The notes beneath the pieces were generated by a model, which ran no database searches, was not told the DNA's origin, and saw only the letters and a program-made list of their open reading frames with translations. DNA of 54,204 bases, from NCBI GenBank assembly GCA_025934485.1, contig JAICXX010000024.1:1-54204 (forward strand), read 5' to 3'. The DNA comes from Chitinophagaceae bacterium (GTDB lineage: Bacteria > Bacteroidota > Bacteroidia > Chitinophagales > Chitinophagaceae). Position numbers and translations under genes: made by a program. Positions 1-54,204 of the stretch are shown in pieces (position 1 is the stretch's first letter; the number at the start of each line of letters is the position of its first letter).

Positions 1-990
1 CGGCCTCCCATTCTCCAGCGGGTCCCGGAGCGAGATGATCTTGCCATAATACCGGCCAGCCGAAAGATAGATCTGGATCTTCGCCGGCTTATCGCCATGT
101 GTCTGCCATATCCCGAGGATCGCATCCGCCTTACCCGGCCCTGCCGCACCGGCCTGGGCGTGTGCGCCGGAAACCACTCCTACAACCACACCCAGCACCA
201 GCAAACCCGTCCTCACCGTCGCCTTGCGCCGCGATTTGCTCCGCGTATGCACCTCGGAAAAAGCAGCATCATAATCCTCACGCAGCGTCCCCATCATCCG
301 GTCCCAGAAAAGAAAATACAACCCGTAATTCCCCTTGAAATGCCAGTGATGCTGGTTATGGCACACCGAAGTATTCACCCACCGCCCCAGCGGATGCCGC
401 TGAAAGCCGGCCGGATAGAGCTCGAAACCCAAATGCCCATAGACATTATACGCAAGGCTCAACAGGAAAAAGATAAAGAGATGCCAGTAGTTTATCGGAA
501 TAGTAAACAAAAAGACCACAAAGATCAGGCTCTCCGCAAACGCTTCGAGTGGATGAAAAGCGTAGGCAGACCACGGACTCGGATTCACGCTCCGGTGATG
601 CACCAAATGGAAAAGCCGGAACAGCGTTGGATGATGGATCAGCCGGTGCATCCAGTAAAAATAGGTGTCGTGCATCAGGAACATGAGCGGGAAAGCGGCG
701 AAGAAATACACCCAACCATGCCGGGCGATCGATGCGTAATAGGTCGTATGCGGCCGGAGCGAATCGTTATGCAACAGGATCAGCGGCGGCAACGAAAAGA
801 TCACGATCGACACCGTGGAAAACAGCAATTCCCGGCGATAGTCGGCTGCAGCAGGATAACGCGGCTGGATCTTCCTCCAGCTAACCCGGTTCCGCAACAC
901 CACATAAAAGACCAGGAACGCGACCCCGGCGATCATATAGTATTTGTCGGCAACATTTAAGAGCGCATGCCAAAATTTCGACCAGTTCAT
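1..990 (-). CDS. Fatty-acid hydroxylase (sterol desaturase) fused to DUF2147, 3' end cut by window edge
   Basis: The frame is open from an ATG at 990 to the left edge (330 codons, no stop), so the C-terminus is missing. Residues about 20-235 form an integral-membrane di-iron hydroxylase: several hydrophobic segments plus the histidine clusters HRLIHH (115-120), HLVHH (128-132) and CHNQHHWH (210-217) that bind the two irons in this superfamily. Residues about 258-280 are a positively charged, hydrophobic stretch ending in AHAQA, which looks like a secretion signal. The following motifs GIWQTHGDKPAKIQIY and GRYYGKI are typical of the small secreted DUF2147 domain. The start lies 1 nt after the helicase stop, so the two genes are probably co-transcribed. 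The lipid substrate cannot be told from sequence. Family assignment is firm; the fusion is read directly in one frame. Confidence 0.85.
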   Translation of the reverse strand, partial: MNWSKFWHALLNVADKYYMIAGVAFLVFYVVLRNRVSWRKIQPRYPAAADYRRELLFSTVSIVIFSLPPLILLHNDSLRPHTTYYASIARHGWVYFFAAFPLMFLMHDTYFYWMHRLIHHPTLFRLFHLVHHRSVNPSPWSAYAFHPLEAFAESLIFVVFLFTIPINYWHLFIFFLLSLAYNVYGHLGFELYPAGFQRHPLGRWVNTSVCHNQHHWHFKGNYGLYFLFWDRMMGTLREDYDAAFSEVHTRSKSRRKATVRTGLLVLGVVVGVVSGAHAQAGAAGPGKADAILGIWQTHGDKPAKIQIYLSAGRYYGKIISLRDPLENGRP

Positions 991-991
991 A

Positions 992-3946
992 TTATCCAAA
1001 TAAAAATGCCACGTCATCTTGTGACAGATGCTTCACAAACCCCGCCTCATCCGCCACCAGGTCCGCCGCCAGGCTCCGCTTCTTCTCCTGCAGCTGCAGG
1101 ATCTTCTCCTCCACCGTATCCTTACAGATCATGCGGTAGGCGAAGACTTTGTTGAGCTGCCCGATCCTATGACTCCTGTCGATGGCCTGCTGCTCTGCCG
1201 CGGGGTTCCACCAGGGATCCACAAGATACACATAATCCGCCGCCGTGAGCGTCAGCCCCACACCCCCGGCCTTCAGGCTGATCAAAAACACCCGCATCGT
1301 GTCGTCCTCCTGGAACCGCTGCACACCCGCCTTCCGGTCTTCCGCCGATACGCTGCCATCCAAATACAAATACGGGATGCTCCTTGCACCCAGCACCTCC
1401 CGGATCAAGGCCAGCATCGAGGTGAACTGCGAGAACACAAGGACCTTGTGCGCACCGGTATTCTCCTCGATCTCCCGCACCAGTTCCTCCAATTTAACGC
1501 TCACATTCGGCGCCAGATTGTCCGCATCACCAGCCGCGGCCGGCTCACCTGGCCCCGCCGAGACACCAGCCCCCGCCGGCTCCTCGCGAAAATCCTTCAA
1601 CAACGCCGGACTATCGCAGATCTGCCGCAGCTTCGTAAGCCCCTCGAGGATATAGATACTGCTCTTCCCCATACCCTCTTCGGCTATCCGCCCAAGCAGA
1701 CTCTCCCGATAATGCTGCCGGTAGCTATCATAGATCCGCCGCTGCTCCTCACCCATTTCACACCAGAGGATCATCTCCGTCCGGTCCGGCAGATCCTTAG
1801 CCACCTGCTCCTTGGTGCGACGCAAAATAAAGGGATAGATCAGCTTCCGCAGCCGTGCCGCCGCCACCGGATCGCCATTCCGGTCTATCGGCGTAGCAAA
1901 TTCCGCCCGGAAAAAATCAGCCCCGCCCAGCATCCCCGGATTCAAAAAATCCATCTGCGCATATAGATCGAAGGTATTGTTCTGCACCGGCGTCCCGCTC
2001 AACGCGAGCCGGTTCCGGCCACGTAGCTGCATTACCGCTTTCCGCACCTGAGACCCCGGATTTTTGATCGCCTGACTCTCATCCAGTATCACATAGCCAA
2101 ATAGAAAGGAAGCAAAATGCTGGATGTCGTTCCGCACCATGCCATAGCTCGTGATGATCACATGCGCCCGGCGAAAAACGGTCTCATCCAACACCCTGTC
2201 CGCGCCATAATGCAGCTGATAGTCTAACCCGGGCAAGAACTTGCGAAGCTCCGTTTCCCAATTGTATAATAACGAAGTAGGACAAACGACCAGGTGTGTC
2301 TCGTCAGGATGCCGCTCCACCACATGCTGTAAAAAGCTCAGGGTCTGCAGCGTCTTACCCAAACCCATATCGTCTGCCAGACACCCGCCCCACCCCATCT
2401 CATTCAACAAACACATCCAGCGGAAACCCGCCACCTGGTAATCCCTAAGCTGCGCCTGCACCGCCGCCGGCACGACCCAGTTCCCAGCGGCACCATCATA
2501 ATTCGCCCAACGCTGCTGTTTTTCCGCAAGCTCCGCCTGCAGCGACTCCACACCACCGACCTCAGCCAAGACGCCCCAATGCAGCGCCGGCAAACGCATC
2601 CCGCCCTCCTGTGCCTGCCCCATCTTCAGGAGCAACGCGTACTTATCCAGCCACTCCTTAGGCAACATGCCCAGGCTGCCATCAGCCAACAAGATGAACT
2701 CCTGCCGCCCCAATATCGCCTTCCGCAGCTCATGCAGCGGCACCACCAGATCGCCATACGTAACCCGTATCGTTAGATCGAACCAGTCGATCGACCTCCC
2801 CGCAATGATCTCAAAAGTCGGCACATTGGTGTTGTATTTGAACTTCCGGAGCTTATTCATGCCGAGCACCGGCACATCCATCTGCTGCATCAGCTGGTAA
2901 AAGCGGAGAAACCAGCTCTTCTCCAACGCCTCCTTGAAGGTCAGATAGAAATATCCATTAGTCTGATCTTCGAATTTCTTATGCAGACCCTTCAATGCAT
3001 CCATAAGCCGCCCCTCCTCCTCTTTCTTCCGGGCAATCAGCACCAGCCGGTCCTCATATTCCACCCGTGTCTCCTCCTCCTCACTTTCCTCTACCTCATG
3101 CCCCGCATAAGACCATTTGGGTTTGATCAGCAAAAAATTCTCATTGAGCTCGCTCACATACACCTGCGGCTGCGGCTGAACATCCACCGACTCGGTGAGG
3201 ATCACGGCATCCGTATTGACGGGATACCGCTCCGCCAAAGGCTTGACGACCGTCGCCATGAACCGTGGCAGCCCCTCCTCCCGAACGACGAATTCCCCCT
3301 GCCGGTAACGCTCCAGCAGCTCCCTGTCCGCCGGTTTCAGCAAAAAGAATTCATTCCCGCTTTTTAAAAAGTACGGCGTCACCGTAAAGTCTTCCACAGG
3401 AAAGACACCGTTATTGATGGCAACCGAACAAAATAAATGCAACATACCGCTCCGGCGCTCCAGCACCCATTGCATCGCCGGCGATGCCGCGCTGATCGAA
3501 GCAGGCCGGATAGCCGTACTATGAAAAGACTCGCCGATTGGCAGATAGAACAGATATTTCACCACCGGCACCAGCGGTTTCAACTCCTGCAACACGACAG
3601 ACACCCATTGGCGCAGCAACACATAATGCCGCTCATCCAAAAGCTCGAAAGCTTTACCGGCATCCCTTAGCCATGCGAACCCATTCCTGACCAGGTGTTC
3701 CAGCAATGCCTCGTCCGAAAGTTTCTGGATAACGTGCGCCAACGGTAGCGGTAACCCCTCTAAATAAGGCTTATGATTCCCACTAAGCGGAATACGCTGA
3801 TAGCTCCGCCCCTCCTTTTTCTCCATCACCAGCAACAACTCCACGGCCAGCCCTCCCCTTCTTTCCTGATTGAAATTCAGCAGTAATCCCACATTCGGCC
3901 GCGCCGTTCCAGCCGGCACGATGATCGTTTTCTTAGGTTGATTCAA
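992..3946 (-). CDS. SNF2-family DEAD/DEAH-like helicase
   Basis: This 984-residue protein is a bacterial Snf2/Rad54-type ATPase that would move along or remodel DNA or DNA-protein complexes in the cytoplasm. The first 480 or so residues are a family-specific N-terminal region without a recognised enzyme motif. The motor follows: motif I DDMGLGKT (Lys about 531), motif II DESQ in place of the usual DEAH/DEAQ, motif III LSGTPVQNN, and a C-terminal lobe with VFSQFTSML, SLKAGGVGLTLTAAD and the closing QAIDRSHRIGQ. An Ala/Gly/Pro-rich insertion (about residues 795-815) lies between the two RecA lobes. Length and order match full-length bacterial SNF2 proteins. It is followed 1 nt later by the hydroxylase fusion, with no obvious functional link. 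Its exact cellular role is not known from sequence. Confidence 0.93.
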   Translation of the reverse strand: MNQPKKTIIVPAGTARPNVGLLLNFNQERRGGLAVELLLVMEKKEGRSYQRIPLSGNHKPYLEGLPLPLAHVIQKLSDEALLEHLVRNGFAWLRDAGKAFELLDERHYVLLRQWVSVVLQELKPLVPVVKYLFYLPIGESFHSTAIRPASISAASPAMQWVLERRSGMLHLFCSVAINNGVFPVEDFTVTPYFLKSGNEFFLLKPADRELLERYRQGEFVVREEGLPRFMATVVKPLAERYPVNTDAVILTESVDVQPQPQVYVSELNENFLLIKPKWSYAGHEVEESEEEETRVEYEDRLVLIARKKEEEGRLMDALKGLHKKFEDQTNGYFYLTFKEALEKSWFLRFYQLMQQMDVPVLGMNKLRKFKYNTNVPTFEIIAGRSIDWFDLTIRVTYGDLVVPLHELRKAILGRQEFILLADGSLGMLPKEWLDKYALLLKMGQAQEGGMRLPALHWGVLAEVGGVESLQAELAEKQQRWANYDGAAGNWVVPAAVQAQLRDYQVAGFRWMCLLNEMGWGGCLADDMGLGKTLQTLSFLQHVVERHPDETHLVVCPTSLLYNWETELRKFLPGLDYQLHYGADRVLDETVFRRAHVIITSYGMVRNDIQHFASFLFGYVILDESQAIKNPGSQVRKAVMQLRGRNRLALSGTPVQNNTFDLYAQMDFLNPGMLGGADFFRAEFATPIDRNGDPVAAARLRKLIYPFILRRTKEQVAKDLPDRTEMILWCEMGEEQRRIYDSYRQHYRESLLGRIAEEGMGKSSIYILEGLTKLRQICDSPALLKDFREEPAGAGVSAGPGEPAAAGDADNLAPNVSVKLEELVREIEENTGAHKVLVFSQFTSMLALIREVLGARSIPYLYLDGSVSAEDRKAGVQRFQEDDTMRVFLISLKAGGVGLTLTAADYVYLVDPWWNPAAEQQAIDRSHRIGQLNKVFAYRMICKDTVEEKILQLQEKKRSLAADLVADEAGFVKHLSQDDVAFLFG

Positions 3947-4017
3947 GATTTGTTAATTAATTGTAAACGAGCATTTCGAGAGGCAAAAATAATAACAAAA
4001 CGCCCCCCGCGTTATAG

Positions 4018-4025
4018 TATCTTTG
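4018..4025 (+). promoter_or_regulatory. Candidate -7 element for the acyl carrier protein gene
   Basis: TATCTTTG matches the Bacteroidota -7 consensus TAnnTTTG exactly. It lies 73 nt before the ATG at 4099, in the gap between the divergent helicase and the carrier protein. No convincing TTTG -33 element sits 17-23 nt upstream, so the assignment rests on one box. Confidence 0.45.
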
Positions 4026-4098
4026 CATCAATCCTGATTGATCTTGCCAATGACAGGCCGAGTCTGATGGCCGTACCTGAAAATCAAAAATGTAGATT

Positions 4099-4362
4099 AT
4101 GAATTCCGTTATTAGCAAGAACCCTACTATCGCGGATAGGGTAAAGACGATCATCCACGAGAAATTAGGCGTAGAGCAGTCCGCTATGGTTGACAGCGCA
4201 TCCTTTTCCGATGACCTCGGCCTGGACTCGCTGGATGTGCTCGAGACCTTTATGTCGCTGGAAAAAGAATTCAACCTGAAGATCAACGACGATGACGCCG
4301 AAAAACTCAAGACAGTAGGCTCCGTCATCGATTATATCACCGCACATGCCCGCCGTAACTAA
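4099..4362 (+). CDS. Acyl carrier protein, stand-alone
   Basis: An 87-residue four-helix acyl carrier protein. The phosphopantetheine attachment motif is GLDSLD with Ser44 as the modified residue, preceded by the acidic DDLGLD turn and followed by the acidic helix II that docks partner enzymes. Such proteins carry acyl chains for fatty-acid, lipid or polyketide synthesis in the cytoplasm. No ketosynthase or other fatty-acid gene is next to it, and FabF does not follow, so this may be a secondary or specialised carrier and not the main AcpP. It stands alone, divergent from the helicase and convergent with the xylose operon. Confidence 0.92.
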   Translation: MNSVISKNPTIADRVKTIIHEKLGVEQSAMVDSASFSDDLGLDSLDVLETFMSLEKEFNLKINDDDAEKLKTVGSVIDYITAHARRN

Positions 4363-4449
4363 CGATAAAGGGAATAGCTTTAAGTCGATAGGAAATTTCT
4401 TGCTCCGGATATTAAAAGCAATTTTTATCCGTAAAAAGGATTGTTGTAA

Positions 4450-4500
4450 GTAGGCGACCCGCAAATCGCCCGGCCCCCGGGGAGCCGGGCCCCGGCCTAC
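4450..4500. terminator. GC-rich two-tier hairpin between convergent genes
   Basis: An outer stem GTAGGC (4450-4455) pairs with GCCTAC (4495-4500), and inside it CCCGGC (4469-4474) pairs with GCCGGG (4484-4489). It lies where the carrier-protein gene and the xylose operon converge and overlaps the stop codon of the SSS symporter. No U-tract follows, so it may stop or stabilise transcripts in either direction. Confidence 0.45.
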
Positions 4501-6188
4501 CAATACACCGTATACAACGTGATCAGTAGCCCCGCAATGATCAGCGCTCCGACGGCAAATCCCTTCGACACCTTAAACATGCTCGTATCCACGATCATCC
4601 CCTTATTTACCACACCCCGCTTGTTCTCCACAAAATTGATGATCGCCATCCCGATTACACATATCAGGAAGACAAGCCCCATCCTGTCGATGAACGGGAT
4701 CTCGAAAACGCCATGATTATCCGGATTCGGCTGAAAGAGCCCATAGGGTGTCAGCCAGTTGAGATCTGCCCACATGGGAAGGAACTTTAAGATGATCGAC
4801 AGCACCAATCCCCCGATCATCGCAAACATCGCCGCATTGGCAGTCGTCCGCTTCCAAAAGAAACCCAGCAGGAACATCGCCAGGATACCCGGAGATACGA
4901 AACCGGTATACTCCTGGATATAATTGAAGCCTTGCTTTCCTTCCCCCATCAGCTTCTCGCCGATCACCAGCGACATAAGCACCGCCAGCAACATAGAAAT
5001 GACCACCGTGATCTTACCTGTACGCACAAGATGACGCTCATCGGCCTCTTTAGCAATGGCCTTCTTATAGACATCCAATGTAAAGATGGTAGCGATACTG
5101 TTTGCCTTACCCGCCAGCGAAGCCACGATAGCTGCAGTCAGCGCCGCAAAGGCGATCCCCTTGAAACCCGCGGGTAACAAGGTCATGAGGTTGGGATAAG
5201 CTTTGTTGACATCCACCGCGCCAGCCGAGCTCAGCATCGTGGTATGGAACATGCCTTTCTGATAAAGGACATAGGCGCCGATACCCGGCAACACCACGAT
5301 CACCGGCATTAATAATTTCAGAAAAGCTGCGTACAGGATACCGCTGCGGGCCGTCTTCAGATCGGCGCCCAACGCCCGTTGCGTAATATATTGGTTACAC
5401 CCCCAATAGTTCAGGTTCACGATCCACATCCCGCCGACCAGGACGCTTAGACCCGGAAGGCTCACATAGTTGGGCGAATTTTTGTCGAAGATCATATGGA
5501 AATGGTCCGGAGCACTCCGCGTCAACAGCTTGAACCCCGCCACCAACCCCGACTCCCCGTTCTTCTCGGCCACCAGATGCAACGCGATCCAGGTCGCGAC
5601 CAGCCCCCCCAGGATCAAAAAGAACACCTGAATCACATCCGTATAGCCGATGACCTTCATGCCGCCCAGCGTAATGATCACCGCAAAGATGGCCAGCAAA
5701 AAGATACAGACCACGATATTGATCCCCGAGATACTGCTCACCGCAAGAGCCCCTAGATACAGGATCGACATGAGATTGACCACAATGTATAAGGCCAGCC
5801 AGAAGATCGCCATGATCATGGCTACAGTTCCGTTATACCGCTGATTCAGGAACTGCGGCATCGTATAGATCTTATTCTTAAGATACACGGGGATAAAGAA
5901 GATCGCTACAATGATCAGTGTCGCCGCCGCCATCCACTCATACGTCGAGATGGCCAGACCCAGCCGGAAACCCGATCCGCTCATCCCGATCATTTGTTCC
6001 GCCGAAATATTCGAAGCGATCAGCGAAGCGCCGATAGCCCACCACGTCAGCGAACCTTCTGCAAGAAAATAATCTTTGGAGCTTGTCTGCGCCGCTTTTT
6101 TTCGGTTATAGATCCAAAAACCATAACAGGCAACGATCAGGAAATAACAAAGGAAAACAACATAGTCGAGGGTCTGTAACATCTGCAT
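4497..6188 (-). CDS. SSS-family sodium/sugar symporter of the xylose operon
   Basis: A sodium:solute symporter of the SGLT type, last gene of the xylose operon, probably importing xylose or a related sugar with Na+ across the inner membrane. About 14 hydrophobic segments are visible. The N-terminal signature YFLAEGSLTWWAIGASLIAS and the following NISAEQMIGMSGSG are hallmarks of the sugar branch, as is NLNYWGCNQYITQRALGA in the middle. The open frame extends upstream to a GTG at 6254, but that extension is not membrane-like. The ATG at 6188, with another at 6182, matches the start of the paralogue in the arabinose operon and is preferred (563 residues). The two proteins are close relatives along their whole length. 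Substrate is inferred from context. Confidence 0.9.
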   Translation of the reverse strand: MQMLQTLDYVVFLCYFLIVACYGFWIYNRKKAAQTSSKDYFLAEGSLTWWAIGASLIASNISAEQMIGMSGSGFRLGLAISTYEWMAAATLIIVAIFFIPVYLKNKIYTMPQFLNQRYNGTVAMIMAIFWLALYIVVNLMSILYLGALAVSSISGINIVVCIFLLAIFAVIITLGGMKVIGYTDVIQVFFLILGGLVATWIALHLVAEKNGESGLVAGFKLLTRSAPDHFHMIFDKNSPNYVSLPGLSVLVGGMWIVNLNYWGCNQYITQRALGADLKTARSGILYAAFLKLLMPVIVVLPGIGAYVLYQKGMFHTTMLSSAGAVDVNKAYPNLMTLLPAGFKGIAFAALTAAIVASLAGKANSIATIFTLDVYKKAIAKEADERHLVRTGKITVVISMLLAVLMSLVIGEKLMGEGKQGFNYIQEYTGFVSPGILAMFLLGFFWKRTTANAAMFAMIGGLVLSIILKFLPMWADLNWLTPYGLFQPNPDNHGVFEIPFIDRMGLVFLICVIGMAIINFVENKRGVVNKGMIVDTSMFKVSKGFAVGALIIAGLLITLYTVYW

Positions 6189-6259
6189 ACGCGAAGCAAG
6201 GTTAATTAGCGCCCAATATAAGACAAATGGGCGATCTATCCGCGTTTGCCCCACATCGT

Positions 6260-7912
6260 TTATCCACGCTTACCCCAGAGCTGTTCTATTTGTTCCAGCG
6301 TCTTGCCCTTGGTCTCGGGAACCAGCTTCCACACGAAAATTGCAGAGAGGATACCCATCACTCCATAGATCCAGTAGGAGAATCCATGGTTGAATTTTGC
6401 CGTCAGCCATTGATTATCGTTCATCATGGGAAAGGTAAGCGATACCACCCAGTTCGCGATCCATTGGGCCGCAACAGCAATGGACAACGCTCCCCTGATG
6501 CTGTTGGGAAATATTTCCGCCAGCAGCACCCAGCACACCGGGCCCCAGCTCATGGCAAACGCCGCCGTATACGTCAGCATGAAGATCAGCGCAGCAATAC
6601 CAACCGCATTGAAATAAAAGGCGAAACCCAGGGCAAACATGCTTATCCCCATGCCGATCGACCCGATGACCATCAGCGGTTTCCTGCCAAACCTATCCAC
6701 GGTAAGTATAGCCACCACCGTGAACAAAAGATTGACGACACCCACTATGATCGTTTGCAAAAGCGAGCTGTCGGTGGAAGATCCCATATTCCGAAAGATA
6801 TTGCTCGCATAGTACAGGACGACGTTGATACCCACGAACTGCTGGAACACACTAAGCAGGATGCCGATGAAAATAAGAAAATACCCGTACGACAGCCAGG
6901 GCGCATTCTTCTCATGCAGCGTCGATTTAATGTCGCTCAAGGTGGCGGAAGCATCACTCTCCCCGGCGATCCTCTTCAGCACCCTGATCGCTTTCTCGTC
7001 CTTGCCTTTCATGGCCAGGTATCGCGGCGTCTCAGGCACAAAGAACAGCAGGATGAAGAAGATACCCGCAGGGATCACCCCCGAGAAGAACATCCAGCGC
7101 CATCCTTCCGTGATCAGCCATTGCTCATTCCCCTGCTTAGCGATGAAATAGTTCACGAAGTAGATCACCAGCATGCCGAAGATGATCGCCAGCTGATTGA
7201 AGGACACCAAACGCCCCCGCATGTTGGCCGGCGCGATCTCCGCGATATACATCGGCGAGATCATGGAGGCAATGCCGACGCCGATGCCGCCGATGATCCG
7301 GTAGATCACAAAGGAATACGCGTCCAGGGTGCCGAAGAAATTAAAGGACTCCGGACGCCACGCCCCGATGGCGGAGATAAAGAAACAAATTGCGGAGATG
7401 ACCAGCCCGTTCTTCCTGCCCAGCGATTTGGAAATGAATCCGGCCGCGGCCCCGCCGATCACACAGCCTATCAATGCGCTGGCGATAACGAAACCCTTGA
7501 TGGCATTGGCCGTATCCTGTAAGTCGGCGGGCAGGTAGGAAATAGACCTGCCAGCAAAGGATGCCGCCCAGAAACCCAGTACGGCAAGAAGGATGACACT
7601 GATGATCCCGCCCTTCCTCGCCCCCAGCAACCGAACGAGCTGTGCGCAGATGACGATTCCCACGAGGAACAGGACTACGATCAGCAGAATTTTATACTGC
7701 GAGATCATCCGCACCGCATAATCGGCATGCGCAGGCTCGGTGATGGGGGTAATATAGAACGCGACCAACGACTTCTCCGCCCCGTTCACCACTGCGGTGT
7801 CGTAACCAAAAAGCAACCCGCCGATCGCCGCTACCAGCGTCAGCAGGGTTATATAGGCCTGGCTCACCTTGCTTAAGGAAGCCGTTTTGGCGGAGGTGTC
7901 GATCATTACCAT
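6260..7912 (-). CDS. xylE: D-xylose/H+ symporter, major facilitator sugar porter
   Basis: A 550-residue, 12-helix sugar porter of the MFS family, expected to import xylose with protons. Family signatures are GGLLFGYDTAVVNGA in helix 1, RIIGGIGVGIASMISPMYIAE, VPETPRYL at the end of the first half, QQFVGINVVLYYA in helix 7, RFGRKPL, and PETKGKTLEQIE near the C-terminus. The loop after helix 2 is longer than in E. coli XylE, a pattern common in Bacteroidota homologues. It starts 29 nt after xylA in the same direction. Two transporters in one xylose operon, this one and the SSS symporter, suggest different affinities or coupling ions. Confidence 0.93.
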   Translation of the reverse strand: MVMIDTSAKTASLSKVSQAYITLLTLVAAIGGLLFGYDTAVVNGAEKSLVAFYITPITEPAHADYAVRMISQYKILLIVVLFLVGIVICAQLVRLLGARKGGIISVILLAVLGFWAASFAGRSISYLPADLQDTANAIKGFVIASALIGCVIGGAAAGFISKSLGRKNGLVISAICFFISAIGAWRPESFNFFGTLDAYSFVIYRIIGGIGVGIASMISPMYIAEIAPANMRGRLVSFNQLAIIFGMLVIYFVNYFIAKQGNEQWLITEGWRWMFFSGVIPAGIFFILLFFVPETPRYLAMKGKDEKAIRVLKRIAGESDASATLSDIKSTLHEKNAPWLSYGYFLIFIGILLSVFQQFVGINVVLYYASNIFRNMGSSTDSSLLQTIIVGVVNLLFTVVAILTVDRFGRKPLMVIGSIGMGISMFALGFAFYFNAVGIAALIFMLTYTAAFAMSWGPVCWVLLAEIFPNSIRGALSIAVAAQWIANWVVSLTFPMMNDNQWLTAKFNHGFSYWIYGVMGILSAIFVWKLVPETKGKTLEQIEQLWGKRG

Positions 7913-7941
7913 ATGGAAGCAATTAAAAGGTCGGTGGGTTT

Positions 7942-9270
7942 TTAAATATACCGGTTGATAAGATTTTCAAGATATTCCTGACGTCCGCTAATCACTTTCG
8001 GTTCTCCATTCTTAGCCGCAAGATTCCGCAGGTCTTCGAGACTCAGCTTGCCTTTTTCAAAAGCCGCGCCGTCCCCACTGTCATAGGAAGCATACCGGTC
8101 CGCCCGGATCTTCTTATAATCGGATGAGCGCAAGATATTGTCCGCCACGACCAACGCCCGGGCAAACGTATCCACGCCGCCGATATGCGCATGAAACAAG
8201 TCCGCAGGATCGGTGCTGTTCCGCCGGATCTTGGCGTCGAAATTGATCCCGCCGCCGCCAAAACCTCCGGCTTCAAGGATGATCAACATGGCTTCGGTGA
8301 GCTCATTGATATTGTTCGGGAACTGATCCGTGTCCCAGCCATTCTGATAATCACCCCGATTAGCATCTATAGACCCCAGAACTCCTGCATCAACAGCGAC
8401 TTGTAACTCATGCGTGAACGTATGTCCAGCCAGCGTGGCATGATTGACCTCGATATTCAGTTTGAAATCCTTGAGCAGATCGTACTGCCGCAGGAAACCG
8501 ATCACCGTTGCGCTATCGTAATCATATTGGTGCTTGGTGGGTTCGCACGGCTTGGGTTCGATAAAGAAAGTCCCTTTGAAACCCTGCTTGCGTGCATAAT
8601 CCTTCGACACATGCAGGAACCGCGCAAGATGCTCCTGCTCCCGTTTCATATTGGTGTTCAGCAGGCTCATATAACCTTCGCGGCCGCCCCAAAAGACATA
8701 GTTCTCGCCACCCAGCGCGATCGTCGCATCGAGCGCCGCCTTCACCTGCGCGCCGGCATGCGCCAGCACAGCAAAATCCGGATTGGTGGCCGCGCCGTTC
8801 ATATACCGGCGGTTAGAGAAAAGATTTGCCGTTCCCCACAACAATTTAACCCCACTGGCCTTTTGTTTCGCGGCGGCATAGTCCACCAGCGCCTGTAACC
8901 GCTTTTCGTTATCGGCCACATCGTTCGTATAGTCTACGACGTCGACATCATGAAAACAATAGTAGGGCAACCCGAGCTTCGTGATGAATTCAAAGGCCGC
9001 ATCCATCTTATCCTTCGCCCTTGCTACCGCATCGTTTTTCTCGTTCCAGGGATGGAGATGCGTGGGTTCACCAAAGGGGTCTGCACCATTACCTACAAAC
9101 GAATGCCAGTAGGCAACCGCAAAACGCAAATGGTCTTTCATGGTCTTACCGGCTACGACCTTGTTCGCATCATACCAACGATAGGCCAGGGGATTGTCTG
9201 TATTCGGTCCCTCATACGGGATTTCCCCGATACCTTTAAAAAACTCTTTTTGTCCGGTGATAACTGGCAT
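7942..9270 (-). CDS. xylA: Xylose isomerase
   Basis: A 442-residue class II xylose isomerase that converts D-xylose to D-xylulose in the cytoplasm, using two divalent metal ions. Visible signatures are YYCFHDVDV (catalytic His region), GTFFIEPKP with a metal-binding Glu, [18 protein letters not shown] with the metal-binding Glu/His, and [20 protein letters not shown] with the metal-binding Asp residues. Length and motifs are those of a complete enzyme. It is 6 nt downstream of xylB and 29 nt upstream of the xylE-type gene, so the three form an operon. Confidence 0.98.
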
Positions 9271-9276
9271 AGCTTA

Positions 9277-10749
9277 TTATTTTATGAAGTTTTGTAAAAT
9301 TTGTTTCCAATCATGATATAAGGCATCGTACTGCCCTGCCTTGGTAGGTTCGATCCATTGCACCGGCTTCAAACCCGCAAATGCCGCCGCCTCATCGGGG
9401 AAGATGCCCGCCCCGATACCCGCGCCCAAAGCAGCGCCGATACTGCCATCGCTGTTGAACAGCTCTACCGGCACATTCGTGGCATTCACAAACGCCTCGC
9501 AGAACACGGGGCTCTGGAACATATTCGCCTTCCCCGCCCGGATCACCGCCGGCCGCATCCCGCTGCCCCGCATGATGTCCAGGCCATACCGAAAGGCGAA
9601 GGCGATCCCCTCCTGTCCCGCCCGGTACAAATGCGCCGGGCCATGAACATTCAGGTCGGCATTCAACACCTGTGCACCGATAATTTTGTTGTAAAAAATG
9701 CGCTCAGCGCCGTTACCAAAAGGCAATACCCGCAGACCCGCGCTCCCCGGGGCCAGCGCCGCCGCCGCCGTATTCAACCCGGCATAGTCGCCACGGGTGA
9801 GATCCCGTATCCAACGGTTCAGGATACCCGTTCCGTTGATACAAAGCAGGACACCCACCCGCCGCGCCTCAGGGGAATAATTAACGTGCGCAAAGCTGTT
9901 GACCCGCGAGCCCGGATCATAGGTCAGCGCGTCGCTAACACCATAGATCACACCCGAAGTGCCGGCCGTAGCAGCCACCTCACCCGGTTTCAGCACGTTC
10001 AGCGATAACGCATTATTGGGTTGGTCGCCGGCCTTATAGGTCACCGTCACGCCCTTCTTCAACCCCAGCTCCGCCGCCACACTAGCCGTTACCTCGCCAT
10101 GTACCGAGAACAAGGGCCGGATCTCCGGGATCACGGACTCGTCAAACCCAAAGGCGCCGAACACATCGCCGCTCAACGTATTCGAAGCAAAATCCCAGAA
10201 GATACCCTCGGAAAGCGCAGAGATGGAAGTTGTCGCCGCACCCGTAAGCCGCAAGGCTATAAAATCACCGGGCAGCAATACTTTATCGATCTTCGCATAG
10301 ACCTCCGGCTCGTTCTCCTTGACCCAGGCCAGCTTGGCCGCCGTAAAATTTCCAGGGGAGTTGAGCAGCCGTTCGAGACTCCGCTGCTCGCCTATCGCGG
10401 CAAAAGCCTTGTCGCCATAAGGCACCGCCCGGCTGTCACACCAGATAATGCTATCCCGTAATACTTGCTGCTTTTTATCCACCAGCACCAGCCCATGCAT
10501 TTGATAGGCGATACCGATCGCCGTTATATCCGCGGGATTATAGACGCCGCTGGCATGCACCCGCGCTATCGCCTGTCTGACCTGCTCCCACCACGTGTCG
10601 GGGCTCTGTTCTGCCCAGCCGGGCTGCCGCGAGATGATGGGCGCCTCGGTGTCGGGATACTGCGCCGAAGCCAGCACCCGATGCGTACCCGAATCTACCA
10701 CTGCAACTTTCACGGAAGAAGTACCCAGATCAATACCCAATAACAACAT
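9277..10749 (-). CDS. xylB: Xylulokinase
   Basis: A 490-residue FGGY-family kinase that phosphorylates D-xylulose to D-xylulose 5-phosphate, feeding the pentose phosphate pathway. The N-terminal phosphate-binding motif GIDLGTSSVKVAVVD, the substrate-side motif YQMHGLV, and the C-terminal domain motifs (ATAGTSGVIYG and IRAGKANMFQSPVF) are all present. It is the first gene of the xylose operon, with xylA 6 nt after it. Its ATG lies 31 nt from the 16-bp palindrome at 10781-10796, which suggests control by the divergent LacI-family regulator. Confidence 0.96.
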   Translation of the reverse strand: MLLLGIDLGTSSVKVAVVDSGTHRVLASAQYPDTEAPIISRQPGWAEQSPDTWWEQVRQAIARVHASGVYNPADITAIGIAYQMHGLVLVDKKQQVLRDSIIWCDSRAVPYGDKAFAAIGEQRSLERLLNSPGNFTAAKLAWVKENEPEVYAKIDKVLLPGDFIALRLTGAATTSISALSEGIFWDFASNTLSGDVFGAFGFDESVIPEIRPLFSVHGEVTASVAAELGLKKGVTVTYKAGDQPNNALSLNVLKPGEVAATAGTSGVIYGVSDALTYDPGSRVNSFAHVNYSPEARRVGVLLCINGTGILNRWIRDLTRGDYAGLNTAAAALAPGSAGLRVLPFGNGAERIFYNKIIGAQVLNADLNVHGPAHLYRAGQEGIAFAFRYGLDIMRGSGMRPAVIRAGKANMFQSPVFCEAFVNATNVPVELFNSDGSIGAALGAGIGAGIFPDEAAAFAGLKPVQWIEPTKAGQYDALYHDWKQILQNFIK

Positions 10750-10780
10750 GGCAAGTAATATTTATTTAATCCTGCGCGCT

Positions 10781-10796
10781 CCGGGAACGTTCCCGG
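10781..10796. promoter_or_regulatory. Perfect 16-bp palindrome, probable operator of the xylose regulator
   Basis: CCGGGAACGTTCCCGG is self-complementary over its whole length, with the central AACGTT/CG step typical of LacI-family operators. It sits between divergent xylB and the LacI-family gene, 31 nt upstream of the xylB ATG, where a repressor would block transcription. Confidence 0.7.
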
Positions 10797-10812
10797 AAAC
10801 CACCGCGTCATT

Positions 10813-10845
10813 CGAGCGTCACCCGAGCGCCTCCCGAGCGTCACC
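10813..10845. repeat. Three 11-bp tandem repeats upstream of the regulator gene
   Basis: Three head-to-tail units read CGAGCGTCACC, CGAGCGCCTCC, CGAGCGTCACC. The 11-bp period is about one helical turn, so the units face the same side of DNA. They lie 16 bp from the palindrome at 10781-10796 and could be an accessory binding site or a product of replication slippage. Confidence 0.6.
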
Positions 10846-10957
10846 CGCCGCGGCGCGGCTAAGAGCGGGTAAATATAAGTCTCAATTTCGAAACTGCAAC
10901 CGATTGCATAAAGTTTTTTAAAATCCTTAATTTTAATCCCTTAACATCGCATTCTAC

Positions 10958-11989
10958 ATGACGGGAAAAAAAGACATCACCATATACGACATCGCCAAAG
11001 TATTGGGCCTCTCCCCTGCCACCGTAAGCCGTGGCCTCAAAGACCATCCCGCCATCAACAGCAAGACCCGCAAACGGATCATGGATACCGCCCGCGAGAT
11101 GGGCTACCGGTCCAATAGCTTCGCCAGCAACCTGCGGATGCAAAAGACCCATACCATCGGCATCATCGTACACGAGCTCAAAAGCCAGTTCATCAGCTCC
11201 GTACTCGCGGGGATCGAAAAGGTCACCACCGAAGCAGGCTACGACCTCATCATCGGCCACTCCTCCGAGACCTACCGGAAGGAAGCCGCCAACGTCCACA
11301 ACCTATTCCATAAACGCGTCGACGGCCTCATCGCTTCCCTCGCCTTCGATACCCGCGACATGGAACATTTTGACCCCTATGTACAAAAGAATATCCCGAT
11401 CGTCTTCTTCGACCGGGTAGAAGAGTACCCTTACGGCACACGCGTGGTGATCGATAACGTAAAGGCAGGCTATGAAGCCACCGGCCACCTCGCCGCCCAG
11501 GGCTGCCGCCGCATCGCCCACATCACCGCCAGTCTTGGCCGAAACGTGTACGCCGGTCGTCTCAAGGGATACCAGCAGGCCCTCGCCGACTATGGTTTGC
11601 ACTATGAAGAAAACCTCGTCCTCGTCAACGACCTCAGCGAAGCCGCCGCGATGCGTTCGGCCAAACAGATCCTTGCCATGGACCCGAGACCCGACGGCGT
11701 GTTTGCCACCAATGATTTTTTTGCTGCTGTATTCTTACAGACGCTCAAGGAAAATGGCGTCCGCGTTCCCGAAGACATCGCCATCGTAGGCTTCAACAAC
11801 GACGCCATTGGCCGTATCATCCAACCCAAACTCACCACCATCAGCTATCCCGGCGAAGAGATCGGCGAACAGGCCGCCCGCAGCCTCCTCGATCAACTGG
11901 CCGGCGTGCCCTCCGCCCATACCACCGATACCATCATCGTCCGCTCCGAACTCATCATCCGCGAATCTTCGCTTCACCGAAAAGTCTAA
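10958..11989 (+). CDS. LacI-family transcriptional regulator of xylose genes
   Basis: A 343-residue regulator. Residues about 6-50 are the LacI helix-turn-helix and hinge (ITIYDIAKVLGLSPATVSRG, then KRIMDTAREMGYRSNSFASN). The rest is a periplasmic-binding-protein-like sensor domain with TIGIIVHEL, the GVFATNDFFA ligand-pocket segment and VGFNNDAIGRI. It is divergent from the xylose operon with a perfect palindrome in between, so it most likely senses xylose or a derivative and controls xylBA and the transporters. Whether it represses or activates cannot be read from sequence. Confidence 0.93.
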   Translation: MTGKKDITIYDIAKVLGLSPATVSRGLKDHPAINSKTRKRIMDTAREMGYRSNSFASNLRMQKTHTIGIIVHELKSQFISSVLAGIEKVTTEAGYDLIIGHSSETYRKEAANVHNLFHKRVDGLIASLAFDTRDMEHFDPYVQKNIPIVFFDRVEEYPYGTRVVIDNVKAGYEATGHLAAQGCRRIAHITASLGRNVYAGRLKGYQQALADYGLHYEENLVLVNDLSEAAAMRSAKQILAMDPRPDGVFATNDFFAAVFLQTLKENGVRVPEDIAIVGFNNDAIGRIIQPKLTTISYPGEEIGEQAARSLLDQLAGVPSAHTTDTIIVRSELIIRESSLHRKV

Positions 11990-12010
11990 CTTTACTATCT
12001 TTTTTTATAG

Positions 12011-12043
12011 TTGTGCCGGCCCACCGTATTTCCCGCATCTTTG
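12011..12043 (+). promoter_or_regulatory. Probable promoter of the alcohol dehydrogenase gene
   Basis: A -33 TTG at 12011-12013 is followed, after 22 nt, by CATCTTTG (12036-12043), one mismatch from TAnnTTTG. The ATG at 12065 is 21 nt downstream, leaving a short leader. Confidence 0.5.
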
Positions 12044-12064
12044 TGTCGAAAAAAAATAAAGCTC

Positions 12065-13108
12065 ATGATACAAGCCAAGGCTTATGCAGCACAAACTCCC
12101 ACATCCGATCTCCAACCCTGGAACCTCCAGCGGCGCGAGGTAGGCGACCACGATGTCCAGTTCGACATCCGGTACTGCGGCGTTTGTCACTCCGATTTAC
12201 ACCAGATCAGAAATGATTGGTTTCCGGGCATCTTCCCGATGGTGCCCGGCCACGAGATCGTGGGAAAGGTTACCAAAGTAGGCCCCCTCGTCAGGAAATA
12301 CAAGGTAGGCGACACGGTAGGCGTCGGCTGTCTCGTAGACAGCTGCCGCGTATGCGACGAATGCAAAGAGGGTCTGGAACAATACTGTACCAATGGCCAC
12401 TCCCAAACCTACAACGGTCTGGAACAGGACCATAAGACTCCCACCTATGGCGGTTATTCGAATACCATCGTGGTACACGAAGACTTCGTGCTAAAAGTCA
12501 GCGACAAACTCGACCTCCCCGCGGTAGCCCCGCTCCTATGCGCCGGCATTACCACCTATTCCCCCCTCCGCCACTGGAAAGTAGGCAAAGGCCATAAATT
12601 GGGCGTAGTCGGTCTCGGCGGCCTCGGCCATATGGCCGTAAAATTCGGCGCAGCCTTCGGCGCCGAAGTCACCGTCCTCAGCACCTCCGCCGGCAAAGAA
12701 GCCGACGCAAAAAAACTGGGAGCCCACAAATTCGTGGTGACCAAAGATGAAAAACAGCTCAAATCCGTCAAAGGGTATTTCGACTTCATCATCGACACCG
12801 TCTCCGCTGAGCACGACATGAACGTCTATCTCGGTCTGCTCCGGACGGATGGGGTGATGATCTGCGTAGGCGTTCCATCCAAACCCGCGCCGATTGCCCC
12901 CTTCAGCGTCATCGTTGGCCGCAAGAGCTTCGCAGGCTCCTCCATCGGCGGTCTCCCCGAAACCCAGGAGATGCTCGACTTCTGCGCCGAACACAACATC
13001 GTCTCCGACATCGAGATCATCGCCATGAAAGATATCATGCCTTCCTACGACCGCATGCTGAAAGGGGACGTAAAATACCGCTTCGTCATCGACATGGCAA
13101 CGCTGTAA
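12065..13108 (+). CDS. NAD(P)-dependent zinc alcohol dehydrogenase, cinnamyl-alcohol/YahK type
   Basis: A 347-residue medium-chain dehydrogenase that reversibly oxidises alcohols to aldehydes. The catalytic zinc site is seen in YCGVCHSDLHQ and GHEIVGKV, and the structural zinc site in CRVCDECKEGLEQYC. The nucleotide-binding fold starts at GVVGLGGLGHMAVKF, and a helix-capping TLSTSA-like segment (VLSTSAGK) fits NADP preference. The frame reaches back to a TTG at 12011, but that stretch would lie inside the promoter. The ATG at 12065 gives the normal family N-terminus. It is monocistronic, ending at a clear terminator. Natural substrate is unknown. Confidence 0.94.
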   Translation: MIQAKAYAAQTPTSDLQPWNLQRREVGDHDVQFDIRYCGVCHSDLHQIRNDWFPGIFPMVPGHEIVGKVTKVGPLVRKYKVGDTVGVGCLVDSCRVCDECKEGLEQYCTNGHSQTYNGLEQDHKTPTYGGYSNTIVVHEDFVLKVSDKLDLPAVAPLLCAGITTYSPLRHWKVGKGHKLGVVGLGGLGHMAVKFGAAFGAEVTVLSTSAGKEADAKKLGAHKFVVTKDEKQLKSVKGYFDFIIDTVSAEHDMNVYLGLLRTDGVMICVGVPSKPAPIAPFSVIVGRKSFAGSSIGGLPETQEMLDFCAEHNIVSDIEIIAMKDIMPSYDRMLKGDVKYRFVIDMATL

Positions 13109-13160
13109 AAGAAGTTCCGGGTTTGAATTCGATCCGGGTCACAATTTTCTCCCCACTTTC

Positions 13161-13187
13161 CAAAACCCGCCACCACGGCGGGTTTTG
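13161..13187 (+). terminator. Hairpin terminator of the alcohol dehydrogenase gene
   Basis: CAAAACCCGCC (13161-13171) pairs perfectly with GGCGGGTTTTG (13177-13187) around a 5-nt loop. It sits 52 nt past the dehydrogenase stop, with the T-run inside the right arm. The A-rich left arm makes it usable from the other side too. Confidence 0.75.
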
Positions 13188-13231
13188 TGGTTCGTTATAT
13201 GCGGAAAAAATTCAGCCGAATTTCAAGTATT

Positions 13232-13342
13232 TTATTCTCCTTCTTCTGTTACTGAAATTTCACTATTGAGAATCTCTTGGACATAATCCGGAATATCGAT
13301 GTGAAATGAAAAATCCCTCGGTAATAACTTCAACCGACTCAT
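13232..13342 (-). CDS. Possible 36-residue protein downstream of the toxin
   Basis: An ATG-to-TAA frame starting 13 nt after the YoeB stop, on the same strand. The peptide begins MSRLKLLPRDFSFHIDIP and ends in an acidic tail (EEGE). I do not recognise it. Spacing fits a third gene of the toxin-antitoxin transcript, but it may be chance or a gene remnant in this low-GC stretch. Confidence 0.3.
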   Translation of the reverse strand: MSRLKLLPRDFSFHIDIPDYVQEILNSEISVTEEGE

Positions 13343-13355
13343 TGTAATTGTTGAT

Positions 13356-13616
13356 TCAGGCATCGTAGTGAAACCGACATTGGAGAATGTGCAATTGTTT
13401 ATCCTTTACCGCATAAACCAACCTGTGTTCCTCCGTAATTCGACGGCTCCAAAATCCCTTGTACTGACCCTTTAAAGGTTCCGGTTTTCCGATGCCTTTA
13501 AAGGGATTTCTTAGGCAATCCTTTATCAACTCGTTAATCTTTAAAAGCACTTTTTTGTCCGTTTCCTGCCAATAGAGATAATCTTCCCAGGCATGGGTTT
13601 GCCAAACCAATTCCAT
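13356..13616 (-). CDS. yoeB: YoeB-family mRNA interferase toxin
   Basis: An 86-residue RelE-superfamily endoribonuclease toxin that cuts mRNA in the ribosomal A site when free of its antitoxin. It follows E. coli YoeB almost residue by residue: DYLYWQETDKK, KINELIKDC, KPEPLKG, FWSRRITEEHRLVYAV and the C-terminal RFHY. Catalytic residues Glu46, Arg65 and His83 are all in place, so it should be active. Its ATG overlaps the antitoxin stop by 1 nt (TAATG), which couples translation. Local GC is lower than in the flanking genes, as often seen with transferred modules. Confidence 0.95.
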   Translation of the reverse strand: MELVWQTHAWEDYLYWQETDKKVLLKINELIKDCLRNPFKGIGKPEPLKGQYKGFWSRRITEEHRLVYAVKDKQLHILQCRFHYDA

Positions 13617-13870
13617 TAGTCTTCACTTAGTTTGTGCTTCGAAGATTTGCTTGAGCGCATTTCCTCTATGGCTTCATCCAATCTTTTCTGATTGGTCCTG
13701 CTGCTCACTAAATGGAGTGTCTCCTGGATAGAGTTGTATTCTTCGAGTGACATCACCACTACATTCTTACCCTTGCTTCTCGATACAACTACGATCTCAT
13801 CATTGTCATTCACCATATTAAGGTTCTCGGTAAGGTTATTTCGGAATTCGGTATAGTTGACTATTTGCAT
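13616..13870 (-). CDS. yefM: YefM-family antitoxin (Phd/YefM)
   Basis: An 84-residue antitoxin that binds and neutralises YoeB and represses its own operon. The N-terminal Phd/YefM fold is seen in MQIVNYTEFRNNL and VVVMSLEEYNSIQET; the charged, flexible C-terminus wraps the toxin. It precedes the toxin with a 1-nt overlap. A consensus promoter and paired GTAC cores lie immediately upstream. Confidence 0.95.
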   Translation of the reverse strand: MQIVNYTEFRNNLTENLNMVNDNDEIVVVSRSKGKNVVVMSLEEYNSIQETLHLVSSRTNQKRLDEAIEEMRSSKSSKHKLSED

Positions 13871-13872
13871 AA

Positions 13873-13891
13873 TAAGTACCTAATTAAGTAC
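13873..13891. promoter_or_regulatory. Probable YefM/YoeB operator with two GTAC cores
   Basis: Two copies of TAAGTAC (13873-13879 and 13885-13891) place palindromic GTAC cores exactly 12 bp apart. The E. coli YefM operator likewise has two adjacent TGTACA-core sites. The sites lie just downstream of the -7 box and before the yefM ATG, suitable for autorepression. Confidence 0.65.
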
Positions 13892-13920
13892 AAATTTAAG
13901 ACTTTTTGTTGAATTTCAAA
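13891..13920 (-). promoter_or_regulatory. Promoter of the yefM-yoeB operon
   Basis: On the minus strand TTTG (13920-13917), an 18-nt spacer and TAAATTTG (13898-13891) match the Bacteroidota consensus exactly. The -7 box touches the first GTAC operator core, and the yefM ATG is 20 nt further. Confidence 0.75.
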
Positions 13921-14068
13921 ATCTCGGTTGGTTAGGGGAGGCCCAACATTCATTAACAAATGAAAAGTGTCCATTAAATGTTCCGGCTGCAGAGCCAAAG
14001 AAGACCGGATGGTATCACAATGATGGCAATTATGGTGAAATCCTAATCTTACAAATCCAAAGTCAAAA

Positions 14069-16438
14069 TCATTCGGTGCGGAGGCTGCGGACAGGGCTCA
14101 TCAGGGCGGCTTTCAGAGCCTGGAAGCTGACAGTGGCGAGGGTAAGCAGAAGGAGTCCGGCGCCGGAAGCGATGAAGATCCTGGGCGATAGGGCGGCGTG
14201 GACGACATAGCCTTGCAGCCAGTTATGCATGGCCAGCCCGATCAGGGGCATGGCGATCAGCATGGAAAGGGCGATGAGCTTCAGAAAATCGGTTGAGAGC
14301 AGTCCCCAGAGATTGATCACACCCGCACCGAGGATCTTGCGGACCCCGATCTCTTTGGTGCGCTGTTCCGCGACGAAGGAGGCCAGGCCGAATAGGCCGA
14401 GACAGGAGATAAGGATGGCGAGGCCGGAGAGGACCGCCGCCAGGCTGCCGATACGCGTTTCGGTGGCAAATTTTTGCGCATACTCCTCATCGTTGAATTC
14501 ATAATTGAAGGGGCTGGCCGGATTGAAACGGCGGAACAGAGGTTCTATCGCCGCCAGGGCCGTCCGCGCCGGGGCGTCGGGTCTTAGCCGCAGGGTAATA
14601 AAGTTCATGTATCCGTCGCCGAGGAAGATACCAGGCTCTATCCGATCGTAAGGTGAGTTGGTAAGCATATTGCCCACGACCCCGATGACGGTATAGGGTT
14701 TGCCGAAGAGCGTTACCCGCATGCCGATGGGTTGTTTGAGCCCGGCTTGTTTCACCGCCGCCTCGTTGAGAATTGCCGCGCTGCTGTCGGTGCCGTAGTC
14801 GCGGGAGAAGTCGCGGCCTTGCAGAAGAGTCCAGCCGACCGTGGCGCCAAATTCGGGAGTGACGTTGACGTTGTGGTAGTTGATCTGTTTTTGTTCGGGC
14901 GTTTGGCCTTCCCAACTGAGATCATTCCCGTTGTCAAATAGGGTGGTAGGCTGGCTGCTGCGGGCCATGTTGGCGACGAAACCCGTGCCAAGCAGCGCCG
15001 TACGCAGCGCATTATAGTGATTCGCAAGGTCCGGGGTGTTGATGTGGACGGTGATGAGCCCGTCGCGGTTATAGCCGAGGGGCCTGTCCTTGGCAAACTG
15101 GATCTGTTGAAACACAACGATCGTCGCTATGATAAGGGACAGTGAAATGCTGAATTGGGTGACGACGAGGATTTTCCTCGGGAGGCTCGCGCCGCGGCCC
15201 GCTTTAAACGATCCTTTTAGGACTTTGACCGGTCGGAAGGCCGAAAGATAAAAGGCCGGGTAGCTGCCCGCCATGATGCCCGTCAGGAGCGAGAACCCTA
15301 GCGCGGCGAGCCAGAAACCGATGTTCGTCCAGGGAAAGACCATTTCTTTTGCCGAAAGCTGGTTGAACCAGGGCAGGCTGATCGCGGCAATGGCTATTGC
15401 GATGCCAAAGGCTAGAAGCCCAGTGAGGATCGATTCCGCAAGGAATTGCCCGATGAGTTGATAGCGGCGGGAGCCGATGGTCTTGCGAATGCCGACCTCT
15501 TTTGCCCGTTGTTCACTGCGGGCCGTGGAAAGATTCATAAAGTTGATACAGGCGAGCAAAAGGATAAAGACGCCGATGCTCGTGAAGAGCCAAACGAACC
15601 GGATGCGTCCCCCGTTCGGGACGCCATCGGAAAATTCACCGTGGAGGTGCAGGCGATCGAGCGGATAAGCGAGGACCTTTTGGCGCGGATGGCCGGCAGG
15701 AGTGACGGGAATATCTTTTATGCGACGAGTCGCCTCAGCTGCCGTGGTGATGCCGGCAAGCTCTGCGTAGCAACGGGCGCTATGATCTTCCCAGTCCGTG
15801 TTATCCCGGAGGTATGCGTTCTGCTGGTTGTCCCAGGGCAAAAGAACCTTTATGTCGTGCCAGCTGGAGTTGAAAGGCTGGTCGGCATAAACGCCGCCGA
15901 CCCGAAAGGGCAGGTGGCTGTCGAGGGTAATGGTTTTGCCGATGGGGTCTTCATTGCCGAAGAGGGCCTTTGCGGTGCTTTGGGCAAGCAGAAGCGTGGA
16001 GGGGTCTTTGAGCGACTGGCTTTTGCCTTCGGTCACTTGAAATGTAAAAATCTCTGTTATAGACTGTTGCGCCCAGATGCCCTGAATGGAGAGGTTTTTG
16101 TCGCCATTGCCCAGGAGGTACCAAAAGGGGGTGGACGTGAGGGCGGTGTTCTTAATGATGTCTTTGTAGTTGTCATCGAGCGCCTTGCCGGCCATGGTCG
16201 AGACGATGGGGCCGATGTGGATCTCGTTGTCGTGCTGGGGAAACACCTGGCGGCGAAGGATCTGGACGATGCGGGCGTGTTTGGAATGATAATGGTCGAA
16301 GCTGAGTTCGTCAACGACCCAAAGCCCGATGAGGAGGGTGATGGCAAGACCGCTGGCCAGCCCGATAATATTGATGGCAGAATAGCCCTTGTTACGGCGG
16401 AGGTTGCGCCAGGCGACGGTGAGGTAGTTTCTGAACAT
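14069..16438 (-). CDS. ABC transporter permease, FtsX/MacB type with two permease units
   Basis: A 789-residue inner-membrane protein with the layout usual in Bacteroidota: one transmembrane helix near the N-terminus (MFRNYLTVAWRNLRRNKGYS, then INIIGLASGLA), a MacB-like periplasmic domain, three helices of the first FtsX unit (FILLLACINFMNLSTARSEQ), a second periplasmic domain and a last FtsX unit (SCLGLFGLASFVAEQRTKEI). Such proteins work with a separate ATPase to move or release molecules at the outer face of the inner membrane, often antimicrobial compounds or lipoproteins. No ATPase gene is adjacent, so the partner must be elsewhere. Substrate unknown. Confidence 0.92.
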   Translation of the reverse strand: MFRNYLTVAWRNLRRNKGYSAINIIGLASGLAITLLIGLWVVDELSFDHYHSKHARIVQILRRQVFPQHDNEIHIGPIVSTMAGKALDDNYKDIIKNTALTSTPFWYLLGNGDKNLSIQGIWAQQSITEIFTFQVTEGKSQSLKDPSTLLLAQSTAKALFGNEDPIGKTITLDSHLPFRVGGVYADQPFNSSWHDIKVLLPWDNQQNAYLRDNTDWEDHSARCYAELAGITTAAEATRRIKDIPVTPAGHPRQKVLAYPLDRLHLHGEFSDGVPNGGRIRFVWLFTSIGVFILLLACINFMNLSTARSEQRAKEVGIRKTIGSRRYQLIGQFLAESILTGLLAFGIAIAIAAISLPWFNQLSAKEMVFPWTNIGFWLAALGFSLLTGIMAGSYPAFYLSAFRPVKVLKGSFKAGRGASLPRKILVVTQFSISLSLIIATIVVFQQIQFAKDRPLGYNRDGLITVHINTPDLANHYNALRTALLGTGFVANMARSSQPTTLFDNGNDLSWEGQTPEQKQINYHNVNVTPEFGATVGWTLLQGRDFSRDYGTDSSAAILNEAAVKQAGLKQPIGMRVTLFGKPYTVIGVVGNMLTNSPYDRIEPGIFLGDGYMNFITLRLRPDAPARTALAAIEPLFRRFNPASPFNYEFNDEEYAQKFATETRIGSLAAVLSGLAILISCLGLFGLASFVAEQRTKEIGVRKILGAGVINLWGLLSTDFLKLIALSMLIAMPLIGLAMHNWLQGYVVHAALSPRIFIASGAGLLLLTLATVSFQALKAALMSPVRSLRTE

Positions 16439-16697
16439 GCTGTTAGTTTTGCAGTACAGCAGATTTTGTAGCCAGAAAAATGCCGCTTTTTTGCGCCTTT
16501 ATAATCAACTAGTTACAATATCGTTTTTTTATGAATTGCCCGGTTCCGTACACTGCATGTTCTGTTTTATACCATTTTCCCGTTGCACTGCACTTAGCCA
16601 AAAACATCAAAGATTTCCCGACGAAAGGTAAATTACGATTTGCCAGCCATTTTGCAGCTACCGGATCCTTGAATGGGCGGAAGCCTTTCCCCTTCTC

Positions 16698-19600
16698 TCA
16701 CGCCCTCGCCTGCATCGCCCACTTCTTCAGCAACCGCATCAGCTCATCGAGCCGCACCGGCTTACTGATATAGTCGTCCATCCCCGCACTAATACATTCC
16801 TCGCGATCTCCGCGCATCGCATTCGCCGTAAGCGCCACAATCACCGGCTGCCGGCCAGAAAGCTCGCGGATGGCCCGCGTAGCCTCCAGCCCATCCATCT
16901 CCGGCATTTGCACATCCATCAGCACCAGGTCATAGTCCTTCTCCCGTACCGCCGCCACCGCCAGATCGCCATTCTCGACACAATCCGGCTCATAGCCCAG
17001 ATTACCCAGGATCTGCCGGATCAGCTGCTGGTTGATCAGGTTGTCTTCCGCGATCAAGATCCTCAGCGGATACGACTCCCCGAAAGCAACACTCATCTTC
17101 TCCTCGATCTCCGTATTCTCTTCCATCTGCACCGGCACGATCTGCCCCTCTCGCGTCAGGATCGAAAAACTAAACACGGTCCCCGCCCCCGGCTTGCTGC
17201 TCACCGAGATCTCCCCACCCATGAGATTCACCAGCTTCTCGCTGATGGCCAGACCCAGTCCGGTGCCGCCATATTTCCGCGTAGTGGATGAATCTACCTG
17301 CGAGAAGGATTTGAACAGCATCCCGATCTTCTCTGCGGGAATGCCGATACCGGTATCCTTCACATCAAAACCCAATACAAGCCCACCCGACGCCTCGACG
17401 CGCAACAGGCTCACGGATACCAGCACCTCGCCCTCATGCGTGAACTTCACGGCATTGCTCACGAGGTTCATCAACACCTGCCGCAGCCTGAGCGCATCCC
17501 CGACGATCTGCGGCGGCACATCCGGATGGATCGTATACACCAGCCGCAAGCCGGATTGCGTAGCCTTTTCATAGAACACCCCAAAAACGCCATCGATACA
17601 ATGCCGCAGATCGAAAGGCTGCTGCTCGAGCTCCATCTTCCCGGAGTCGATCTTCGAATAGTCGAGGATATCGTTGATGACGGTGAGCAAACTCTGCCCG
17701 CAGTTGATGATCGTCTGATTGTACTCCCGCTGCTGACTCGTCAGCGAGGTCTCGGATAGCAGGGAGGCCATGCCGATAACCCCATTCATCGGCGTCCGGA
17801 TCTCATGGCTCATGGTGGCCAGAAAAATGCTTTTCGCCTTGTTGGCCTGTTCGGCTTCCTGCCGCGCCTTTCGTTCTTCCAGCGTAAGACTCGTCAGCCG
17901 CTCCGTCCGCTCCTGCACCTGCCGCTCCAGCGAGCGATTCAACGAGTTGATCGTGTGTACACGCATCCGGTAAAAGGCCACGCCGCCGCCGATCACACAC
18001 AACACAGCCAGCAACCGGAACCACCACGTCATCCAAAAAGCCGGCGTGATCTCGACCTGCAGCGCTAATATCTTATCCGACCACTCCCCGTCGTTGTTGA
18101 GCCCCCTCACCTTGAACGTATATTTTTTCGGATCTAGATTCGTATAGGTTGCCGTGCGCTCTTCACCCACATAATTCCAGCTCTTGTCGAACCCTTCGAG
18201 CATATAAGCATATTGCTTCTTCCCCTTGTCCGTATAGTTCAGCGAAGCAAAAGAAAAAGAGAACACCGAGCTCTTATAAGGCAAGGTAATAGACTGCGTC
18301 TCGGTGATGCTTTGGGTAAGCGGCGACGCCACTTTGCCATCTCCGCCAATGGACATTTTCCCGCCAATGGGCACTTCCCGGTTAAAGATCTGGAAACCCG
18401 TCATCACCAGTGGCGGATCAAAAGGTTCCGATTGCACCTTCTCCGGCTGGATGATATTGAACCCATTGATGCCGCCAAAATAAAGCTCCCCGCTCCGGGT
18501 CTTGCAATAGGCCTGCTCCTTGAACTCATTGGCCTGTAACCCATCCGCTGCGCTAAAGTTCTCTATCCGGCCATGCTGTGGATCGAACCTGCTGAGGCCC
18601 TTATTGGTGCTGATCCACAGATAGCCGGTGGAATCCTCCAGCACCCCGAAGATCACGTCGTCCGGCAACCCATCCCGCGACGTAAAGGTCGTCCAGCGGT
18701 TGGCGGTCACCTCATACCGGGACAACCCTTCCGTGGTGGAGACCCAAAGACTGCCGGCCCTGTCCTCGATGATATTGGTGACGTAGTCGCTGCAAAGGCT
18801 GTTCTTGTCCCGCGTATGCCTGTAATGGGCAAAATGACCGGTCAGCGGATCGAACAGATCGATCCCGCCGCCATCCATGCCGATCCACATCCGCCCCCGG
18901 CTATCCTGGATGACGCTATGGATCTTGTCATTACCCAGACTGCCCGGAACATCCTCCTGGTGCTGGTAATGGATAAAGCCATGCGTTGCCGGATCATACA
19001 ATTCCAGACCGCCGCCATAGGTACCGACCCACATCCGGTGATCCCTGTCCTCGCAAAACGTCCACGCGTTATTGTTGCTTAGACTATGCGGATTATCCTG
19101 ATCGTTCCGGAAATGCTCATAGGCGTTCGCACGCCGGTTGAAGATCGTCAGACCGTCGTTCCATGTACCTATCCACAAATTACCCTGGTGATCCTCCATG
19201 GCCCGCAGGACATAGTTGCCACAGATGCTATGCGCATCCCCGGGAATATGTTCATAATGCGTAAACCTGCCGGAGTTGCGGTCGAACAGATTCAGACCGC
19301 CGCCATCCGTACCGATCCATACATCGTTATGATGATCCTCATATATGCAAAGAACATGATTGTCACTCAAACTATGTGGTGAAGCCGTGTGCCGGTAGTG
19401 TACGAATTTCCGGTTGTCCCAATTGACGAAATCAAGTCCTCCCGCAAAGGAGCCGATCCACATGTTCTTCTTCGAGTCGCAGTAAATGCCATACAGCGAA
19501 TTGGTGCCGATACTCGACGGGTCGATATCATCGTGCAGATAATGATGAAAGACCCCCAAAGTGTCGAGGATCACGAGCCCGTCGTTCTCCGTTCCCACCC

Positions 19601-20498
19601 ACACATTGCCTTCGCCGTCTTCTCCCAGGGAATTGATGGAATTGCTGCCCAGGCCCGTGGTATCATGCCTTTTCTTGCCAAAATGCAAAAACCGGCCACT
19701 GGCCCTGTCGAGCTCATCCAGCCCCGAATTGGTGCCTACCCAAAGCCGGTGATGCCTGTCCTCGGACAAACAGATCACATCGTTGCTGCCGATGGATGCC
19801 GGGTTACGCGGGTCATGCTGCATGGACCGAAACGTTCCCCTCGCGCCGTCCAGCAGATCGAGTCCACCACCCACCGTTGCCACCCAGATATGATGATCCG
19901 CATCTTCTAACAGATACTTGACACTGTTGTCGCTGAGACTCGTTTTATCCCCGGGGCGATGCACAAAATGCGTAAACCTGCCGGTCGAATCCATCCGGTT
20001 AAGGCCGCCGTCGTCGGTTCCCGCCCACAAATGCCCCTGGCTATCCAGCAAAAGACACAGCACGATATTGCTGCTCAGGCTATGCGGATCGGCGGGGTTA
20101 TGCCGGAAATGCTGCCATCGCTCCGTCCGGCGGTCAAAACGGTCGATGCCGCCACCCCAGGTCCCTACCCAGAGATAGCCATCCGCGTCTTCGACAATGC
20201 CCTGCACCAGGTTATTGGCCAGACTATTGTCATCCCCCGCCTTGTTCTTGTAAACGGTAAAGGTGTACCCATCATACCGGTCCAGCCCCTCGCGTGTCCC
20301 GAACCACATAAACCCACGGCTGTCCTGGATCGTACAAATGACATTGCTATGCGACAAACCCTGCGCCGTACCCAAATGTACAAAGGAGAGATTGTCGCTC
20401 TGGGCGTGGGCAGCATCAACTACCAATAGCAGCAAAAAACACCATAGATGGCGGATAGACAGATACATACTACAAAAGGCCAAAATTCGAAAACGCAT
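16698..20498 (-). CDS. Hybrid two-component sensor kinase with a double beta-propeller periplasmic sensor
   Basis: A 1266-residue sensor. A signal peptide ends near residue 33. Residues about 40-690 hold 14 repeats of the two-component-regulator propeller type, each with a WVGT/WIGT-like core, which should fold as two seven-bladed propellers. A Y_Y_Y domain (around [19 protein letters not shown]), one transmembrane helix ([19 protein letters not shown]) and a short coiled coil follow. The cytoplasmic part has a HisKA domain ([11 protein letters not shown], His898), an ATPase domain ([17 protein letters not shown]) and one receiver domain ([10 protein letters not shown], Asp1195). There is no AraC-type DNA-binding domain, unlike the classic polysaccharide regulators, so its output must pass to another protein. 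The 75-nt gap after the phosphoesterase gene may hold its own promoter. Confidence 0.95.
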
Positions 20499-20535
20499 GC
20501 GAGGTCCGTTTTATTGCGGAAAACTCTTATACGTT

Positions 20536-20552
20536 CATCCGCATGACGGATG
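20536..20552. terminator. Small hairpin after the phosphoesterase gene
   Basis: CATCCG (20536-20541) and CGGATG (20547-20552) form a 6-bp stem with a 5-nt loop, 22 nt past the stop of the gene at 20574. The U-tract is weak, so it may only partly separate this gene from the kinase gene. Confidence 0.3.
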
Positions 20553-20573
20553 ACCCCAAAAGATCAACCGTTC

Positions 20574-23500
20574 TTAATATTGAAATCCCAGCTTAAAGAG
20601 GAACACACCTCCATCCGTCCCCTCCCCATAGCTCGCCGAGAACACCACCTTTCCTAATGGGGCGATCCAAAAGCCGCCGCCATACCCGTCGTGCCATTGG
20701 TCGCTGGACAATCCATGCTGCCAGACCCTTCCGACGTCATTGAAGACCAGCAACCCAAGGGTCCCCGGGAAAAAATAGGTGTTGAATTTGGCCAGCTTGA
20801 TGCGCACATCCACGTTGTGAAAAAAGGCCTCATCCCCCGTAAACCGGTACCTGCGATACCCCCTGAGGCCTTCCAATGTCCCCAGGGACTGTCCCTGGTA
20901 GAAATCATATTGCCCAAAGCTCTTCCCCCAGCCCACCCGGTTAGCGATCACCAGGCCCGCCCGCGAATTGAAGCTGGTATAGACGGCCATATCGGTGTTC
21001 AGTTGCGAATAGGCGTGGCTGACGTCATTCAACCCCCCATAGCTGCCGAACCGCGTCGCCCAAAAGATGCCCCGCGAAGGATCGATCTTGTCATTCCTGT
21101 CGTCCACGATCACCTCCGCGTGTCCCCCTAGATAGCTCTTTGGCAGATACAGCGTGGCCGGGTCGAGTCCGTTGATGGCCGTCTGGTTGACAAACCTATC
21201 GAAATTATCAGCACTGTCCAGCGTAAAACGCTGGAACGCCGGCCCCAGCGACACCGAGAACACCTTCCCGAACCGCTTCCGCAGGAGTACATCGAAGGCA
21301 TAGCTGTTATAGCGCGCCCGGTAATAACGAACCTCCTCCTTCTCATCCTTATTATAGACCGTTTCGTTCCCAAAACCAAAGAAGTTCACCGTATTGTTCG
21401 GCGCCTTGACATCGGCATCGACGAGCAGGTCCAGTTTCCCGATAGCCTCGATCGCCGCAAAATTGTAGTTGAAATCATAGGCTTTCGTAGACAGCGAGTG
21501 CAATATGGTCAAGGTCTGTATCGTCTTATAGGGGTTCTTGTGAAAACCTTGTGTGGTATACCGGAAACCTACACCAAGGAACACCCCATCATCCGGGTTG
21601 TAGGAAACGCTGAGCAAGGGCGCGACCACATTGTACTTAAACCCCAGCTTGTCTACCGCGTTCACCGCAGGGTCTCCGGATAAGAATGTCCGATAGTTAC
21701 CATCCCCGGTAAAACTATTCTTCTCGGTACCGAGATCGTAGATCTTTGTCCTGCCCGCCGGTGCCTTCGCCTCATTCTGATAGCTGTCATTGCCCGGGCC
21801 GCCGATGATCCTCACCGTAATGCCGCCGCCCCCCTGCCCGTGGATATGGAACCGGTCATCGCCACCGAGCCCGTAAAGCCGGACCTCCCTGGTAACGGCT
21901 GCCAGGAATACCCGATGGTAAAGCTGCTTGCTGACCTTCCCCTCCTTGTTGATCTTATAAATGGTCACCGTCACGGAATCGCTGCCACTGCGCTCCACGT
22001 CGAACAGCTCCTGCTTGTCACTGCCATACACACTCACCTGTTTCGAAAGGAACCGGTAGTAACGCATCATCTCCGTTTCAAAATATTTTTTCCGTTCCTT
22101 CAGCTTGGCGGTAATGGAAGCCTGCGAATAGCCGCTGATGGCTGCCGGCTGCATCCGCATCGCGGAATCGATCAACGAATCGGTAAGCACGGAGAGCGCA
22201 CTCTCTGTCGCCTGCCTCCAATCCCCCTCCGTGAGTTCGCTCAGATAGTTATGGTCGAAATTCCGTGCATTGTAATTGAAGGTAACAATGTCCCTGGCCT
22301 TTGCCCGGAATCCTTGCAGCTGCGGCGAAGCCCAGTTCGCTCCTGCGAAATGCGGCAGGAATCCCTGGTTGATAAAAAATGGCTGATCCCGGTCACGCGG
22401 CACCGGTGACAACAGCTTGCTCTTTCCGTTCTCCTCGACCATCCACCGCCACTGGTCCTCATGGCGATCGAAATCCATCACGAACATATCCAGCAACCGC
22501 GCCCTCAACGTGGCATGCTGATCGATCTGGTTGTCGTTGTCTTCCTTCAATAGGTTCTCCAGGTCATACATGTTGTACGTTTTCTTGCCATTGCCCGGCT
22601 CATGCTCCTCCAGCATGGCGAAAAGATTGCCATAATCCTCGCGAAATCTCCCGAGACGCGGATCATCCGGCACATACACCAGTATGGGCGTGGCATGCGG
22701 CACACGAAGCGCCTTCGCCAGCGGAGGTATAGAAAGCGCCGCATAGGGATAGGAGGCCGAGACGCCATCCGTCACCAGGTCCTTTACAAACTGGTCGCCC
22801 ACCAGGCTCACCGGTAACGCCCCGTCCGTGACATATTTTTTCACCCCGCGCAACGCATAGGATTCCCCCTGCGCATTCACCATCCGTAACCCGCGCGTCT
22901 CCATGCCACCCCCCCGCTGGACCGGCGTCCAGCCCGTCATATCGAACACTTTCACCTTTATGGGCGTCGACCACTCCTTCCTGTAATTGCTGCCCAAAAA
23001 GAAACGCTTGAGACCGCCGGCCTGGAACTCCGGGTCACCAACCACCGTGACGCTGTCCGGAAATCGTTTCACGGCCTCCGCAACCTCCAGCTTTGGCCGT
23101 AACGGCGCCAAAGACACCGAGTAAAAAGCCTTACCGCCCCCGGGCACCGCAAAAAAATCGATCTCCGACTTCCCGCTCGCGTGTACCGCGATCGTCGCAA
23201 AACCCAGCTCCGACCTCGCCATCAAAGAATAGCGCCCCATCTTCACGCGCGTATGCTTCGATCCCGCTCCGCTTACGACATAATATACGCTGTCATGCTC
23301 CAGCAGTTGCAACGAATGCTCATGCCCCGCCACATCCACAATATTGCTATGCCCGCGGATCACCCCTTCGATCTGACTCCGAAAGTCCTGGTATTGGGGA
23401 CTGCGCGTATCCTGCACATTTCCGAAAACACCCCGGCTGACGGGATAGATCGACCCGATCACCGGCAACGGGATATACAGGGCCGAATTCACCGTCGTAA

Positions 23501-24200
23501 GCGGGAAGATATGCTGTTTGAGGGTATAATAGCCCCCATGCTCACCATGCGTATACAACGGGTGATGCATCGCCAGCACGATGAGCCTGTCGGGATACAA
23601 GCTCACAATGTCCTTCAGGGTATTGATCACCGTCTTTTCATCCTTACAGTCGCACGCGCCCTGCTCACCGGGTTTATCGTTATCGTCCTCCAACCACCAC
23701 TGACTGTCCATACACACCAGCACGACCTTATCTCCCAGCGGCACTGCTACCGGTCCCGGGCAACCGCCCGAAGGCAAAAGCGCTACATTGGGTAATGCCC
23801 GGTTCTTGATATAAGCCTCCTCATTGTTGATCTGCGCCCAACCACCGGCCTTTCCCTGCTTCCAGTCTTGGTTGCCCGGCACAAAGAAAGCCCGCGCCCG
23901 CTTCCCCTCGACCACGGAAATTTGATGATCCAGTATTCTCCGGGCTTCCTCCACACCCGGTGTGCCGTCCGCAGGCATCCCTTGCGGATAGATATTGTCC
24001 CCTAAATAGACGAGCACGTTGCTCGTGTCATCCCAGTTGACATGCTGCTTCAGCCAGTCACACACGGGGTGATGCGCAGCCGGTGCCTCTCCCGCATCAC
24101 CCACGAGATACAACCGCCGGATCACCGGGTCGGAGCTCTGCGCGCGAGCCCCACAGAAAAAAAACATTCCCAGGCCGATGATTCCTAAAACTCGTCTCAT
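20574..24200 (-). CDS. Metallophosphoesterase with kinase-like middle region and Omp85-type C-terminal barrel
   Basis: A 1208-residue exported protein. A signal peptide ends near ARA-Q (residue 20). Residues about 25-360 are a calcineurin-like phosphoesterase: VGDAGE (Asp35), YLGDNIYP, GNQDW (Gln where His is usual), MHHPLY and the metal-binding GHEHSL. The middle region has FDRHEDQW (Asp578) and, 25 residues on, PRDRDQPFF (Asp603, Asp605), a pattern like the catalytic loop and metal-binding Asp of CotH/HipA-like kinases. From about residue 830 the sequence shows beta-barrel traits (GVGFRYTTQGF, GGHAEVIVDDRN, GLRGYRRYRFTGD, C-terminal FKLGFQY) typical of BamA/TamA-like surface antigens. It probably sits in the outer membrane with enzymatic parts in the periplasm. 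Substrates are unknown. The lipoprotein gene lies 26 nt upstream. Confidence 0.85.
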   Translation of the reverse strand: MRRVLGIIGLGMFFFCGARAQSSDPVIRRLYLVGDAGEAPAAHHPVCDWLKQHVNWDDTSNVLVYLGDNIYPQGMPADGTPGVEEARRILDHQISVVEGKRARAFFVPGNQDWKQGKAGGWAQINNEEAYIKNRALPNVALLPSGGCPGPVAVPLGDKVVLVCMDSQWWLEDDNDKPGEQGACDCKDEKTVINTLKDIVSLYPDRLIVLAMHHPLYTHGEHGGYYTLKQHIFPLTTVNSALYIPLPVIGSIYPVSRGVFGNVQDTRSPQYQDFRSQIEGVIRGHSNIVDVAGHEHSLQLLEHDSVYYVVSGAGSKHTRVKMGRYSLMARSELGFATIAVHASGKSEIDFFAVPGGGKAFYSVSLAPLRPKLEVAEAVKRFPDSVTVVGDPEFQAGGLKRFFLGSNYRKEWSTPIKVKVFDMTGWTPVQRGGGMETRGLRMVNAQGESYALRGVKKYVTDGALPVSLVGDQFVKDLVTDGVSASYPYAALSIPPLAKALRVPHATPILVYVPDDPRLGRFREDYGNLFAMLEEHEPGNGKKTYNMYDLENLLKEDNDNQIDQHATLRARLLDMFVMDFDRHEDQWRWMVEENGKSKLLSPVPRDRDQPFFINQGFLPHFAGANWASPQLQGFRAKARDIVTFNYNARNFDHNYLSELTEGDWRQATESALSVLTDSLIDSAMRMQPAAISGYSQASITAKLKERKKYFETEMMRYYRFLSKQVSVYGSDKQELFDVERSGSDSVTVTIYKINKEGKVSKQLYHRVFLAAVTREVRLYGLGGDDRFHIHGQGGGGITVRIIGGPGNDSYQNEAKAPAGRTKIYDLGTEKNSFTGDGNYRTFLSGDPAVNAVDKLGFKYNVVAPLLSVSYNPDDGVFLGVGFRYTTQGFHKNPYKTIQTLTILHSLSTKAYDFNYNFAAIEAIGKLDLLVDADVKAPNNTVNFFGFGNETVYNKDEKEEVRYYRARYNSYAFDVLLRKRFGKVFSVSLGPAFQRFTLDSADNFDRFVNQTAINGLDPATLYLPKSYLGGHAEVIVDDRNDKIDPSRGIFWATRFGSYGGLNDVSHAYSQLNTDMAVYTSFNSRAGLVIANRVGWGKSFGQYDFYQGQSLGTLEGLRGYRRYRFTGDEAFFHNVDVRIKLAKFNTYFFPGTLGLLVFNDVGRVWQHGLSSDQWHDGYGGGFWIAPLGKVVFSASYGEGTDGGVFLFKLGFQY

Positions 24201-24226
24201 AATATCAGGTTAAGGCTTGTCATGGC

Positions 24227-25129
24227 CTAATGAGGCTCATATGAAAAGTACAAGACATTCGCATTCCCCTGCACCCCCTCATTCGAGATATACATATTTC
24301 CACGCTTGTCGAAAGCAAGCCCCTCCGGCTGCTTGTATAACACCGGGTCGAGATCATACATCCCCTTGACGGCCCAATGGTCATCCAGCACCACCAGCAC
24401 CTTGTTGACACTCGAGAGGAGATACCATTCGCCGGTGATAGGGTGCCGCGCCAGGGCGCTGGGATGGAATTTTATCTTCGTATGGATACTATGCAGCTTC
24501 TCCGCCGGAAGCCGGATCTTGAAGTGATCGGTGACGGCCAGCTTATGCCCGGCCCCATATTGCAATACATAACCCGATACCTCGTCCCGCTGATCGTCAT
24601 CCGGACAATTCTTACACAAAACGATCAGCTTCCCGCCCGCATCCGCAAAGAGCCCCTCATATTCCCCGCGCGGCAGGATATGGATATACGACTGCACAGC
24701 CTTGCTGTCGCCGCCATGTATCAGCCCTACCGGAAAAACGTAAAGGCTTCCATCACTCCTGAGCACCACGAACTCGGCATCGTTCAGGATCGCGACATCT
24801 TCATAATCGCCGTGTTTGCCGAACTTATAGGACGGGAACCGGTTGTCACCCAAATGGAAATAATAAAGCCGCCCCCGCTCGTCCTCGATGGCATAAAGCG
24901 TATCGTCATTGCCCCGGAGCATACAAATGCCCGAGATCTCATGCAGCGACTCGCTCATAACATATTTCTTCGGCGCACCCAGGTCATACCCCGAGGGTCC
25001 GCGCCCGCCCGGCTTCCGGACAGCCGTATCCATAGTTGCCCCCGCACGCCCATGACAACCCTTGCATGAAGAACAGAGTCCCACGCAAAGCCAAAGGCCC
25101 GCCAAAAATATTTTATGCTTTAACATCAT
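24227..25129 (-). CDS. SdiA-regulated-type six-bladed propeller lipoprotein
   Basis: A 300-residue lipoprotein. The frame extends to a TTG at 25171, but two ATGs at 25129 and 25126 give a proper lipoprotein signal: KHKIFLAGLWLCVG and then the lipobox cysteine near LCSSC. The mature part has the SdiA-regulated family pattern, LHEISGICMLRGNDDTLYAI, DYEDVAI, EYEGLFAD, KFHPSALARHP and PEGLAFDKRGNMYISNEG, a beta-propeller with acidic edge residues that may bind Ca2+. It is 26 nt upstream of the phosphoesterase-barrel gene, so the two products probably act together at the cell envelope. Function unknown. Confidence 0.85.
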   Translation of the reverse strand: MMLKHKIFLAGLWLCVGLCSSCKGCHGRAGATMDTAVRKPGGRGPSGYDLGAPKKYVMSESLHEISGICMLRGNDDTLYAIEDERGRLYYFHLGDNRFPSYKFGKHGDYEDVAILNDAEFVVLRSDGSLYVFPVGLIHGGDSKAVQSYIHILPRGEYEGLFADAGGKLIVLCKNCPDDDQRDEVSGYVLQYGAGHKLAVTDHFKIRLPAEKLHSIHTKIKFHPSALARHPITGEWYLLSSVNKVLVVLDDHWAVKGMYDLDPVLYKQPEGLAFDKRGNMYISNEGVQGNANVLYFSYEPH

Positions 25130-25164
25130 CGTAAGTTTGACCGAAGAAGACACGCCGCGGCCGC

Positions 25165-27507
25165 CTACCAAAGGACCCCCACCCGCAAGGCCCGTAACCC
25201 ACTGACACCCTGCAGTTCCTCCAACTCCAGGCGCTCCACCTGCAACGCCAACATTCCCTTCTCCTGCAGATACCGGATATACCCTTCGTACTCTTCCGCC
25301 TCCCGGTCGTTAAAATAAATGATGGCGATCATCCCGGGCTGCGTCAACCGCTCACCCGTCTCCCTCGCCCGCACCTTGTCGATGCGTTTCTTGACCACCT
25401 GGTACCGGATATTGTAACCGCCCTCTACATCGAACCGCCGCTCGTCCTTCCGGAAACTGATATCGATAGCCGTACTATGGACAAAGATCAATTGTGTGGT
25501 CTGCAAGGGAGTAGTCATCTCCTGCAACAGATTATGCGTATCCCGGGCGATTAGAGCCATCGATGTCAACTGCCACAAACGCAGATTACGTAAGTATAGC
25601 AGATCGAAGGGCCGGTCCGGCGCGATCGCCCCACCTATATACAGATCGTATTCCACCCCGTCCGTCCGGAATTTTTCAAAATAGCTGGGATAGGACGCCT
25701 GCAGCTCGGGCACGCTCCTTTCGAGCGATTCATTCACCGTCCGGTTGATCAGCTTGATACAGGTCTCCAGGCTACGCCGCGCGGCAAAGGCCTCACCAGT
25801 CTCTTCATCAATCGACGTAAGATAACGATCCATCAGCGAAGCCAGATCGGGCCGGCTTTGAGCAAAATGCGCTAGAAACGTACCTACCTTTTCCTTCAGA
25901 AAGGCATTCAAATTGAGCTCGTCGGCCGTAGTCAACGCACCCGCCAGCGCAGACTGCCATTTTTGAGTCTGGTGCATCATCTCGTCCACCAACTGCATGG
26001 TCACCACCTTTTGCAACCCCGCCAGCGCATCGTAAAGCAACCTGAACTGCGTCTCGAGATCCCGCCGCAACGCACTATTGCGCTCCATCGTGGAGTTCCG
26101 GATATCGATCGCCCCATATAACGGATAAACATCCTTGAAATACACCGTCTCCAACACCGGCTCCTTTCCCTGCTGGGCCGTCCGGTCATAATGCCAGGCG
26201 ATCTCATTGAATTTCCATTCCACCGCCGGTTGAATAGAAGTAAAATTCTCTTTTACGATACTCTTGATCCGCTGGTCGAATTCATCGATGGCATGTTGCA
26301 ACAACTGCGCTAACAAAGGGATCACCACCTCCAGCTTCGCCAGTAGCTCCGCGTTCAAACAGTTCACTTTATAGCTCGAAAGTTCCAGTACCCCGGCCAG
26401 CCGGTTATTGTAATACACCGGCAACAGCGCATACGAATGGATCCCCGCCCGCCGCAGCGACTCCAGATAATAAGGCTCACCCGCCCTGGCATCGGGGATC
26501 GTTTCATAAAGGATCAGCCGCGGCTCCCGGAAGAGACGGTCCACAAGACACAGATACGTTTCCTCTACTTCCTCTTTGGCACTGGCCAGCTTCGATAACA
26601 CGGTATGATTACGGATATCGTCCGAATACACCGGCTTGCCATTGACCTTGAATAATGGAATTCCGCCGAACCGGATATCCTTGCTCCCCGCCAGCACATT
26701 CAGATAATGCATGATCTCATGCCGGTGGGCCGTCTTGTCAAGCCGCTCGGGATTCAGGATCAACCCCTTGATGCTCTCGACGACATAATGAGTTGTAATA
26801 TCGGTGACTGTCAATGCCGAAATGCCTTCGAACCGAAAGGCGCTCAACGGCAGATGTTCTTTCAGCCACTCGAGCGCTTCGGGCAACGAAGGCCTGGTAG
26901 TCAGAAATTGCGGATCGAACGCCGGTAGCTTCCCCTTGGGCACGATCTCGACAAACCGCAGATCGAGATTCAGCTTGTAGAAATGCGCCAAACCCGTGTC
27001 CCTGTCGGTTAGACTCCGGACGACACTGGTCCCCGGCGCAAATTCGAAATGGTATAATTTTTTTAAGATAAGCGAATAGATCAGCTCGAGATTCACCTTC
27101 TTCCGCACCGTCTGACCGTTCTCCATCATACAGGCCTTCATCTCATGCGTCACAGGATCACGCAGCTTATCATAAAAAGCATCGGTGCCATAAAAGACCA
27201 CCGGCGTCACCGGCACACTCAGCGCCCAGGCGGTCTCCCCTTCATCTGCCAATGGCGGAAAAATGGCCATGAACATCAGCTCCAGCAGCTCGCCATATTG
27301 GCCGATCTCCTCCAGCGGGACACAATACTTACCCTGCAACCGCTCCTCGAAATAATGGAGCGCCATATCAAGGAACTTCACTCGCATGGTCTTTTCCACC
27401 AGCCGCCGCTCCTTCAGGAAATCGACGAACCCCTTGAACGAAAGGCCCACATCCAGCTGCTCCGCTCCTTCCAGCTTTTGCACGATATGTAAAACAGAAT
27501 TCTGCAT
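25165..27507 (-). CDS. Large GAF-like cytoplasmic protein of unknown role
   Basis: A 780-residue soluble protein without signal peptide or membrane helix. I recognise it only as one of the conserved Bacteroidota proteins usually labelled GAF-domain containing. Residues about 300-410 fit a GAF-like sensor (SYALLPVYYNNRLAGVLELSS). Around residue 460 is the short motif PLYGAIDIRNSTMERN (Asp468), which recalls the first strand of class III nucleotide cyclases. The second metal-binding GD motif of cyclases is not found, so cyclase activity cannot be claimed. The C-terminal third is helical, then a conserved block IDISFRKDERRFDVEGGYNI and LELEELQGVSGLRALRVGV. It follows the HD-PycTM gene by 40 nt. 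Confidence 0.6.
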   Translation of the reverse strand: MQNSVLHIVQKLEGAEQLDVGLSFKGFVDFLKERRLVEKTMRVKFLDMALHYFEERLQGKYCVPLEEIGQYGELLELMFMAIFPPLADEGETAWALSVPVTPVVFYGTDAFYDKLRDPVTHEMKACMMENGQTVRKKVNLELIYSLILKKLYHFEFAPGTSVVRSLTDRDTGLAHFYKLNLDLRFVEIVPKGKLPAFDPQFLTTRPSLPEALEWLKEHLPLSAFRFEGISALTVTDITTHYVVESIKGLILNPERLDKTAHRHEIMHYLNVLAGSKDIRFGGIPLFKVNGKPVYSDDIRNHTVLSKLASAKEEVEETYLCLVDRLFREPRLILYETIPDARAGEPYYLESLRRAGIHSYALLPVYYNNRLAGVLELSSYKVNCLNAELLAKLEVVIPLLAQLLQHAIDEFDQRIKSIVKENFTSIQPAVEWKFNEIAWHYDRTAQQGKEPVLETVYFKDVYPLYGAIDIRNSTMERNSALRRDLETQFRLLYDALAGLQKVVTMQLVDEMMHQTQKWQSALAGALTTADELNLNAFLKEKVGTFLAHFAQSRPDLASLMDRYLTSIDEETGEAFAARRSLETCIKLINRTVNESLERSVPELQASYPSYFEKFRTDGVEYDLYIGGAIAPDRPFDLLYLRNLRLWQLTSMALIARDTHNLLQEMTTPLQTTQLIFVHSTAIDISFRKDERRFDVEGGYNIRYQVVKKRIDKVRARETGERLTQPGMIAIIYFNDREAEEYEGYIRYLQEKGMLALQVERLELEELQGVSGLRALRVGVLW

Positions 27508-27547
27508 AGGTCAATGAATTTTCGCCTGGCCCGTGGCCCAACAGGGG

Positions 27548-28786
27548 CTACCGCTGCGGAAACGCAAGCGCCGCGATCAAAAAGGCCAACACCGAAGCGA
27601 TCAGCCCGTACATAAAGACATTATACGAAAGCCGCAGCCAGCGGTACTTCTTTCCAAGGGCGATCCCTTGAAAATAGACATCCCGGATCAGACTGCCGTA
27701 CAGAAAATCTTTGTCATCCATCATTATCAACATCCCATCGGCATAATCTTCCAGACTCATCCGGTAGAAATTGCCAAAGAAAAGCAGATTGACCTTCTTC
27801 TCATCGAGGTCGGCCTTACTAAACGTTCCCGGTGGAATATGCGGCCGAGTGGCAAGAATGGAAAAAACTATCGTGATGAGATTCACCGTCAGCAGCAGCG
27901 TGGCGGGAATAGCCAGGTTCGTATGATCCTCTATCTTTCGCAGCAGCAGGCTCAATAACACGGAAATGATGATAGCGTTGACCTGGATAAGGATATGCGC
28001 CTTGCTGTCGGCCTGCGAGCTCAGCCTTTGGTTGTTGTTCGACGTGATCCGAAAGACCGTGTCGATCCCACGCCCCGGGTCCTTATCCTTGTCCTTCTTG
28101 CCCTTCTTCTCCTTCTCGCCGCCTCCGTTATCATTAGCGCCATCGACCCCATGCTCGCGTAACAACCCCTCCAGCGCATTATCGCCGTGTTCGGGATCTT
28201 TCAGCTTTAATTTGTTCAGGTTCTCGAGCTGCTTTTCATTCAACAGCAACCGGCAATAATCGGTGTAGTACTGGTGACCTTCCAATAGCCGGATAGTACT
28301 CCTCCTCCATTCTTCCTTGCTGATCTTCCGGCCCCCTGTCGCCTCGGCCTCCTTACGCATGAGCTTGTTCCGTTCATTAAAGGCATCCGTCCCGAAATGG
28401 AACAGGTCGGCATCACATACGATCTGCTCCGTTCGTCCCACGGCCCGCTGCGGCAGCTGCGTAGCGATGATACACCTGCTAACATCTTCGACCACAGCTC
28501 GTTCGACACCCGTTCCTTCCAGATAGGCCTGCGCCATCCTGGCCCCGCGCTCCTCATGCCCCTTGGCACCGCCACTGAGATATCCGATGTCATGGAACCA
28601 GGCGGCAATCGAAACGGTAAAAAAATCCGCATCGCCCAGCTGATAATGCTGCGCGATCCGCGTAGCCGCCTCCACCACCTGCTCCGTATGCTTTATATTA
28701 TGGTAATAAAGATTTTCAATGACGTGGTGGTCAAAATAATTCCTGACGTAATGCTGCGCCTGTTCCAGTATTGTGCTGTATTCCAT
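27548..28786 (-). CDS. HD-domain phosphohydrolase fused to a Pycsar-type transmembrane effector domain (PycTM, DUF5706)
   Basis: A 412-residue membrane protein in two parts. Residues about 1-190 are an HD phosphohydrolase: HNIKHTEQV and FHDIGYL (His65, Asp66), then further metal ligands near ATQLPQRAVG and CDADLFHFG. A Lys/Gly/Asp-rich linker (about 200-235) leads to a C-terminal module with FRITSNNNQRLSSQADSKAH, two adjacent helices and a third at the C-terminus, the layout of PycTM effectors that disrupt membranes on sensing cyclic pyrimidine nucleotides. The frame can start at an ATG at 28825 that overlaps the transporter stop (ATGA). I prefer 28786 because MEYSTILEQAQHYV matches the usual start of the HD domain. 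It could be a defence effector or a housekeeping membrane nucleotide hydrolase. Confidence 0.8.
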   Translation of the reverse strand: MEYSTILEQAQHYVRNYFDHHVIENLYYHNIKHTEQVVEAATRIAQHYQLGDADFFTVSIAAWFHDIGYLSGGAKGHEERGARMAQAYLEGTGVERAVVEDVSRCIIATQLPQRAVGRTEQIVCDADLFHFGTDAFNERNKLMRKEAEATGGRKISKEEWRRSTIRLLEGHQYYTDYCRLLLNEKQLENLNKLKLKDPEHGDNALEGLLREHGVDGANDNGGGEKEKKGKKDKDKDPGRGIDTVFRITSNNNQRLSSQADSKAHILIQVNAIIISVLLSLLLRKIEDHTNLAIPATLLLTVNLITIVFSILATRPHIPPGTFSKADLDEKKVNLLFFGNFYRMSLEDYADGMLIMMDDKDFLYGSLIRDVYFQGIALGKKYRWLRLSYNVFMYGLIASVLAFLIAALAFPQR

Positions 28787-28821
28787 AAGTCGATGGAAAA
28801 ATAACAAATAATTGGTACATC

Positions 28822-29772
28822 TCATGCGGCCTCCTCCGGAGGCCGCACCCGCCGATACTTCACGAGATTGATCAGCAACACACTACTCAAGATCACCACC
28901 AACCCCACCAGCTGTAGCCCCGTAAGCCGCTCGCTGTTGAAAACCGCCCCAAGCAGCACCGCCACCACGGGATTGATATAGGCATGGGTACTCACCTGGG
29001 TAGCCGGCCGCACCGACAACAGCCAGACAAAAGCGCTATAGCCCACGAGCGATCCCATTGTCACCAGGTAGAAGATCCCAGACCACGCAGACCATGGAAC
29101 CGCAGCCGGCTCGAAATGCCGCCATTCTCCCCACACGAGGCTCAACGGCAAAAAGATCAGCCCCGCCGCCATCATCTGCCAGCCGGCATTGACAGCATTG
29201 GACACCGGGGCGCTCCGGTATTTGGAATACAACGAACCCGCCGCCCACGAGATCGACGCACATACCAGCACGGCAAGCGCCGCCATCCCATGACCATGCC
29301 CTGCAGTATTGTTTCCGCCCGTAAGACTGTCCCAAAACAACAGCAGGACCCCGGCAAACCCTACCACCAACCCCACGATCGTACTTGGACTGCTGAAATT
29401 CACCGCCCATTGCCTTCTGTCCAGCAACACGAACCACACCGGCCCCGAAGCAAGCAGGATCGCCGCCAGCCCGCTGGGAATATATTGCTCGGACCAGATC
29501 AGGCCCCCATTACCGCAAACCAACAAAAGAAAACCGCTCATCGCCGCCGGCTTGATCGCCGCAGGAGAAAATACCGGCTTCCGCGTGATAAGGCAGTACC
29601 CCAGCATCAACAATCCGGCGAGTAGATAGCGAAAAGCCCCCACCAGCATCGGCGGGATATGCGCAACGGAAAGCTCGATAAAGAAATACGTAGATCCCCA
29701 AACGAGATAGACGATCGCAAAAGCAAAGATCACCATGGGAACAGACGCAGGTCGTTCGGTAGGGTTCGTCAT
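28822..29772 (-). CDS. EamA/DMT-family transporter, YedA-like
   Basis: A 316-residue inner-membrane protein with ten hydrophobic helices in two EamA repeats. Signatures are AIVYLVWGSTYFFIELSV in helix 1, GFLLLVCGNGGLIWSEQYIP, and in the second half SWAAGSLYSKYR and ATQVSTHAYINPVVAVLLG. Such proteins usually export amino acids or metabolites. The start overlaps the stop of the TPR gene by 4 nt (ATGA), which implies translational coupling. Substrate unknown. Confidence 0.92.
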   Translation of the reverse strand: MTNPTERPASVPMVIFAFAIVYLVWGSTYFFIELSVAHIPPMLVGAFRYLLAGLLMLGYCLITRKPVFSPAAIKPAAMSGFLLLVCGNGGLIWSEQYIPSGLAAILLASGPVWFVLLDRRQWAVNFSSPSTIVGLVVGFAGVLLLFWDSLTGGNNTAGHGHGMAALAVLVCASISWAAGSLYSKYRSAPVSNAVNAGWQMMAAGLIFLPLSLVWGEWRHFEPAAVPWSAWSGIFYLVTMGSLVGYSAFVWLLSVRPATQVSTHAYINPVVAVLLGAVFNSERLTGLQLVGLVVILSSVLLINLVKYRRVRPPEEAA

Positions 29773-31562
29773 AAGCCCCCTCCTCCCGCGGTAGCCACCC
29801 CGGCTTGCTCACCACCCGTAAGCCCCGCCGCCACTTTCTCACTTTTCTTATGATGACTCAGATAATGCACCACTTTATGCTCCAGCCAGTGATGCAACGG
29901 CACCATCCCCGCGGCCAGGATGATCTTCAAGAGCAGCACCTTCCACGGCTCCTCCGCCGTCCAGGTCTGGATCTGCTTATCCGCCAGCATTATGATAAAT
30001 TCAAAAAGAAAGATAAAGGACACGAACACCAGCGCCCGGATCAACCACACCGGCACCCGTAACCGGGCCAGCATCACCAGCGCGACAAACAACACCACCA
30101 GCCCCATCGTGAAACCCATGTACTGGATATTGTGCCGGTGTTCCGTCTTCAACCGCTCCTCCTCCGCCAGCCGCTCCCGCCGCCGCTGGTCATTCTCCAC
30201 CTCCAGCTTCATCAGATCCGTAGCCTGCGTCTGCGTCCGGATACTATCCCGTTCCTCCGCCCCCCGCTGCTCACAAACCAGCGCCGCCGGAAAATTGCGC
30301 CCAGCCACATAGAGACTCTCCAGCGAATCCGTGGTCTTTTCTTCGTTCTTCAAACTGCCCGTCGCCGCCGCCAATGCATAGGCCTTGTTGAAATACTGGA
30401 TGGCCTGCCCGGGCTTATTCACCTTTTTATAATACTCGCCAAAATCCATGTAAAAATCGATCTGGATGTCCGGTGTACTATTCGCCATCGTCTCAGGCTC
30501 CGATTTCCGGAAATAATACAAAGCGCTGTCATACCGCCCCTGATGGGTATAATTGACGGCCAGGAGCTGGTCGACATAAAAATCAAAACCCAGTTCATGA
30601 AAGATGTCCAGCAAATCCTTGTGTGCAAAAAGGTATTGCACGCCCTGCTCATATCGCTGGGTCTTGAAATAGAGGATGAAAATCTTCTCGTAGGAATTCA
30701 CCTTGAGCAAGTCGAATCGGAATGTATCGGTGACATGGATACTTTCCTCATACATCTTCAACGCAAGATCAGGCTGCTCCTTTAACAGGAACACATCGCC
30801 GATCTGCAACAGATCCTGGGCCATATCATTGTTCCACCTTACCCGGTCTTCATCATATACCTTTAATGCATAATCAAGCGATTTGTCATACTCCCCTATG
30901 ACGCCATAGAAATAGCGCAGATAAGCATAGCAGTTCCGCAGCAGTTCCGGCTGCCCGCTTTTCTCCGCCACGTCCAGCGCATTCAGATAATTGCGCAACG
31001 CCAGTAACATCTGATTCATGGATACATAGATCTTGCCGGCCGTGCAGAAAGCCTTCACCTTGGCCTTATCGCTATCGATGCCAGCGGCCACTGCCAGCGC
31101 CTGCGTGCTGTATTCCAACGCCTTTACGTCATTGCCCCGGTCATCCGCAACGTCGGCGTAACCACAATAGACGGCTACCAGCAGATCATCCAGCCCGGTC
31201 TCCCTGGCTATCAGCTCCGCCAGGTGCAGATTTTTGGTGGCCTGGGTAAGATTATCCGCCAACGACGGATTACCCAAAAATCTTTCAGTATTCCGCAGAT
31301 ACGTGGACGCGATCAACCGCGGATCGCGGCTCAATTGAGCCAACTCGATCGACTGAGTAGCGTAATCATCTGCCTTTGAGCGCTCCATGGTCATGCGCGC
31401 AAGCTCTACCAGCTGATCTATCTTATCGGCCGTGCTTTTTGCCGTATCCAGCCGGTGCCGGACACTGTCCATATGTGAAAGCTTCCCGTCCTGGGAGTAC
31501 CCCAGGGTGGCACACAACGTAAGAAGGAAAAGGTTCAATAAATGGGGAAAAAGTCGACGCAT
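29769..31562 (-). CDS. TPR-repeat protein with C-terminal coiled coil and membrane helices
   Basis: A 597-residue protein with a signal peptide (cut near GYSQ, residue 23), a long helical region of tetratricopeptide repeats (for example ALRNYLNALDVAEKSGQPEL, SLDYALKVY, DLALKMYEES, AIQYFNKAYALAA) and a charged coiled coil around 440-475. Three hydrophobic segments follow (GFTMGLVVLFVALVMLA, IRALVFVSFIFLFEFIIML and LLLKIILAAGMVPLHHWL). The layout up to the coiled coil is that of TPR sensor kinases, but no kinase domain follows. It may be a degenerate sensor or a scaffold. It is translationally coupled to the EamA gene. Confidence 0.75.
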   Translation of the reverse strand: MRRLFPHLLNLFLLTLCATLGYSQDGKLSHMDSVRHRLDTAKSTADKIDQLVELARMTMERSKADDYATQSIELAQLSRDPRLIASTYLRNTERFLGNPSLADNLTQATKNLHLAELIARETGLDDLLVAVYCGYADVADDRGNDVKALEYSTQALAVAAGIDSDKAKVKAFCTAGKIYVSMNQMLLALRNYLNALDVAEKSGQPELLRNCYAYLRYFYGVIGEYDKSLDYALKVYDEDRVRWNNDMAQDLLQIGDVFLLKEQPDLALKMYEESIHVTDTFRFDLLKVNSYEKIFILYFKTQRYEQGVQYLFAHKDLLDIFHELGFDFYVDQLLAVNYTHQGRYDSALYYFRKSEPETMANSTPDIQIDFYMDFGEYYKKVNKPGQAIQYFNKAYALAAATGSLKNEEKTTDSLESLYVAGRNFPAALVCEQRGAEERDSIRTQTQATDLMKLEVENDQRRRERLAEEERLKTEHRHNIQYMGFTMGLVVLFVALVMLARLRVPVWLIRALVFVSFIFLFEFIIMLADKQIQTWTAEEPWKVLLLKIILAAGMVPLHHWLEHKVVHYLSHHKKSEKVAAGLTGGEQAGVATAGGGGL

Positions 31563-31634
31563 AAGCAGTATTTAATAGGAGCCGCCCTCGGGGCTTCGGC
31601 TGCCTAAAGATACCAAACCAACGCCGGGTCCCAT

Positions 31635-31847
31635 TCATTCCCTGGTGGGAATTAATAGCTCGCGGATATCCACATCCAGCGCCAGGGCCATGTCCCTGAG
31701 CAGCCTCAATGTAGGCTGAAATTCATTATTGCAGATCCGTGTCACGCTATTGGGAGCGACACCGACTCTGATCGCCAACTCCTTATGCGATATATCTTTT
31801 TCTGCTAAGACAGCCTTGATTCTGTTTATTTTAGTCTTTTTTTCCAT
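31635..31847 (-). CDS. Small XRE-family helix-turn-helix regulator
   Basis: A 70-residue single-domain Cro/CI-type DNA-binding protein. The helix-turn-helix is ISHKELAIRVGVAPNSVTRI, followed by the usual LRLLRDMALALDVDIRELL tail. It lies 72 nt upstream of the TPR gene on the same strand and may head or regulate that gene run. Palindromic ACGTAT motifs upstream (31974-31988) are possible binding sites. Confidence 0.88.
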   Translation of the reverse strand: MEKKTKINRIKAVLAEKDISHKELAIRVGVAPNSVTRICNNEFQPTLRLLRDMALALDVDIRELLIPTRE

Positions 31848-32303
31848 CTCTCCAGCGGTTTGAGGGGCAAGACAATTTAGTCATTTCTTGTATAACTAGC
31901 ACGCAAAAGCGAAGATAATCTTCTAGGAATCAATGTATTCGAAAAATGTCCAACCCGCCATTGATATTTTTTCATACGTATATCGTATCATAAAATAATT
32001 TTTACGTATCTTATCCTCCGCGATAAAATTTTGGTTACATCCCTGGCATTTTAACGTAATATGTTCCGGAACTTGCCCCTCAGCAAACCGGATTCCGCCG
32101 CCAGAAGGTTTCATTATTCCATGCAAAAAGCCGGCCCACCCCCCAAATACCCCCATGCCACCCGCCTCCTGAGTCGACGTGCCGGCGGTCCAGCCCCGGC
32201 TTTTGGGGATACGGGGCAATTTTATTTTTAAAAACAAAAAAATAAATGTTTATTTGACAGGAATTCCCACAACAGCAAAATTTAAAACCCAGGCCTTCGC
32301 CAT
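31848..32303. other. 456-nt gene-free region between the XRE gene and the arabinose operon
   Basis: This AT-rich stretch should hold promoters for both divergent units. It contains a 15-nt near-palindrome ATACGTATATCGTAT (31974-31988), a further ACGTAT about 30 nt on, and a 16-bp palindrome at 32240-32255. A 104-codon minus-strand frame (31923-32237) has no recognisable protein features and is not accepted as a gene. Confidence 0.6.
32240..32255. promoter_or_regulatory. Probable operator of the NUDIX arabinose regulator
   Basis: AAATAAATGTTTATTT has perfect 7-bp arms around a TG centre, 48 nt before the araB ATG. The AT-rich palindromic form and location suit the AraR (NrtR-like) regulator encoded at the end of the operon. 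A TTTATTTG sequence overlapping its right arm resembles a -7 box. Confidence 0.55.
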
Positions 32304-33959
32304 ATGGTACAAGACAATTTCGTCATCGGGGTGGACTACGGTACCGACTCCGTTCGTTCTCTCCTCGTAAATGCCGCAAACGGCAAGGAGATTGCATCCG
32401 CCGTTTTCCTATATCCCCGTTGGAAAGACGGTCTCTACTGCAACCCCGCCGGGAACAGATTCAGACAACATCCCCTCGACTACATCGAAGGACTCGAATA
32501 TACCATCAAAGCCTGCCTCCAAAAAGCCGGCCCCGCCGCAGCGCAGGCCGTCCGGGCGATCTCCATCGATACCACCGGCTCGACACCAGTAGCCGTAGAC
32601 GCCACCGGCACACCCCTCGGCCTGCTCCCCGAATTCGAAAAGAACCCGAATGCCCTTTTCGTACTGTGGAAAGACCACACCGCAGTAAAAGAATCTGCGG
32701 AGATCAATACCCATGCCGAACGCTTCGACGTCAATTATCTTCAATTCGTCGGCGGGGTCTATTCCTCGGAATGGTTCTGGGCCAAATTGCTGCACATCCT
32801 TCGCGTGGACGAGAAGGTTAGAAAGGCCTGCCATTCCTGGGTCGAACATTGCGACTGGATCCCCTTCCTGCTCACCGGCGGCAACGACGTGAAACAAATG
32901 CGCCGCGGCGTCTGTTCCGCCGGACATAAAGCCCTATGGGCAAAAGAATATGGTGGCTTACCCCCGGAAGAATTCTTCGCCAGCCTCGACCCGCTCCTCA
33001 AGGGATTCCGTACAAAACTGTTCACCGATACCTATACTTCCGACCAACCCGCAGGCCATCTCTCAAAAGAATGGGCGGAACGCCTCGGCCTCTCTACCGA
33101 TACCATCGTCGGCGTAGGCGCCTTCGATGCCCACATGGGCGCCGTCGGCGGCCAGATCGAAGCCTACCACCTCAGCAAGGTCATGGGCACCTCCACCTGC
33201 GATATGCTCGTCGCCCCGCTGAAAGAAGTCGAAGGAAAACTGGTACGCGGCATCTGCGGTCAGGTTCCCGGCAGTGTCATCCCCGGCATGATGGGCATGG
33301 AAGCCGGCCAGAGCGCCTTCGGCGACGCCTATGCCTGGTTCCGCGAACTCATCGCCTGGCCATTGAAACAACTCACGTCGGACACCCTCACGCCGGCTCA
33401 ACTGCAAACGGCTACCGACCGCATCATCCCCGAACTCAGCCGCCAGGCCGCAGCGCTGCCACAAGACGCGCACAGTGAACTCTCGCTCGACTGGCTCAAC
33501 GGCCGCCGCACCCCCGATGCCAACCAGGAACTCAAAGGCGCCATCACCGGCCTCAGCCTCGGCAGCGACGCCCCCCGGATCTTCCGCTCCATCGTGGAAG
33601 CCACCTGCTTCGGCGCCAAAACCATCGTCGACCGCTTCATCAGCGAAGGCATTCCGGTAAAAGGGCTCATCGGCCTCGGCGGCGTAGCAAAAAAATCCCC
33701 CTTCATCATGCAAATGATGGCCGATATCATGGACATGCCGCTACGCATCCACTCCTCCGAACAGACCTGCGCCCTAGGCGCCGCCATGTTCGCCGCGACA
33801 GCCGCCAACCTCTATCCCAAGGTCGAAGACGCCATGAACGCCATCGGCCAGGGCTTCGACGCCACCTACACCCCCGACCCCAGCCGCACCGCCGTCTACG
33901 CCGCCCGCTACCGGGAATATGCACGGCTCGGCAATTTCATAGAGCAAACAACCAAATAA
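32304..33959 (+). CDS. araB: Ribulokinase
   Basis: A 551-residue FGGY-family kinase that phosphorylates L-ribulose to L-ribulose 5-phosphate. Motifs include VIGVDYGTDSVRSLLV at the N-terminus, SIDTTGSTPVAVD, VEHCDWIPFLLTG, GVGAFDAHMGAVGGQ in the hinge and GLIGLGGVAKKSPFIMQMM in the C-terminal domain. The length is typical of AraB and longer than the xylulokinase at 9277-10749. It is first in the arabinose operon, with araD starting 1 nt after its stop. Confidence 0.97.
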   Translation: MVQDNFVIGVDYGTDSVRSLLVNAANGKEIASAVFLYPRWKDGLYCNPAGNRFRQHPLDYIEGLEYTIKACLQKAGPAAAQAVRAISIDTTGSTPVAVDATGTPLGLLPEFEKNPNALFVLWKDHTAVKESAEINTHAERFDVNYLQFVGGVYSSEWFWAKLLHILRVDEKVRKACHSWVEHCDWIPFLLTGGNDVKQMRRGVCSAGHKALWAKEYGGLPPEEFFASLDPLLKGFRTKLFTDTYTSDQPAGHLSKEWAERLGLSTDTIVGVGAFDAHMGAVGGQIEAYHLSKVMGTSTCDMLVAPLKEVEGKLVRGICGQVPGSVIPGMMGMEAGQSAFGDAYAWFRELIAWPLKQLTSDTLTPAQLQTATDRIIPELSRQAAALPQDAHSELSLDWLNGRRTPDANQELKGAITGLSLGSDAPRIFRSIVEATCFGAKTIVDRFISEGIPVKGLIGLGGVAKKSPFIMQMMADIMDMPLRIHSSEQTCALGAAMFAATAANLYPKVEDAMNAIGQGFDATYTPDPSRTAVYAARYREYARLGNFIEQTTK

Positions 33960-33960
33960 A

Positions 33961-34659
33961 ATGAGCAAATACACCGATATTCAGGAAGCCGCTTACGAGG
34001 CGAACAAACAACTGCCCAAGCTGGGACTCGTCCTTTTTACCTTCGGCAATGTCAGCGCCGCCGACCGCGACGCCGGCATCTTCGCCATCAAACCCAGCGG
34101 AGTTCCCTATAGCGAACTCACACCCGAGAAAATGGTGATCGTCGACTTCGATGGCAAAACGGTCAAAGGAAAACTTCGCCCGTCCTCTGACACCCTCACC
34201 CACGCCGTACTATACAAACACTGGGAACACATCGGCGGCATCGTTCATACCCATTCGACCTACGCCACCGCCTGGGCCCAGGCCGGTCGCGATATCCCGA
34301 TCTATGGTACGACACACGCCGACCACAACACCGTCGACATCCCCTGCGCGCCACCCATGAACGACGACATGATCCTCGGCGACTATGAATACCAAACCGG
34401 TTTTCAGATCATGAACGCCTTCAACGAGCGCGGCCTATCGTATCAGGAAGTCGAAATGGTGCTCGTAGGCAACCACGCTCCCTTCACCTGGGGGAAAAGT
34501 CCCGAAAAAGCGGTTTACAACAGCGCCGTCCTCGAATCGGTTGCCCAAATGGCTTATCTCACCGAACAGATCAAAACCGACGCCCTCCGCCTCAAAGATT
34601 CGCTTATCAAAAAACATTACGAACGTAAACACGGTCCGAACTCCTACTACGGACAATAA
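33961..34659 (+). CDS. araD: L-ribulose-5-phosphate 4-epimerase
   Basis: A 232-residue class II aldolase-family enzyme that converts L-ribulose 5-phosphate to D-xylulose 5-phosphate, the step that joins arabinose to the xylose route. The zinc ligands are visible in HTHSTYATAWAQAGRDIP and in VGNHAPFTWG; the phosphate-binding region is FGNVSAADRD and the substrate loop YGTTHADH. Complete length. It lies between araB (1-nt gap) and araA (13-nt gap). Confidence 0.97.
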   Translation: MSKYTDIQEAAYEANKQLPKLGLVLFTFGNVSAADRDAGIFAIKPSGVPYSELTPEKMVIVDFDGKTVKGKLRPSSDTLTHAVLYKHWEHIGGIVHTHSTYATAWAQAGRDIPIYGTTHADHNTVDIPCAPPMNDDMILGDYEYQTGFQIMNAFNERGLSYQEVEMVLVGNHAPFTWGKSPEKAVYNSAVLESVAQMAYLTEQIKTDALRLKDSLIKKHYERKHGPNSYYGQ

Positions 34660-34672
34660 ATAAACCAAATAC

Positions 34673-36160
34673 ATGGATTTAAAAACATTCGAGGTCTGGT
34701 TCGTCACCGGCAGCCAGCATCTCTACGGCGAAGAAACATTAAAACAGGTAGCAGCACACTCCCAAACGATCGCTAAAGCGCTCGACGCCGAGAAAAAGAT
34801 ACCCGTCCGCGTCGTATACAAACCCACGGTAAAATCGCCGGAAGAGATCTACCAAATCTGCGCGGAAGCCAACAATGCCCAACATTGCATCGGCATCATC
34901 GCCTGGATGCATACCTTCTCACCGGCCAAGATGTGGATCGGCGGCCTCAAAGTGCTCCATAAACCGCTCCTCCATCTGCATACCCAGTTCAACCGCGACA
35001 TTCCCTGGGGCGAGATCGACATGGATTTCATGAACCTCAACCAAAGCGCCCATGGCGACCGCGAATTTGGGTTCATGATGAGCCGGATGCGCCTTGACCG
35101 GAAGGTTGTAACCGGCCACTGGCAGGACCCCGCCACCATCGACCGCATCAACGCCTGGAGCCGCGCGGCCGCCGGCTGGCACGACTGGCAGGGTGCCCGT
35201 TTCGTTCGCTTCGGCGACAACATGCGCTATGTCGCTGTAACGGATGGCGACAAAGTAGAAGCCGAAATGCGCTTCGGCTACTCCGTAAACACCCATGGCA
35301 TCGGCGACCTCGTGGATACCATCAAACAAATCGCGGACAGCTCCGTCGATCAACTCGTGAAAGAATATGCCGATAAATACAAACTAGCTGCCGGCTTGAA
35401 AAAAGGTGAAGTCCTCCACGAGTCACTAAAAGACGCGGCCCGCATCGAGCTCGGCCTAAAGACCTTCCTCATCGAAGGACGCTATAAAGGCTACACCGAT
35501 ACCTTCGAAGACCTGCATGGCATGGTACAGCTACCCGGCATCGCCTCGCAACGACTGATGGCCGATGGCTTTGGCTTCGGCGGTGAAGGCGACTGGAAGA
35601 CCGCCGCCCTCGTCCGCGCAATGAAGACCATGGGCAGCGGCCTGCCCGGCGGCAACTCCTTCATGGAAGACTATACCTATCATTTTGAACCGGGTAACGA
35701 GCTGGTCCTCGGCGCCCACATGCTCGAGATCTGCGAATCCATCGCCGACGGTCCCGTATCCTGCGAGATCCACCCCCTCGGCATCGGCGGCAAGGCCGAC
35801 CCCGTTCGCCTCGTCTTCAACTCCGCCGCCGGACCCGCCATCAACGCGTCCATTGTCGACATGGGCAACCGCTTCCGTCTCCTGGTCAATGAGGTCGAAG
35901 CCGTAAAACCCGTCCATAAATTACCCAAGCTGCCCGTAGCCCGCGTGCTCTGGAAACCTTATCCCGACATGCGCACCGGCTGCACGGCCTGGATCCTGGC
36001 CGGCGGCGCCCACCATACCTGCTACAGCCAAAACCTGACGGCAGAACACCTGCGCGATTTCGCGGACATGGCCGGCATCGAGTTCGCCCTCATCGGCAAG
36101 AACACCGAACTCTATCAATTCCGCAACGAACTCCGCTGGAACGAAGCTTATTACAAATAA
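34673..36160 (+). CDS. araA: L-arabinose isomerase
   Basis: A 495-residue enzyme that converts L-arabinose to L-ribulose with Mn2+. Recognised by [13 protein letters not shown] at the N-terminus, [32 protein letters not shown], the metal-binding [13 protein letters not shown] and [10 protein letters not shown], and GAHHTCYS near the C-terminus. Complete length for the family. It is third in the arabinose operon; a strong hairpin lies between it and the transporter gene. Confidence 0.98.
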
Positions 36161-36168
36161 AACCTAAA

Positions 36169-36190
36169 AGGGGGCGCATCATCGCCCCCT
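36169..36190 (+). terminator. Intercistronic hairpin after araA
   Basis: AGGGGGCG (36169-36176) pairs with CGCCCCCT (36183-36190) around the loop CATCAT. It starts 9 nt after the araA stop and 23 nt before the transporter ATG. No U-tract follows, so it probably stabilises the upstream mRNA or reduces read-through and does not stop transcription fully. Confidence 0.55.
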
Positions 36191-36212
36191 ACTCTTAAAA
36201 CCTCGCTTGCAT

Positions 36213-37919
36213 ATGAACAGGAATCTCGTCTTCTCCGACTATGTAGTCTTCATCGTCTACTTCATCATCGTAGCCGTCTACGGCCTCTGGATCTATCGCC
36301 GGAAAAAGAAAGCCGTCACCGAAACCAAGGACTTCTTCCTCGCCGAAGGCACCCTCACATGGTGGGCCATCGGCGCCTCGTTGATCGCTTCCAACATCTC
36401 CGCCGAACAGTTCATCGGCATGAGCGGCGACGGCTTCTTTGCCGGCATCGCCATCGCCGCCTACGAATGGATCGCAGCGATAGCCCTGATCATCATCGCG
36501 ATCTGGTTCATCCCGGTCTACCTGAAGAACAAGATCTATACGATGCCGCAGTTCCTCAAGACGAGATACAACGAGACCGTAGCCCTCATCATGGCCATCT
36601 TCTGGCTCCTGCTCTACGTCTTCGTCAACCTTACCTCCATCCTCTATCTCGGCGCAGTCGCCATCAACGGTCTCGTCGGCGGTGAATACCTCCACCCCAT
36701 CATGATCGGGCTCGCCATCTTCTCCCTCGTGATCGCCCTCGGCGGCATGAAGGTCATCGGCTACACGGACGTGATCCAGGTAGGCGTCCTCATCATCGGC
36801 GGCCTCGCCACCTCCTACCTTGCCCTCACCGTCGTGGCAAAGAATTTCGGCCTCGGAAATGACGCCCTTGCCGGCTTCAACGCCATGCTGAAAGACGCCC
36901 CCGAACACTTCCATATGATCTTCCACAAACCCACCCCGGCATCCAGCCAGCTCCAGATCGACAAATTCCTCATCCTCCCCGGTCTGGCTATGTACGCCGC
37001 CGGCCAGTGGATCGTAAACCTCAACTATTGGGGTTGCAACCAATATATCACGCAACGCGCGTTGGGCGCGAGTCTCACTACGGCCCGCACCGGCATCCTT
37101 TTCGCCGGCTTCCTCAAACTCCTGATGCCCATTATCGTCATGCTCCCGGGTATTGCCGCCTGGGTACTCTACAAACACGGCCACCTCAACCTTGAAGGAG
37201 GCAGCAAGGACTACGCCTACTCCGCCGTCCTGGGTTTCCTGCCCGCAGGGCTCAAAGGCCTTTCGATAGCCGCGTTGACCGCCGCCATCGTCTCCTCCCT
37301 GGCCGGCAAGATCAACAGCATCTCCACCATCTTCACCCTCGACGTCTATAAAAAGTATTTCAATAAAGAGGCCGACGAACAAAAGATGGTCCGCACCGGC
37401 CGTATCTCCATCGCCGTCGCCCTGGTGATCGGAATCCTCTTCACCTGGAAAGACCTCCTGGGCATCAGCAGCAGCGGCGGCTTCACCTATATCCAGAAAT
37501 ACACCGGCTACATCAGTCCCGGTATCCTCGCCATGTTCCTCCTTGGCATGTTCTGGAAACGCACCACCGGCGCCGCGGCAATAGCCGGCCTCGTCACCGG
37601 TCTCGCCCTTTGCACCTTCTTCAATGAGTTCGCCCCCGAGGTCATCGGCCATAACACCTGGCTCTATACCGCCTACCCGACCCAGATAGCCCAAAATGGC
37701 GCGCTGGTCACCGTCTGGCAGATCCCCTTCCTGATCTGTATGGGCCTCGCCTTCCTTTTCACCCTGATCGTGATGATCGGCTTCAGCCTCGCCGGCCCAA
37801 GGATCAATCCCAAGGCCTTCCTGTTGGACCGCGAAATGTTCAAGATAAAGCCCCAAACACTGGCTCTGATCGTAGCAACGCTAATGATATTCGCAGCACT
37901 TTATGTAAAATTCTGGTAG
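36213..37919 (+). CDS. SSS-family sodium/sugar symporter of the arabinose operon
   Basis: A 568-residue Na+-coupled sugar symporter, probably importing L-arabinose. It shows the same signatures as the xylose-operon paralogue: FFLAEGTLTWWAIGASLIAS, NISAEQFIGMSGDG, VNLNYWGCNQYITQRALGAS and INSISTIFTLDVYKKYF, with about 14 membrane helices. The frame begins at a TTG (36207), but the ATG at 36213 is the natural start. The regulator gene follows after 47 nt. Substrate is inferred from the operon. Confidence 0.93.
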   Translation: MNRNLVFSDYVVFIVYFIIVAVYGLWIYRRKKKAVTETKDFFLAEGTLTWWAIGASLIASNISAEQFIGMSGDGFFAGIAIAAYEWIAAIALIIIAIWFIPVYLKNKIYTMPQFLKTRYNETVALIMAIFWLLLYVFVNLTSILYLGAVAINGLVGGEYLHPIMIGLAIFSLVIALGGMKVIGYTDVIQVGVLIIGGLATSYLALTVVAKNFGLGNDALAGFNAMLKDAPEHFHMIFHKPTPASSQLQIDKFLILPGLAMYAAGQWIVNLNYWGCNQYITQRALGASLTTARTGILFAGFLKLLMPIIVMLPGIAAWVLYKHGHLNLEGGSKDYAYSAVLGFLPAGLKGLSIAALTAAIVSSLAGKINSISTIFTLDVYKKYFNKEADEQKMVRTGRISIAVALVIGILFTWKDLLGISSSGGFTYIQKYTGYISPGILAMFLLGMFWKRTTGAAAIAGLVTGLALCTFFNEFAPEVIGHNTWLYTAYPTQIAQNGALVTVWQIPFLICMGLAFLFTLIVMIGFSLAGPRINPKAFLLDREMFKIKPQTLALIVATLMIFAALYVKFW

Positions 37920-37966
37920 AATCGTTATTTTCACCGGGATTTTATCGAATAACAAATTCTATTTAT

Positions 37967-38671
37967 ATGAAATATTCAGGCGAGACCCGCATGCTGGTCG
38001 CCGTTGACTGCATCATTTTTGGGTTCGACGGTGCAGATATCAAGCTCCTCCTCATCCAACGCGGTCTCAAACCCGAGAAAGGCCGCTGGAGCCTCATGGG
38101 CGGCTTTCTCCGGCAGGAGGAAAGCCTCGAGCAGGCCGCTAACCGCATCCTCAAAAAACTCACGGGTATCGAAGGCGTATATATGGAACAGCTCCGCGCC
38201 TTCGGCGAACCCGATCGCGATCCCGTAGAACGTACACTAAGTATTGCTTACTTCGCTCTTATAGATATCCATCAATACGAGAAACAACTCAGCAACGACT
38301 ATCATGCAGAATGGGTACATGTACACAAAATGCCCGAACTGATCTTCGACCATAAACGCATGGTCGAGATTGCGAAGAAGCAACTGCGCTATAAAGCCGC
38401 CCTACACCCCATCCTCTTCGAATTACTGCCGGCAAAATTCACCATCCCCCAACTGCAAACGCTCTACGAAGGCATCTATGACACCACCTTCGACAACCGC
38501 AACTTCAGCCGCAAAGTGCTCTCTACCGAACTCCTGATCAAGCAAAAAGAAAAAGACAAAGCAAACTCGAAGAAGGGCGCCTTCTATTACAAACTCGACA
38601 AAAGGAAATACAAAGCCAACTTCACGGCCTTCCTCAACTTCATCCCCAATCCCGACAAACTATTGATCTAA
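37967..38671 (+). CDS. NUDIX-type transcriptional regulator of arabinose use (AraR/NrtR-like)
   Basis: A 234-residue protein with an N-terminal NUDIX-like domain (about 1-140) and a C-terminal winged-helix DNA-binding domain (about 150-230, with FTIPQLQTLYEGIYDTTFDN and NFSRKVLSTELL). The NUDIX box around WSLMGGFLRQEESLEQAANR is degenerate: the catalytic REXXEE glutamates are missing, as expected for a sensor that binds a sugar ligand in place of hydrolysing a nucleotide. In Bacteroides the homologous AraR represses arabinose genes and responds to arabinose. It is the last gene of the arabinose operon. Confidence 0.92.
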   Translation: MKYSGETRMLVAVDCIIFGFDGADIKLLLIQRGLKPEKGRWSLMGGFLRQEESLEQAANRILKKLTGIEGVYMEQLRAFGEPDRDPVERTLSIAYFALIDIHQYEKQLSNDYHAEWVHVHKMPELIFDHKRMVEIAKKQLRYKAALHPILFELLPAKFTIPQLQTLYEGIYDTTFDNRNFSRKVLSTELLIKQKEKDKANSKKGAFYYKLDKRKYKANFTAFLNFIPNPDKLLI

Positions 38672-38713
38672 AACCCACTGCCAGATTCCTTTGCCCCGCG
38701 CCAGCCGCAACCC

Positions 38714-38744
38714 CCGCGGGTTTCGCCCACCCCAAAACCCGCGG
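38714..38744 (+). terminator. Hairpin after the arabinose operon
   Basis: CCGCGGGTTT (38714-38723) pairs perfectly with AAACCCGCGG (38735-38744) around an 11-nt loop, 43 nt past the regulator stop. There is no U-tract after the stem, but position and strength fit the operon terminator. Confidence 0.6.
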
Positions 38745-38766
38745 CTACCCACCCACCTTTGCCCGT

Positions 38767-38778
38767 GCAAACGTTTGC
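38767..38778. promoter_or_regulatory. LacI-type operator-like palindrome
   Basis: GCAAACGTTTGC is a perfect 12-bp palindrome with the central AACGTT seen in the xylose operator. It lies in a gene-free interval, so a target transcript here is not obvious. Confidence 0.5.
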
Positions 38779-38808
38779 GCTTCTATAGAACTTCTTCAAT
38801 CCTTTTAC

Positions 38809-38825
38809 GCAAACGTTCCCGGAAA
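38809..38825. promoter_or_regulatory. Second operator-like site, hybrid of the 38767 and xylose sites
   Basis: The left half GCAAACGTT equals the palindrome at 38767, while AACGTTCCCGGAAA (38812-38825) is identical over 14 nt to 10786-10799 at the xylose operator. The two sites here are 42 bp apart, about four helical turns. Confidence 0.5.
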
Positions 38826-38908
38826 AGCAACGCAGCCCTGTATTAATGCGTAGTGGTTACACAAATCCTTTATTTTTGTATAAACACAAGAATTAACGGC
38901 CCCAATGA

Positions 38909-38939
38909 TTTGTATAATTCCACAAGAATGGTAATTTTG
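38909..38939 (+). promoter_or_regulatory. Consensus promoter in the gap after the arabinose operon
   Basis: TTTG (38909-38912), a 19-nt spacer and TAATTTTG (38932-38939) match the Bacteroidota consensus exactly. No open reading frame follows, but an intrinsic terminator lies about 120 nt downstream. Confidence 0.6.
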
Positions 38940-38945
38940 ACGGTT

Positions 38946-39094
38946 ATCTGTCCTGAACACGTCCCGAACCTTATTTACTTATTGGTCCGCCAAAGGCGGT
39001 TCGTCCGAAGCACAAACATTTTTTTATATTTTTAGTTTTGAATGGTCACAAAAGTCGTGACGCGAGGCCAATTTCTATTGGCCTCTCTTTTTTT
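38946..39094 (+). ncRNA. Candidate small RNA of about 150 nt
   Basis: The interval between a consensus promoter and a strong intrinsic terminator has no credible gene. It can form a CCGCC/GGCGG hairpin (38989-39001 region) and a GTCAC/GTGAC hairpin before the terminator stem. The start is estimated at 7 nt past the -7 box. I do not recognise the RNA family, and trans-acting or leader roles are both possible. Confidence 0.4.
39064..39094 (+). terminator. Intrinsic terminator, plus strand
   Basis: GAGGCCAAT (39064-39072) pairs perfectly with ATTGGCCTC (39077-39085) around TTCT, followed by TCTTTTTTTT. This is the strongest intrinsic terminator in the window and implies a transcript arriving from the left. 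Confidence 0.85.
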
Positions 39095-39130
39095 AGCGGG
39101 CCGTACATTTCCCATAGGACCCAGCGCCAT

Positions 39131-39160
39131 AAAAAAACCTCCACCAATCGGCAGAGGTTT
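39131..39160 (-). terminator. Intrinsic terminator of the aldehyde dehydrogenase gene
   Basis: On the minus strand AAACCTC (39160-39154) pairs with GAGGTTT (39141-39135), followed by more T residues (to 39131). It lies about 150 nt past the dehydrogenase stop. Confidence 0.65.
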
Positions 39161-39312
39161 ATGTTTTACTCCCCATCACTATCTTTAGTTGATCCCACCG
39201 TAATGTTATAAAATACTCTCCTAAGCACCCACAGGCAAATATGCACAGCCCGTGCATAAGCCCGCGCGCCCCTCGCTGCGATACGCCCCGCCCCGCAGCC
39301 ACCGCCCCCCAA

Positions 39313-40677
39313 TCACCCTCTGATATGGTATGCCTTAGGCTGCACAAAAGCGCGGATGCCCTGATACGATAACGTCATTCCCAACCCCGAATGCTTCCGC
39401 CCCGACCAGGGCAAACCAGCCGAGACCCGGTCGCAACAATTCCAATAGACCGTGCCGGTATTCAGCTGCCGCATCACCGCCTCGGCACGCTCATAGCTTC
39501 GAGAATATACCGCCGCCGTCAGCCCATATTCCGTATCTGCCATCAACGCGACCGCCTCCGCATCATCCTTCACCCGCTGTATACCCACCACCGGGCCAAA
39601 AGACTCCTCCGTCATCAGCTTCATCGTATGATCGACATCCACCAATACCGCGGGCTGCATAAAATAGCCCTTCCCTTCAAGCGCCTTGCCGCCATAGACC
39701 AAACGCGCCCCCTTATCCACCGCATCCCTGATCTGCGCCAATAAGAACTCCCGCTGGCCCGGACGGCTTAACGGGCCCACATCCGTTCCCTCCCGCGCAG
39801 GATCGCCGATCACCAGTTTTCCTGCCAGCTTCGCATAGGCATCGACGAAAGCATCATACACCTTCTCCTGCACATAGATCCGCTCCACCGCGCAACAGCT
39901 CTGACCGTTGTTATAAACAACACCTTCCAATGCCGCCGCAACGACTTTTTCAATGTCTTCGACATCATCCATGACGTACAACGGATCTTTCCCCCCAAGT
40001 TCCAGCTGCACCGGCACCAGCTTACCCGCGACCTTTTCTGCAATCGATTGCCCGGTACGATAGCTGCCCGTAAAAAAATACCCATTCACCGGTAGTTGTA
40101 ATAGCCACTCTCCTGCCTTACCTTTACCCGCTACCAGTTGAAAAACATTTGCAGGCACACCAGCCGCATGCAGCAGCCGCTGAATATGCAGCCCCGTGAG
40201 CGTAGCATATTCCGACGGTTTATACAACACCCCATTCCCACCGAGCAAAGCCGGTATGAACACATTTATCCCTACGAGGTAAGGATAGTTCCACGCGGAG
40301 ATATTGGCTACGACGCCCAGCGGTTCATAGACTATCTTTTCACGCGTAGTCCCCTCCGTTATAACCCATTCCTCCGCCAGCCACCGCGCCGCATGGTCCA
40401 GCAGCCATCTGGTTCGGCTCCTCGCGCCATTCAATTCATTAAATGATTGCTGCAAAGGCTTGCCGCTCTCGGCTGTCAGCGTCTCCGCCAACACAGGAGC
40501 CTCGGCCTCCAGCAGTTCATAGAATCTTTCGATACATGCTATCCGCGCATCGACCTTCAGCGCCGCCCACTCCGGCTGCCCCTTGCGCAATAAAAAATAT
40601 TTTTCTCTCACCGAGGCCTCGGTATCTTCTATCACTTCTTCAATAATTTTTTCCGTAGTCGGGTTAATGATTTGCAT
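39313..40677 (-). CDS. Aldehyde dehydrogenase, NAD(P)-dependent
   Basis: A 454-residue aldehyde dehydrogenase that oxidises an aldehyde to the acid. The general base is in LELGGKDPLYV, the catalytic Cys in NNGQSCCAVERIYV, and the cofactor loop around NYPYLVGINVFIP and FTGSYRTGQ. The frame runs up to a TTG at 40722, but the ATG at 40677 gives the usual start MQIINPTTEK. In E. coli a homologue (PuuC) oxidises the gamma-glutamyl aldehyde of putrescine breakdown. Here the matching synthetase, alcohol dehydrogenase and hydrolase genes lie on the same strand beyond the peptide island, so this enzyme may be the third step of that pathway. It also resembles succinate-semialdehyde dehydrogenases. Confidence 0.92.
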   Translation of the reverse strand: MQIINPTTEKIIEEVIEDTEASVREKYFLLRKGQPEWAALKVDARIACIERFYELLEAEAPVLAETLTAESGKPLQQSFNELNGARSRTRWLLDHAARWLAEEWVITEGTTREKIVYEPLGVVANISAWNYPYLVGINVFIPALLGGNGVLYKPSEYATLTGLHIQRLLHAAGVPANVFQLVAGKGKAGEWLLQLPVNGYFFTGSYRTGQSIAEKVAGKLVPVQLELGGKDPLYVMDDVEDIEKVVAAALEGVVYNNGQSCCAVERIYVQEKVYDAFVDAYAKLAGKLVIGDPAREGTDVGPLSRPGQREFLLAQIRDAVDKGARLVYGGKALEGKGYFMQPAVLVDVDHTMKLMTEESFGPVVGIQRVKDDAEAVALMADTEYGLTAAVYSRSYERAEAVMRQLNTGTVYWNCCDRVSAGLPWSGRKHSGLGMTLSYQGIRAFVQPKAYHIRG

Positions 40678-40708
40678 ATTAGAACTTTGAGATGATCTGA
40701 TGAATGAA

Positions 40709-40716
40709 CAAAAATA
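40709..40716 (-). promoter_or_regulatory. Candidate -7 element for the aldehyde dehydrogenase gene
   Basis: On the minus strand TATTTTTG matches TAnnTTTG, 31 nt before the ATG at 40677. No clear -33 box is seen. If real, the gene now has its own promoter at the edge of the peptide island. Confidence 0.4.
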
Positions 40717-40878
40717 ATTCAAAAATTTATTGCCTATTAGAAATGAATTAGAATACGGTTAACGTCTTAAAATATTTTTCTTTTTTATTTTTTGAATTTA
40801 AAATTTTGTTTAGATTCGATCATTCGATAGCGCTAATCGATGTTCCCACTCTCATTAATCATTTTAAACCTAACAAAA

Positions 40879-41040
40879 ATGAAAAAGCTGGAATCAAATC
40901 AAATGGCCGAAATTAATGGCGGCATCAACATCGCTGCTTTTGCTTGCGGATTCGGTATCGTAGCGATCGCCGCACAACCCGAACTCGCTCTCGCCTTTGG
41001 GGAAGGAACCGCAATTGCCTGTGCATCTCTCTTCAATTAA
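40879..41040 (+). CDS. Double-glycine leader peptide 1 (bacteriocin-like precursor)
   Basis: A 53-residue precursor. The frame opens upstream, but the ATG at 40879 gives the leader MKKLESNQMAEINGG, with the GG cleavage site read by C39 peptidases. Processing would free a 38-residue, Ala/Gly-rich, hydrophobic core with two cysteines (core positions 8 and 33) that could form one disulfide. This looks like a class II bacteriocin or a signalling peptide. The peptidase-containing exporter, a thioredoxin and ABC genes follow in the same direction. The peptide sequence itself is not one I recognise. Confidence 0.85.
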   Translation: MKKLESNQMAEINGGINIAAFACGFGIVAIAAQPELALAFGEGTAIACASLFN

Positions 41041-41090
41041 CACTTCGCATTTCTCACAGATGATGTAACACTCACTTAAATCTTACATTT

Positions 41091-41255
41091 ATGAAAGTTC
41101 TTAATGAAAATGAACTGGCAACAGTTCAAGGGGGCTTCCCATGGGCCAGCCTCGCCGCCGGCGCCCTTTGTGCCGCAGGCATTCTTACCGCCGAAACCGG
41201 CGCAGGACTCTTGCTAGCAGCCGCAGGTTGCGGCGCGTCTTTCCTCGACGACTAG
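41091..41255 (+). CDS. Double-glycine leader peptide 2 (bacteriocin-like precursor)
   Basis: A 54-residue precursor 50 nt after the first. The leader is MKVLNENELATVQGG, again ending in GG, and the 39-residue core is Ala/Gly/Leu-rich with two cysteines (core positions 12 and 32) and an acidic end (LDD). The core has the same composition and two-cysteine plan as peptide 1 but little direct identity, the pattern of two-component bacteriocins whose subunits work as a pair. Its small size makes it easy to miss in automatic annotation. Confidence 0.85.
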   Translation: MKVLNENELATVQGGFPWASLAAGALCAAGILTAETGAGLLLAAAGCGASFLDD

Positions 41256-41279
41256 CCAGTAAAAACTTATAATCAACGA

Positions 41280-41313
41280 GATGTGGTAGACCCCTCGGTC
41301 TACTACATCTTTT
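41280..41313 (+). terminator. Attenuator-like terminator after the two peptide genes
   Basis: A 13-bp stem (41280-41292 with 41297-41309, one G-T pair) around loop CCTC is followed by TTTT. It stands between the peptide genes and the transport genes, so most transcripts should end here and peptides be made in excess over their exporter. Confidence 0.8.
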
Positions 41314-41329
41314 CTCGCCGATAGTTTGA

Positions 41330-41527
41330 ATGCCGTTCAACATGAAAGATCGTACCGTCTATTTCAAGTTTCTCCTTGCCCTGGGATTCATCCTGTTTGG
41401 GGTATACAGCTATTGCCTAAAAGATAGCTTTACCATAAAAACAGGATGCTGCCTGGCCGTAGGAATGGGCTACCTGATCTATGGCATCTATACCTACAAA
41501 CAAGAACGAAAAAAGAGACCACGCTGA
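41330..41527 (+). CDS. Small two-helix membrane protein of the peptide island
   Basis: A 65-residue protein (61 if it starts at the second ATG, 41342) with two hydrophobic helices (FKFLLALGFILFGVYSYCL and CCLAVGMGYLIYGIYTY) and a basic tail (KQERKKRPR). Its stop overlaps the ABC ATPase start (TGATG). I do not recognise a family. Size, topology and position suit an immunity protein that protects the producer, but this is inference. Confidence 0.7.
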   Translation: MPFNMKDRTVYFKFLLALGFILFGVYSYCLKDSFTIKTGCCLAVGMGYLIYGIYTYKQERKKRPR

Positions 41528-42285
41528 TGAGCGTCATTTTAAAAGATGTTGGTAAACAATACAAAAACAATCACACCTTCGTTTTTCAGGGATTGACGTT
41601 GACCATAGAACCGGGCAGCGTTTATTGCCTGCTGGGCAAAAATGGCGCAGGGAAAAGCACCCTGCTGAATATCGTAACGGATATTATCCGCCCATCCACC
41701 GGCGAACTGTGCATCGATGGCCTTACCTATACACGGGATGCCATCCGGATAAAACGCGGGATGGGTGTGCAAAGCCAGTTTACCCAGCTCATAGGTGAAC
41801 TCAACGCCATGGATTTCCTTAGGTGGACGGGTCTGTTGTATGGAATGGAGAAAAACCGGATCGCAAGCCAGAGCGAGTTTTTACTCGAATTCTTCTTCGA
41901 TAACGAAGGCGACCTCTCGGCTCCGTCAAAAAGCTATTCTTCCGGAATGCAAAAAAAGCTGGTGCTTTGTTCCGCGATCATGCATAAACCCCGCCTTTTG
42001 GTCCTCGATGAACCTTTTGCCAACCTCGACCCCGTCGCCTGTGATAAACTATGCCAATTCATCAACGCCTATCGATCCCCGGATCGCATGGTAATCGTCT
42101 CGTCCCACGATCTCTTGTATGTTGATAAAATAGCTTCGCACATCGGAATACTTCATAATGGCAGCCTGGTATTCAATGACACCTTGACCGCATTCAAAAA
42201 AGATAGCCCTAACCTCGACAAGGAGCTGATGAAGTTCCTGTCACCACCCGAAAATAATTCATCCCTCATAGACCTGGTCGTTTAG
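41527..42285 (+). CDS. ABC transporter ATP-binding protein
   Basis: A 252-residue ATPase with Walker A GKNGAGKST, signature SSGMQKK (a variant of LSGGQ, typical of the NatA/CcmA-like branch), Walker B LLVLDEPFANLDP and the switch His in VSSHD. The open frame extends further upstream, but the ATG at 41527, coupled by 1-nt overlap to the small membrane protein, gives the normal N-terminus. The permease gene starts 1 nt after it. Together they could export the peptides or remove them from the membrane as self-protection. Confidence 0.93.
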   Translation: MSVILKDVGKQYKNNHTFVFQGLTLTIEPGSVYCLLGKNGAGKSTLLNIVTDIIRPSTGELCIDGLTYTRDAIRIKRGMGVQSQFTQLIGELNAMDFLRWTGLLYGMEKNRIASQSEFLLEFFFDNEGDLSAPSKSYSSGMQKKLVLCSAIMHKPRLLVLDEPFANLDPVACDKLCQFINAYRSPDRMVIVSSHDLLYVDKIASHIGILHNGSLVFNDTLTAFKKDSPNLDKELMKFLSPPENNSSLIDLVV

Positions 42286-42286
42286 T

Positions 42287-43675
42287 ATGCAATTACTGGC
42301 GTTTTTACTATACAAAAGAATAACAGCCTATTTTTCCATCAGGTATAACTGGAAAGGCCTCGTCATGGACGCATTATTGGCGGCCCTCTTCCTTTTCTAT
42401 GGCCTGGCGCTGGCCATGCTTTATGACTACAGCCTTCATCACCAGGCGCCGGGTCTTCCGGAGCCGATCCATCTCTTGAGCGGCATGGCCTGTTCCCTGT
42501 TGATAGCCCCCACCCTGCTCCGGCTTTTCCCGGGATTCGGATTAAAGACCACCCTCGTAAGCCCTCACTATCCGCAAACCAAACCCCTTATCGCCACGCT
42601 GGACCTTGTTGCCATGGGACTGTGCAAAACGAGAAATGCGATCTATCTCCTCTTCCTCCTGGCCTTCTATAACGTTTCCTACGGGCTGCCTTCCGGAACG
42701 CCGGCAACCCTGATCCTCCTGCTTGCGATCGGCATCGTGATGGCGGAGAGCCTCGTGAATGCCCTCTCCTGGCGCATCTATTTCCACACGCTGATCCTGG
42801 CTATCCTCTTCGTAGTGCTGCTTTGGAGCATTCGCAACTATAGTGAATCCGTTCCAATGGAGCTGAACCTCGGCCTCATGGCCACCCTCATCGTCCTTAT
42901 CGGCCTGTATTTCTTATTCTACCAGACGGAAATGGACGAAACCCGGTCGTCTTCGCTTTTTATGGCAAAGCCCGGTGCGCCACGCGGGAGACCCGGCACT
43001 TCGCGGCGCAACCGCAACCCCTATCTGCTCGTTCTCGCCGGAAACAGACCCTTTCTCATCGTACTTGGCGTCGGCCTCTTTTTTAAATTGTTGATCATGG
43101 CCGTCTTTGTTTTCAATAAAGGATACACCCTCGATGAGGCCTTATCGAGAGCGCCTTTCATCCTCTGCCTGATCATGCCCGTAATCCTGTTCTCCTATGT
43201 CTATAATAATTTCTGGGGATATTTCTATACCGTCGCTATCAACAACCTGATCACCGGGAACGACGCCGGCCCCCAGATCCGGCTATACCTGTATTTCCTT
43301 ACCCCAGCATTCCTGCTCGACGCGGTATTCACCGCAGCCATCCTCATGGTGCGGCATATGCTTGACGCCAAGATCATCCTTTGCTACCTCGCCATGACGG
43401 CCCTCTGTATCCCCGTGGGCATCATCAGCTCCTTCAGAAAATACTTTTTTGTCCCGGGGGTATTCGACTTCCAGCAAATGAGGGGCAAGACCAGCCGGTT
43501 CTACACCTTTAGCCTGCTCATTCCCGCCTTGCTGCTCGGTTTTCTTTATAACGAAGACCGGCTTTTCGCCGCCGCCTTAGCGGCGATCACGATCATCGCA
43601 ATAACACTATTCGTTTACATTCACCGTAACAAACAATCCTTATTGAGCAAATTAAAAGGGAACTTCTTTTCCTGA
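42287..43675 (+). CDS. Multi-helix ABC-2-type permease partner
   Basis: A 462-residue polytopic membrane protein with about 10-12 hydrophobic helices and no recognisable enzyme motif. Its position 1 nt after the ATPase gene and its helix-rich make-up support a role as the membrane half of the transporter. It is not close to any permease I can name. It ends 30 nt before the next membrane protein. Confidence 0.75.
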   Translation: MQLLAFLLYKRITAYFSIRYNWKGLVMDALLAALFLFYGLALAMLYDYSLHHQAPGLPEPIHLLSGMACSLLIAPTLLRLFPGFGLKTTLVSPHYPQTKPLIATLDLVAMGLCKTRNAIYLLFLLAFYNVSYGLPSGTPATLILLLAIGIVMAESLVNALSWRIYFHTLILAILFVVLLWSIRNYSESVPMELNLGLMATLIVLIGLYFLFYQTEMDETRSSSLFMAKPGAPRGRPGTSRRNRNPYLLVLAGNRPFLIVLGVGLFFKLLIMAVFVFNKGYTLDEALSRAPFILCLIMPVILFSYVYNNFWGYFYTVAINNLITGNDAGPQIRLYLYFLTPAFLLDAVFTAAILMVRHMLDAKIILCYLAMTALCIPVGIISSFRKYFFVPGVFDFQQMRGKTSRFYTFSLLIPALLLGFLYNEDRLFAAALAAITIIAITLFVYIHRNKQSLLSKLKGNFFS

Positions 43676-43705
43676 TCCGGAATAAAATTATTAAACCTCT
43701 TGAAT

Positions 43706-44368
43706 ATGAATACGACAGCAGCCAAACCCAATGATTTTTACGCCTTCAAATTCTGGTATGTCTTCTTCGCCTACGCGGTCATGTATGTCTTGCTCACCTT
43801 TCTGGCAAACCGCTACGTGTACACGCCCGAATTCTATTATTCTCTTTTTCACAATACCCTGGACTCCGATCGGATCGGGCAGCTCATTGACCGAAATCAT
43901 CAATACCAATGGACGAGCTATTTGGTCCAGCCTTTATTTCTGCTTTTAAGATGCGCCATCTTCGCTTCCGTTCTTTTTGCGGGACTGTTGCTCTCAAAGC
44001 AAAGCCTGAGCTTTGGCAAATGCCTCAAAATTGTCATTATTGCGGATGGAGTGGCCCTGATCGTTACGCTTATCCGCACCGCCTGGTTCATCCTGCGGCC
44101 GGAATCCTCGCCCATAGATTTTCAAACGTTCTATCCGCTTTCCATCATTCAGCTGATGGACATACACAAAATACCCAAATATCTTATCTACCCCTTGCAA
44201 CAGATCAACCTCTTCGAGGTCTGCTATTGGGTACTCCTGGCATTCGGTATAAAAACCCTCACAGGCCGCAAATGGGGTCGATCCTTTACAGTGGTCGCGG
44301 CTACCTATGGTATTTCCATGCTCATCTGGATCCTCGCCGTTGTCTTTATAACCCTGCAATTCAGCTGA
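43706..44368 (+). CDS. Five-helix membrane protein of the peptide island
   Basis: A 220-residue membrane protein. The frame begins at a TTG (43700), but the ATG at 43706 (MNTTAAKPND) is preferred. Five hydrophobic segments are visible (such as FWYVFFAYAVMYVLLTFLA and IVIIADGVALIVTLIRTAWF). It lacks the paired cysteines of DsbB/VKOR or MauE proteins, so it is probably not a redox partner of the thioredoxin that follows after 3 nt. Function unknown; an immunity or export-accessory role is possible. Confidence 0.6.
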   Translation: MNTTAAKPNDFYAFKFWYVFFAYAVMYVLLTFLANRYVYTPEFYYSLFHNTLDSDRIGQLIDRNHQYQWTSYLVQPLFLLLRCAIFASVLFAGLLLSKQSLSFGKCLKIVIIADGVALIVTLIRTAWFILRPESSPIDFQTFYPLSIIQLMDIHKIPKYLIYPLQQINLFEVCYWVLLAFGIKTLTGRKWGRSFTVVAATYGISMLIWILAVVFITLQFS

Positions 44369-44371
44369 TCC

Positions 44372-44899
44372 ATGAAAAAATTGCTTGCAACCGTGCTAAT
44401 TGCCGCCGTCGTCTTTCTCATCGGCTGGCTCGGCTATAAAATTTACCGGGTCAAGGCCAGAAAAGAAACGCTTGCAGGCGCTATAGTGACCCTTCCTTCT
44501 TTTTCCTTTTACAAGCTGGACAATACGCCATTCACGGCGGACAGTGTGGCAAATAACAAGGATCGCTTGATCATCATGCTGTTTAGCCCCGATTGCGAAC
44601 ACTGCCAATACACGGCAAAAAGCTATGTGCAGCACAGGCAGGAACTCGAGTCGAGCAAAATTCTCATGGTGACCCTGGCAGATAGCCTTTCCGCAACAAA
44701 ATTCTATACCAACTACCAGCTCAACACCCTGCCGAACATCGTGATGCTGCGTGACCCCCAAATGACCTTTCCCAAGACCTTTGGCGCAGGGATGATCCCT
44801 ACTTTCCTGGTCTATAAGAATGGAAAGCTCATCAACCGGTTTATCGGCGAGACCCGGGTGGACAATCTGTTGAGCGATAGTACAATGACCGCTAAATAG
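44372..44899 (+). CDS. Membrane-anchored thioredoxin-like protein (TlpA type)
   Basis: A 175-residue protein with an N-terminal signal anchor (residues 4-22) and a periplasmic thioredoxin fold. The redox motif is CEHC (Cys75, Cys78) in FSPDCEHCQYTAK, and the cis-proline loop is GAGMIPTFLVY. It could form or reshuffle the single disulfide that each two-cysteine peptide core allows. It lies 3 nt after the membrane protein and 6 nt before the exporter gene, so it is part of the same operon. Confidence 0.9.
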   Translation: MKKLLATVLIAAVVFLIGWLGYKIYRVKARKETLAGAIVTLPSFSFYKLDNTPFTADSVANNKDRLIIMLFSPDCEHCQYTAKSYVQHRQELESSKILMVTLADSLSATKFYTNYQLNTLPNIVMLRDPQMTFPKTFGAGMIPTFLVYKNGKLINRFIGETRVDNLLSDSTMTAK

Positions 44900-44905
44900 C
44901 AGGAT

Positions 44906-47086
44906 ATGGAAACAAAAAAGCTAAAACACGTACGGCGAACATTCGTTCTGCAACACGACCGATCGGACTGCGGGGTCGCATGTCTCCTGTCCCTGGTGCG
45001 GTATTATGGCGGCGAGAACAGCCTGGAGAATTTACGCAATTTAAGCGGCACCAATGTTTCGGGAACATCCTTGCTTGGCCTGTCCCAGGCAGCCACGCAT
45101 ATCGGATTTATCGCCCAGGGCTGCCAGGCGGATATGGAAGCCTTGCTCCAACATCCCTCTCCGGTGATCCTGCACGTCCATCTCAATGATTTCCTGCAGC
45201 ATTATGTAGTTTGCTATGGCCACACCACGGTGGAAGACAATACGATATTTACAGTGGGCGACCCCGAAAAAGGCGTAATAAAAATGTCCCGGGATGAGCT
45301 GGCGAACAGCTGGAGATCCGGTTTTTGTCTTACACTCGAAGTGGGCGGCGAATTCAAAAAGGAAGCGGCCCTTCGAAATCAGCGGACCAGCTGGTTCAAG
45401 AGCCTCATCCGGGAGGATCTTCCTCTCCTCTCGGTAGCCTCCGGACTGGGTATTGTGATCGCCATACTTGGAACGACCATGATGATCTTTTCCCAGCGCC
45501 TCATCGACAACATCATCCCCACGCACGACTATGTCAAGTTATACCTGGGAGTTCTCCTCGTGATCCTGCTCCTTTTAATGCGGGAAGGCGCAAATGCACT
45601 CCGGACACGCTTCCTCATCGATCAGAGCAGGAATTTCAACCTCAGGATCATCGATCGGTTCTACAACCACCTGCTCCGCTTGCCCGCCACCTTTTTCGAA
45701 ACCCGCAAGACCGGAGAATTCACCGCCCGGCTGAATGATACCGCCCGGGTTCAAAAAGTGATCAGCCAGCTGGCAGGAAATACCATCATCGATGGATTGG
45801 CGGTGCTCGTCCTTTTTTGCTTTCTTTTCATGTATTCCTGGCATGTCGCGCTCATCTGCCTGGTCGCACTGCCGCTGTATTACTGGCTTATTTATACTTT
45901 CAACAAACCCATCCGGAAAGAACAACACAATATCATGGCGAACTACGCCATGGCGGAATCCAATTTCATCTCGACCTTTCAGGGCATCGATCCGATCAGG
46001 AATTACACCCTGCAAGGCTTATTCAAAAAACGAAACGACGCCGTATATACGGGTTACCAGGATACCATTTTTTCACTGGGTCAGATCCAGATCAAGCTAA
46101 CTTTCCTGGCTAATGGCTTCGGCGTATTGTTCCTGGGTACCGTCATATTATGGGAATCCTATAGCGTTTTCCACGGACACCAAAAGGTCGGTGTACTAAT
46201 GGCTGTATTGGGAATGTGTACCTCGCTGCTTACGAGCGTGGCGAACCTCGCCCTCGTTACCATACCGCTCAATGAAGCCAGGATTGCCTTCAACCGGATG
46301 ATGGAGTATACGAATATGAACACGGAAAACGAAGCGGGTCTGGCCATAAAGGATTTCTCTTCCATCTCCGTCCGGGACATCGGCTTCCGTTTCCCAGGAA
46401 GGGTCCCGCTGCTAAAAAACATTTCCATTGAAGCCGCAAAAGGCGAAATAGTAGCCATCATGGGCGAGAATGGCTGCGGCAAAAGCACTATCGGGAAAAT
46501 AATTCAAAAGAAATACACACCCGAAAAAGGCACGATAACCGTGAACGGGAATACGCCCCTGGATTCGATCAGCTTATCCTCCTGGCGAAAAATAGTGGGC
46601 GTCGCCGCGCAGGATATCCACCTGTTCAATGGCACCGTTCTGGAGAACATCGCATTTGACGATGCGCAAAACAATCCGGCAGCCGTAGTACAATTTCTCG
46701 GGGAATATGGATTCGGCCCCTTCATGGACAGTCTGCCGCAATCCTATATGACCATCGTCGGCGAGACGGGCATAGCCTTATCCGGCGGCCAAAAACAAAT
46801 GATAACTTTTGCAAGGGCGCTCTACCATCGCCCCCAGCTCCTCATCCTGGATGAAACCAACTCCGCCCTCGATAGACTCACCGAGCGCTTTATGCTGAAT
46901 CTATTATCCAGGCTCAAAAAGGATATAGCGATCATTTTTATCACCCATCGCTTACATACCCTAAAATCCGTTTGTGACAGGATCTATGTGATCAACAATG
47001 GAACGGTCTCGGTGAGCGGCAATCACCACGACCTCCTGCAAAGCGAGAACCTGTACAGCCTCTATTGGCAGGACCTTAAAAATTGA
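44906..47086 (+). CDS. Peptidase-containing ABC exporter (C39 type) for double-glycine peptides
   Basis: A 726-residue bacteriocin-type exporter that cuts the leader after GG and pumps the core peptide out. Residues about 10-140 are the C39 peptidase (QHDRSDCGVACLLSLVRYYG, Cys22; HYVVCYG, His99; VGDPEKG). Six membrane helices follow (about 170-440), then the ATPase with GENGCGKST, LSGGQKQ and LLILDETNSALD. All active-site motifs are intact. It is the last gene of the island and ends 5 nt from the convergent hydrolase gene. No HlyD-type adaptor or outer-membrane channel is encoded in the island. Confidence 0.96.
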   Translation: METKKLKHVRRTFVLQHDRSDCGVACLLSLVRYYGGENSLENLRNLSGTNVSGTSLLGLSQAATHIGFIAQGCQADMEALLQHPSPVILHVHLNDFLQHYVVCYGHTTVEDNTIFTVGDPEKGVIKMSRDELANSWRSGFCLTLEVGGEFKKEAALRNQRTSWFKSLIREDLPLLSVASGLGIVIAILGTTMMIFSQRLIDNIIPTHDYVKLYLGVLLVILLLLMREGANALRTRFLIDQSRNFNLRIIDRFYNHLLRLPATFFETRKTGEFTARLNDTARVQKVISQLAGNTIIDGLAVLVLFCFLFMYSWHVALICLVALPLYYWLIYTFNKPIRKEQHNIMANYAMAESNFISTFQGIDPIRNYTLQGLFKKRNDAVYTGYQDTIFSLGQIQIKLTFLANGFGVLFLGTVILWESYSVFHGHQKVGVLMAVLGMCTSLLTSVANLALVTIPLNEARIAFNRMMEYTNMNTENEAGLAIKDFSSISVRDIGFRFPGRVPLLKNISIEAAKGEIVAIMGENGCGKSTIGKIIQKKYTPEKGTITVNGNTPLDSISLSSWRKIVGVAAQDIHLFNGTVLENIAFDDAQNNPAAVVQFLGEYGFGPFMDSLPQSYMTIVGETGIALSGGQKQMITFARALYHRPQLLILDETNSALDRLTERFMLNLLSRLKKDIAIIFITHRLHTLKSVCDRIYVINNGTVSVSGNHHDLLQSENLYSLYWQDLKN

Positions 47087-47091
47087 AAAGT

Positions 47092-47826
47092 TCAATAGCC
47101 GCGCTTTGCTATCTCGGATATAAATCTATCCCTGATATTTCTGTACAATGGAATATCCCCTACCTCATTCACATACATCCGCTCCGGATGCCACTGCACC
47201 GCCAGCAAAAAGCTCCGTCCCTCAGGTTCCGCCCATTCAACCCCCTCGATCGTCCCATCCTCCGCACGACAGTTGACCCGCAATTCTTCCGCCAGCCGCG
47301 CAATGGCCTGGTGATGCGCACTATTGACCAGCCCCAGCGTCCCCAAATCCCCGCTCGACGCAGCCCCGGCGCCCAAAGCTCCCACGATCGACGCCAACAG
47401 ACTCCCCCGCTCGACCCTTACCGCATGTTGCTTGTCTGCCGCGGCCGTCCCTTCATGCACCGCATCCCCGTCCTCTCCCAGGTCCTGGACAAGACTCCCG
47501 CCCAGCGCGACATTGATCAACTGCAACCCCCGGCATACGCCGAACACCGGGATCCTCCGCTCCAGCGCCCGCTCCAGCGCCCCCAGCTCAAAAAGATCAC
47601 GGGCCCGCTCCCAGACATTCGGCGAATGCGCATAGGCGTTATCGCCCGAATAGAATTCCGGGGCGATATCCACACCACCCGACAGCACCAGCGCGTCGAG
47701 CTCGCCACCACCATCCCCGCCGGCCTCTATCCTGACGACCTCGATGGAGGCGTCTCCTGCCTGTATCCACCGTGCATAGTTGTCATGCTTTTTATCCGAT
47801 CCCGTATAGGTTAACCCGATTCTCAT
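47092..47826 (-). CDS. Class I glutamine amidotransferase-like gamma-glutamyl hydrolase (PuuD-like)
   Basis: A 244-residue peptidase C26 enzyme that cleaves gamma-glutamyl amides. The nucleophile elbow is VFGVCRGLQLINVALGG, with the catalytic His in VQWHPE and another conserved stretch AHHQAI. In putrescine catabolism PuuD releases GABA from gamma-glutamyl-GABA. Here it overlaps the iron-dependent alcohol dehydrogenase gene by 4 nt and would release the free acid in the last step of the proposed pathway. Its end is only 5 nt from the convergent exporter gene. Confidence 0.93.
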   Translation of the reverse strand: MRIGLTYTGSDKKHDNYARWIQAGDASIEVVRIEAGGDGGGELDALVLSGGVDIAPEFYSGDNAYAHSPNVWERARDLFELGALERALERRIPVFGVCRGLQLINVALGGSLVQDLGEDGDAVHEGTAAADKQHAVRVERGSLLASIVGALGAGAASSGDLGTLGLVNSAHHQAIARLAEELRVNCRAEDGTIEGVEWAEPEGRSFLLAVQWHPERMYVNEVGDIPLYRNIRDRFISEIAKRGY

Positions 47827-48992
47827 AGTGCTTCCAAATACAAATTTTTAAAATCCTCACGGCTCACCGGCTTAGGATTGTTGGGATGCGCAAAATCGGC
47901 AATCGCCAGATCGGCCAGCGTCTCGACATGCTCCGACTTCACACCCGTATCCCGCAACCGCACCGGCAACCGAAGCTCCTGGTTCAGGGCAAACAACCGC
48001 TGCACCACGGCCTCGCCGCTCTCCTCCGTAAGCTCCATCGCCCGCGCTATCCGCCGGAACTTGTCTTCAAAACCCGCTATATTGAACCGCATCCCATAAG
48101 GCAGGTTAACGGCATTGGCCAGACCATGATGGGTGTCCAGCAACGATGATAGAGGATGCGCCAGCGAATGCACCACACCCAGCCCTTTTTGAAAAGCCAC
48201 CGCACCCATCAGCGAAGCGATCATCATCTTGCTCCGCGACTCGATATCGGGTTTCAGCACCGCCTGCGCGATCGAGCCATTGATCAGCTCCACACCCTGC
48301 AAGGCGATGCCCTCGCACATCGGATGCCAGTTCTTCGCGAGATAGGCTTCCAGGTTATGCGTCAGCGCATCCATGCCCGTTGCCGCGGTGACGAACGGCG
48401 GCAGCTCCATCGTCAGCAACGGATCGGCAAAAACGATCTTTGCCAACAGCTTGGGTGAGAACAAGATCCTTTTCCTGTGCGTGTCATCTTCGCTGATGAT
48501 GGCGCTCCGCCCCACCTCGCTGCCCGTGCCACTGGTGGTAGGCACGGTCACAAAATACGGCACCTCCTCCGTGACATATACATCGCCGCCAATGAGATCA
48601 TCATAGTCGAACAGGTCCCGCCGGTGATGTACCCTGAGGACAATGGCCCTCGCCACATCCATCGCAGCCCCGCCGCCGATCCCGACAATCGAATCCCGAT
48701 CCGTGCCGGCAAAGACATCCCCTCCCTTCAGCACATCCGATTTTACCGGGTTCTTATGGATCTCGGAAAAGACCTCCACCGAAAGCCCCTTGGCCCGCAA
48801 CGCCTTCACAATGCCGGCAAAAAAATCCAGCTGCGCCACCATCGGGTCGGTCACCAGCAAAAGCCGCCGCAACCCCTCCGAGGCCAGATGGTCCGGAAGT
48901 TCCCGGATCACACCCGCTCCAAAACGGATGACGGTCGGAAAATTATATTGCCGGATGGTGTTGAAATCTGTTCGAACCGCATCCACTCCCAT
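47823..48992 (-). CDS. Iron-containing alcohol dehydrogenase (type III)
   Basis: A 389-residue metal-dependent alcohol dehydrogenase. The nucleotide site is GIGGGAAMDVARAI; the metal ligands lie in GMDALTHNLEAYL and in VHSLAHPLSSLLDTHHGLAN. An earlier ATG at 49052 would overlap the previous gene by 56 nt; the ATG at 48992, 4 nt after that gene, is preferred. In place of the amine oxidase (PuuB) found in putrescine clusters, an alcohol dehydrogenase here points to a substrate with a hydroxyl group, such as ethanolamine in gamma-glutamylated form. It overlaps the hydrolase gene by 4 nt. Confidence 0.93.
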   Translation of the reverse strand: MGVDAVRTDFNTIRQYNFPTVIRFGAGVIRELPDHLASEGLRRLLLVTDPMVAQLDFFAGIVKALRAKGLSVEVFSEIHKNPVKSDVLKGGDVFAGTDRDSIVGIGGGAAMDVARAIVLRVHHRRDLFDYDDLIGGDVYVTEEVPYFVTVPTTSGTGSEVGRSAIISEDDTHRKRILFSPKLLAKIVFADPLLTMELPPFVTAATGMDALTHNLEAYLAKNWHPMCEGIALQGVELINGSIAQAVLKPDIESRSKMMIASLMGAVAFQKGLGVVHSLAHPLSSLLDTHHGLANAVNLPYGMRFNIAGFEDKFRRIARAMELTEESGEAVVQRLFALNQELRLPVRLRDTGVKSEHVETLADLAIADFAHPNNPKPVSREDFKNLYLEAL

Positions 48993-48996
48993 TGAA

Positions 48997-49719
48997 TTAA
49001 TTTTTAGATTGGGTACAAAATTGAAATAATTTCTCCAGGTCGCCCTGTACATTGAAATTGATCTTATTTGCCTTTACAAATTGATCAAAGCTTTTCTTAT
49101 CGCCGCCGTATAGTTTCATAAAGGCGGTCTTGCCAGCACTCTCCATATCGCCGATCTTATAATAGATAAGCCAATAACTCGTCTTTCTCACCACAAAGAT
49201 ATCCTGATTTAAAACCAGCGGCAGCGTTCCCTGCCGGCCGCTGACCGCGTTGATCATCTCAACACCGCCGCTCTGTCTGGACTCGCCCATGCCACCGTTT
49301 TGCACGGGTTCGAATGTCGTCCGGCGGTAAACGGCCAGTTTCCAGGGACCGGCCGCCGCTACGATTTGAAAATATCCTTTTTGATAATCATAGACCCATG
49401 AAGAGCTGTCCATTCCGATGGAGTCGATATCCTCTCCATTCGTGATCGCCAACGTATCCCCCTTCTTGTTGATAAATTGCATATCGCATAGAACCAGGTT
49501 AAAATTCATTTTATAGGTAAACGATCTTCCATCGCGGAATTCCACCGCGGCATTCTGAAAATCAGGAAAGAGATAGCTATAGTGATGTGAAATGCTGTCC
49601 CCCGCATGAATGATCAATTTGTTGTATTCCTGCGCATGAACTCTAACACCTTGCATGACCAGCGCCGCGAAATAAAGAACCGCCGGTACATATTTCATGT
49701 TGCGCCTTAGTTGTATCAT
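48997..49719 (-). CDS. Secreted protein of unknown function within the gamma-glutamyl operon
   Basis: A 240-residue product with a signal peptide (MKYVPAVLYFAALVMQ, cut near VHAQ). The frame reaches 49821, but that part overlaps the synthetase gene; the ATGs at 49719 and 49698 are realistic. The mature protein is rich in beta-type sequence (AVEFRDGRSFTYKMNFNLVL, SSWVYDYQKGYFQIV) with no motif I recognise. It sits 16 nt after the synthetase and 4 nt before the alcohol dehydrogenase, which is odd for a periplasmic protein among cytoplasmic enzymes. Confidence 0.7.
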   Translation of the reverse strand: MIQLRRNMKYVPAVLYFAALVMQGVRVHAQEYNKLIIHAGDSISHHYSYLFPDFQNAAVEFRDGRSFTYKMNFNLVLCDMQFINKKGDTLAITNGEDIDSIGMDSSSWVYDYQKGYFQIVAAAGPWKLAVYRRTTFEPVQNGGMGESRQSGGVEMINAVSGRQGTLPLVLNQDIFVVRKTSYWLIYYKIGDMESAGKTAFMKLYGGDKKSFDQFVKANKINFNVQGDLEKLFQFCTQSKN

Positions 49720-49735
49720 GACGTTTATTTTTATT

Positions 49736-51157
49736 TCAAATGATCTCAAAATACCTTTTCCATTCCCAGTCTGTGACCGCGGAGCCAAACTGCCGCCACT
49801 CCCACTCCCGTGTCCGCACAAAATGATCTACAAATCCCTCCCCGAAAAGTTCTTTCGCCAGAGCGCTATGCCGCATGTTCTGCGTAGCCTCCCAGAGATT
49901 GCGCGGCAGCACACCATGACTCTTATCGGCATACCCGTTCCCGCGCGTCGCCGGCGTCGTAAGCATCAACCCCTCCCGAACCCCATACAAGCCCGCCGCC
50001 AGACATGCCGCCATAGCCAGATAAGGATTCGAGTCCGAACCCACCACCCGCGTCTCCAAACGCGTAGATCTGTCGCTGCCCGGCAAGGCCCGCAAGGCCA
50101 CCGTGCGGTTGTCGACTCCCCACGTTAGCGTCGTCGGCGCCCAGGCCCCCTCCACGAGTCGCTTATAACTATTTACCGTCGGCGCGACCATGGGCAGGAT
50201 ATGCGGGAGACAATACAACTGCCCGGCAATATAGCTTTCCATGACCGGGCTCATCCCCGTCGGCGCCGACGCATCATAGAAAAGGTTACGGCTCCCATCC
50301 GCCGTCCACAGACTCTGGTGCACATGACCACTGCATCCCGGCAGATCGGCGCTGATCTTCGCCATAAAGGTGGGTACCACCCCATGGCGGTGCGCGATCT
50401 CTTTGACCCCGGCTTTGAAAAGCACCGCCCGGTCCGCCGCCTCCAGTACATCGGCATACAGGATCGCGGCTTCATACACCCCCGGCCCCGTCTCCGTATG
50501 CAGGCCTTCCAGGGGTACGCCATATCGTTTAAGCTCATCAAAAAGCGCATGAAAATAAGCGCTCCCCTGCGAAGCCCGCAGGATGGAGTAACCGAACATA
50601 CCCTGCGTCATCGGCTTCAACGTCGCAGGCGACAAAGGCTCCCCCGCCGCCGGCGCAAGGAAATTGAACCACTCGAATTCCTGCGAGAACACCGCGGAAT
50701 ACCCCGCTGCGGCCGCCTGCGCGATCACCCGCTTCAAGAGACCCCGCGGACACACCCGCAAAGCATCTTCCGCGGCCCGCGTCGAATTTGGCTCCGTCGT
50801 GCCTGCGGCCCCCGCCGAAGAACCGGCCCCCGCTCTGAAATCCGCCAGGAAGAAAGGCATCCCCCCCTCCCAAGGCACCCGCCGGAACGTCCCGGCATCG
50901 ACCACCGCCACCGCATCGGGATACCCGGTATGCCAACCGGTAAAAGTCCCATTGTCATAGGCCCGGTCCTCAGCATCCCAGCCAAACACCACATCACAAA
51001 AACCAAAACCCTTCTCGGCAATAGACACAAATTTTTCAAAAGCCATCACCTTGCCACGCAAGACGCCGTCGACATCTACAATGGCCACCTTGACCTTCTC
51101 GGTAGACGCAGCAGCCAGTTGCTGCAAAAGCTCAGGGAGTGTTAATTTTTTTACCAT
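49736..51157 (-). CDS. Glutamine synthetase-family gamma-glutamyl-amine ligase (PuuA/GlnA-like)
   Basis: A 473-residue member of the glutamine synthetase superfamily. Signatures include FSQEFEWFNF (metal-binding Glu), ISADLPGCSGHVHQSL (metal-binding His), and WGVDNRTVALRALPGSDRST with the glutamate-binding Arg residues, then TRLETRVVGSDSNPYLAMAA. The beta-grasp N-domain starts at the ATG at 51157; the frame upstream begins with TTG inside a repeat. The neighbours, an amine-type permease, alcohol and aldehyde dehydrogenases and a gamma-glutamyl hydrolase, argue that it joins glutamate to an amine and does not make glutamine. Confidence 0.9.
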   Translation of the reverse strand: MVKKLTLPELLQQLAAASTEKVKVAIVDVDGVLRGKVMAFEKFVSIAEKGFGFCDVVFGWDAEDRAYDNGTFTGWHTGYPDAVAVVDAGTFRRVPWEGGMPFFLADFRAGAGSSAGAAGTTEPNSTRAAEDALRVCPRGLLKRVIAQAAAAGYSAVFSQEFEWFNFLAPAAGEPLSPATLKPMTQGMFGYSILRASQGSAYFHALFDELKRYGVPLEGLHTETGPGVYEAAILYADVLEAADRAVLFKAGVKEIAHRHGVVPTFMAKISADLPGCSGHVHQSLWTADGSRNLFYDASAPTGMSPVMESYIAGQLYCLPHILPMVAPTVNSYKRLVEGAWAPTTLTWGVDNRTVALRALPGSDRSTRLETRVVGSDSNPYLAMAACLAAGLYGVREGLMLTTPATRGNGYADKSHGVLPRNLWEATQNMRHSALAKELFGEGFVDHFVRTREWEWRQFGSAVTDWEWKRYFEII

Positions 51158-51163
51158 AAAATG

Positions 51164-51204
51164 TGCGGCAAATGCGCCGCAAGCAAAATAGCGCATTTGC
51201 CGCA
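51164..51204. repeat. 14-bp perfect inverted repeat before the ligase gene
   Basis: TGCGGCAAATGCGC (51164-51177) and GCGCATTTGCCGCA (51191-51204) form a perfect stem with a 13-nt loop. It ends 7 nt before the ATG at 51157 (minus strand), where it could control translation or be a regulator site. Confidence 0.75.
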
Positions 51205-51208
51205 AAGC

Positions 51209-51295
51209 GCCAATGATTGCCCTTCGAGCGTGCCGGCCCAATGCCGTCAAAAGGCCAATGATTGCCCTATCGGGCGTGCCGGCCTTTGGCCGTCA
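51209..51295. repeat. Tandem duplication of the permease 3' end
   Basis: Two copies of a 41-42 nt segment (51209-51249 and 51254-51295) share most positions, including GCCAATGATTGCCCT and GCGTGCCGGCC. The second copy holds the last codons and stop of the permease. In the first copy the stop position has changed, so it looks like a duplicated, decayed gene end. Confidence 0.8.
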
Positions 51296-52586
51296 GGCAA
51301 AACGCAATATAGCTCACCAGTAAAATGGAAAAATAGATAATAGATAATTTAACATACAACGTCACCAGCGCGACAAGACACACCGCAGCGATCCCCAACG
51401 CCACCACCGGAAATACCGGATAGAACGGCACCCGGAACGGCCGCTCCAGTCCCGGCTCACGACGCCGAAGCGCAATACAAGTCACCATCGAGATCACATA
51501 CAAGGTCAACGCCCCTAACACCGAGATCGTGATGATATCGTCCGTTCTACCCGTAAGCAACGCGATAATTCCCACCACCATATTGGCCAGCAACGCGGCG
51601 GCCGGTGTCCCCCGCGACTCCAAAGTCCGCCCCAATGCCGCCGGCAGATACCGCACCCGGCCGAACTCCAACGTCGCCCGCCCCGCCGCCAGGATAAGCC
51701 CATGGAACGACGCGACAAGCCCCATCAACCCGATCGAAACGAGAAGGTGATACGTCCAGCCACCCGTCCCCGTGATCTTCGACAAGGCCAGCGGCAACGG
51801 ACTGTTGGAGGCCTCTGCCCCCGGTGATGGATAAACGATGGCTTCCCAGCCTGCCACCCCCACCGAAGCCAGGAACACCAGCACACACAACAGGATCAGC
51901 GTACCCAGCGCGGAGCCGAACCCCAACAGCACATTCCGCTGCGGCCGCACCACCTCCTCGGCCACATTGGCCACGCCCTCGAGTCCCAAAAAAAACCAAA
52001 TGGCAAAAGGGATCGCCGCCCATGCTCCCTGCCACCCATGAGGGAACGAATTCCGCGTCAGATTCCCCCACGAAAAATGTGGCAGCGTGACACCGGAAAA
52101 GATCAGCAGCTCGACAACGGCCAGGATCGTGATCACCAGCTCGAAACCCGCCGCGGCCCTCACGCCATAGATGTTCAGCCCCGTAAAAAGCACATATGCC
52201 ACTACCGCAAACGCCGTCTCCGGTATCATCGGAAAAAAGATATGGAAATAGGCGCCGATACCCGCCGCGATGGCCGGCGGCGCAAAGACGAACTCGATAA
52301 GCTGCGCCACCCCGGCTACAAACCCCCAGTCCCTGTTCAACCCCCGGTTAGCATAATCAAAGACCCCCCCGGCACGGGGAATGGCACAAGCAAGCTCGGT
52401 ATACGAAAAGGTGAAGGTGATGTACAGGAGGATCGCTCCCGCCGTGGCGATGGCCAACCCGGCCGTTCCCCCCGCGGCAAGCCCGAGATTCCACCCGAAA
52501 TACATCCCGGAAATAACATATCCCACACCCAGACCCCATAACATCCAGGGACCTAAGGTGCGGGATAATGCAGTGTTTTCGCTCAT
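51267..52586 (-). CDS. APC-family amino acid/ethanolamine-type permease
   Basis: A 439-residue, 12-helix transporter of the amino acid-polyamine-organocation family. The ATG at 52586 (MSENTALSRTLGPWMLWGLG) is chosen over an upstream frame start. YVISGMYFGWNLGLAAGG and ELACAIPRAGGVFDYANRGL recall the ethanolamine permease (Eat) branch, though putrescine or amino acid transport cannot be excluded. It heads the operon with the ligase, alcohol dehydrogenase and hydrolase, and would bring in the amine to be glutamylated. Confidence 0.9.
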   Translation of the reverse strand: MSENTALSRTLGPWMLWGLGVGYVISGMYFGWNLGLAAGGTAGLAIATAGAILLYITFTFSYTELACAIPRAGGVFDYANRGLNRDWGFVAGVAQLIEFVFAPPAIAAGIGAYFHIFFPMIPETAFAVVAYVLFTGLNIYGVRAAAGFELVITILAVVELLIFSGVTLPHFSWGNLTRNSFPHGWQGAWAAIPFAIWFFLGLEGVANVAEEVVRPQRNVLLGFGSALGTLILLCVLVFLASVGVAGWEAIVYPSPGAEASNSPLPLALSKITGTGGWTYHLLVSIGLMGLVASFHGLILAAGRATLEFGRVRYLPAALGRTLESRGTPAAALLANMVVGIIALLTGRTDDIITISVLGALTLYVISMVTCIALRRREPGLERPFRVPFYPVFPVVALGIAAVCLVALVTLYVKLSIIYFSILLVSYIAFCLTAKGRHAR

Positions 52587-52600
52587 GCCTAAATATAGCA

Positions 52601-52643
52601 AGCGCGGCCAGGTTTTCCTAAAAAAATTAACCCTGGCCGCGCT
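52601..52643. terminator. 12-bp perfect inverted repeat between susD and the permease gene
   Basis: AGCGCGGCCAGG (52601-52612) pairs with CCTGGCCGCGCT (52632-52643), loop 19 nt. On the minus strand it follows the susD stop by 28 nt and ends 14 nt before the permease ATG. It could end the susCD transcript or regulate the permease; the only T-run is in the loop. Confidence 0.55.
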
Positions 52644-52671
52644 CACCCGCGGACCGGAATACGAAAGCTCA

Positions 52672-54018
52672 TCAATTGTCCCAAAACAGCTTGGGCGAGT
52701 ACAAGGTCACATTCTGCGGCACATTGGCCGCATTGAAATTGATCTCCGTCTGTGGATACAACAGCCGTCTCGGGATCGGATTACCCGTGACACTCGTCAG
52801 CACCGGGCTCCCCGTCCTACGCCATAACACCCAGGCTTCGGGATTCAGGAACAAGGCAATATACTCCTGCGACGCGATCTGCGCTATCGCCGCATCTGTA
52901 GTCCCGGGCAACACCCCATTCGCCACCAGGTAGGCATCGATATCCGTCTGAGCAACGCCCAGCTTCTTCATATTGGCGGTTATCGCCGCCTGGTAAAGGG
53001 TCTGCGCAGCGGCAACGGTGCCGCCGTTACGCAACGTGGCCTCGGCGCTGGCGAACAACAGCTCATCATAAGTTATGAATTCCACCGGCGAATTGATCTG
53101 GTTATAATAGCTCAACGAACTGTCCAGGTCGAACGCAAGATACCGCGGATCGCCCGAGGCCAGCAGGTTTGTCGCAAGCGTACTCTGCGTAAAATTCTCA
53201 TCCCCCGGGCGGTCCCGATAAAATTGATACCAGGGACTGGCGGACGTCTGTTGGGTACCGAACGTATATTGCGCATTGTCCGCATTACTCGTAAACGACT
53301 GTCCTATCTCCGTAAGCGCCGTAGCGGCCATCTGTGGATTGCCCTTGCTCTGATGCAGCGCCAGCCGTGCCTTTATCGCATGTCCGAACTTGATCCATTC
53401 AGCCGCCTTTCCGCCATACATCACGTCCTGCGTCGTGGGCACCAGCGGTCCCGCATCCGGGTTCTGCAGTAGGGTAGTACCCACATTGATCAGCGATGTG
53501 ATCGTATCATACAAGGCCGAAGCCTTGTCATAGGCAGGATGCAGGTTCACTGTCTGCGCATTGCCCTTGAAGGCCTGCGAATACGGCAGATCGCCCCAGA
53601 TGTCCACTGCTACCTGCAACGAATAAGCCATCAGTATCCTGCCGATGCCGCCATACGCGTTGTATCCCCCCGCATCGCTGACCTGGATCAGCGTATAGTC
53701 ATTCTCTAACGCCGATGTATATAAGTCGGGCCAGACATTGTCGAAATTACCGGGGTTAAAATTGTATTGATAATATTGCTGCGACTGCGAGTTAGCCCCG
53801 TACATCTGCTGCATTAGCAAAGCGGAATACCTCGAAAGATCGCCGCCCTGCGTATAACCCAGCGCGGCCTCCACCGTGGGCAGCAACAGGTCGGGCGTCA
53901 CGCTCGGCAACGCATTGGGATTCACATTCTGGTCGGTAAAAAAACTCTTTTTACAGGATGAGGCGATAAAGAGCCCGAGAAACATCGCCAGTAGCACCGA
54001 TTTATGTTGTAGTCTCAT
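52672..54018 (-). CDS. SusD/RagB-family nutrient-binding outer-membrane lipoprotein
   Basis: A 448-residue lipoprotein of the SusD-like type 2 group. The signal peptide ends at the lipobox IASSCKK (Cys about 22). Helical TPR-like SusD features include ILMAYSLQVAVDIWGDLPYS, GKAAEWIKFGHAIKARLALH and the C-terminal RRLLYPQTEINFN. It caps the SusC channel to catch oligosaccharides or peptides at the cell surface. The SusC end lies 27 nt upstream in the same direction, so the pair is an operon. Ligand unknown. Confidence 0.95.
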   Translation of the reverse strand: MRLQHKSVLLAMFLGLFIASSCKKSFFTDQNVNPNALPSVTPDLLLPTVEAALGYTQGGDLSRYSALLMQQMYGANSQSQQYYQYNFNPGNFDNVWPDLYTSALENDYTLIQVSDAGGYNAYGGIGRILMAYSLQVAVDIWGDLPYSQAFKGNAQTVNLHPAYDKASALYDTITSLINVGTTLLQNPDAGPLVPTTQDVMYGGKAAEWIKFGHAIKARLALHQSKGNPQMAATALTEIGQSFTSNADNAQYTFGTQQTSASPWYQFYRDRPGDENFTQSTLATNLLASGDPRYLAFDLDSSLSYYNQINSPVEFITYDELLFASAEATLRNGGTVAAAQTLYQAAITANMKKLGVAQTDIDAYLVANGVLPGTTDAAIAQIASQEYIALFLNPEAWVLWRRTGSPVLTSVTGNPIPRRLLYPQTEINFNAANVPQNVTLYSPKLFWDN

Positions 54019-54045
54019 TTTACTCGTTTTTAAGGTTAAGATTCG

Positions 54046-54204
54046 TTAAAGCCCGACATTCAGGCGAACACCATAGCTCTTGGTATTAGGGTTGTTGAAA
54101 TAATCTAAACCCTGGCTGTTATTCGGCCCGCCGAGACTCGTCTCCGGATCCACCCCGTCGTATTTCGTCCACACATGCAGGTTATTGGCGAAGACCGTCA
54201 GGGA
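54046..54204 (-). CDS. SusC/RagA TonB-dependent receptor, C-terminal end only
   Basis: The last 52 codons are in the window and end in a TAA at 54046. The sequence has NLHVWTKYDGVDPET and ends in YFNNPNTKSYGVRLNVGL, the typical final beta-strand of SusC-type TonB-dependent channels, ending in a hydrophobic residue. The rest lies past the right edge. It precedes susD, the normal order of such pairs. Confidence 0.9.
   Translation of the reverse strand, partial: SLTVFANNLHVWTKYDGVDPETSLGGPNNSQGLDYFNNPNTKSYGVRLNVGL

What the first reader, a model, noticed from the sequence alone, without database searches (positions are those of the whole stretch)
40879..47086. Compact double-glycine peptide island with paired two-cysteine peptides, thioredoxin and C39 exporter
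Two short precursors with GG leaders and Ala/Gly-rich cores, each with exactly two cysteines, are followed by a small membrane protein, an ABC ATPase and permease, a further membrane protein, a CEHC thioredoxin and a peptidase-containing exporter. All run in one direction with gaps of 1-50 nt, apart from the 74 nt that hold the attenuator hairpin. Known: C39 exporters cleave GG leaders, and TlpA-like proteins handle disulfides. Inferred: this is a two-component, disulfide-bearing bacteriocin or signal system with its own immunity and export. The peptide cores are not ones I can match to a named family, and the lack of an HlyD adaptor is unusual for a Gram-negative system.
Basis: partly seen in the sequence, partly recalled or inferred. 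Interest (0 to 1): 0.85.

Follow-up and report, generated by a model that had tools for sequence, protein, structure and literature searches.

The report
Two-peptide toxin island in Bacteroidota
An eight-gene island encodes two different small peptides, each with two cysteines, that are predicted to be cut, disulfide-bonded and exported together as a likely two-part toxin against rival bacteria; its gene set is laid out like that of the known bacteroidetocin toxins but adds a second peptide and probable self-protection genes, and similar loci occur across the Bacteroidota.

Summary
In detail: eight same-strand genes (40879-47086), two double-glycine precursors with exactly two cysteines each, and a strong hairpin behind the second. 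The core, a five-helix membrane protein (TM220), an anchored thioredoxin and a C39 exporter, is a conserved module: 60 of 60 named relatives with enough upstream sequence have TM220, 59 the thioredoxin in range. It fits the published four-gene bacteroidetocin locus, which also has no HlyD gene. The peptides do not fit: they are shorter, anionic and hydrophobic. 47 of the 60 loci carry two-cysteine precursors, 19 two or more, and partner types recur together beyond shuffles (ancestry not corrected). A small two-helix ORF, where immunity genes usually sit, follows precursors in 25 of 58 loci against 13 of 873 control positions. 18 of 65 TM220 proteins weakly match YknW, a Yip1 protein of the pump that protects Bacillus from the disulfide peptide SDP. 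The island splits an operon that is contiguous in 23 of 29 relatives, so it looks acquired. Most likely it is a two-peptide, disulfide-closed toxin system with its own immunity, a new variant of the bacteroidetocin kind. Cleavage, activity, synergy and immunity are untested.

The parts
40879..41040 (+). P1: GG precursor, 53 aa, predicted core INIAAFACGFGIVAIAAQPELALAFGEGTAIACASLFN (2 Cys, net charge -2)
   Evidence: best outside matches are the first peptides of adjacent pairs in L096 and L097, z 4.3 and 3.7
41091..41255 (+). P2: GG precursor, 54 aa, predicted core FPWASLAAGALCAAGILTAETGAGLLLAAAGCGASFLDD (2 Cys, net charge -3)
   Evidence: NCBIfam bacteriocin signature TIGR01847 above cut-off; best outside matches L097:4208 (z 10.8) and L094:7235 (z 6.5), second peptides of adjacent pairs
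41278..41311 (+). 15-bp hairpin followed by a T-rich stretch, predicted attenuator/terminator between the precursors and the rest of the operon
   Evidence: z -3.78; a terminator-like hairpin follows 17 of 92 precursors, in 16 cases with no further precursor within 300 nt, against 0.002 in mononucleotide shuffles
41342..41527 (+). SM61: 61-aa protein with two hydrophobic stretches and a basic tail; candidate immunity protein
   Evidence: position and size; hydropathy profile and control counts; no family match above cut-off
41527..42285 (+). ABC ATPase, candidate self-protection transporter
   Evidence: Pfam ABC_tran 2.8e-24; best NCBIfam models DrrA and lantibiotic-protection TIGR03740, both below cut-off
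42287..43675 (+). PERM: 462-aa polytopic membrane protein, presumed permease of the ATPase
   Evidence: about 10 hydrophobic stretches; homologues beside the same module in L008, L037, L089, L109, L199, L224; no Pfam match in 8 of 8
43706..44368 (+). TM220: five-helix membrane protein of the bacteroidetocin-type module, remote YknW/Yip1 relative
   Evidence: AlphaFold2 pLDDT 94.1; NCBIfam YknW in 18 of 65 aligned members, Pfam Yip1 in 5 of 65
44372..44899 (+). Thioredoxin-like protein with N-terminal hydrophobic anchor and CEHC motif, predicted disulfide catalyst
   Evidence: Pfam Thioredoxin 5e-9; both Cys invariant in 7 of 7 aligned; one N-terminal hydrophobic stretch
44906..47086 (+). C39 peptidase-ABC exporter
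   Evidence: PF03412 3.8e-29, ABC_membrane 3.1e-31, ABC_tran 1e-29; 51-61% identical to six aligned relatives
40678..47091 (.). Whole island, lying between two genes of a catabolic operon that are adjacent in relatives

Best explanation
The island encodes two distinct two-cysteine double-glycine precursors together with a TM220-thioredoxin-C39 exporter module, and it most likely makes a two-peptide toxin: the exporter would cut both leaders and pump the cores out, the anchored thioredoxin would close one disulfide in each, and the pair would act together on competing bacteria while SM61 and the ATPase/PERM pair are predicted to protect the producer. TM220, a remote relative of YknW/Yip1 proteins, would help assemble the exporter in place of an HlyD adaptor. 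The hairpin after P2 is predicted to stop many transcripts short, so that more precursor than transporter is made. Shown by calls: the genes, leaders, cysteines, hairpin, conservation of the module, recurrence of precursor pairs and of small two-helix genes, and the position inside a catabolic operon. Inferred: cleavage, disulfide formation, export, synergy, killing and immunity.
For: Module: of the 80 best exporter relatives in named genomes, 60 have at least 2.5 kb upstream; TM220 is in 60, thioredoxin in range in 59. Precursors: 96 on the coding strand against 6 on the other, 68 against 1 with exactly two Cys; of 127 distinct precursors 94 have a 15-residue leader, and of the 104 in the strict set (leader 14-18 residues) 81 have exactly two Cys. 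Control: at 40 C39 loci from a Pfam search, 6 of 9 candidates beside the module have two Cys against 3 of 28 at the 35 loci without it; without L213 and L214, which were known beforehand to have TM220, it is 2 of 3. Pairs: 24 loci carry two or more. Over the 22 with exactly two, concordant pair types number 10 against 3.27 in shuffles (2 of 1000 as high) at z 3 and 6 against 1.06 (0 of 1000) at z 4. P1 and P2 match, in order, the two adjacent peptides of a Chryseobacterium locus, L097 (z 3.7 and 10.8). Partners within a locus are dissimilar (median z 0.73), so they are two kinds, not duplicates. Immunity position: a small two-helix ORF within 150 nt after a precursor in 25 of 58 loci against 13 of 873 control stops (31 of 58, window included, against 18 of 873 at a looser cut). 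The published four-gene locus makes toxin in E. coli, and deleting its TM protein or thiol oxidoreductase gene attenuates activity (PMC6671954, section 7).
Against: No activity, mass or expression data. The pairing shuffles do not correct for shared ancestry, and P1's own match to its counterparts is modest (z 4.3 and 3.7). Pairing is not universal: 39 of 59 loci with strict two-Cys precursors show only one (some of these loci are short). In the sample drawn by TM220 rather than by exporter similarity, 11 of 20 module loci have a two-Cys precursor, only 3 have two or more, and 6 have a four-Cys one. P1 and P2 contain no strict GxxxG, although the 81 cores as a set are enriched (144 against 102.5). 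The cores are anionic, unlike bacteroidetocins A and B. SM61's second hydrophobic stretch is weak (best 19-residue mean 1.29). PERM has no family or fold match and its model is poor (pLDDT 68). TM220 homologues also occur without this module (14 of 34 loci had neither thioredoxin nor exporter in range).
Confidence: 0.6

Rival explanations
1. P1 and P2 are two independent single-peptide toxins, like bacteroidetocins, that share one export module but do not act together.
For: 39 of 59 loci show a single strict two-Cys precursor, and 3 of 20 module loci in the TM220 sample have two or more; L240 has two four-Cys KFWG/KFFG-type peptides side by side; published bacteroidetocins were active as single synthetic peptides (PMC6671954, section 14).
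Against: Partner types recur together beyond shuffles and partners in a locus are not alike; in L044, L073 and L096 one search found one small two-helix ORF behind the pair, not two.
Confidence: 0.22
2. The peptides are secreted signals for population sensing or biofilm control, not toxins.
For: A response-regulator match lies within 2.5 kb upstream of the first precursor in 8 of 46 loci, against about 0.03 expected per window; three of the eight (L023, L024, L027, divergent) seeded the model, leaving 5 of 43 independent ones.
Against: The island itself holds no regulator or receptor gene; cores are very diverse between loci (42 of 93 stay single at z 6), unlike a conserved pheromone; immunity-like genes follow the precursors.
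Confidence: 0.1
3. The ATPase/PERM pair is a second exporter or a drug pump unrelated to self-protection, and the peptides have some envelope role.
For: PERM has no known relative by family or fold; most loci of the module show no ATPase/PERM match; L009 holds the pair with no module match in the stretch shown.
Against: ATPase and PERM sit among the genes of the module in several lineages (L008, L037, L109, L199, L224).
Confidence: 0.08

Closest known systems
Bacteroidetocin locus of Bacteroides (Coyne et al. 2019, PMC6671954; sections 7 and 14 and passages read)
   Same: Five-TM protein, GG precursor with 15-16-residue leader, thiol oxidoreductase, C39 ABC exporter, no HlyD among the four genes. 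Here L238 shows the published order (TM protein, four-Cys peptide starting with K, thioredoxin, C39) with members of the TM220, thioredoxin and exporter families.
   Different: Two precursors placed first in the operon; cores of 38 and 39 aa with two Cys, anionic and hydrophobic, not grouping with the KFWG-type four-Cys peptides; extra SM61 and ATPase/PERM, whereas the authors found no immunity gene and producers inhibit themselves.
Class IIb two-peptide bacteriocins of Gram-positive bacteria
   Same: Two adjacent, dissimilar GG precursors, a small membrane protein behind them and a C39 exporter (features of the class from recall).
   Different: Two-Cys anionic cores, thioredoxin and TM220, Gram-negative host; joint action not shown.
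Class IIa microcins such as microcin V (PMC10233263 and PMC9746304, passages read)
   Same: GG leader, C39 exporter, disulfides as the only modification, hydrophobic core that is neutral or anionic in microcins V and L (positive in N, PDI and S), adjacent small immunity protein with TM helices (51-216 aa).
   Different: They use a membrane fusion protein (CvaA); none is encoded in this island. They are single, larger peptides.
SDP toxin and its YknWXYZ efflux pump in Bacillus (PMC4887032, passages read)
   Same: A 42-residue peptide with one disulfide, handled by an ABC complex whose assembly is modulated by the Yip1 protein YknW; TM220 is a remote relative of YknW.
   Different: YknWXYZ protects the cell and has no C39 peptidase role; no YknX-type adaptor in the island.
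Pediocin PA-1 operon (PedC/BrcD disulfide protein)
   Same: Bacteriocin with a dedicated disulfide protein and a C39 exporter (abstract of PMC5465099 and recall).
   Different: The thioredoxin here matches the PedC/BrcD model only at E 0.031, 14.1 bits against a cut-off of 120.

Membership tests
Bacteroidetocin-type locus | Five-TM protein encoded beside the precursor | tested here: met
   TM220 model with five long helices, pLDDT 94.1; family present in 60 of 60 named loci with 2.5 kb upstream
Bacteroidetocin-type locus | Sequence homology of TM220 to the published TM protein (EH213_1845) | not tested
   the published sequence was not held; support is indirect (gene order in L238)
Bacteroidetocin-type locus | Thiol oxidoreductase and C39 ABC exporter | tested here: met
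Bacteroidetocin-type locus | GG leader of 15-16 residues | tested here: met
   15 residues in P1 and P2; 15 in 94 of 127 relatives
Bacteroidetocin peptides | Mature length 42-53 aa | tested here: not met
   predicted cores of 38 and 39 aa; range from PMC8546649, passage read
Bacteroidetocin peptides | Four Cys as in A and B (at least two in the wide set of 19) | tested here: inconclusive
   two Cys each: fits only the wide definition
Bacteroidetocin peptides | Core similarity to bacteroidetocins | tested here: inconclusive
   P1 and P2 do not group with the KFWG four-Cys peptides found here; published sequences not held
Class IIb two-peptide bacteriocin | Two adjacent, dissimilar GG precursors in one operon | tested here: met
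Class IIb two-peptide bacteriocin | GxxxG helix-contact motifs in the subunits (recalled) | tested here: not met
   none in P1 or P2 by reading; set-wide enrichment 144 against 102.5, 54 of 81 cores with one
Class IIb two-peptide bacteriocin | Both peptides needed for full activity | not testable with these tools
   needs purified peptides
Class IIb two-peptide bacteriocin | One immunity gene next to the pair | tested here: inconclusive
   SM61 in position; small two-helix ORF in 25 of 58 relatives against 13 of 873 controls; function untested
Class IIa microcin | Membrane fusion protein encoded with the exporter | tested here: not met
   no such domain reported for any of the eight genes; the rest of the genome was not searched for one

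The most novel reading that the evidence does not exclude
Across the Bacteroidota, the bacteroidetocin export module has been taken over by a large, fast-changing class of disulfide-closed, anionic hydrophobic peptides, often paired: two-subunit Gram-negative toxins with dedicated small two-helix immunity proteins, in which a YknW/Yip1-like protein and a thioredoxin replace the HlyD adaptor and the general disulfide machinery. The window is one horizontally acquired copy with an extra ABC self-protection pump.
Probability: 0.45. Interest if true: 0.72.

Novelty: new variant of a known kind. Interest (0 to 1): 0.6.

Why it matters
Few bacteriocins are known from Bacteroidales (PMC10352776, passage read), and for the bacteroidetocins no immunity gene was found (PMC6671954; a 2022 review repeats this for a new Bacteroides class, presumably the same, PMC10233263, passage read). 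If this reading is right, the same export module serves a much wider set of two-cysteine peptides, often in pairs and with candidate immunity genes, in many families of the phylum. It also gives the unexplained five-TM protein of bacteroidetocin-type loci a likely family (YknW/Yip1) and so a testable role in exporter assembly without HlyD. Class II candidates in Bacteroidota have already been mined in bulk (IIBacFinder, known here only from passages of the preview PMC12648078), so these peptides may be listed there; no paired system of this kind was seen in the listings.
Full report
WHAT IS THERE. Eight genes run in one direction from 40879 to 47086: P1, P2, SM61, an ABC ATPase, PERM, TM220, a thioredoxin and a C39 exporter. 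P1 and P2 each have a 15-residue leader ending in GG and a core with two Cys, spaced 25 (P1) and 20 (P2) residues apart. Only P2 reaches a bacteriocin model (TIGR01847, 19.6 bits against a cut-off of 15.7); its match to Pfam Bacteriocin_IIc is below the cut-off. Six further homologues exist for each. A 15-bp hairpin followed by T residues lies between P2 and SM61.

THE MODULE. A search with TM220 in 294 family genomes matched 10, the window's own included. Of nine loci annotated from the two family searches, seven hold TM220 followed by the exporter, six of them with the thioredoxin between (L008, L023, L024, L026, L027, L028; L025 lacks it). The six exporters with a thioredoxin beside them are 51-61% identical to the window's. 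A scan of named genomes with these exporters kept the best 80 loci, from Chitinophagaceae, Flavobacteriaceae, Chryseobacterium, Pedobacter, Prevotellaceae and others. Of the 60 with at least 2.5 kb upstream, TM220 is present in 60 and the thioredoxin in 59; in L074 the nearest thioredoxin starts about 3.1 kb upstream, outside the range used. A search with TM220 in 395 genomes of the phylum matched 30, the window's own included. Of the 34 loci examined from these, 18 had the thioredoxin and 19 the exporter downstream in range and 14 had neither, so TM220 relatives also have other uses.

THE PRECURSORS. In the named loci, GG precursors on the coding strand number 96 (68 with exactly two Cys) against 6 (1) on the other strand. 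Over all module loci 127 distinct precursors were collected; the leader is 15 residues in 94, with a consensus close to MKKLELNQMENIQGG. Of 104 in the strict set 81 have exactly two Cys, with median spacing 33. These 81 cores are Ala/Gly-rich (17% each), hydrophobic (mean GRAVY 0.90) and on average slightly negative: 46 negative, 21 neutral, 14 positive. As a control, 40 C39 loci were fetched from the matches of a Pfam search of 118 genomes; they were chosen mainly as full-length exporter frames, plus L213 and L214, shorter frames already known to have TM220. Beside the module (5 loci) 6 of 9 candidate precursors have two Cys (2 of 3 without L213 and L214); without it (35 loci, one of which, L198, has a thioredoxin match only) 3 of 28 have two Cys and 17 of 28 have four to eight. 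In the 34 loci sampled by TM220, 11 of the 20 with a thioredoxin or exporter have a strict two-Cys precursor, 3 have two or more and 6 have a four-Cys one.

PAIRS. Twenty-four loci carry two or more precursors with two to four Cys. Cores were compared by local alignment z-scores. Over the 22 loci with exactly two, pairs of loci in which both partners match number 10 at z 3 (shuffled partners 3.27; 2 of 1000 as high), 9 at z 3.5 (1.68; 0 of 1000), 6 at z 4 (1.06; 0 of 1000) and 5 at z 5 (0.40; 0 of 1000). The window pair matches the adjacent pair of L097 (a Chryseobacterium MAG) in the same order, P1 with z 3.7 and P2 with z 10.8; L094 (Chryseobacterium vrystaatense) and L096 (Aquimarina) hold pairs related to that of L097. 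Within a locus partners are not alike (median z 0.73). The shuffles do not correct for common descent, P1's match is modest, and many loci show one precursor only, so I read this as good but not final support for two subunits.

CANDIDATE IMMUNITY. Immunity genes of class II microcins lie next to the structural gene and encode small membrane proteins of 51-216 aa (PMC10233263, passages read). A 40-100-residue ORF with two hydrophobic stretches starts within 150 nt of a two-Cys precursor in 25 of 58 loci, against 13 of 873 positions after other ORFs of the same loci; at a looser hydropathy cut it is 31 of 58, now with the window's SM61, against 18 of 873. The ATPase/PERM pair recurs among the genes of the module in L008, L037, L109, L199 and L224, and PERM in L089, whose contig begins at that gene. 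A role in self-protection is inferred from position and from the ATPase's similarity to lantibiotic-protection ATPases (below cut-off).

TM220 AND THE MISSING ADAPTOR. AlphaFold2 gives TM220 five long helices at pLDDT 94.1, with no clear PDB match. Of 65 aligned members, 18 match the NCBIfam YknW family (best 2.7e-6; the window's own match is 0.0067, 15.9 bits against a cut-off of 110) and 5 match Pfam Yip1 (best 2.3e-5), so this is remote kinship. YknW is a Yip1 protein that modulates assembly of the ABC pump protecting Bacillus from SDP, a 42-residue peptide with one disulfide (PMC4887032, passages read). [quoted passage not shown] coli (PMC6671954, section 7 read). I therefore infer that TM220 assists the exporter.

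RELATION TO BACTEROIDETOCINS. The locus plan is the same. In L238 the order TM220, four-Cys peptide beginning KFWG, thioredoxin, C39 copies the published order, and similar peptides occur near TM220 in L095, L214 and L240. P1 and P2 differ from these in length, charge, cysteine number and sequence, in being two of different kinds, and in having candidate immunity genes. The right filing is thus: bacteroidetocin-type module, different cargo.

ORIGIN. The island lies between an amidotransferase gene (47092-47826, -) and an aldehyde dehydrogenase gene (39313-40722, -). The amidotransferase was matched in 30 of 147 family genomes. In 23 of the 29 loci other than the window's the two genes are neighbours, in 22 of them with the alcohol dehydrogenase before them as in the window; these include two genomes of the same genus, G035 and G127. 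The other six show no aldehyde dehydrogenase in the fetched stretch, some because it ends there. Island GC is 0.490 against 0.546 for the rest of the window; no terminal repeats were found. None of the five other same-genus genomes listed has TM220. The island was most likely acquired.

VERDICT. A real, well-formed two-peptide export island; likely a new variant of the bacteroidetocin kind. Novelty is limited by the known locus plan and by bulk mining of class II candidates in Bacteroidota (PMC12648078, passages of a preview read; the primary paper was not seen).

Noticed in passing
window 39313-40722 and 47092-52646: The island splits a minus-strand catabolic operon (ethanolamine-type permease, glutamine-synthetase-like ligase, iron alcohol dehydrogenase, C26 amidotransferase, then aldehyde dehydrogenase); the amidotransferase and aldehyde dehydrogenase genes are neighbours in 23 of 29 relatives.
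   Followed up: yes
L023:4866-5531, L024:3519-4193, L027:5995-6633: Divergent LuxR-type response regulators (type from recall) upstream of the precursors; with a model seeded by these three, 8 of 46 loci have a match within 2.5 kb upstream against about 0.03 expected.
   Followed up: partly
L215, L220, L225-L233, L235, L241, L242: TM220 relatives with no thioredoxin or exporter in range, suggesting another role for this YknW/Yip1-like family.
   Followed up: no
L224, precursors about 2.3-2.6 kb upstream of TM220: Two adjacent hydrophobic precursors with four Cys each beside ATPase, PERM and the module: a possible two-disulfide version of the pair.
   Followed up: no
L068:5902-8534: Several Cys-rich GG precursors of another type (leaders such as MNVAQLDSIKGG) beside the module in an Aquimarina record, perhaps a second peptide family.
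   Followed up: no
L175, L177, L178, L182, L183: C39 loci without the module carry several GG precursors with four to eight Cys, a separate substrate class.
   Followed up: no
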